A stretch of 27,299 nucleotides of DNA from a virus. The position numbers and the translations under genes were made by a program. Each line of letters starts with the position of its first letter. Position 1 is the stretch's first letter. A model generated the notes under the pieces. It saw only the letters and a list, made by a program, of their open reading frames with translations. It made no database searches and was not told the DNA's origin. Positions 1 through 27,299 of the stretch are shown piece by piece. The stretch spans positions 1 to 27,299 of IMG/VR virus record IMGVR_UViG_3300009182_000263. The stretch is one strand, 5' to 3'.

Positions 1-313
1 CTTCTAATATCGCTTTATCAGAGTTTATTTTACTAAGACTTGCTTGATAAGTTGCATAGGCTTGAGCATCTGTAAATTTAGTTCCATCAGTTGCTGTGTA
101 TGTATTTTCTCCAACAGGAGTTACTGGTGCCTTTGATGTAATAGCAACTTTTCCAGTTGTAGGGTCTACAGTTGCTTTCTTTGTTGGAGATACTTGATTG
201 ATAAGTTTAGATGTGCTTTCAGCACCTGCAACAGCATCAAGTTGTGCTTGAGTCTTTCCAGTTGTTCCTATTTTTTCTGTATAATAACGATCATCATCTG
301 GTGTGTATGCCAT
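1..313 (-). CDS. Virion-associated hypothetical protein, N-terminal part (runs off left edge)
   Basis: Only the first 104 codons are in the window. The start is ATG at 313, preceded by GGGTAGG at the end of the upstream gene, which stops 3 nt before. The protein begins MAYTPDDDRYYTEKIG and is rich in Thr, Ala, Lys and Asp, with a low-complexity Thr/Pro/Val stretch around residues 35-70 and no Cys. I recognise no domain. It is the last visible gene of the leftward structural run, directly after the 621-residue coiled-coil protein, so a virion or virion-assembly role is inferred from position only. The frame is open to the window edge. Confidence 0.75.
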   Translation of the reverse strand, partial: MAYTPDDDRYYTEKIGTTGKTQAQLDAVAGAESTSKLINQVSPTKKATVDPTTGKVAITSKAPVTPVGENTYTATDGTKFTDAQAYATYQASLSKINSDKAILE

Positions 314-316
314 TGC

Positions 317-2182
317 CTACCCCATAAATCCGAAGTCTTTAAGGACTTGTTGTGTAGCGGATGCTACTTCTTGATTAGCTTGCTGTGTGTATTGCCAACG
401 ATTATCTTTACGTAAAGCCTTTTGATAATCGTAAAGGTTCATTTCACCTTGTGGTGTGATAGCACTACGAAGTACTGGATCATTAAGGCTAATTGAATTT
501 GGATCTTGAATTTCTAATGTAGCAGCCATAGTCTTCTTGTAAGGACTATAGATTGTTGCTAGATCAATACCATTAGCAATCATTTTCTTGACAGAATCAG
601 GCTGACCTAATGCTGCAATATCACGAATTTGTTGCTTTATATTATCAACTTTTTCACCTTGATTGATTGCTGAAATCCAACCAGATAATTTATCACCAAA
701 ATCATTGTTAAGGTCTAAACCGTTAGCAACTGCTGTTTTTTGTAAATCAGATGCAGTTGTGCCAGCAGTACCAGTTATATACTTACCCTCTTTATTAGCA
801 CCAAACTTGAGTGCTGAATCAATTTGAGATGAACCAGTATAACTATTAGCAGTAATGCCTTTGTCATAAAGAGACTTTGCTAGAGCAGAGACTTCTTCAG
901 GAGTATTGGATGCTCCAGTTTCTAAAATTTTGTCATTGATAATTGCTTCATACTCTGCAAGACCACGACCATAAGCGGTTGTCTGTTTGGCTTCAAGAAT
1001 CTTAGTAAGATCATTACCAGCTGCAGCAATCAACTTATCATAAATCTTCTTATCACTAAGACGTTTTACTAAGTCTGGTGCTTCATTAAGAATTGTATCT
1101 GCTTCAGATTTAAGTGTTTTGTTCTTATCAATTGCACTGATAATAAATTGAACTGGATCTAAACCTGTAGTAGTTCTAGTTCCATTTGCCGTGTACTGAA
1201 CCATTGTTGGATTCTTTGCTTGTGCTGCAGTAAGTGCTTTAGTAAAACTAGCAATTTCTTCTGGTGTAGCATTTCGCTTTAAACGATCTTGGAATACCTT
1301 ATTGATTTCTGATTCAGCATCTGTTGCACTATAAACTGTTGAATAAACGCCTGTTGTTCCAGGAGTGCCTATCCCGGTTTTACCTGTACCAGCAGCTCCA
1401 CCACCAAGACCAATGTCAGCAGTAGGTGCAGTAATAAAACTAAGAAGATCTGTTCCTTTAAGTGTTGCATTTGGAAGCATTGCACGATTACCGGCAACTG
1501 TACCCAAAGCCTTTTGGAAATCTAAAGACCACTTGCCATCAGTAGAACCTTTGTAAACTGAAGGAAAATTCTTCTTTAGATCAATCTGTGCTTTGGCAAG
1601 GATACTACTATTAGCAGGATCTGAAAGAAAAGTAATGATTTCATTAAGAGGTTTTTCAGGAACAGTTCCTGCGCCACTAGTACCGCCAGTAGTACCTTGA
1701 GCAATTACTGGAATTGCTACCTTTGGTGCAGGCAAAGCAGTTACCGCAACACCAGCCTTTTGTGCATCATCAAATGCTTGCTGTGCTTTTTGGTAAGCAG
1801 CAATATAGCCTTCTTGACCTTTATATCCAGCAAACTTTCCTTCTGCTTTAGCAAGTTCTTCAATAGCCTTGCTATATACAGATTGTGCTACCTTGCTTTT
1901 AGCAGCGGTAATCTTTGAAGTTTCGGCTTCTTTTTTAGCACGACTAAGTTCTAGGTTAGCAGCGTTCTTTGCCTCTTGTGCAGTCTTGTAATCTTCTACA
2001 GCTTTGTTATACAAAGGTTCTAGTTTTGCAATTGCTTCTTTATTTTTATTCTTAACTGCAAGGTTGTAGTCACGCTCAAGACCACCACGACCACCGGTAC
2101 CATTAAGAATGTCATAGGCTTTTCTTGCCTTTTCGGAGGCAACGCCAAGCTCTTTCTGGAGTTGATCTAAACTCTTAGCCAT
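317..2182 (-). CDS. Coiled-coil virion protein, hypothetical (621 aa)
   Basis: A 621-residue protein of unrecognised family. Residues 1-150 are strongly charged and Ala/Lys/Glu-rich with heptad-like spacing, so a long helical or coiled-coil region is likely. Residues about 150-190 and 265-290 are Pro/Gly/Thr-rich linkers (for example GTTGGTSGAGT and GLGGGAAGTGKTGIGTPGTTG). The rest is mixed helical with no Cys and no visible catalytic motif. ATG at 2182 follows GGAG with an 8-nt spacer, and that GGAG lies in the end of the preceding 1610-residue gene. The pairing with the giant protein suggests an internal or ejection-type virion component, which is inference. A tape measure is less likely at this length and position. 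Confidence 0.75.
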   Translation of the reverse strand: MAKSLDQLQKELGVASEKARKAYDILNGTGGRGGLERDYNLAVKNKNKEAIAKLEPLYNKAVEDYKTAQEAKNAANLELSRAKKEAETSKITAAKSKVAQSVYSKAIEELAKAEGKFAGYKGQEGYIAAYQKAQQAFDDAQKAGVAVTALPAPKVAIPVIAQGTTGGTSGAGTVPEKPLNEIITFLSDPANSSILAKAQIDLKKNFPSVYKGSTDGKWSLDFQKALGTVAGNRAMLPNATLKGTDLLSFITAPTADIGLGGGAAGTGKTGIGTPGTTGVYSTVYSATDAESEINKVFQDRLKRNATPEEIASFTKALTAAQAKNPTMVQYTANGTRTTTGLDPVQFIISAIDKNKTLKSEADTILNEAPDLVKRLSDKKIYDKLIAAAGNDLTKILEAKQTTAYGRGLAEYEAIINDKILETGASNTPEEVSALAKSLYDKGITANSYTGSSQIDSALKFGANKEGKYITGTAGTTASDLQKTAVANGLDLNNDFGDKLSGWISAINQGEKVDNIKQQIRDIAALGQPDSVKKMIANGIDLATIYSPYKKTMAATLEIQDPNSISLNDPVLRSAITPQGEMNLYDYQKALRKDNRWQYTQQANQEVASATQQVLKDFGFMG

Positions 2183-2185
2183 TGG

Positions 2186-5100
2186 TTAGTCTCCTAGTAG
2201 TCTTCCGAATAGTACGTCATATGCCGCTTGTGTGTTTTCATTGTATTTTGCAAGTTGTTTCATTTGAGCAACAGTGTCATCTTTAAGCATTTTTGCTAGT
2301 TGCTGTGAACTTCCATATTGGTCATATGCCATTTTATTGTCCTGATATGTCTGATACAACTGTGACATTTCACGAAGTCTTGCTTCTGTCTTTGGACGAA
2401 CATTAAGATTTTTTCCAAGCATTGCATTAAGTTCATCTAAAGTACGAAGACGATCAATAGCCTTCTGGCTTCCCTTTGAAAGTTCTTCTTGAACTAATGG
2501 ACGTCCTGCAAAGAACACAGATTTCCACTGGTCAAAATCTTTACGCAGTTGTGTACGTTCATAATCTGTATAAGCAGTAGACAAGGAAGCATCAAAAGAA
2601 TCCTTCTTTGTGTAATACTGGTTTAGATCCGCTGCTGTTTGAACCTCACGAAGGTAATCATCTACACGCTTGTATGTTGTAAGTCCTACGCTCTTCATAG
2701 CCTGGTAAGCATCCCAAGAGAATCCACTCTTGTGAGGGATAAGGAAGCCTGCAGCTGATGGGTATTGGTCGAACAGACCCTTATTTTGCAATACAAAGTT
2801 ACCTGACTCAGCAGCATATCTTAATGGAGCAATAGTCTTCTTTTCTGTTTCAGTAATAGTAAATGGCATTTCATTTGGATAAAGTTCTATCCACTTAGCC
2901 ATAGCAGCATTTACATCTCCTGGATACTGATTAAGTAAACCATTCCATAACTGCTTAAAGTTTGCCTTGCCATTATCAGAAATCCATTGTTCCATATCAG
3001 ATTTAAGTTGAATCTGTGGTGAAGCAGGGACAACAAAGCCAAGTACAAATCGCATTGCAAGAATACTTTGTACAGTTGTTTTAATTCTTAGACGATAAGC
3101 CTCTTGTTCACCTGGTGTTGATGGAAGAAGATTGCCGTCTTTGTCGTAATTCTTTGGCAGTCCGTGACCTGATGCTTCTAAGTAAGTAACGCTTTTACGC
3201 CAGGCGCTTGCATATTGTGAGTTACGCTCATCTGTATTCATTGATGCGTATAAACGGTTAATATGTGCCGGTAAGATTGATGACAAGAACGGTTGTCCAG
3301 TTGCATACTTACCAAGTGCATAACCTTGAATAGTATCTGCTGCGCCCTTATCAATGTTGCTTACTAGGCTAGATAGAGTCTGGATACTAAGACCGGCAAG
3401 TGGTCCAGATAATGTTGGAACCATTGAATCTGGGTTCAAAGATGGTGTAAGCATCTTTAGCTGTGAACCAAATTGTATTGGAAATGGGACCTTGAACTGA
3501 TCTCCAATACCTAAACGATCCATTGCATTTTGGACTGCGTTATATACAGGACCAATTCCTGGGTATACAAAATAGTCTTGACCTTGGTCATCCTTTTGTA
3601 CCCAACCTGAGTGAGTAATACCTTCGTATGTTAAAGCACCCTTAACAATAGCCTCTGGGTTATAGCGAACTACACGGTACATACGACGATAAAAGTCTTC
3701 AGTTGCACGATAGAAACGAGCAAAGTTACGTGATGAGAAAGCAATCTGTGTACGAATCAATGGGTTATCTACATATTGTAGAACCTGATTCATAGCGCGT
3801 TCTTCAACAATTTTAGCCAATTCAACTTTTGCACGCTCTGTTGCAATAGTAATACCGGTAGTATTGGTTGCATCGATACCCTTTGTATGGGCATCAATCC
3901 ACGCTTGCTCAAATCCATTTTCACGCATTTGCTTGCGTACTTTAATCATTTCTTCAATGACCATAGGTTGACGTGACATACGTGCGTTAGCCATACCAAG
4001 GAATGTCCAACCATTTGTCATCAATGATGACGTAATCTGACCAGCTTCTACAGCAGGAATAAGTGTTGGACCAACAATTGCGTGTGGAATATCATTTGGG
4101 TTAGTTGGAAGATCATCAATAGATAAACGTCCACTTACTTGATAGTTACCATATTTGTCGCTAACGCGAACCTTATTAAGAAGTTCTTGGTTAATCTCAC
4201 CGTCACGCTTAACAAAGTGACTCTTAGAACGTTGAAACGCTAAGCGAATAATACCTTCTGAATCCATATCGTTTTGCAAACGAGCATCTTTTAAGAACTG
4301 CTTGCCATCTTTAGTATCAAGCCAAACGCGCATATTTTTAAGCGCCTTTGTTTCATCATCTAAATTAGCAATAGCAATCTTGCCTAGATCATCATTAGAG
4401 TAACGACCAATTTGCATAAGCCAAGAGTACATAGATGCTTCATCTTGTGGATTAAGAGCCTGTGGCTTGAACCCACGCTCACCTGGCTTCTTAACAAAGT
4501 TATCTTTAGAAGGTGCAATTTCTAATGCGTGTACACGCACACCCATTTGACGGGATAGATTAGTTGCACGAGTAATGTAATCATTACCGGTAACGTAGTT
4601 AAGTCCACCTTCAGATGCTACTGATAAGGCATTTTCAATGTCGCCAAATTGAAGTTGTTCTGTTAACAAATCAATTTCTTCTTTATTCATTGCGCCTTTG
4701 CCCATAGACTCACGGAAGCGATTGATGCGTCCTTCAGTTAAAGCACGAGCAAAGATCTGGCGTGATTGCTCTGTAATGCCACCTTGTAATTCTTTACTAA
4801 GGGTAGCAATTTCTGCTTGGTGCACAGCAATATCTGGATGACCTTTAGGTAATTCTTTAATTAGTTTGTTGATATTAGCAATCTCTGCTTTACCTGTTTC
4901 AAACTTAGTTTGAAGCTGTGTAAGTTCTCCTGTATACTTATCAACATCTTTCTTATTGACAAGACGCATTACAAGACCTAGTGGATTATCTGCCCAATTA
5001 GTATTGCCTTCTACCTTTTTAACTGCTTGAAGGTATGTGTTAATACGGGTTGAAAGTACGCGGCTCTTAGCCAATCCCCAAGGAGATTCACCAATTGCAA

Positions 5101-7018
5101 GGCTAACCATAAGATCTTCGCCTGCGTTACGAAGAGCATAACGAGGGCCAGCTAAAGTAAAGAATGACCAAGCACTAGTCATCTTGCTTGCAAGATCGCT
5201 ATTGGCCACACCGATCATCTTCTGGAATAGACCATTACGTGATGCTGCACGGTCAATATCTGTAAGAGTTGGTGCTGCTACGAAGTTAGAAAAGTCAGAT
5301 GGCAATGCACCCTTATCACGGAAAGCATCATCTAATCCAAAGATTGCATTAGTCTTACCAGTAAGTTGACGAACAATTTGCTGCCCTGGAAGAGTTGTGT
5401 TCATCCCACGGATCTCAGAAATGGTCTTCCAAAGTCCGTAGTAAACGTCCTTCTTTTTACCTACTTCTTCAATGCTATCAAATGCTTGTGCAAGCAACTT
5501 TGATTCACGTGTTGGTAAAACCATTACAGCTAGGCTATAAATTTTTTGTGAGGCATCTGGCGCTGTTACATCAAAGACATCGTCTTTGAACATAGGAGCA
5601 CGTGAAAATGCTGCCTTGGCACGATCAATACGGTACTGAACATAGTCAGTTGAAAACCGTGCAATTTTCTTAGAAGGTGTTAGTGCAGTAACTTTATCAA
5701 TAATAGCCTTTTGATTATTGATAATAGTTTCAGCAATACCATCTGAAGTTGATGCTCCACCAAACCACATATCATCTACAAGTTTTGGACCTACTGCATC
5801 TAGGCTAAATACTTTACGACCAGTAGTGACCGCTGCGATACGAGCCTGACGAAGTGGGTCCATACGAGGAATGATTACTCGCTGACGTCCTAGTTCACCT
5901 TTAAGCATTTCATCTAGTTGCTTAGTATTTTCAAAGAAAGCCTGTGCTGTTTTAGCATCCTGAATAGGAACTTTAGGAGTAAGAAAAGATTTGATAACTG
6001 AATCGCCAAATTCAGGAGCAAGTGTTGTTAAATCTCGTTTAGCAATAAGTGCTGCCTCTGGGCTTTTAGATGCTACAGCTTTTGAATAATTATTTAATGC
6101 TGCACCATATTGGTCCCAAAATGTAATTACCTGTGGGTTAGCAAATACTTCAGTAACTTTGTTGCCACCTACCACAACATCTAACGCATATTTGCTTACA
6201 TCATAAGCACGCTTTGCTTTACCAGCAATAAGTAGTGGATCTGCAAGAACACGATATGCCGCATCAACTGCGCCAGAAACTGCCTTATAGAAAAGACCAG
6301 ATCCTTCTAATTCTGCTGGAGTTACAAGATTTGCAACTTGACGTCCTGGAGAATACTTAGCAGCATTGACCGCATCAAGTGTATCTTGAAAGTTAGCACG
6401 AGCTGCTTTAATGTCTTCTGGGTTAATCCCCGGAATAACTTTATTAGTAGGATCTGCCAGCATCAGATACTTCTTTTGCTCTGGTGTAGCAGTTGCTAAA
6501 ATCTTTGCAGGATCTTCTTGAGCAGCAAGACGCTGAGCAATATCTACTGCGTCATTTCCCCATTTAACCTTTGCATCAATGATGCGTGTAGGGCTAAAGA
6601 CTTTATCGCCTTTGTCATTTGCAATAGTCCAGGCTGTTGAAAGGTCTACGCCTTGATCTGCTGCAATAGCACCAGTGCGATATGCACGAGTCATTACATC
6701 TGATACGTTACCAAGACCAGCAAGAACGTGACCACCGGCATAACCAATAGCATTGCCAAGAAGACCGCCTGTATAGTGCCAAGCAGTACCCAACCAACCA
6801 CGTTGTGGTTTAATTGCTGGATCTTCGTTACCAAAATTCTTTTGTAAATTTTGTTGTTGTTCAGGAGTTAACTGGTTGTACTTAGCATTTGCTACACCAG
6901 ATGGAAGATTAGAAAGTTCTTTATGAACTGTAAGAGACTTATTAAAAGCATCTAATTTTCTTTGATCTTCTGGCGATAACCCTGCTGCGAAAGCTGCTGC
7001 TTTTAGGCTATCAGACAT
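2186..7018 (-). CDS. Giant internal/ejection-type virion protein (1610 aa)
   Basis: The largest gene in the window. The N-terminus (residues 1-70) is hydrophilic, followed by a Gly/Ala-rich hydrophobic stretch (about 75-110, GGLLGNAIGYAGGHVLAGLG) that could contact membrane. A central coiled-coil-like part around residues 700-760 is rich in Lys, Glu and Gln. A second hydrophobic patch lies near MRFVLGFVVPASP. The C-terminal 200 residues are charged and helical. No polymerase, lysozyme or protease motif is evident. It starts at ATG 7018 with a TGATG overlap and AAGG upstream. Giant proteins in the head/connector neighbourhood are typical of podoviral internal virion proteins, but this assignment rests on size, position and composition. 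A tail-associated scaffold is the alternative. Confidence 0.7.
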   Translation of the reverse strand: MSDSLKAAAFAAGLSPEDQRKLDAFNKSLTVHKELSNLPSGVANAKYNQLTPEQQQNLQKNFGNEDPAIKPQRGWLGTAWHYTGGLLGNAIGYAGGHVLAGLGNVSDVMTRAYRTGAIAADQGVDLSTAWTIANDKGDKVFSPTRIIDAKVKWGNDAVDIAQRLAAQEDPAKILATATPEQKKYLMLADPTNKVIPGINPEDIKAARANFQDTLDAVNAAKYSPGRQVANLVTPAELEGSGLFYKAVSGAVDAAYRVLADPLLIAGKAKRAYDVSKYALDVVVGGNKVTEVFANPQVITFWDQYGAALNNYSKAVASKSPEAALIAKRDLTTLAPEFGDSVIKSFLTPKVPIQDAKTAQAFFENTKQLDEMLKGELGRQRVIIPRMDPLRQARIAAVTTGRKVFSLDAVGPKLVDDMWFGGASTSDGIAETIINNQKAIIDKVTALTPSKKIARFSTDYVQYRIDRAKAAFSRAPMFKDDVFDVTAPDASQKIYSLAVMVLPTRESKLLAQAFDSIEEVGKKKDVYYGLWKTISEIRGMNTTLPGQQIVRQLTGKTNAIFGLDDAFRDKGALPSDFSNFVAAPTLTDIDRAASRNGLFQKMIGVANSDLASKMTSAWSFFTLAGPRYALRNAGEDLMVSLAIGESPWGLAKSRVLSTRINTYLQAVKKVEGNTNWADNPLGLVMRLVNKKDVDKYTGELTQLQTKFETGKAEIANINKLIKELPKGHPDIAVHQAEIATLSKELQGGITEQSRQIFARALTEGRINRFRESMGKGAMNKEEIDLLTEQLQFGDIENALSVASEGGLNYVTGNDYITRATNLSRQMGVRVHALEIAPSKDNFVKKPGERGFKPQALNPQDEASMYSWLMQIGRYSNDDLGKIAIANLDDETKALKNMRVWLDTKDGKQFLKDARLQNDMDSEGIIRLAFQRSKSHFVKRDGEINQELLNKVRVSDKYGNYQVSGRLSIDDLPTNPNDIPHAIVGPTLIPAVEAGQITSSLMTNGWTFLGMANARMSRQPMVIEEMIKVRKQMRENGFEQAWIDAHTKGIDATNTTGITIATERAKVELAKIVEERAMNQVLQYVDNPLIRTQIAFSSRNFARFYRATEDFYRRMYRVVRYNPEAIVKGALTYEGITHSGWVQKDDQGQDYFVYPGIGPVYNAVQNAMDRLGIGDQFKVPFPIQFGSQLKMLTPSLNPDSMVPTLSGPLAGLSIQTLSSLVSNIDKGAADTIQGYALGKYATGQPFLSSILPAHINRLYASMNTDERNSQYASAWRKSVTYLEASGHGLPKNYDKDGNLLPSTPGEQEAYRLRIKTTVQSILAMRFVLGFVVPASPQIQLKSDMEQWISDNGKANFKQLWNGLLNQYPGDVNAAMAKWIELYPNEMPFTITETEKKTIAPLRYAAESGNFVLQNKGLFDQYPSAAGFLIPHKSGFSWDAYQAMKSVGLTTYKRVDDYLREVQTAADLNQYYTKKDSFDASLSTAYTDYERTQLRKDFDQWKSVFFAGRPLVQEELSKGSQKAIDRLRTLDELNAMLGKNLNVRPKTEARLREMSQLYQTYQDNKMAYDQYGSSQQLAKMLKDDTVAQMKQLAKYNENTQAAYDVLFGRLLGD

Positions 7019-7437
7019 CAGTTACCTTTCGCTAAGGCATCCTGATACAAGACAGCAATTTCACCTGTTGTGTCGTAAGGAAGCATCTTTGCTAAAGTAT
7101 CTGAAATTTTTTCTGATGACTTAGCCATTGACAATACATTAGAACCAGCACCTGGTCCTATATCTACACCGTGTGTTACTGGTTCTCCTGGGCGTTGTGA
7201 TGGATCAAATAATCCAACACCTGTTGGAGCTGCTGCCCCACCGCCTGTTGGGACTGTTGGTGCCTGTGAAAGCATTGGTGACTTAGGTGCTGTTGAAAGA
7301 GGCGCACCTGACTTATCTGCATTGTATGCAGTTGCATCACCATAAGATTGTGACTGGTATGAAAGATCAGTACGCTTCGAAAATGAGCCAGGACCTGATA
7401 CACCCTGCATTGGGTTAGTGCGATCTTCAATCGCCAT
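7018..7437 (-). CDS. Gly/Pro/Ser-rich structural-region protein, hypothetical (139 aa)
   Basis: A small protein with a disordered-looking first two thirds: Ser, Gly, Pro, Thr and Ala dominate residues 10-100, including PTVPTGGGAAAPTGVG. A short helical C-terminus follows (about 103-137, KSSEKISDTLAKMLPYDTTG). No Cys or known motif. ATG at 7437 has a strong GGAGG six bases upstream and overlaps the preceding gene by 11 nt. Its stop overlaps the start of the giant virion gene as TGATG, so it is translationally coupled. It could be a small virion or scaffolding accessory. The function is unknown. Confidence 0.7.
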   Translation of the reverse strand: MAIEDRTNPMQGVSGPGSFSKRTDLSYQSQSYGDATAYNADKSGAPLSTAPKSPMLSQAPTVPTGGGAAAPTGVGLFDPSQRPGEPVTHGVDIGPGAGSNVLSMAKSSEKISDTLAKMLPYDTTGEIAVLYQDALAKGN

Positions 7438-7648
7438 TTGTATCCTCCTGAATAGTTTCTAAATCTTGTGCGAAGTCATCCCAAATTTTATTAACTTTGG
7501 TTTCGCGGTTTGAGTGGTAAATTGATAATTCCATTAAAGACTCTGCAAGGTTTGTAATCACTTGACAGATATTGTAAATAAACTCTGTAAATATAACTAA
7601 CGCATCAGTAGGACGTACTGGACGTGGCACTTCATTATTGTTATTCAC
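7427..7648 (-). CDS. Small acidic helical protein, hypothetical (73 aa)
   Basis: Starts at GTG 7648 with AGGAG eight bases upstream. The protein has an Asn-rich start (MNNNNEVPRP), then an amphipathic or hydrophobic helix (ALVIFTEFIYNICQVITNLAESLMELSI) and an acidic tail ending QEDTNGD. The hydrophobic stretch is broken by charged residues, so a stable transmembrane segment is doubtful. It sits between the portal-proximal basic mini-protein and the Gly/Pro-rich protein in the structural run and overlaps the next gene by 11 nt. Unrecognised. A head-completion or chaperone role would be a guess. Confidence 0.65.
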   Translation of the reverse strand: MNNNNEVPRPVRPTDALVIFTEFIYNICQVITNLAESLMELSIYHSNRETKVNKIWDDFAQDLETIQEDTNGD

Positions 7649-7670
7649 GCCCAGTACTCCTGACTAATAA

Positions 7671-7817
7671 TTACTTACCCTTCTTAACCATCTTGCCTGG
7701 CTTTGCAGCTCCAGCAAAAGGCATCTTAACATCGCCACCTTTTACCTTGGCTCCTGCTCCTGCTGCGCCGTGGATAGGCTTTGACATAGGTGCTGGTGCT
7801 TGTGATCCTTTATTCAT
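7671..7817 (-). CDS. Small basic Ala/Gly/Lys-rich protein directly after the portal (48 aa)
   Basis: A 48-residue gene with an excellent ribosome-binding site (GGAGGTG four bases before ATG 7817). The product begins MNKGSQAPAPMSKPIHGAAG and ends KPGKMVKKGK. It has many Lys residues and almost no acidic ones, so it is strongly basic, and it is probably disordered. It lies between the portal gene (stop at 7836) and the 73-residue gene. Basic mini-proteins in this position may bind DNA or act in the head, but no family is recognised. The strong Shine-Dalgarno and exact fit in the operon make the gene itself credible. Confidence 0.7.
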   Translation of the reverse strand: MNKGSQAPAPMSKPIHGAAGAGAKVKGGDVKMPFAGAAKPGKMVKKGK

Positions 7818-7835
7818 ATTTCACCTCCCTAGAAG

Positions 7836-9596
7836 TTATGCTGCGCCGCCGATTGATGCGAGCAATGATGCAATATCTGGCTTACCTTGAGGTGCGCCTT
7901 GTGGACCGCCAGCAGCAGGGGCTGCACCGCCAGGTTGTTCCATACTTGGCTGCAAGGCAGAGGCGGGAGCCATACCTGCTACTGGGGCTTGAGGTTGCAT
8001 CGCTGCAGCCTCTGGCTGTGGCTCTGGCGCAAACGCCTTCTCCACAACATTTTCTATTGTCAATCCCTTTTGACGTCCCTTAATCATTTCTGCAAATGAT
8101 CCTAGGATTTTAGAAGGGTCTTGTCCTTGTGCAATCATCTGTGGGATTGCTAAAGCAGTCTGTCCGATAGCTGCACGAAGAGCATCGCGCATCTCTTCGA
8201 TGTCAACCTTCTGCTCTTCCTGAGTTACGTTAATCTCAATAGGAAGTTCACGACGAACATAGTCGCGTGAAATAAGTTTATCGCTACGCATCTGTAGCAA
8301 AGCTACTGTTGCGTTGTTTGGATTCATACCAGACATAATTCCGTAGCGAACATCTACAGTGTAATCACCATTGATTGCCTTGGAAGGAATGTATTTCATT
8401 GTGTAAGGTGTGCCGTCATCGACGCCACGGATTTCCTTGATGCGATTACCAAAGATCTTTTCATCAGTCTTAAAGCACAGTGCAATCAATTCAACAAACA
8501 TATGTGCAAACTGTGCTTGTGCTGCCTTGATCTGTGTATCAAAACCAGCCTGTAATGCTTGTACACCACGGCCTGTAACGATAGATGCGTCTGTGTTACC
8601 GCCACGAGTTTCAGGATAACGAGCACCGGTACGTAGTTCACGCTCAAGGACCCCAGATTCTGCAAAGATTCCAGGTGGTAGATCTAGTGGAACACGACGG
8701 ATGTTCTGTGGCTGGGATGAACGCATAATAGAATCTGGTCCAAGGGCCAGTTCTTGTACATCCTGTGGAATAGCAATAGGTGCTTGAATAGATTTTTCAG
8801 CAGCCTGAACCTGAAGTACTGCAAAGCGTGCACGAGCAAGTTGTACACCGAGCACATCATCATACTGACCACGTGCTTCACCATCGATAGATGGGCGCAT
8901 TGCAACGCGAACCATACATTCACCGATTGGGTTTGGCGTATTAGATAGAACTAAGTTCTTACGCTCTGGTAGATAGATCATATCTTGGTCTTTGTCGTGG
9001 TAGCGAACTAAAGATAGATATGGAGAACCTGGTGTGTATTGGTTTCTACCTACGATGTCTTCGTAGAACTCTGGGTACATAGATGCCAATGTCTGTGCAT
9101 CCATACCAACGATCTGTGTTAGAGATAAGCAACGACCAAAGCGGTCAATCTCTGGGTATGAACCAAATGGGTTAAGCATTTTCATAATTGGGTTGTTATT
9201 CTCGTAATCGAGTTCAACGCGACCAATCAACATACCGTAAGTGTTGTACCAATCTGCACCTACGTACATTTGTGTACCTAGTTCAGATCGATCTACATAG
9301 TAGTTTGCAATACGTGTACGAGTATCTGCAGCTTTACGAGCAGAATCAGATACCATATTAGAAGCGGTACAGTTAAAAGATGGAAGTGGTGCCATTGATT
9401 CAGCAAGGTCGCGAGCAGAGACGTCGATGATATTTGCGACGAGAGGCTTTGGATATTCCTCTGAGAACATAGCAGGGTAAACCTTGCTGATGTCTCCCTG
9501 ACGCACTGAAAGGACATCACGCATACGACCATCACGCGCTGCGTACTTGGTCTGTAAACGAGATACCTTAGCGGTGACCTCTTTAATTGTTAGCAC
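7836..9596 (-). CDS. Phage portal protein (586 aa)
   Basis: The portal forms the dodecameric head vertex ring through which DNA is packaged and ejected. The protein has the usual size and layout of tailed-phage portals: N-terminal helical segment, mixed central core (residues about 90-330), the long helical stretch around GRGVQALQAGFDTQIKAAQAQFAHMF (about 345-370), then a helical stem and a C-terminal tail. The last ~70 residues are Pro/Ala/Gln/Gly-rich and probably disordered. Start GTG 9596 follows AAGGA with a six-base spacer. Position one gene after the terminase supports the call. Assigned from length, fold-like pattern and context; no sequence search was possible. Confidence 0.8.
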   Translation of the reverse strand: MLTIKEVTAKVSRLQTKYAARDGRMRDVLSVRQGDISKVYPAMFSEEYPKPLVANIIDVSARDLAESMAPLPSFNCTASNMVSDSARKAADTRTRIANYYVDRSELGTQMYVGADWYNTYGMLIGRVELDYENNNPIMKMLNPFGSYPEIDRFGRCLSLTQIVGMDAQTLASMYPEFYEDIVGRNQYTPGSPYLSLVRYHDKDQDMIYLPERKNLVLSNTPNPIGECMVRVAMRPSIDGEARGQYDDVLGVQLARARFAVLQVQAAEKSIQAPIAIPQDVQELALGPDSIMRSSQPQNIRRVPLDLPPGIFAESGVLERELRTGARYPETRGGNTDASIVTGRGVQALQAGFDTQIKAAQAQFAHMFVELIALCFKTDEKIFGNRIKEIRGVDDGTPYTMKYIPSKAINGDYTVDVRYGIMSGMNPNNATVALLQMRSDKLISRDYVRRELPIEINVTQEEQKVDIEEMRDALRAAIGQTALAIPQMIAQGQDPSKILGSFAEMIKGRQKGLTIENVVEKAFAPEPQPEAAAMQPQAPVAGMAPASALQPSMEQPGGAAPAAGGPQGAPQGKPDIASLLASIGGAA

Positions 9597-9609
9597 TAGT
9601 AATCCTTAA

Positions 9610-9789
9610 TTAGTAAGTTAAGCCAGCGACCTTAGTTGGCCATTCGACCTTGTCTGTTGCAAGAGCCTGCGCTTTACCAGCTGCATACTTGCGATCTACT
9701 TCTGGGTTCATCTGTGGTGTCTTTACAGCACCCTTATCGATGTAATCTTCTTCTACAGCTTCTACCTTGTAGCTTGGATCTATTGCCAT
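9610..9789 (-). CDS. Small hypothetical protein between terminase and portal (59 aa)
   Basis: The start chosen is ATG 9789, with GGAG seven bases upstream in the short gap after the terminase stop. An upstream in-frame ATG inside the terminase gene has no ribosome-binding site. The product, beginning MAIDPSYKVEAVEEDYIDKG and ending WPTKVAGLTY, is acidic in its first third and more mixed later, without Cys. It is not a recognisable small terminase, since it has no helix-turn-helix. It may be a small head accessory protein. Function unknown. Confidence 0.7.
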   Translation of the reverse strand: MAIDPSYKVEAVEEDYIDKGAVKTPQMNPEVDRKYAAGKAQALATDKVEWPTKVAGLTY

Positions 9790-9802
9790 TGTTGTTCTCC
9801 TA

Positions 9803-11662
9803 TTAGATGAATGTCTTATGCTTTTCTGCCAACATCTCATCGATGTTAACAACAATTCTTTTTCCCATTTCAGCGCGGGATAAGAAAGGATTCTTTAAGT
9901 GGTGCGTTGCGTACTGACCGTAGTTGAGCATCTCACGTGCTCTGATCTCACAGAACCACAGCGCCATCACCATATCGGTCTTGCCTTTAGTAGTTGGCGT
10001 CCAGGTTACAAGTTGTTCAATCAGAGATTTAACGTTTTCTGTTTGGTCACTTGGTAAATGGATTAAGTTATCTCTATGGTGCTTACCATCTGGTTGCTTA
10101 GTACCAAACAGTGTTGCCATAGATGCCACACCGAAACCGGTATCCCACTTGTTGGAACCGGTATGGTGTTCACGAAGGATTACACCACGTGTTGCTAGGT
10201 GCTGACGGATACCTTCGTCTTGCGTTAAGAAAGCCTGGAAAGCGTTCTTCTCAATAATCCACTCACTGGGTCCGTAAAGAGAAGTCCAGTTAATAATAAT
10301 GTCGCGGATCTGCTGAGGCGACGGTCTAGTAATTTTCATAACGTCCACGATGTAGCGTTTAGATGTAGCGCGATCAATGGCGTAGCAAACAGCGGCGGTA
10401 TCGCCGACAATTGCTGGGTCCATACCGCAGATATAGGTAAAGCCATTCAAATCTTTAGGATGACCGGGATGGCCCATCTCAAGGCGACCAGACTTACGCA
10501 TACCGTCAATAGATCCACGAACACACACAGGATCAAAGGCTGCGTTTTCAGATACGTCCTGCTGTTGATAGATCAAAGCCCAGGTACTAGTATCCATAGC
10601 TTGGCGTTCGTTGTATAAGTTACGACCAGACCAACGGGGATATAACCCGTCCTCGTCCTGTTCGTTTATTTCTTGTCCATCAAAGGGAGCATCTGACTTA
10701 GGCCATAGGGTAACCCACTTGTCGGGGTCTTCATCTGGTTCAAGTAATGCTGGCATAGCAAGGTAGGTCCACGGAACAAGACCGCCCGGATAGCGGTCTT
10801 CTTGGCGTAGCTCGCGGTACAGGTCTACTGATGCAACGCGGGTTCCAATAATGATTAACTTACCAGTAGGGTTAAGACGGGATCGCACGTCTTGGGTAAG
10901 CCACTTAATCTGTCGTTCAAAGTCATTAGCGTTAGACATTGTGACTGCGTCGTCTACAATAATCATATCGGCACGCTTACCGTAGATCTGACCACCGATA
11001 CCGACAGCCTCGATGTTTGGGTCTTTTTCACTGGACTCACGAAGCTCATCACCAAAGGTGACGCGGGTTGCTTGCCAGGAAGCGGTCTTAGAGTTAAACC
11101 CTACGCCAGCAGCATAAGCACTTTGGAGGTCTGCATACATAGGATGCGTTAGTCTTTGCTTGATGGCGTAGAGAAAGTCAGCAGCTAGTCGCTGGGTCTG
11201 GGACACAATTAGAACACGGAAGTTGGGATTGCGTGCTACTTGCCAGGTGACGTAGTCAACTGTAATGGTCATTGACTTGGCGTGGTTAGGCGGAATGTTT
11301 ACAAGGATGCGGTTATTAGCCACACCCTTTTCAAACTTCATACTGGGATGTAACCATCTTGGCTCTCTGCCTTCGATGACATCTACAATGTTCATCTGGT
11401 GCGGAAAGGTCCGGCTGTGTAGGAAGCGTTGACGAAATTCTTGGAATGAGATGTCGTGGACATCCCCGCCTTGGAACTGCTTGTCCTTCAAACCCAAACG
11501 GGTTCGGTCAATCTTGTCTGCAAAAACTTTGTCGGTACGACGGTAGTACTCATAAGTCTTCATAGACTTACCAGCTGAGCCGCAAGCGGCGTCAATGGTC
11601 ATACCTTCTGCTACGCATCCTAAGATGATGCGCTTGGCTATATCTGCTGAGTTCTCAGCCAC
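9803..11662 (-). CDS. terL: Terminase large subunit with N-terminal helix-turn-helix extension (619 aa)
   Basis: ATP-driven motor and nuclease that packages DNA into the prohead. Residues 1-50 look like a helix-turn-helix of the kind found in small terminases or homeodomain-like modules (IAKRIILGCVAEGMTIDAAC). The ATPase follows: an atypical Walker A at about 124-130 (PPNHAKS) and Walker B at 233-238 (MIIVDD), with a coupling region near IIGTR. The C-terminal RNase H-like nuclease shows the expected acidic triad at D415 (GMDPAI), E471 (IIEKN) and D563 (KTDMVM). Start GTG 11662 follows GGAG with a six-base spacer. No separate small-terminase gene is seen nearby, so the N-terminal domain may supply DNA recognition, which is inference. 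Confidence 0.92.
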   Translation of the reverse strand: MAENSADIAKRIILGCVAEGMTIDAACGSAGKSMKTYEYYRRTDKVFADKIDRTRLGLKDKQFQGGDVHDISFQEFRQRFLHSRTFPHQMNIVDVIEGREPRWLHPSMKFEKGVANNRILVNIPPNHAKSMTITVDYVTWQVARNPNFRVLIVSQTQRLAADFLYAIKQRLTHPMYADLQSAYAAGVGFNSKTASWQATRVTFGDELRESSEKDPNIEAVGIGGQIYGKRADMIIVDDAVTMSNANDFERQIKWLTQDVRSRLNPTGKLIIIGTRVASVDLYRELRQEDRYPGGLVPWTYLAMPALLEPDEDPDKWVTLWPKSDAPFDGQEINEQDEDGLYPRWSGRNLYNERQAMDTSTWALIYQQQDVSENAAFDPVCVRGSIDGMRKSGRLEMGHPGHPKDLNGFTYICGMDPAIVGDTAAVCYAIDRATSKRYIVDVMKITRPSPQQIRDIIINWTSLYGPSEWIIEKNAFQAFLTQDEGIRQHLATRGVILREHHTGSNKWDTGFGVASMATLFGTKQPDGKHHRDNLIHLPSDQTENVKSLIEQLVTWTPTTKGKTDMVMALWFCEIRAREMLNYGQYATHHLKNPFLSRAEMGKRIVVNIDEMLAEKHKTFI

Positions 11663-11735
11663 TTAGATCTCCTAGTACCGGACGGGCCGGAATAGATTTC
11701 ATTTATACTAGGGAAGTTGATTATACTGGGCATTG

Positions 11736-11763
11736 TCTCACATAGTGAGATCTACTAGTAGAT
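11736..11763. promoter_or_regulatory. Two adjoining dyads upstream of the terminase gene
   Basis: TCTCA-catag-TGAGA (11736-11750) directly abuts a perfect 14-bp palindrome, ATCTACTAGTAGAT (11750-11763). They lie about 75-100 bp upstream of the terminase start on the minus strand. Perfect palindromes of this size are typical operator or protein-binding sites. A terminase-recognition or regulator-binding site is inference. Confidence 0.4.
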
Positions 11764-11792
11764 AGAACTCACCCTACTAAAAAGCACCGCAG

Positions 11793-11887
11793 CGGGAGTA
11801 AACTCCCGAACAAGCTACAGCGTAGTGAGGGGTAAGTACCGCTTCGGCCTAGGGGCCTACGCGGAGGGTTTAACCCCGTAGCGTAGG
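11793..11887. other. Cluster of stable stem-loops (possible structured RNA or origin structure)
   Basis: CGGGAG-TAAA-CTCCCG (11793-11808) is a perfect 6-bp stem with a four-base loop. A second hairpin pairs CCTACGC (11856-11862) with GCGTAGG (11881-11887) and encloses a GGG-TTTA-CCC core. Further short pairs lie between (CTAC-AGC-GTAG near 11815-11825 and GGTA-AG-TACC at 11831-11840). On the minus strand the first hairpin is followed by CTGCGGTGCTTTTT, which resembles an intrinsic-terminator tail. The segment could therefore be a small minus-strand RNA or leader. It does not fold as a tRNA. Confidence 0.4.
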
Positions 11888-12247
11888 GTCGTAAACTGGA
11901 CCTCTTCCCCACTTTACTCCCCTACTATATATAAGGCAGGAAATTTTAACCATTTCCCGCTTTTGGTACTGTGACCTTACTCACACATACTATAACCGCA
12001 GGTCAGAGCGGTATTGATCCCAGCTGATTAGGGAGATTCACTTTAGGAAATATATTTATTTGGGGAGTATACATACCACCGCGCTGCTGGTTTAACACCT
12101 GGGGTCGCGGTTTTCGGGGCAGACGGGGCAAGGTTGAGGGTTGGACACGGCAAGGGCAGACTGTCTACGGTGTTTTGCTAAGCATAGACGGGCTGACAGT
12201 ACCCTCGGCACACTCTTACTCTCTCCCCTAATTGTTTAACTATGCGC

Positions 12248-12442
12248 TAACCCTTGCAGCTTTAACCCTTGCAGCTGCTAACCGGTGACCTAATCGCCTA
12301 ACCTTGTCCGGTGATCTAGTGCCATAACCCGCTAACTATTACCCGCTAACTATTAGACATAACGCGCCTAATTGTCTACCGTGTTAGGCCATAGATCGTT
12401 ATCTAATCGTTACCTAAATAAGTCACTAAGTTAGACATAACG
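12248..12442. repeat. Short direct repeats, iteron-like
   Basis: Three sets of exact repeats lie within 195 bp. TAACCCTTGCAGCT occurs at 12248-12261 and 12263-12276. ACCCGCTAACTATT is in perfect tandem at 12327-12340 and 12341-12354. TTAGACATAACG occurs at 12353-12364 and 12431-12442. Between them are two near-copies of CCGGTGAYCTA (near 12282 and 12309), and a CTAAC/TAACC core recurs throughout. Clustered direct repeats in a gene-free divergent region are typical of initiator-binding iterons or repressor arrays. No function is proven. Confidence 0.5.
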
Positions 12443-12466
12443 GTATAGTACGTGGTATTTTACTCT

Positions 12467-12501
12467 CATAGAGCTAAACACTTACATAATCAAGCTCTAT
12501 G
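12467..12501. promoter_or_regulatory. Inverted repeat upstream of the first plus-strand small gene
   Basis: Perfect 9-bp arms CATAGAGCT (12467-12475) and AGCTCTATG (12493-12501) are separated by 17 bp and end just before the AAGGG ribosome-binding site of the gene starting at 12518. A weak promoter-like pair (TTTACT at 12459-12464 and TACATAAT at 12483-12490) overlaps the repeat, so it could be an operator. It could equally act as a hairpin in the transcript leader. Confidence 0.4.
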
Positions 12502-12517
12502 GATAAGGGTTAGAACA

Positions 12518-12652
12518 ATGGCTACAACACTACATCTAGGCGATTGTCAAAACGATTGCATTATCTGCGAACATAACTATCACAATGGACAGGACATCTG
12601 CGATGTCTGCGGTAAAGACTTTACATCTAAGACAGAATGGAGAATTGCATAA
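12518..12652 (+). CDS. Mini zinc-ribbon protein (44 aa)
   Basis: The first gene of the rightward block. Start ATG 12518 has AAGGG eight bases upstream; an in-frame ATG at 12452 lies upstream of the promoter-like element and lacks a ribosome-binding site. The product has paired cysteines, CQNDCIIC and CDVCG, spaced like a treble-clef or zinc-ribbon knuckle, followed by a short basic tail (KDFTSKTEWRIA). Metal binding is inferred from the Cys pattern; partner and role are unknown. Its TAA overlaps the next ATG as TAATG, so the next gene is translationally coupled. Confidence 0.7.
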   Translation: MATTLHLGDCQNDCIICEHNYHNGQDICDVCGKDFTSKTEWRIA

Positions 12653-12957
12653 TGACTACCTACGACGAGATTATGGAAGAGATCAAGCAAGAGATTGAAC
12701 AGGGACAGGATCTAGACTCTATCAAGGATCGTGCCTATGAATACGTGGACAATTATGTCCCTGTTTATAACAATAGAATTATAGAAGAGTGGCAAGAGAT
12801 GCCGGGAGATTACGACGATAGAGGATCTGCAGAACTAGGCCATAGAGAAGAGGTTACCATCATCGGCCTAATGACATCCGACTTATACATCTATTACACG
12901 GAGCTTGTTGATCTAGTGCTTAGCGATCTAGAAGAAGAATTGGAGAGTGTAGAGTAA
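12652..12957 (+). CDS. Acidic hypothetical protein typical of actinophage small-gene regions (101 aa)
   Basis: Start ATG 12652 in a TAATG overlap with the zinc-ribbon gene; the in-frame ATG 15 nt earlier is internal to that gene. The protein is strongly acidic (MTTYDEIMEEIKQEIEQGQD at the start, DLEEELESVE at the end) with a central segment, YVPVYNNRIIEEWQEMP, that resembles a motif I associate with unnamed actinophage proteins. The charge pattern would suit a DNA mimic or a regulator that binds a basic partner, but I cannot assign a function. It is coupled to the downstream membrane peptide by another TAATG. Confidence 0.7.
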   Translation: MTTYDEIMEEIKQEIEQGQDLDSIKDRAYEYVDNYVPVYNNRIIEEWQEMPGDYDDRGSAELGHREEVTIIGLMTSDLYIYYTELVDLVLSDLEEELESVE

Positions 12958-13127
12958 TGAAATACCTAACCCGTCGCGGATGGATTGTTCTTGTTATCTT
13001 GCCCGCGCTTATCGTAATCGCCGGGCTTGTGTGGATCTCCGGGCACGTGTGGTACGTGCCTAGCGATACCGGCGGACACTATTGTTTTGACACAATGGTC
13101 AATTGTTACGCCGATAGCTTTCACTAG
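12957..13127 (+). CDS. Small single-span membrane protein (56 aa)
   Basis: Start ATG 12957 overlaps the preceding stop (TAATG). A short basic N-terminus (MKYLTRRG) precedes a clear hydrophobic segment, WIVLVILPALIVIAGLVWIS (residues 9-28), so the topology is probably N-in with a short outside domain. The external part has two cysteines (YCFDTMVNC) that could form a disulfide. It ends just before an intercistronic hairpin. It could be a superinfection-exclusion or membrane-associated early protein; that is speculation. Confidence 0.65.
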   Translation: MKYLTRRGWIVLVILPALIVIAGLVWISGHVWYVPSDTGGHYCFDTMVNCYADSFH

Positions 13128-13140
13128 GTAGGTGACTATC

Positions 13141-13163
13141 CTCTCCCGGGCTATCCGGGAGAG
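13141..13163 (+). other. Intercistronic hairpin A
   Basis: CTCTCCCGG (13141-13149) pairs perfectly with CCGGGAGAG (13155-13163) over a five-base loop, 14 bases after the stop of the membrane-peptide gene. There is no downstream T tract, so it is not an ordinary intrinsic terminator. A related hairpin occurs at 13677-13700. An RNA-processing, stability or attenuation element is likely. Confidence 0.5.
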
Positions 13164-13212
13164 AGGTAGCCGGTACCTAGCCGGGAATTACTAAGAGAAT
13201 AAGGGTTAAGTA

Positions 13213-13353
13213 ATGAATAAGAAGACACACGTAAAGCTCGTGGACATAGAGACCCGCGAGGTAATGGGAGAGGGAGACCTCACCCCTGCAGCTGTTAAGC
13301 GATTGATTAAGCATTATAAGACTTTTGGATACTATTTAGAGGTGGTGGCGTAA
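13213..13353 (+). CDS. Small basic hypothetical protein (46 aa)
   Basis: ATG 13213 follows AAGGG seven bases upstream. The product starts MNKKTHVKLVDIETREVMGE and is Lys-rich, with predicted strand-strand-helix character and no Cys. It is the first gene after hairpin A, and its TAA overlaps the next ATG (TAATG). No family recognised. Gene confidence comes from the ribosome-binding site and exact coupling. Confidence 0.6.
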   Translation: MNKKTHVKLVDIETREVMGEGDLTPAAVKRLIKHYKTFGYYLEVVA

Positions 13354-13523
13354 TGGCTAAGTTAGAGCTGCTAGTAGAGCGCGACGGTAATCACATCCTA
13401 GGCAACTTTTGGCGTGTAGTTGCGTACAAGGGAGAGAGCAGACTAGGGGAGAAGATTTACGCCGGTTACACTAAGCGCGAGGCTATGTCCCTAGCGCGTA
13501 ATTACTTTACAGGGAGAAAATAA
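13353..13523 (+). CDS. Small basic hypothetical protein (56 aa)
   Basis: Starts in a TAATG overlap with the 46-residue gene and ends in a TAATG overlap with the next. The product begins MAKLELLVERDGNHILGNFW, then RVVAYKGESRLGEKIYAGYT, and ends in a helix KREAMSLARNYFTGRK. It resembles a small alpha/beta domain, possibly nucleic-acid binding given its basic C-terminus. No named family recognised. Confidence 0.6.
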   Translation: MAKLELLVERDGNHILGNFWRVVAYKGESRLGEKIYAGYTKREAMSLARNYFTGRK

Positions 13524-13651
13524 TGCGTAAAGTCTTAGAAAATGGGATAAACGTCTGCCTACCTTGTGGAGACGGTTTAGATGGTGCAATTATAGATTAT
13601 GAGATAGAGAGAAACGAAACAGATCCCGATTGCGATGTCTGCAATAAGTAG
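13523..13651 (+). CDS. Mini zinc-ribbon protein (42 aa)
   Basis: Coupled by TAATG to the gene before it. The 42 residues contain two Cys pairs, CLPC (residues 12-15) and CDVC (37-40), separated by an acidic linker (GDGLDGAIIDYEIERNETDP). The arrangement looks like a zinc knuckle, one of several in this block. It has a net acidic charge, so protein binding is more plausible than DNA binding. Its stop is 26 nt before hairpin B. Confidence 0.6.
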   Translation: MRKVLENGINVCLPCGDGLDGAIIDYEIERNETDPDCDVCNK

Positions 13652-13676
13652 CGGTAGAGTACGGTAGGCTTGTTAT

Positions 13677-13700
13677 CCTTTCCCGCGGTAGCGGGAGAGG
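13677..13700 (+). other. Intercistronic hairpin B
   Basis: The stem pairs CCTTTCCCGC with GCGGGAGAGG around a GGTA loop, with one G-U pair in a 10-bp helix. Like hairpin A it follows TTATC/CTATC, contains the CCCG...CGGGAGAG core, is followed by AGGTAG, and lacks a T tract. It sits between the 42-residue zinc-ribbon gene and the gene starting at 13744. Confidence 0.5.
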
Positions 13701-13743
13701 GTAAGAGGTAGATCGCCTCAACACTAATAAGGGAGAAAGTAAA

Positions 13744-14031
13744 ATGAAAGTAACCTGTAAAGAGAGAGAGCTGCAAAGCTACGTTAAGAGTATAGAGATT
13801 GAGGTAGAGGGAGAGACTTACCTTGCAGACCTTACTTATGATAGTTACAGCGGATACACGCTGCAATTTATTAGTAAAGAGGGAAAGATAATTGACTCTC
13901 CGCAATGGGCATTAGACTATGAAAAGCAGATCGAACCGGGGCATTGGCGCTCACTAGAGTATGACTTAGATGAGGCCAGCGGTAATTGGGAATTCGTAAC
14001 CGACGTAATGAGACAGGAGATCACACTATGA
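13744..14031 (+). CDS. Acidic hypothetical protein (95 aa)
   Basis: ATG 13744 has a strong GGGAGAAAG ribosome-binding site and follows hairpin B. The protein starts MKVTCKERELQSYVKSIEIE, is rich in Glu, Asp, Tyr and Ser, and seems to be mainly beta-strand in its first half (EIEVEGETYLADLTYDSYSG), ending in a helix. It has a single Cys and no metal site. No recognised family. Its TGA overlaps the next ATG by 4 nt (ATGA). Confidence 0.65.
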   Translation: MKVTCKERELQSYVKSIEIEVEGETYLADLTYDSYSGYTLQFISKEGKIIDSPQWALDYEKQIEPGHWRSLEYDLDEASGNWEFVTDVMRQEITL

Positions 14032-14162
14032 AATACGAATGTGAAGTGTGCGGACACGGTGAGTACCTTGTGCTTGTGATGAGCGTGGGAGACGTAGTGT
14101 GCGAGGGCTGCGGACAATGGCAAGACGCAGAATTTAACGACGTGTGGGAGAGAGTGAGCTAA
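14028..14162 (+). CDS. Mini zinc-ribbon protein (44 aa)
   Basis: Starts in an ATGA overlap. The sequence MKYECEVCGHGEYLVLVMSV...VVCEGCGQW has the pattern C-x2-C-G ... C-x2-C-G of a classic zinc ribbon with two beta-hairpin knuckles, followed by an acidic tail (QDAEFNDVWERVS). Zinc binding is a strong inference; the role is unknown. It is coupled to the next gene by TAATG. Confidence 0.7.
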   Translation: MKYECEVCGHGEYLVLVMSVGDVVCEGCGQWQDAEFNDVWERVS

Positions 14163-14365
14163 TGAGTTACGAACCCGATTGGAATGACCCTGTATTTTAT
14201 GCGGAAGAATTTGAGGACACTATTAAATGCTTTATCTGCGGTGACCCGTTAGATCGAGATGACATAGTGTGGGCAGATGAAGAGGGGCAGATAGGGAAAG
14301 AGGGCAACGATACAGCGTGGTGCGTACCGTGCTTACCATCAGAAAAGGGAGACAACAATGAATGA
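14162..14365 (+). CDS. Acidic mini zinc-ribbon protein (67 aa)
   Basis: Start ATG 14162 in TAATG; an in-frame ATG 18 nt earlier lies inside the preceding gene and is unlikely. The product has CFIC (residues about 23-26) and CVPC (about 54-57), a zinc-ribbon pattern with a long acidic connection (DPLDRDDIVWADEEGQ). It has a highly acidic N-terminus (YEPDWNDPVFYAEEFED). Partner unknown. It overlaps the next gene by 8 nt. Confidence 0.65.
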   Translation: MSYEPDWNDPVFYAEEFEDTIKCFICGDPLDRDDIVWADEEGQIGKEGNDTAWCVPCLPSEKGDNNE

Positions 14366-14516
14366 AGAATACCTACGGGCTAAGTTTAACTTATGCCTAG
14401 ATCAATCTGAGAAAAACATCAAAGAGGAAGACATAGCCAACGCGATTAAGAACTTAGAGCGTGCCAACAGGGCAATGGCTCGTATCTTTAACTTAGAGGA
14501 GGAAGAGAATGAATAA
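14358..14516 (+). CDS. Small helical acidic protein (52 aa)
   Basis: ATG 14358 follows AAGGGAG with a seven-base spacer and overlaps the preceding stop. The product is almost wholly helical by composition: MNEEYLRAKFNLCLDQSEKN, then KEEDIANAIKNLERANRAMA, ending LEEEENE. Leu/Ile/Ala heptad spacing suggests a short coiled coil and possible oligomer. No recognised family. It overlaps the next gene by 8 nt (ATGAATAA). Confidence 0.6.
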   Translation: MNEEYLRAKFNLCLDQSEKNIKEEDIANAIKNLERANRAMARIFNLEEEENE

Positions 14517-14661
14517 GGTAACAGGCTTTACTATCTTTAATAAGCAAACAGGACAGAAGTTAGCAACGCTTCCCTTAACTATCCCTATCGGTGCAACAGT
14601 AGAGGCGTACGAGAGAGACGGACACAGCGTGAGCTGGGGTTGGGAGGAGAATAATGAGTAA
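14509..14661 (+). CDS. Small hypothetical protein (50 aa)
   Basis: ATG 14509 has GAGGAGGAAGAG upstream within the end of the previous gene. The product MNKVTGFTIFNKQTGQKLAT ... ERDGHSVSWGWEENNE looks like a small beta-rich domain with an acidic, Trp-containing tail. No Cys or catalytic motif. It overlaps the next gene by 8 nt, so the run stays translationally coupled. Unrecognised. Confidence 0.6.
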   Translation: MNKVTGFTIFNKQTGQKLATLPLTIPIGATVEAYERDGHSVSWGWEENNE

Positions 14662-14896
14662 CATCTACACCATACACCCACCAAAATCTGATCTAATCCT
14701 ATTCTATGAAGTCTTGACACCCAACGGAGAGAATGAATGGGGAGGGGCGAACGCTGAGCACGCTATCGAATGGCTATCTCGTGCTCCCTCCGGCTCCCGA
14801 GTGCTAGTATCTGCTTGGGATAGTGATGAGGAGGACGCTCATCTAGTAGGTCAAACGCTAGACATAACAGAGATCGTGAGGGCAGCTAGTTTATGA
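14654..14896 (+). CDS. Acidic hypothetical protein (80 aa)
   Basis: ATG 14654 follows GGGAGGAG by about 5 nt. The protein (MSNIYTIHPPKSDLILFYEV ... DSDEEDAHLVGQTLDITEIV) appears to be a compact alpha/beta domain with two strands, a helix (NAEHAIEWLSRAP) and two more strands. No Cys, no catalytic motif. It overlaps the next gene by 4 nt (ATGA). Function unknown. Confidence 0.65.
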   Translation: MSNIYTIHPPKSDLILFYEVLTPNGENEWGGANAEHAIEWLSRAPSGSRVLVSAWDSDEEDAHLVGQTLDITEIVRAASL

Positions 14897-15171
14897 AAGA
14901 AGTCAGTGGCAAACAAGCCATTCATTACCGTAATTACAGACGGGCGAGAGACAAAGCCTTAGTGCGCCTTGCTCATCTGTATCCAGACACGTATAAGCAA
15001 CTGCTTGACGAACAAAGGAGTTTTGATGAGCAAGAAGGCACTACTTGGAGTATTGCTAGTGATAGTAAGCTCACTATTACTACACGCACACGTGCGAACG
15101 CCGTCCCTGATGTCGCAGGACGTACCGATTATGAAAGCGCGGACGAAGGCAACTATGGAGGAGAAGCGTGA
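14893..15171 (+). CDS. Hypothetical helical protein of an actinophage type (92 aa)
   Basis: Starts in an ATGA overlap. Residues 10-50 form the compact conserved-looking part, YRNYRRARDKALVRLAHLYP then DTYKQLLDEQRSFDEQEGTT, a two-helix pattern that I associate with small unnamed actinophage proteins. Residues 55-92 are low complexity (Thr, Arg, Asp, Glu) and are encoded by DNA that also carries, in another frame, the start and signal peptide of the transglycosylase-like gene at 15026. The tail may therefore be shaped by that second gene. Function unknown. Confidence 0.65.
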   Translation: MKEVSGKQAIHYRNYRRARDKALVRLAHLYPDTYKQLLDEQRSFDEQEGTTWSIASDSKLTITTRTRANAVPDVAGRTDYESADEGNYGGEA

Positions 15172-15442
15172 GAACAAGGCACTTACAGTTAGTTACGCAT
15201 ACGCACTCGGTTACAGTAAGAAGCAAGTCTCTTGCCTTGTCACCTTATGGACCGGTGAGAGCAGGTTTGACCACCTCGCAGACAACAAGCGATCAACAGC
15301 TTACGGAATTGCTCAACTGCTTGGAGAGAAAGATAGCGATCCTAGTATCCAAATCCTCCACGGTATTAGATACATTGGAGCAAGGTACAAAAGCAATTCG
15401 TGCCTCGCACTTAGACACCACCAACGAAAACACTGGTACTAG
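15026..15442 (+). CDS. Secreted lytic-transglycosylase-like (lysozyme-fold) protein (138 aa)
   Basis: The start is ATG 15026, with GGAG five bases upstream; an in-frame ATG at 14969 has no ribosome-binding site and would put a polar stretch before the signal peptide. Residues 1-22 (MSKKALLGVLLVIVSSLLLH) form a signal peptide or membrane anchor. Residues 52-138 match the SLT/lysozyme-like pattern of small actinobacterial and phage peptidoglycan hydrolases: catalytic Glu78 in TGESRF, then AYGIAQLL, a GIRYIGARY helix, and a terminal CLALRHHQRKHWY. It probably cleaves glycan strands outside the membrane. It overlaps the preceding gene by 146 nt in a different frame and touches the methyltransferase start (TAGTG). 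It sits far from the holin/endolysin genes. Confidence 0.75.
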   Translation: MSKKALLGVLLVIVSSLLLHAHVRTPSLMSQDVPIMKARTKATMEEKRENKALTVSYAYALGYSKKQVSCLVTLWTGESRFDHLADNKRSTAYGIAQLLGEKDSDPSIQILHGIRYIGARYKSNSCLALRHHQRKHWY

Positions 15443-16082
15443 TGAGACTACTTGATCTTTACTGCAAGGCAGGGGGAGCAAGTAAAGGCTACGCTGATGC
15501 CGGTTTTGAGGTAGTGGGCATTGACATCAAGAAGCAGAAGCGTTATCCCTATTAGTTCATACAAGCAGATTGCTTGGAGATACTGCAAGACTTAGATTAC
15601 TTACGTACTTTTGATGTGATCGCAGCTAGCCCACCGTGTCAAACGCATAGTGCAACTAAGCACTTGCGTAATGCACAAGGCAAAAGCACGGACAAAGTAG
15701 ATCTAATCCCACAAACAAGGGAGAGTCTTGTTGTCAGTGGGGTGTCTTATGTAATTGAAAATGTTCCGGGTGCGCCATTGATTAACCCGGTACAGTTTTG
15801 TGGTTCATCTTTTGATCTAAAAGTACGCAGACATAGACTCTTTGAGTCTAGTGTGCAACTAACAGGTTCAGTATGTGACCACAAAAAGCAGGGAAAGCCA
15901 GTTGGTATCTACGGATCTATGCGTGATGAAATTCCGGGGGGGGGCACACTGCAAAGACAATAGAGCAAGCACGTGAAGCAATGGGTATTGACTGGATGAT
16001 CTGGGGTGAATTAGTAGAAGCTATCCCACCTGTGTATACTCGTACCATAGGTAAACAACTAATAGATGTGTTAGGTTTCTAA
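15442..16082 (+). pseudogene. C5 cytosine DNA methyltransferase, interrupted by amber codon and frameshift
   Basis: Transfers a methyl group to cytosine C5 in DNA in intact homologues. GTG 15442 opens RLLDLYCKAGGASKGYADAG, then FEVVGIDIKKQKRYPY, and is stopped by TAG at 15553-15555, where homologues usually have an acidic residue before F-x-Q-A-D. The same frame resumes with the catalytic motif SPPCQ, ENVPGAP and RHRLFE. It then fails at a G9 run (near 15936-15944), after which the usual C-terminus (AREAMGIDWMIWGELVEAIP ... QLIDVLGF) continues in another frame to TAA 16080-16082. Adding one G or removing two restores the frame. The motif I Gly is also Lys (CKAGG). Recent decay, phase variation or assembly errors are all possible. 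Confidence 0.75.
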
Positions 16083-16102
16083 CCCTTTCCTAACAAAACA
16101 AA

Positions 16103-16132
16103 AAGCCCCTGTCGGATAACCGGCGGGGGCTT
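16103..16132 (-). terminator. Hairpin terminator between convergent gene blocks
   Basis: AAGCCCC...GGGGGCTT encloses a CGG-ATAA-CCG core. Read on the minus strand it is followed by a T-rich tail (TTTTTGTTTTGTT), the pattern of an intrinsic terminator for the leftward replication operon. On the plus strand the tail is weak (TTCTTG), so it may only partly stop the rightward small-gene operon. Confidence 0.8.
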
Positions 16133-16177
16133 CTTGCTAGCACTCTATCAGGCGGGATTGCCTGCAAGAGGAAATAA

Positions 16178-16753
16178 TTATAACTTGCGTATCCAGACTT
16201 GTAAACCACTTTCCAGTAACTCATACTCACCAGCGTGTCGTTCGAGGAAGAGATCGATGCCTAGCTTGGGAGACTTAGAGGCAGGCAAGTGTTGTCCCCA
16301 TTGGTAATCATCAAAGGCCATAATGCCACCAGGTTTTAATAAAGGCCACGATAATTCAGCATCTAGTAGTGCACCAGCTGCGGTGTGGTCTGCGTCTATG
16401 TAAATAAAATCAAATAGATTACTGCGCTCTTTATTACTTATCAAGAAGTTGTAAGTGTTGTTACGCGCAGATCGCACGTTAGGGTAAGGTTCCATACGCT
16501 TCTTGTAGAACTCGTAGACATCACTAAAACTAATAGACTTATGTACCTCTTCATCGCTGCCATACCAGGTATCAACATCAAGCAACAGAGTATTTTCACC
16601 AGTCAAAATATTATCCAATAGCCATACGCTGGCGTCACCTGTATACACGCCAAGCTGGAGGAACTTCAAATTATGTTGGCCCGCTAGCGGAAATAGATAC
16701 TTTCTAAAGTTAGGCTTAGCGTATGCGCTAAACCAATCGGGAAAGTCAGTCAT
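16178..16753 (-). CDS. Class I SAM-dependent methyltransferase (191 aa)
   Basis: Start chosen at ATG 16753, inside ATGACTGA overlapping the FmdB-like gene stop; the longer frame adds residues encoded inside that gene. The glycine-rich SAM site is FLQLGVYTGDAS, followed by the acidic strand LLLDVDTWYG. Then come DFIYIDADHTAAG, a methyltransferase-24-like motif IV region, and LLKPGGIMAFDDYQWG. The family methylates small molecules, sugars or lipids as well as macromolecules, so the substrate is not known. It is the last gene of the operon, before the terminator. It may act with the adjacent zinc-ribbon protein, but that is inference. Confidence 0.85.
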   Translation of the reverse strand: MTDFPDWFSAYAKPNFRKYLFPLAGQHNLKFLQLGVYTGDASVWLLDNILTGENTLLLDVDTWYGSDEEVHKSISFSDVYEFYKKRMEPYPNVRSARNNTYNFLISNKERSNLFDFIYIDADHTAAGALLDAELSWPLLKPGGIMAFDDYQWGQHLPASKSPKLGIDLFLERHAGEYELLESGLQVWIRKL

Positions 16754-16916
16754 CTTTGCCCCAGCCAGTACCCTTGAAGGTGATGGTAGGTGCATCCCAC
16801 TTGCGTATCATTGGTATGTGACAGTCAAAGCAGGAAGGAGTCAGTGCCTCATCTGTAATCTTGCGTTCAATTGTTAGTTCACTCTTGCACTCGGTGCAAC
16901 GATAGTCATACATCAT
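16746..16916 (-). CDS. FmdB-family zinc ribbon protein (56 aa)
   Basis: Encodes a compact zinc ribbon that begins MMYDYRCTECKSELTIERKI and continues with CFDC and the tail IRKWDAPTITFKGTGWGKDD. The C-x2-C ... C-x2-C spacing and the final FKGTGW motif are characteristic of FmdB regulatory zinc-ribbon proteins, in full length. These small proteins are widespread and their biochemical role is not settled; putative regulatory or zinc-dependent adaptor functions are usual. ATG 16916 overlaps the previous stop (ATGA), and the stop at 16746 overlaps the methyltransferase start by 8 nt. Confidence 0.85.
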   Translation of the reverse strand: MMYDYRCTECKSELTIERKITDEALTPSCFDCHIPMIRKWDAPTITFKGTGWGKDD

Positions 16917-17296
16917 AAGCGTACTGCCTCCTCAATAGGTAGATACCCTACCAACTTACTTACTTTATTAGAACGTGCAAACTCTGTTGTCGCTGGCATC
17001 CAGTGACTTACCCATTCAGGTTCTGGTACATCCATTAGGTCAAAAGAAAAGACACCTAACGGTGTCGAGTTAATGTAGAACGGGATGAGATCTCGCTCAG
17101 CAGCCTGCGTTATGAGCTTGCGATACTTCATCTCTTCAATCAGTAACGTGGGATAGTGAGTGTGTCTGCATTTGAGTTCAATGTAATGACCTGCTGCTTG
17201 CGAGATACAGTCAAAGGAGTCAAACACACCTGGACTTTTTACTAGATCTGAATACAGGTCTGCTTTAAGATAGTCAAAGAGTTCTTGTTCTTTCAT
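16913..17296 (-). CDS. PD-(D/E)XK nuclease-like protein (127 aa)
   Basis: Start ATG 17296 lies in an ATGA overlap with the sigma-like gene; a longer frame runs into that gene and is not favoured. The sequence has a restriction-fold core: an N-terminal helix (KEQELFDYLKADLYSDL), then FDSFDCIS with an acidic residue, then YIELKCR, which matches E-x-K of the active site, and a helix. This suggests a small DNA nuclease or repair enzyme, but the match is short. It lies between the sigma-like gene and the FmdB gene. Confidence 0.55.
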   Translation of the reverse strand: MKEQELFDYLKADLYSDLVKSPGVFDSFDCISQAAGHYIELKCRHTHYPTLLIEEMKYRKLITQAAERDLIPFYINSTPLGVFSFDLMDVPEPEWVSHWMPATTEFARSNKVSKLVGYLPIEEAVRL

Positions 17297-17925
17297 TTCC
17301 AGGGTGTCTCCCCACCTAATTGCTTCTGCAAAGCACGCAGTGCGTTGATGCACCTGCGATCAGCGGTAGATACTGCACACTCTAGTAACCCTGCAATCTG
17401 TGCAAGGGTAAGACTCTCGTGATGACGCCAAGTAAGAAGCTGTTGCTCTTCCTTATCTAACTTGACATAACCCTTCTTGATGTCTAACAAGATAGCAAGT
17501 AGGTTGCCGCCTTCGGCAGGAGATGATGAGCCACGTGGCTGACCATCCTTGACCATCTCTTGTGCTTGTTCTAATACTGTTCCGTCAATGACTGATGCAA
17601 TAACAAAGGGTAGTAACTGAGCAAGCGTTGCACGCTCATAATAGACTTCATCATTTGTTTGATAGCCAGATCTACTAGCCTTCTCCTTGCGTGCGTAGCG
17701 TTCTGCTACACGTAGCATCTGCCAAGCAATCTTCTGCTCATTGTGCCTACGCTTATCAGTATCAGGTTCACTGAGTTGATCGTTGATGTATGAAGCACGA
17801 GTCAGTGCCCAGTTGTAGCACTCTTGCTTGATGTCATCACGCTCAACAAACTTGCCATAACGCTGAGATACAGAGTAAGCAATGCTTGGAACTATGTCAT
17901 AAATAGACGGGTTTAATTCAGTCAC
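17293..17925 (-). CDS. Sigma-70-like / HTH transcription factor (210 aa)
   Basis: The N-terminal part (IVPSIAYSVSQRYGKFVERD then DIKQECYNWALTRA) resembles sigma region 2. The C-terminus (LDKEEQQLLTWRHHESLTLA then QIAGLLECAVSTADRRCINA) is a sigma region 4-type helix-turn-helix. The middle is variable and charged. Start GTG 17925 overlaps the upstream gene by 8 nt; ATG 17958 in the same frame is the alternative but overlaps more. It probably redirects host RNA polymerase to phage promoters or acts as an anti-sigma-type regulator; which promoters is unknown. It is coupled to the next gene by ATGA. Confidence 0.7.
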   Translation of the reverse strand: MTELNPSIYDIVPSIAYSVSQRYGKFVERDDIKQECYNWALTRASYINDQLSEPDTDKRRHNEQKIAWQMLRVAERYARKEKASRSGYQTNDEVYYERATLAQLLPFVIASVIDGTVLEQAQEMVKDGQPRGSSSPAEGGNLLAILLDIKKGYVKLDKEEQQLLTWRHHESLTLAQIAGLLECAVSTADRRCINALRALQKQLGGETPWK

Positions 17926-18319
17926 AGTCTGGTTCCGGAACCTCTGGCCATACGCCATCTAGTACCATCATTGCAATAGCTGAGTAGTTCAGTAAGTCTA
18001 AGAAACTATCACGTAAGGACTCATTGCTTGGTTTAACACCTGAGTCTAGTAAGTTGTTGATGCGTGCGATCTTGTCCCACATACGCACACGCAAACCATT
18101 GAGCGGTCCACCAGGTGAGTGAGCAATGTTCTTTGGGCCGTAGTCGTGGTGCTTACGCACCAGCAGGTTACCTGCTTGGTCCATAATGCGCCACACATCT
18201 GTTATGAAAGCTGCATCTATCTTGTCGGTGTAGGCCGTATTAACAAGGTCTCTGTTTCCATATTGATCTCCAGGATCTGGAAGCCCATATGCTGTAAAGT
18301 CTGTACCATTTGTAGCCAT
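17918..18319 (-). CDS. DUF1599/MazG-like all-alpha protein (133 aa)
   Basis: The C-terminal ~80 residues are helical with the sequence LLVRKHHDYGPKNI, then LRVRMWDKIARINNLLDSG, then NESLRDSFLDLLNYSAIAMM. The K/R-x-x-D-Y-G motif, the downstream R...K-x-x-R-I and the E/D...D-L-x-N-Y helix resemble the nucleotide-modification-associated domain 1 (DUF1599) or MazG-type NTP pyrophosphohydrolases, which control modified or excess nucleotides. The N-terminal 50 residues are not recognised. Start ATG 18319 follows the primase gene closely. Role in nucleotide pool control is inferred. Confidence 0.6.
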   Translation of the reverse strand: MATNGTDFTAYGLPDPGDQYGNRDLVNTAYTDKIDAAFITDVWRIMDQAGNLLVRKHHDYGPKNIAHSPGGPLNGLRVRMWDKIARINNLLDSGVKPSNESLRDSFLDLLNYSAIAMMVLDGVWPEVPEPDCD

Positions 18320-18325
18320 TCGTCT

Positions 18326-18979
18326 CTACTCACCTATCTTCTCACCTACTAGCAAAGCACGTGTGGCATCTGCCCCGTGTGCTAGGTAGTAGTCGTTGAT
18401 GTCCATACCTGGTGGTAGTGTAACAATTTGTGAGTTCAATATCTCATTCGCCACGCGCTTGCTGAACTCAGCTCCAGGATTAGACCCGTCTTCTTTAATG
18501 TCGTTATCTCCTACTACATATATAGTTTCATAACCGCCAAAGAGTTTGGCAAAGTGTGGCTTCCAAGCCTGCACTCCAGGTACACCAACAGCTGGGATAC
18601 CGAGCACTCCACTAGTAATGACTGTGTCTAACTCACCTTCGCACACCACAATGTATGGTGACATAACAGTTACATCAGTGACGTTATACAGGTGTGCCTT
18701 CTGCCCAGTAGGGCTGCCATACTTAGGCTTGGCATCATCTGTTCGTCTAAACTTAAAGCCTACGCAACTACCACTGGCAGTAATGTAGGGAATAGAGATC
18801 CATCCTTCGTGCATCTCGTGACCGTTAGCAGGGTCAACAACGGTACCTAACTGGTAGCGTGCAGCTACACGTTCAGAGATCCCACGTTCGTCTAACGCGA
18901 CTAGAACTTCTGGAGTTATTTCCTGAGCGTATCGTTGCGCCGCTTCCAGTAGCGATTTCGACTGCACGCTTGAGGCCAT
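18326..18979 (-). CDS. TOPRIM-domain primase part (217 aa)
   Basis: DnaG-like catalytic half of a split primase. Residues 1-55 are a helical linker. Residues about 58-105 form a beta-rich region (GWISIPYITASGSCVGFKFR) seen in primase N-terminal subdomains. The TOPRIM motif follows: VVCEGELDTV with Glu114, and later IYVVGDNDIKEDG with D158 and D160, the metal-binding acids. Start ATG 18979 has GGAG seven bases upstream, located inside the zinc-finger gene, so this is an independent start. The two genes overlap by 107 nt in different frames. It would make primers for the DnaB-like helicase encoded upstream. Confidence 0.85.
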   Translation of the reverse strand: MASSVQSKSLLEAAQRYAQEITPEVLVALDERGISERVAARYQLGTVVDPANGHEMHEGWISIPYITASGSCVGFKFRRTDDAKPKYGSPTGQKAHLYNVTDVTVMSPYIVVCEGELDTVITSGVLGIPAVGVPGVQAWKPHFAKLFGGYETIYVVGDNDIKEDGSNPGAEFSKRVANEILNSQIVTLPPGMDINDYYLAHGADATRALLVGEKIGE

Positions 18980-19250
18980 CGTTAAACTCCATATTCTCTA
19001 GTATGCACACCAAGTTAGCAGCGTTACCGCCCTTACCGCAGGTGTGACAGAAGTATAAATTATCTACAGTATTTATGACCGCACTCCTGCGGGAATCACT
19101 GTGCAGTACGCATCGCACTGAACAGGACTTACCTTCTCTTACTTCACCGCCATAGTTGGCAACGATTGGTCCTATGGGGATTGAGTTTGCATCAACGGCA
19201 CCTTTGAATCTGCCCGCTTTACGAACCCTGGACCAGTTTTGTGCTGGCAT
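18873..19250 (-). CDS. CHC2-type zinc-finger primase part (125 aa)
   Basis: DNA-binding half of a split DnaG-like primase. The zinc site is Cys47-x2-His50 (SVRCVLHSDS) and Cys68-x2-Cys71 (LYFCHTCGKGGN), followed by an amphipathic helix (AANLVCILENMEFNDGLKRA). Start ATG 19250 has AAGGGG with a five-base spacer; a GTG 6 nt upstream is the alternative. The last ~35 residues are low complexity (Ser/Arg) and are encoded by DNA that overlaps the TOPRIM gene. The two parts probably associate to give one primase. Confidence 0.85.
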   Translation of the reverse strand: MPAQNWSRVRKAGRFKGAVDANSIPIGPIVANYGGEVREGKSCSVRCVLHSDSRRSAVINTVDNLYFCHTCGKGGNAANLVCILENMEFNDGLKRAVEIATGSGATIRSGNNSRSSSRVRRTWDL

Positions 19251-19351
19251 ACGCACCCCTTATCATCGCACTTATCGTGCCACTGAGCTGAACGCCTGTA
19301 ATGGGTAAGGCCGTTCTCTTCTCCTGCCTTATGACAGTTCTGGCAAATCAT
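19172..19351 (-). CDS. Mini zinc-binding protein overlapping primase gene (59 aa)
   Basis: A short gene starting at ATG 19351, overlapping the preceding gene by 23 nt and the zinc-finger primase by 79 nt. Residues 1-50 contain CQNC (3-6), H7, C28 and CVC/H (33-36), a cysteine/histidine set with the spacing of a treble-clef or ribbon (MICQNCHKAGEENG ... CDDKGCVCQHKTG). The tail is not recognisable and is probably determined by the overlapping primase frame. Zinc binding is inferred; the function is unknown. Confidence 0.6.
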   Translation of the reverse strand: MICQNCHKAGEENGLTHYRRSAQWHDKCDDKGCVCQHKTGPGFVKRADSKVPLMQTQSP

Positions 19352-19514
19352 ATTCTTCTACCGCTTCTTCTGCGTCTGCTTCTTTTAATCTTTCAAGCAA
19401 CTCTGCATCTTCTTCTTTGATGATTTCAATTGCTTCTGCTACTGGTACAACTTCTTGTACCGCTTCTGCTGGACCTGTTGATGTGCTGATAATTCCTTCT
19501 GGTACTGGTGTCAT
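19329..19514 (-). CDS. Small acidic protein (61 aa)
   Basis: Start ATG 19514 in an ATGA overlap with AAGGA upstream; the in-frame ATG 18 nt earlier lies inside the preceding gene. The product is highly acidic, with AEAIEIIKEEDAELLERLKE and ADAEEAVEEYDLPELS, mostly helical and coiled-coil-like, and has no Cys. It may interact with a basic partner or serve as a DNA mimic. No family recognised. Confidence 0.65.
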   Translation of the reverse strand: MTPVPEGIISTSTGPAEAVQEVVPVAEAIEIIKEEDAELLERLKEADAEEAVEEYDLPELS

Positions 19515-19675
19515 TGTTTTTCCTTTAACCACTCTAAATGGATAGATCCTTTTTCTATATGTCGTTTGATTAAAGATTGTAAACCTTTTTCTGAACTACC
19601 TATAATCGTAAGGCCACAATTGCAAGCCTTTGAATAGTGCGGTGGTTCACTATAAGTATAAGTTCCTTCGTTCAT
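19511..19675 (-). CDS. Small hypothetical protein (54 aa)
   Basis: Start ATG 19675 in an ATGA overlap with the HNH gene, with GGAG five bases upstream. The product, MNEGTYTYSEPPHYSKACNC ... SLIKRHIEKGSIHLEWLKEKQ, has one CNC motif and a helical C-terminus. It ends in the peptide WLKEKQ, which also closes the HNH gene; the nuclease gene before it closes with WLKGKQ. The DNA coding for this ending carries the ribosome-binding site of the next gene. Function unknown. Confidence 0.6.
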   Translation of the reverse strand: MNEGTYTYSEPPHYSKACNCGLTIIGSSEKGLQSLIKRHIEKGSIHLEWLKEKQ

Positions 19676-20169
19676 TGCTTCTCCTTTAGCCATTTCCATC
19701 GTTCAAAGCGAACGATTTGTCTTATTGATCCTGCTGATATATTAAATTGTTGTGCAAGTTCTGGAACATTACTTGGACGTGCTCCGTTAATACCTGGTTT
19801 GTAGTGCTCCCTGATATAAAGGACATCTTGTTCTTTCAACTTGCAATTACCGTGTCTTTCGCCACGCCAATCCTTGTGCCTATTCTTAGCAACCATATCT
19901 TTTGAATTATCTTTATGAGTTCCAACAGATAAATGGTTTGGGTTTACGCACACTTTTACGTCGCACTTGTGCATAACTACCATCCCTTGTGGTATTTCAC
20001 CAAAAGTAATCTGATAGGAATACCGATGCGCCCCAGTGTTTCTATAGTTACCGTAGCCTGATTTAGATACACCGCCAGTCCAAAGCCAGCAATCATTTTG
20101 CTTATCAACTTTAGACCAAAAGATATCTACCTTTTCAGCTTCGGTTTTTTTCTTTCCTAGCGTAGTCAT
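19672..20169 (-). CDS. HNH homing-endonuclease-like protein (165 aa)
   Basis: HNH_3-type endonuclease with a C-terminal DNA-binding helix-turn-helix. Visible elements are CWLWTGGVSKSGYGNYRN, the H48-R49 pair of the core, the zinc/catalytic stretch H67-K-C69, C74-V-N-P-N-H79, then a linker and HTH (NVPELAQQFNISAGSIRQIV). Such genes are often selfish elements that cut a phage lacking them. It sits between the resolvase-like gene and the 54-residue gene; all three junctions are ATGA with the same coupling sequence. It may have been inserted cleanly in the operon. Target site not known. Confidence 0.9.
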   Translation of the reverse strand: MTTLGKKKTEAEKVDIFWSKVDKQNDCWLWTGGVSKSGYGNYRNTGAHRYSYQITFGEIPQGMVVMHKCDVKVCVNPNHLSVGTHKDNSKDMVAKNRHKDWRGERHGNCKLKEQDVLYIREHYKPGINGARPSNVPELAQQFNISAGSIRQIVRFERWKWLKEKQ

Positions 20170-20522
20170 TGTTTACCTTTCAACCATTGGTCAAGTGATT
20201 CAATGACCCAAGACTTTTCTATGCCAGCGTTGCGACGCTTAACTACAACGTAATGCAGTGGTACTTCCCCAATACCTCTTGCCTTCGCGTAGTTAAGCGC
20301 CTCAACTTCTGCTTGCCTCCAGAACTCCGGCAAGGAAAGGGTTGCCGTGTTCTTGAGTTCTAGTATGTATGTCTTTCCGGAGACAACACATACTAAATCT
20401 CCTTCGTCATCTTTGCCTGCCAGCCTAAGTCGTTCAGCTAGCACACCAAGACTACGAAACCATTTCATTACATCTATCTCAAAGGCTGCCCCTTTGGCTT
20501 TATTGTACTTCGGACTGCTCAT
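20166..20522 (-). CDS. PD-(D/E)XK nuclease, Holliday-junction resolvase-like (118 aa)
   Basis: Start ATG 20522; two earlier in-frame ATGs extend further into the preceding gene and have no clear ribosome-binding site. The core has an N-terminal helix (KGAAFEIDVMKWFRSLGV) with Glu15, then DDEGDLVCV with Asp42, then YILELKNT with Glu55-x-Lys57, the E-x-K catalytic signature, and a Q-containing helix (RQAEVEALNYAKA). Size and pattern fit Hjc-type or Mrr-like resolvases of phages. It likely processes recombination or replication intermediates together with the Cas4/RecB-like nuclease. Resolvase activity is inferred from fold. Confidence 0.75.
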   Translation of the reverse strand: MSSPKYNKAKGAAFEIDVMKWFRSLGVLAERLRLAGKDDEGDLVCVVSGKTYILELKNTATLSLPEFWRQAEVEALNYAKARGIGEVPLHYVVVKRRNAGIEKSWVIESLDQWLKGKQ

Positions 20523-20670
20523 CTTTGCCCGTGTCATAGATGGCTTTGCCGTCTTTATCAATCTTAATCTTAAATACTTTCAGTTCAATCAACGCCATTA
20601 CTAGGTTAGCCATATCAGCTTCTAATTGTTTGATGCGCTTCTTAACATACTGGATCTCTGTGTTACTCAT
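20500..20670 (-). CDS. Small coiled-coil protein (56 aa)
   Basis: Start ATG 20670 in an ATGA overlap with the DnaB-like gene. Residues 1-35 (MSNTEIQYVKKRIKQLEADM then ANLVMALIELKVFKI) form an amphipathic helix with leucine/isoleucine heptads, then a short basic/acidic tail (DKDGKAIYDTGKDEQSEVQ). It could be a small oligomeric accessory of the helicase. It overlaps the next gene's start by 23 nt. Function unknown. Confidence 0.6.
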   Translation of the reverse strand: MSNTEIQYVKKRIKQLEADMANLVMALIELKVFKIKIDKDGKAIYDTGKDEQSEVQ

Positions 20671-21545
20671 TGACCTATCGCTTTCTGCCACTCATCAATT
20701 GGCGTATAACTACCATCATATCCATTGCGTACATCTTTACCTAACATTGTGCCATACGCATCTTTGTCAGAGATCTGACAGGCAGCATAGTTGGCTACCA
20801 AAGTTACATAATCAGAAGCATCTGCTGTGTGCTTACCAAAGCGGTTCTTCACCGCTGCTATGTTGAGATCACCACTGGCTGGGTCAAAGCCTAGCGTTAG
20901 GATTAACGCTGGCAACTGACTGACCTTACCGTGGATAGCACGTCTTGCTGGTGGTCTAGTAGGTGAACCATACTCAGACTGTTCAGAGACGTGGTGCAGT
21001 ACCAGTACACAGGCTTCGGTCTTGCGTGCCATATCGTGAAGCTCCATCATAATCGCACGCAAGCCTGCCCATTCATTATCTGTTTCTGCTGCTACGTTCA
21101 TTAAGTTATCTATGACAATTAGTTCTGGAGCAATGCCATAGAGTTCAACGTATGCCTTGATCTCTAACTCGATATCATCGAGTGACGGACTAGAGTCAAA
21201 GACCCACTTGATATGACTTAACTTCTCAAAGTGTTTGTCATAGTAATGGGAGTTACCAGATAGGTTCTGTTCAACTGTTACCTGGTTGTGACCAGATGTA
21301 TGTGCAGCAGATCGCAACATTACTGTTGCTGTGTCTGTATCTGCTGAGAAGAACAAGGTAGGTACTTTTGCTCTGATGCTGTAGACCAAAGCAAACATAG
21401 ACTTACCTACGTTGGGAGCAGCAGCTACCATACACACTTGCCCTCGTCGAAACTTAATCTGTTTAGGTACAAGATCTTTCCACACATCCGGCAGGGGAGT
21501 TGCTTTGGTGAGGACTGTTCCCCACGCACGCTGTAAGCTAAGCAT
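20667..21545 (-). CDS. DnaB-like / RecA-fold replicative ATPase (292 aa)
   Basis: Start ATG 21545 with GGGGAG four bases upstream. The protein has a single RecA-like domain with Walker A at 41-49 (AAAPNVGKS), Walker B at 142-148 (LIVIDNL) and a histidine-containing sensor stretch (VLVLHHVSE), and a C-terminal segment with an arginine-finger-like region (VKNRFGKHT). It lacks the N-terminal domain of full DnaB, as in small phage SF4 helicases. It is expected to unwind DNA at the fork with the split primase downstream. A recombinase (RecA/RadA-like) is the less likely alternative. Confidence 0.8.
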   Translation of the reverse strand: MLSLQRAWGTVLTKATPLPDVWKDLVPKQIKFRRGQVCMVAAAPNVGKSMFALVYSIRAKVPTLFFSADTDTATVMLRSAAHTSGHNQVTVEQNLSGNSHYYDKHFEKLSHIKWVFDSSPSLDDIELEIKAYVELYGIAPELIVIDNLMNVAAETDNEWAGLRAIMMELHDMARKTEACVLVLHHVSEQSEYGSPTRPPARRAIHGKVSQLPALILTLGFDPASGDLNIAAVKNRFGKHTADASDYVTLVANYAACQISDKDAYGTMLGKDVRNGYDGSYTPIDEWQKAIGQ

Positions 21546-21798
21546 TAAACTCCCCAAATGGAATAGTGATACCTCTTAGTGTACGAATCCTTGCTCTCTT
21601 GCCGTGGGTTAATCCACCCCAGATACCAAAGCGTTCGTTTTTAATTCCCCACTCAGCACACTCTGTTTGGTGTCTGCAGTTACCACAAATAGATAGAAGT
21701 AAATCAATCTCTGGTGGTTTCTCTGCCTCTGGTGGGTAAAATAGTTCTGTATCTATACCTCTACAGCGTGGATCCTCGAAGTTCCAAGGCCCTCGCAC
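21538..21798 (-). CDS. whiB: WhiB-like transcription factor (86 aa)
   Basis: Four cysteines at positions 12, 38, 41 and 47 (RCRG, ICGNCRHQTEC) ligate a [4Fe-4S] cluster in WhiB proteins. The conserved turn FGIWGGLT follows, then a basic C-terminus (HGKRARIRTLRG). It starts at GTG 21798 just after the upstream stop, with no strong Shine-Dalgarno. WhiB proteins work as redox-sensing regulators that contact the host sigma factor, and phage copies can interfere with host WhiB activity. The family marks an actinobacterial host. All four Cys and the G-x-W-G-G motif are intact. Confidence 0.92.
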   Translation of the reverse strand: MRGPWNFEDPRCRGIDTELFYPPEAEKPPEIDLLLSICGNCRHQTECAEWGIKNERFGIWGGLTHGKRARIRTLRGITIPFGEFNA

Positions 21799-21801
21799 AG
21801 G

Positions 21802-22185
21802 TTAACGAACCCAGATAGTCTCGCACTTATCTGGTGAACCCTTTGGAGAGTTACACATATAACCCTGCCAAGGACCCTTAGCTGATGTTCCTGACTTAAA
21901 TGCCATTGGTCCGTGCTTACAAGACTTAGACCCTGGTGCTTCAACATAGTTAGTTATAGGTGGTGCAACAACTGGTGGGTTTTCAAACTGCTTTGCAATC
22001 TGCTCAACCGTGCGTACTGGTACTGAACCTAGTTCTGCTGATGTTGATTTGATAAGTGATGCAACCATTGATAGATCTGTTAGACCTGTTTCCAAGTCTT
22101 TGATATCTGTTGCGTACAAGTTGATGAGCGATCCATCGCCTGTCTTAAAGTTCACTTGGAACTTTGTGTTTTCGTTTGCAGCCAT
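21802..22185 (-). CDS. Hypothetical protein with C-terminal zinc-binding module (127 aa)
   Basis: ATG 22185 with GGAGG seven bases upstream, right after the Cas4/RecB-like gene. Residues 1-60 form an alpha/beta segment (FQVNFKTGDGSLINLYATDI and TDLSMVASLIKSTSAEL); the middle (about 65-85) is Pro-rich. The last 40 residues contain CKHGPMAFKSGTSAKGPWQG then YMCNSPKGSPDKCETIWVR, a C/H...C...C arrangement like a zinc finger. A nucleic-acid-binding accessory of the recombination nuclease is plausible; a single-stranded-DNA-binding role cannot be shown. Confidence 0.65.
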   Translation of the reverse strand: MAANENTKFQVNFKTGDGSLINLYATDIKDLETGLTDLSMVASLIKSTSAELGSVPVRTVEQIAKQFENPPVVAPPITNYVEAPGSKSCKHGPMAFKSGTSAKGPWQGYMCNSPKGSPDKCETIWVR

Positions 22186-23145
22186 TTACTTTCCTCCGAT
22201 AGTTTTGATGTTAAGTCGTACAGATTCGTTACCGACAACCTTCGGTACAAACCCTAGAAGTTTCTCAACTTCCTTTGCATCAACTGTTTCTCTACCTTTA
22301 ACAGTAGACCAGCTGATTTCTACACCACTAGGTGTTACTCCAGTAGTACCCTCGAAGGATGCCTTCAAGGAATCTTTTTCTTTTTCTAGCTCTTTGATCT
22401 TGCTGTCCAACTGTAGATACAGCAGTGCGTTCTTGTCAACTGCTTCGTCCTCAATAACTATTTCACTAAGGACGATACGTTCTTTTTTTAAGCCACCACA
22501 TCCCATAGTCTCAGACTCATCATAGTATTGGCAGTAGTCTTTACAAAATGATTGGTCTTTCTCAGGCTCTGGCAAAGTTTGACTTGCCTTGACATTTGCT
22601 AACCACTCAAGTGCTTCTAAAGCGATGCTTTCATCATAAGGTTCTGTATGTACCTTGACATCTTTCTCAGCACCATCACGAGCAATAGCAACAAGGTTAA
22701 CCGTTTTAACATTGTATCCATTCTTTGATAGTAAGTATCCATAAACCTGTACCTGCCAACGCTGTTGCTTGGATGGGAAGTAACTCAGGTTCTTTATCTT
22801 GCTGGTCTTCCAGTCAATGACAGCACCGGTGCTAGGTATAAATAAATCTACGTGTGCTTTCATATCACCATAAGCAACAGAGGTTTCAACTAAATACTCT
22901 TTGCCTTCTGGATCTATGTGACCAATAGCCTCTTCAATTGCAGCGTGAATAGCAGTACCCATAATGGCAGCCAGCTTTGATTGGTTCTCATTGGTATGTG
23001 GTTGTGCATTTAATCTGTACCAGACCTTGCGCTTGCAACTACCAATCTCTGATGGACCAACCTCGGTCTGCATACTGCGGTCACGACTTGCATCTTTGTT
23101 ATGCAGTACGTGCAGCAGTAATTCCTTTGGATCTTCTATTGCCAC
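22186..23145 (-). CDS. Cas4/RecB-like PD-(D/E)XK nuclease with Fe-S cysteines (319 aa)
   Basis: Start GTG 23145 with GGAAGG ten bases upstream. Core motifs: Cys37 (GSCKRK), His67 (GTAIHAAIEEAI), Asp100 (AHVDLF), Asp111-x-Lys113 (VIDWKTS), and QVQVYGYLL. The cysteines C201, C205 and C216 (FCKDYCQYY ... MGCGG), together with C37, fit the iron-sulfur arrangement of Cas4 and AddB-like nucleases. The C-terminal ~100 residues (coiled-coil LDSKIKELEKEKDSLKA and a beta-rich end) are an extension beyond Cas4 and could bind partners. It probably resects DNA ends for recombination. No CRISPR array or other cas gene is present. Confidence 0.85.
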   Translation of the reverse strand: MAIEDPKELLLHVLHNKDASRDRSMQTEVGPSEIGSCKRKVWYRLNAQPHTNENQSKLAAIMGTAIHAAIEEAIGHIDPEGKEYLVETSVAYGDMKAHVDLFIPSTGAVIDWKTSKIKNLSYFPSKQQRWQVQVYGYLLSKNGYNVKTVNLVAIARDGAEKDVKVHTEPYDESIALEALEWLANVKASQTLPEPEKDQSFCKDYCQYYDESETMGCGGLKKERIVLSEIVIEDEAVDKNALLYLQLDSKIKELEKEKDSLKASFEGTTGVTPSGVEISWSTVKGRETVDAKEVEKLLGFVPKVVGNESVRLNIKTIGGK

Positions 23146-23234
23146 TTGCGGTCATCCTTCCATTGCAACCAGGTATCAAAACCATAAGCTGCTATGAAAC
23201 CAATTACAAAACCAATAGCAATTCCTATTAACAT
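23136..23234 (-). CDS. Small single-span membrane peptide (32 aa)
   Basis: ATG 23234 follows GGAG with a six-base spacer. The product begins MLIGIAIGFVIGFIAAYGFD, a hydrophobic transmembrane segment with a Gly-rich face, and ends in a basic cytoplasmic tail (TWLQWKDDRKWQ). It fills the gap between the HslV-like gene (1 nt away) and the nuclease (start overlaps by 10 nt). It is too short for a holin. Function unknown. Confidence 0.6.
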   Translation of the reverse strand: MLIGIAIGFVIGFIAAYGFDTWLQWKDDRKWQ

Positions 23235-23235
23235 T

Positions 23236-23790
23236 TCAACTCCTCTCTTGGATCTCTAACTGTATGGGTGGACTGGTATTGATGTCAAGAACCGACGCGA
23301 TCTTTACTGCCTTTTCTGCCGCTATCTTTGCCATCTCTGGTGTTCTGTACATTTTGCTTTCTAATCCGTACAAAAACCCCAGCGCATAGTTACCACCTGA
23401 GCCTGATGCAAACAGACCACGCTCACTAGTATTAAAGGACAAGTCCCCGCCTACTGAGAATAAGTTGGCATCAAAAGACAACAAGAAAGCAAAGTTCATT
23501 TCCTTCTGGTCTGGTTCATAATTATTTTCTTTGAACGCAGCTGACATACTAGGCAATAGTTTCCCACCCATAAAACGCACAGGATCTTCACCACGATATA
23601 GCGGTGGCTTCCACGAGTACGCAAGGATATCGCCAGGACGTGAATCACCGGTTAGACCTAATAGGTATTTACCTACCCAGATTATCTTAGGAGTTTCGAC
23701 CGAGATGATACGTTGATCGCCATCAGTAATTTGCGAGTCAGCTGCCATTACGACGAAGTCGTTACTAGAGATCCCTACCAATGTTGTCAT
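23236..23790 (-). CDS. HslV/proteasome-beta-like Ntn-hydrolase protease (184 aa)
   Basis: Start ATG 23790 gives MTTLVGISSNDFVVMAADSQ. The frame extends 12 codons upstream but without a better start. After Met removal, Thr1 would be the nucleophile. Asp17 (AADSQ) and a Lys near 34 (TPKIIWVG) match the catalytic set of HslV and proteasome beta subunits, and SGSGGNYALGFLYG matches the G-S-G-G motif of HslV. The C-terminal region (AEKAVKIASVLDINTSPPIQ) also fits HslV. It probably assembles as a ring protease, but no HslU-type ATPase is in the window. Target proteins unknown. It starts the leftward operon. Confidence 0.85.
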   Translation of the reverse strand: MTTLVGISSNDFVVMAADSQITDGDQRIISVETPKIIWVGKYLLGLTGDSRPGDILAYSWKPPLYRGEDPVRFMGGKLLPSMSAAFKENNYEPDQKEMNFAFLLSFDANLFSVGGDLSFNTSERGLFASGSGGNYALGFLYGLESKMYRTPEMAKIAAEKAVKIASVLDINTSPPIQLEIQERS

Positions 23791-23847
23791 AGTTACTAGT
23801 CTACTACGGCGTGTCGTAAGACACATACTAGGCTCGCCGATTACAAT
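23791..23847. promoter_or_regulatory. Divergent control region with a perfect dyad
   Basis: The 57-bp gap between the HslV-like gene (leftward) and the plus-strand island contains GTGTC-GTAA-GACAC (23811-23824), a perfect 5-bp hairpin or operator-like dyad. Neither flanking gene has a good Shine-Dalgarno, so leaderless or short-leader transcripts are possible. No clear -35/-10 pair could be defined. Confidence 0.35.
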
Positions 23848-23973
23848 ATGAGCGATAGCGAATTTACAGTGGCCCCTTACGGGGCCGAGGCTTTAGCCGA
23901 GAGGCGACCGACCCGCAGGAGGGAGCCGTGCCGAGCAATATGGTACTCCGTCTACTCACCCTGCCAAGAATGA
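23848..23973 (+). CDS. Putative small protein upstream of the zinc-ribbon gene (41 aa)
   Basis: A 41-codon frame, ATG 23848 to TGA 23971, beginning MSDSEFTVAPYGAEALAERR and ending SVYSPCQE. It has no ribosome-binding site and overlaps the next gene by 46 nt. Its DNA contains a GGCCCC-TTAC-GGGGCC palindrome (23871-23886). Part of this (CCTTACGGGGCCGA) recurs at 24009-24022 in the next gene, and both copies encode PYGA plus an acidic residue. The repeat gives some support to coding, but a leader RNA is equally possible. Confidence 0.35.
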   Translation: MSDSEFTVAPYGAEALAERRPTRRREPCRAIWYSVYSPCQE

Positions 23974-24185
23974 ACCGCAGGCGCAAGCCCTACGATGGCA
24001 TTAAAGAGCCTTACGGGGCCGATCTGCGGGGTTTAGGACCCATCCACGTCTGTACCTGTGGCTCACAAGTCTTTAACGTTATGTGCTCCTTTGAAGACTA
24101 CGAACTAGTCTGGTATTTCCTTGATGCTACTTGTGTTTCCTGTGGCAATCTTGTCATCGTTCCCTGTTCAGTAGACAAAATTTAG
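23928..24185 (+). CDS. Zinc-ribbon-like protein, plus-strand island (85 aa)
   Basis: GTG 23928 has an excellent AGGAGG site five bases upstream. The protein starts with a basic stretch (MPSNMVLRLLTLPRMNRRRK) and has CTCG (43-46) and CVSCG (near 70-74), a likely zinc ribbon, with hydrophobic strands between (VFNVMCSFEDYELVWYFLDA). It is the only substantial gene on this strand between two leftward operons and ends before the terminator hairpin. Function unknown; a transcription or nucleic-acid-binding role would suit the basic N-terminus. Confidence 0.65.
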   Translation: MPSNMVLRLLTLPRMNRRRKPYDGIKEPYGADLRGLGPIHVCTCGSQVFNVMCSFEDYELVWYFLDATCVSCGNLVIVPCSVDKI

Positions 24186-24198
24186 GCAACAAAAAACA

Positions 24199-24226
24199 GG
24201 CCCCCACTCCCGAAGGAGTGAGGGCC
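24199..24226 (-). terminator. Intrinsic terminator of the lysis gene block
   Basis: GGCCC-C-CACTCC pairs with GGAGTG-A-GGGCC around a CGAA loop, giving 11 pairs with one mismatch. On the minus strand the stem is followed by TGTTTTTTGTTGCC, a good T tract. It ends transcripts from the tail/lysis genes and may also stop the convergent plus-strand island. Confidence 0.85.
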
Positions 24227-24246
24227 GTATGCCTTGCAGTCAAACT

Positions 24247-24456
24247 TTACTTAGCTTTAGTCATAGTCAATTCGTGCTTAGGATTGGCCCAAGCAATTAC
24301 TACTGGTACTACTGCTAACCAAATTGCATTAGCTGCGTGCTTCCAATCTGCTGCTGCAAAATCTAGTGGGGACTTGCCGATAACTACTACTGCTGTCAGT
24401 GCGTTACCAACGAACCATTTTGCCCACATATCTAGTACTTTGTTATTGAACTTCAT
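24247..24456 (-). CDS. Putative holin (69 aa)
   Basis: ATG 24456 with GGAG five bases upstream. Two hydrophobic segments (WFVGNALTAVVVIG, residues 14-27, and AIWLAVVPVVIAW, 44-56) are separated by a charged turn (KSPLDFAAADWKHA), and the C-terminus is basic (KHELTMTKAK). Size, two-span topology and place immediately after the CHAP endolysin gene fit a class II-like holin, which opens the inner membrane for the endolysin. It is the last gene before the terminator. Confidence 0.7.
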   Translation of the reverse strand: MKFNNKVLDMWAKWFVGNALTAVVVIGKSPLDFAAADWKHAANAIWLAVVPVVIAWANPKHELTMTKAK

Positions 24457-24464
24457 TTGTTCTC

Positions 24465-24965
24465 CTAGTCTTTGAACTTCGGTGACCCGAAGCCAACGAT
24501 AAATACTGGCAACTTCTTTTTGTTGCTAGTCAAGTACGCACGAACTTTCTGTACTACTTCTCCACCATTGCGCTCTGATGAAGACTTCTTCTTGTTGCCA
24601 GATGTATTACCTTCAATAGTGGTAACTGTTCCATCTTGGTTATCTTTGACCACAATACCTACGTGATCTATTGGGTTACCGCCCTCTGCAAAATCAAAGA
24701 AGACTATGTCCCCAGGCTTTGGCTTGGCAGTAACAGCGTTGCTCCAGGAACCGGTACCTTTAAACTTCTCAGCACCAAGGTGTGTGCTTACGACATTTGG
24801 GATCTTAAGACCAACCTGATTAGCACACCACATAACAAAACTGCCGCACCAAGGTAGGAAATTAGCCTTAGTAAACGCGCCATACTTTGTTTCATTGTCC
24901 TTTGGTCCTTCTATAGTTCCAATTTCTTTTGTTGCTACTGCTAGGAAATCTGCACGCTGGCTCAT
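24465..24965 (-). CDS. CHAP-domain endolysin (166 aa)
   Basis: Peptidoglycan amidase or endopeptidase. The CHAP signature is clear: Cys40 in PWCGSFVMWC, GDIVFFDF, His101 in IDHVGIVV, and the polar third residue near Glu118 (TTIEGNTS). No signal peptide or cell-wall-binding domain is visible, so export depends on the holin. Start ATG 24965 has GGAGG four bases upstream and overlaps the previous stop (TAATG). The single-domain architecture is short for an actinophage endolysin. Confidence 0.85.
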   Translation of the reverse strand: MSQRADFLAVATKEIGTIEGPKDNETKYGAFTKANFLPWCGSFVMWCANQVGLKIPNVVSTHLGAEKFKGTGSWSNAVTAKPKPGDIVFFDFAEGGNPIDHVGIVVKDNQDGTVTTIEGNTSGNKKKSSSERNGGEVVQKVRAYLTSNKKKLPVFIVGFGSPKFKD

Positions 24966-25213
24966 TAAACCTCCAGCTTAGTCTTGATAATTGCTTGGTT
25001 AATTTTAAGTTCAGTAACATCTTCACAGATAGCATTAATCTGGTCTTTCATAGAACCGCCACCATTTTCATACAACTGATATTCAATGCGATCTAATCTA
25101 CGATTCATTCTGCTAAAGAACTTATAGGCTGCAGTAAAAATAACTATTGTTTCGCAAAATGCCCAGATACCTGAGAACAATAAGCTGCCATTATTGATAA
25201 GTACTGCTGACAT
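24965..25213 (-). CDS. Membrane-anchored coiled-coil protein, lysis-associated (82 aa)
   Basis: The N-terminal hydrophobic segment LLFSGIWAFCETIVIFTAAY (residues 11-30) is followed by a basic turn (KFFSRMNRRLDR) and a long polar helix (DQINAICEDVTELKINQAII). It overlaps its neighbours (stop TAA with the endolysin ATG; start ATG at 25213 touches the tail gene stop). The topology resembles the small membrane/coil proteins commonly found in actinophage lysis cassettes; it could be a second holin component, an Rz-like spanin part or a phage DUF2746-type protein. Confidence 0.65.
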   Translation of the reverse strand: MSAVLINNGSLLFSGIWAFCETIVIFTAAYKFFSRMNRRLDRIEYQLYENGGGSMKDQINAICEDVTELKINQAIIKTKLEV

Positions 25214-27171
25214 TATGCTGTCCTAATCGTAACTAATAGTAATCCACCATAACCTGAGTAACGCTTATCAGTAGGTGTACGGTTAATAAAGTCCATCTCT
25301 TCAATCAAACCAAGGTATGACTCACCAGTACGGAAGTCTTCTACCTTGATTAAATCTCCAAGATTTTCGACAGCCTGCATATTCAGCAAGCGGTCATAGG
25401 CTGAGTTTTCATAACCTGATGGGTTATTAAACTTATCCATCTCATAGTCATAGAGTTCTACTGGATACTGGATAAGTCGTTGACGTGGAATAGAAGGCAA
25501 TGAACGCACCTGGTAGCCAGTAAACAATGGCCCAGCAGATGTATCGTTAACTGATCTAGTCATTTCAAACTTAAACCCAAGGTACTGCTGAGGTGTAGCA
25601 GGGTATGGAATACCAATTTGTGTAATCAGTGAGCCCTGTTCAAAGGTACCAATTGCATACTCAGTATTAGTTGAATCAATGGAGTAGACGTTTAACCCAC
25701 CATTGGTAGAATCAAAGCGTGGCTGTAAGAACTTAAAGATCTTACTTTCAATTGTGTTATAGCGGATGTAGCCAATACGCATTGTTCCCATTGAGGTAAG
25801 TCTTGTTGCTGCCTCAATATAAACCTTGCCATTTGTTGTTCCATTATTAGAAGTAACAAAGGCTAGGCGTGCAGTGTTGCCTACAAAAGCACAAGCAGTT
25901 GTATTAAACCCTGTAAGGGTTGGGTCGTATAGATCCCAAGCGTAGGCATATACCAGATCTGTTCCCACTCGTTGACCTAAGTCAACACGAGTAACTCCAG
26001 GGTTACCATCTACATTTGTAGTACACCATAGGTACTTGTCATAACCTGCAACATCATAGACTGGCTGTGTTGATTCAAAGATCAGTGGGCCATAAGCAAT
26101 AGAACCATCTGATACAGAAACATCTGCAACACGAAGACCTAGGCTTGTACCAATAGCCATATAGCCAAGGTAGTAATAGATCTTAAAGACTACTTCACCT
26201 ACTGGAAGTTCAGCTGCAGTAATAGCACTGGTCAATGCTGGCATTGCACCAGTTGTGGTCAGTGTAAATTTCTGGATAGTTGATTGGATTCCGTTATACC
26301 CTGATAAGTAGATAGCAGCACCGCTTGATGTAATGCTGGTGTAAGTAAAGGCTGCGTTCGGGTGGCTGTAGACTGCAGTAGGCAGAACTGTTGCACTTGT
26401 TGCAAACTCATAGACAGAGTTATTAACTGCCATAACAAGACGCTCTTTAGTAAACTCAATAGCAGCATTGGTTACCACGATAGATGCGTGCGTAAACATT
26501 TCTGTTGCTGCTGTGCTTGAATCTAATGGGCGCTTGTTAACCTGTAGTTTGTTAGTACCAGTCTTATTAGTTACCCAGTAAGCAAAGGTGCCATCATCGC
26601 AGACAGCATAGATTGGATAATCAGTACCAGGTGTGTAGTTGACAAATGAAACTACAGTTCCATCTGCCTCTACCTTGTTGATCTTATAGCCATCCCAGAT
26701 AAGGACTGCGTCTTTGCTGCTGTAGCGAATAGATCTAGCAGATTGGTATGGTCGCTTGTTAGTCTGCAAGCCATTAGTAATAGATGAATAACTATCTACA
26801 TCTTTAAGTAGGGTTGCTTGTCCTTTGTCCCAGACATTAACGCCCTTGCTGTAAGTGTATTGAAAGCGAAGCGACTCATCCTGTTGTGGCTCATAGAACT
26901 TAGCACCTTGACCCAAGTGGAAACTTGACTGTGATCGTAGCCACCAACCGGTAATAGTCTGCTCACCTGGTTCACGGCTCATATCTACTTGGTTCTTGCG
27001 ATACTGAGCAGTGACTCTGCGATAAGGGTTATCATCACTAGTAGTCAAGAAGAAAGGCATACCAGCAAAGGCTACGTCGTAAGCAATACCAGTAGCTGAA
27101 TAACTTTGGCTACCTGCTGGATTGGATAACGGATAGGGAATTGCATCCGTAATGTCTGAGCCGTATGGCAT
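25213..27171 (-). CDS. Tail or receptor-binding (beta-propeller-like) protein (652 aa)
   Basis: A large beta-rich protein, start ATG 27171 with AAGGA six bases upstream. Residues ~150-430 contain repeated short strands with aromatic and Asp-rich turns (VLIWDGYKINKVEADGTVV, IYAVCDDGTFAYWVTNKTG, RLVMAVNNSVYEFATSA), suggestive of propeller blades. The N-terminal 120 residues and C-terminal 170 residues (ending TDKRYSGYGGLLLVTIRTA) are distinct modules, probably for tail attachment. No catalytic motif. It is directly followed by the lysis genes. A tail spike or minor tail protein is the best reading. Confidence 0.7.
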   Translation of the reverse strand: MPYGSDITDAIPYPLSNPAGSQSYSATGIAYDVAFAGMPFFLTTSDDNPYRRVTAQYRKNQVDMSREPGEQTITGWWLRSQSSFHLGQGAKFYEPQQDESLRFQYTYSKGVNVWDKGQATLLKDVDSYSSITNGLQTNKRPYQSARSIRYSSKDAVLIWDGYKINKVEADGTVVSFVNYTPGTDYPIYAVCDDGTFAYWVTNKTGTNKLQVNKRPLDSSTAATEMFTHASIVVTNAAIEFTKERLVMAVNNSVYEFATSATVLPTAVYSHPNAAFTYTSITSSGAAIYLSGYNGIQSTIQKFTLTTTGAMPALTSAITAAELPVGEVVFKIYYYLGYMAIGTSLGLRVADVSVSDGSIAYGPLIFESTQPVYDVAGYDKYLWCTTNVDGNPGVTRVDLGQRVGTDLVYAYAWDLYDPTLTGFNTTACAFVGNTARLAFVTSNNGTTNGKVYIEAATRLTSMGTMRIGYIRYNTIESKIFKFLQPRFDSTNGGLNVYSIDSTNTEYAIGTFEQGSLITQIGIPYPATPQQYLGFKFEMTRSVNDTSAGPLFTGYQVRSLPSIPRQRLIQYPVELYDYEMDKFNNPSGYENSAYDRLLNMQAVENLGDLIKVEDFRTGESYLGLIEEMDFINRTPTDKRYSGYGGLLLVTIRTA

Positions 27172-27180
27172 TTGTAATCC

Positions 27181-27299
27181 TTATGCTAGTAGGAGTTTTG
27201 CTTCTTCTGCTGTAATGCCCAATTTATTTAACAATGCTTGTCGTGATGCTTCTTTTTCGGCTTTGACTATTTCCATTGCTTCGGCTTGTGCTGCATCAA
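27181..27299 (-). CDS. C-terminal end of a helical, probably tail-region protein (partial)
   Basis: The last 39 codons of a gene whose start lies beyond the right edge. The end reads AEAMEIVKAEKEASRQALLN then KLGITAEEAKLLLA, a strongly helical tail; the final K-L-G-(I/L)-T-x-E-E motif is a type often seen at the end of phage tail or assembly proteins. Stop TAA at 27181-27183, followed after 9 nt by the tail gene start. Its family cannot be named from this fragment. Confidence 0.6.
   Translation of the reverse strand, partial: DAAQAEAMEIVKAEKEASRQALLNKLGITAEEAKLLLA

Follow-up and report, generated by a model that had tools for sequence, protein, structure and literature searches.

A proteasome-like protease gene at the head of a phage replication operon and its alternation with an HExxH open reading frame

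The locus and its phage

The window, i.e., the whole stretch of viral DNA analysed here (27,299 nucleotides), covers part of the genome (27.3 kb), and the remainder comes from a 38.1-kb record with 99.99% identity across 27.1 kb. Phage genes for WhiB, a sigma factor, a DnaB-like helicase, a DNA primase, a portal and a terminase were identified. The terminase shares 47% identity with the one in OX376640/OX376641, the former being Planktophila phage E7 (LanE43AprE7), which has been cultured and infects 'Ca. Nanopelagicales' (PMC10202952). Because of this relationship a Nanopelagicales host is likely for the window phage, which probably infects abundant freshwater actinobacteria. A single close relative, G004 (39370 bp), carries a tyrosine integrase at 14814-15266 on the minus strand, and none was found in the seven other records searched; some members of the phage group may be temperate.

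The locus comprises the following features:
23236 to 23790, minus strand (read from 23790 to 23236): proteasome-like Ntn hydrolase gene, 184 aa, ATG at 23790, no propeptide
22186 to 23145, minus strand: Cas4/RecB-like exonuclease gene, the constant downstream neighbour
23798 to 23803, minus strand: -10-like hexamer TAGACT, 7 nt before the ATG, resembling a leaderless-type promoter; no Shine-Dalgarno sequence
23811 to 23824, no strand assigned: palindrome GTGTC-TTAC-GACAC, candidate operator directly upstream of the position held by the protease gene (hereafter, the slot)
23928 to 24185, plus strand: small zinc-ribbon-like ORF (CxC...CxxC), divergent, bounding the far side of the slot
24199 to 24226, minus strand (24226-24199): intrinsic terminator with a 12-bp stem and a T-run

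The coordinates 23236-23790 of the original prediction were correct, with the ORF lying on the minus strand, while the plus strand across this interval is filled with stop codons. The 184-aa product begins MTTLVGISSNDFVVMAADSQITDG..., and the opening of this same minus-strand protein sequence reads MTTLVGISSNDFVVMAADSQ... The terminator at 24226-24199 divides the lysis genes from the protease transcription unit, in which the protease gene is followed by those for the exonuclease, WhiB and the DnaB-like helicase. With a terminator upstream and a promoter-like region of its own, the gene leads the replication operon, as had been proposed.

In the window clade and its sister clade (L020 type), the protease gene lies directly before the Cas4/RecB-like exonuclease in 162 of 163 loci, leading the replication genes. 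Of the distinct upstream regions in these window-type clades, 30/37 and 39/39 have a TANNNT hexamer 4-10 nt before the start codon, compared with 5.1 and 3.4 expected from shuffling, and Shine-Dalgarno sequences are mostly missing. Judged from these upstream sequences, the start region looks leaderless in both clades. The palindrome GTGTC-N4-GACAC occurs once per genome in the window-clade genomes read, each time just before the slot, and looser forms occur in others. The divergent zinc-ribbon-like ORF was found in 66/66 loci, behind both of the genes that can occupy the slot (see below), and could encode a regulator that binds the palindrome.

Family, fold and active site

The best family match of the protein is phrog_1040, 'peptidase HslV family' (E=3.3e-23), and its match to PF00227 (Proteasome) scores 30.9 bits against a curated cut-off of 22.4; PF00227 is matched by 58 of 63 family members. 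These matches, along with more than 500 relatives on viral contigs, lie well above chance, and the protease gene is real. An AF2 model of the 184-aa protein (pLDDT 92.8) displays a four-layer fold, with PDB relatives among BPH (the beta-proteobacterial proteasome homologue), HslV and 20S beta subunits at E-values down to 8e-12. The nearest solved structure is BPH (TM 0.77 for 5ovs and 0.78 for the epoxomicin complex 5ovt), ahead of HslV at about 0.70. A PDB search with a 63-sequence profile likewise matched HslV and BPH at about 1e-11. A branched-chain aminotransferase match from another PDB search was discarded as chance, the 60 matches listed by the profile search being only HslV, BPH and proteasome chains.

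The HMM and structure comparisons thus bear out the assignment to a proteasome-family protease made in the original prediction. The further claim that the protein is close to bacterial HslV was not supported: the scores against the HslV equivalog models (NCBIfam/TIGR) were 32.8 bits versus a cut-off of 137 and 30.9 versus 157.75, and in a quick tree the protein did not group with cellular HslV, from which it is separated by a branch of 3.0 substitutions per site with 100% support. It belongs to group I of the proteasome-like superfamily, related to BPH and HslV, but it is not HslV proper. Fold, Thr1, the GSGG motif and the MTT start are shared with the HslUV peptidase, whereas no HslU was found in the phage records searched. 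With BPH it shares, besides the nearest fold, a single subunit of about 185 aa, the Thr1/Asp17/Lys33 site and the lack of a known dedicated unfoldase, BPH forming a double heptameric ring without one. The two proteins are, however, only 24% identical, and BPH is chromosomal in Proteobacteria, whereas the window gene is phage-borne in actinophages.

Proteasome homologues of phages are already known. Fuchs et al. 2021 described the phage-associated groups PPH and AAH (PMC8665760), which, like phrog_1040, share with the window protein a group I relationship and the absence of a propeptide. PPH is defined by a length of about 140 aa and the absence of helix H2 (PMC8665760); the window protein, in contrast, has 184 aa and both helices (50-58 and 70-88 in the model). 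For AAH (KEGG cluster OC.661151), no Actinobacteria-specific phages carrying it appeared in the survey (PMC8665760). Actinophage homologues in DSL-LC01 (OQ999401) and Arthrobacter phage Hum25/Pitbull are annotated as 'ATP-dependent protease subunit HslV' or 'protease', but are 28-33% identical and belong to different phage types and neighbourhoods. Cultured phage E7 also encodes a relative, about 31% identical to the window protein.

The original prediction had noted intact catalytic residues, and Thr1, Asp17, Lys34 and the GSGGNYALG motif are all present. Among 165 distinct phage homologues, which span four clades with identities down to about 27%, Thr1, Asp17, Lys34 and Gly47, the proteasome oxyanion glycine, are invariant (165/165). 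Counted from Thr1, the catalytic lysine lies one past the canonical position 33. In the phage homologues dN/dS is about 0.09-0.13, and protein length is almost constant inside each of the three large clades.

The usual start codon of the homologues is an ATG or GTG immediately before Thr1, so that removal of the methionine suffices to expose Thr1. No conserved propeptide was found in their upstream regions. A propeptide starting from an in-frame upstream ATG (23826) was considered and rejected, since stop codons interrupt that reading frame in roughly half of the relatives and this ATG adjoins the palindrome. In nine members (L074, L075, L088, L089, L091, L095, L103, L104 and L108) Thr1 is preceded by an ATC or ATA codon; where inspected closely, e.g., in L091 and L095, that codon follows a strong Shine-Dalgarno sequence. 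This pattern points to non-canonical start codons in members with an additional gene inserted ahead of the protease. In Aeromonas phage 2L372X (L026), two adjacent genes, gp211 and gp001, are both annotated 'peptidase HslV family', possibly as a two-subunit pair.

An HslU-like ATPase had been noted as absent from the window. A search for HslU/ClpX-type ATPases (PF07724) extended this to 12 related phage records, none of which contained one. Records with a Pfam proteasome match hold a single copy each. The earlier assumption that Actinobacteria usually do without HslUV agrees with the survey of proteasome homologues, in which HslV is absent from the Actinobacteria listings (PMC8665760).

Alternation with an HExxH open reading frame

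In a near-complete relative chosen by its terminase (G010), the Ntn protease is missing. The slot contains instead a 110-aa ORF with the motif HEVTH, preceded by the same promoter and palindrome. A representative of this alternative is:
L366, 525 to 857, plus strand: HExxH ORF (HEVTH) replacing the Ntn protease

We surveyed the slot by two anchors. Anchoring on the exonuclease, which is blind to slot content, returned 50 loci with the Ntn protease and 28 with the HExxH ORF, none with both and none with neither, besides one truncated contig. Anchoring on the palindrome, counted where 1 kb or more of upstream sequence was available, gave 87 and 15, respectively, again with no locus holding both or neither. 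On the exonuclease tree the slot state switches four times, and at least three of these switches are forced by well-supported branches. We rejected treating each exchange as a coincidence of its own, as the pair acts like two alleles of a single locus; with the same two alleles swapped each time, that both should be proteases is one coincidence and not several.

In 22 sequences the HExxH motif and a conserved EEVCD following it are invariant. Profile matches of this ORF are weak, comprising DUF6782 'putative metallopeptidase' (22/22) and Peptidase_M78 (21/22), and the best profile of the tested member reached 25.6 bits, just under the cut-off of 27. The model of the ORF is of low confidence (pLDDT 58), and a fold search with it returned no usable match. 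From motif and profiles, the ORF is only probably a metallopeptidase. Its relatives in the phage collection are confined to two Streptococcus prophages, Javan443/445, where the homologue comes first among the genes divergent from the repressor.

As two unrelated predicted peptidases alternate at one address, the job of the slot would seem to be proteolysis early in infection, which suggests that these phages need an early protease. We consider it unlikely that the slot is instead a general site for accessory-gene cassettes, at which functionally unrelated alternatives, e.g., two anti-defence proteins, share just a promoter and flanks. Swapping of small early phage genes is frequent, the HExxH ORF has nothing beyond weak family matches, and HNH endonuclease genes can insert at the slot as well. 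These insertions, however, add to the protease or the HExxH ORF and never substitute for them, and among the loci showing the slot none is empty and none holds a third alternative.

A second address behind the portal and possible roles

In the clade of phage E7 the protease gene lies elsewhere, directly behind the portal gene in 78 of 79 loci, and it is preceded by a Shine-Dalgarno sequence in 34/34 cases. Phage E7 and the window phage thus share the protein family and a related terminase, but the E7 gene does not head the replication operon. The matching position in the window is occupied by a different gene:
7427 to 7648, minus strand: 73-aa ORF immediately following the portal gene; in the E7 clade the matching slot holds the Ntn protease

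We consider it moderately probable that the protein is an active N-terminal-threonine protease that is made early and helps takeover by acting on a regulator or on proteins of the host. Its gene being first in the replication operon, the protease would be expressed early from its own leaderless-type promoter, and methionine removal would expose Thr1, making a propeptide unnecessary. By analogy to BPH and HslV, the subunits probably assemble into rings. The protease could work without ATP on substrates that are partly unfolded, the mode proposed for BPH, or alternatively act via a borrowed host unfoldase, and its targets, either a regulator or one or a few of the host's proteins, would be trimmed or destroyed. 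Computation shows the fold, the catalytic residues, the gene position and the alternation, whereas early timing, activity, ring assembly and substrate are inferred. The location of the E7-clade gene in the head operon is not predicted by such an early host-directed role and counts against it.

This second address favours a morphogenetic (prohead-type) protease that cuts the scaffold, the portal or another virion protein, the place in the replication operon being a relocation. There the gene has a strong Shine-Dalgarno sequence, and the position behind the portal is the classic place of a prohead protease; the head genes scanned in G001 and E7 included none that is recognised as such. We nevertheless regard a role in virion maturation as improbable. 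The position between portal and capsid genes is that of the E7 clade and not of the window clade, where the gene opens an early operon of its own and alternates with the HExxH ORF. Moreover, the major head proteins begin with the capsid core and have no removable N-terminal extension; the E7 protein is longer, but by internal sequence.

That the product is no protease at all, but an inactive scaffold or a connectase-like ligase or another kind of Ntn enzyme, is very improbable: the superfamily includes a ligase, connectase (PMC8665760), but the catalytic residues and the oxyanion glycine are invariant, the secondary structure of the model is without connectase's two-helix insertion after strand 3/4, and the gene alternates with a metallopeptidase-like one.

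Returning to the early host-directed protease, a bolder form of this reading is possible, which we put forward tentatively. The slot may be an obligatory early 'protease slot' in a very abundant family of freshwater actinophages, where either of two unrelated enzymes, a proteasome-like threonine protease or an HExxH metallopeptidase, would do the same job, namely the cleavage of a single specific host factor that may serve defence or regulation. If true, a viral proteasome homologue would for the first time have a defined role. Phage-borne proteasome homologues have no assigned function, and the survey describing them saw no telling genomic context (PMC8665760). Here the context is informative, comprising a fixed address at the head of an early operon and mutual exclusion with a metallopeptidase-like gene. 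We found no description of the fixed early slot, of the leaderless promoter with its palindrome, of the alternation with the HExxH ORF or of the second address behind the portal. The phages concerned belong to the viruses of one of the commonest freshwater bacterial groups, and with the relative E7 in culture on 'Ca. Planktophila' LanE-43, the timing of expression, the virion content and the substrates can be tested. Protein degradation is named among phage functions in the E7 paper (PMC10202952).

Behind the portal gene, the window also encodes a 1610-aa protein (2186-7018, minus strand) with no PHROG match and a 1764-aa homologue in phage E7; it is possibly an internal or injected virion protein.
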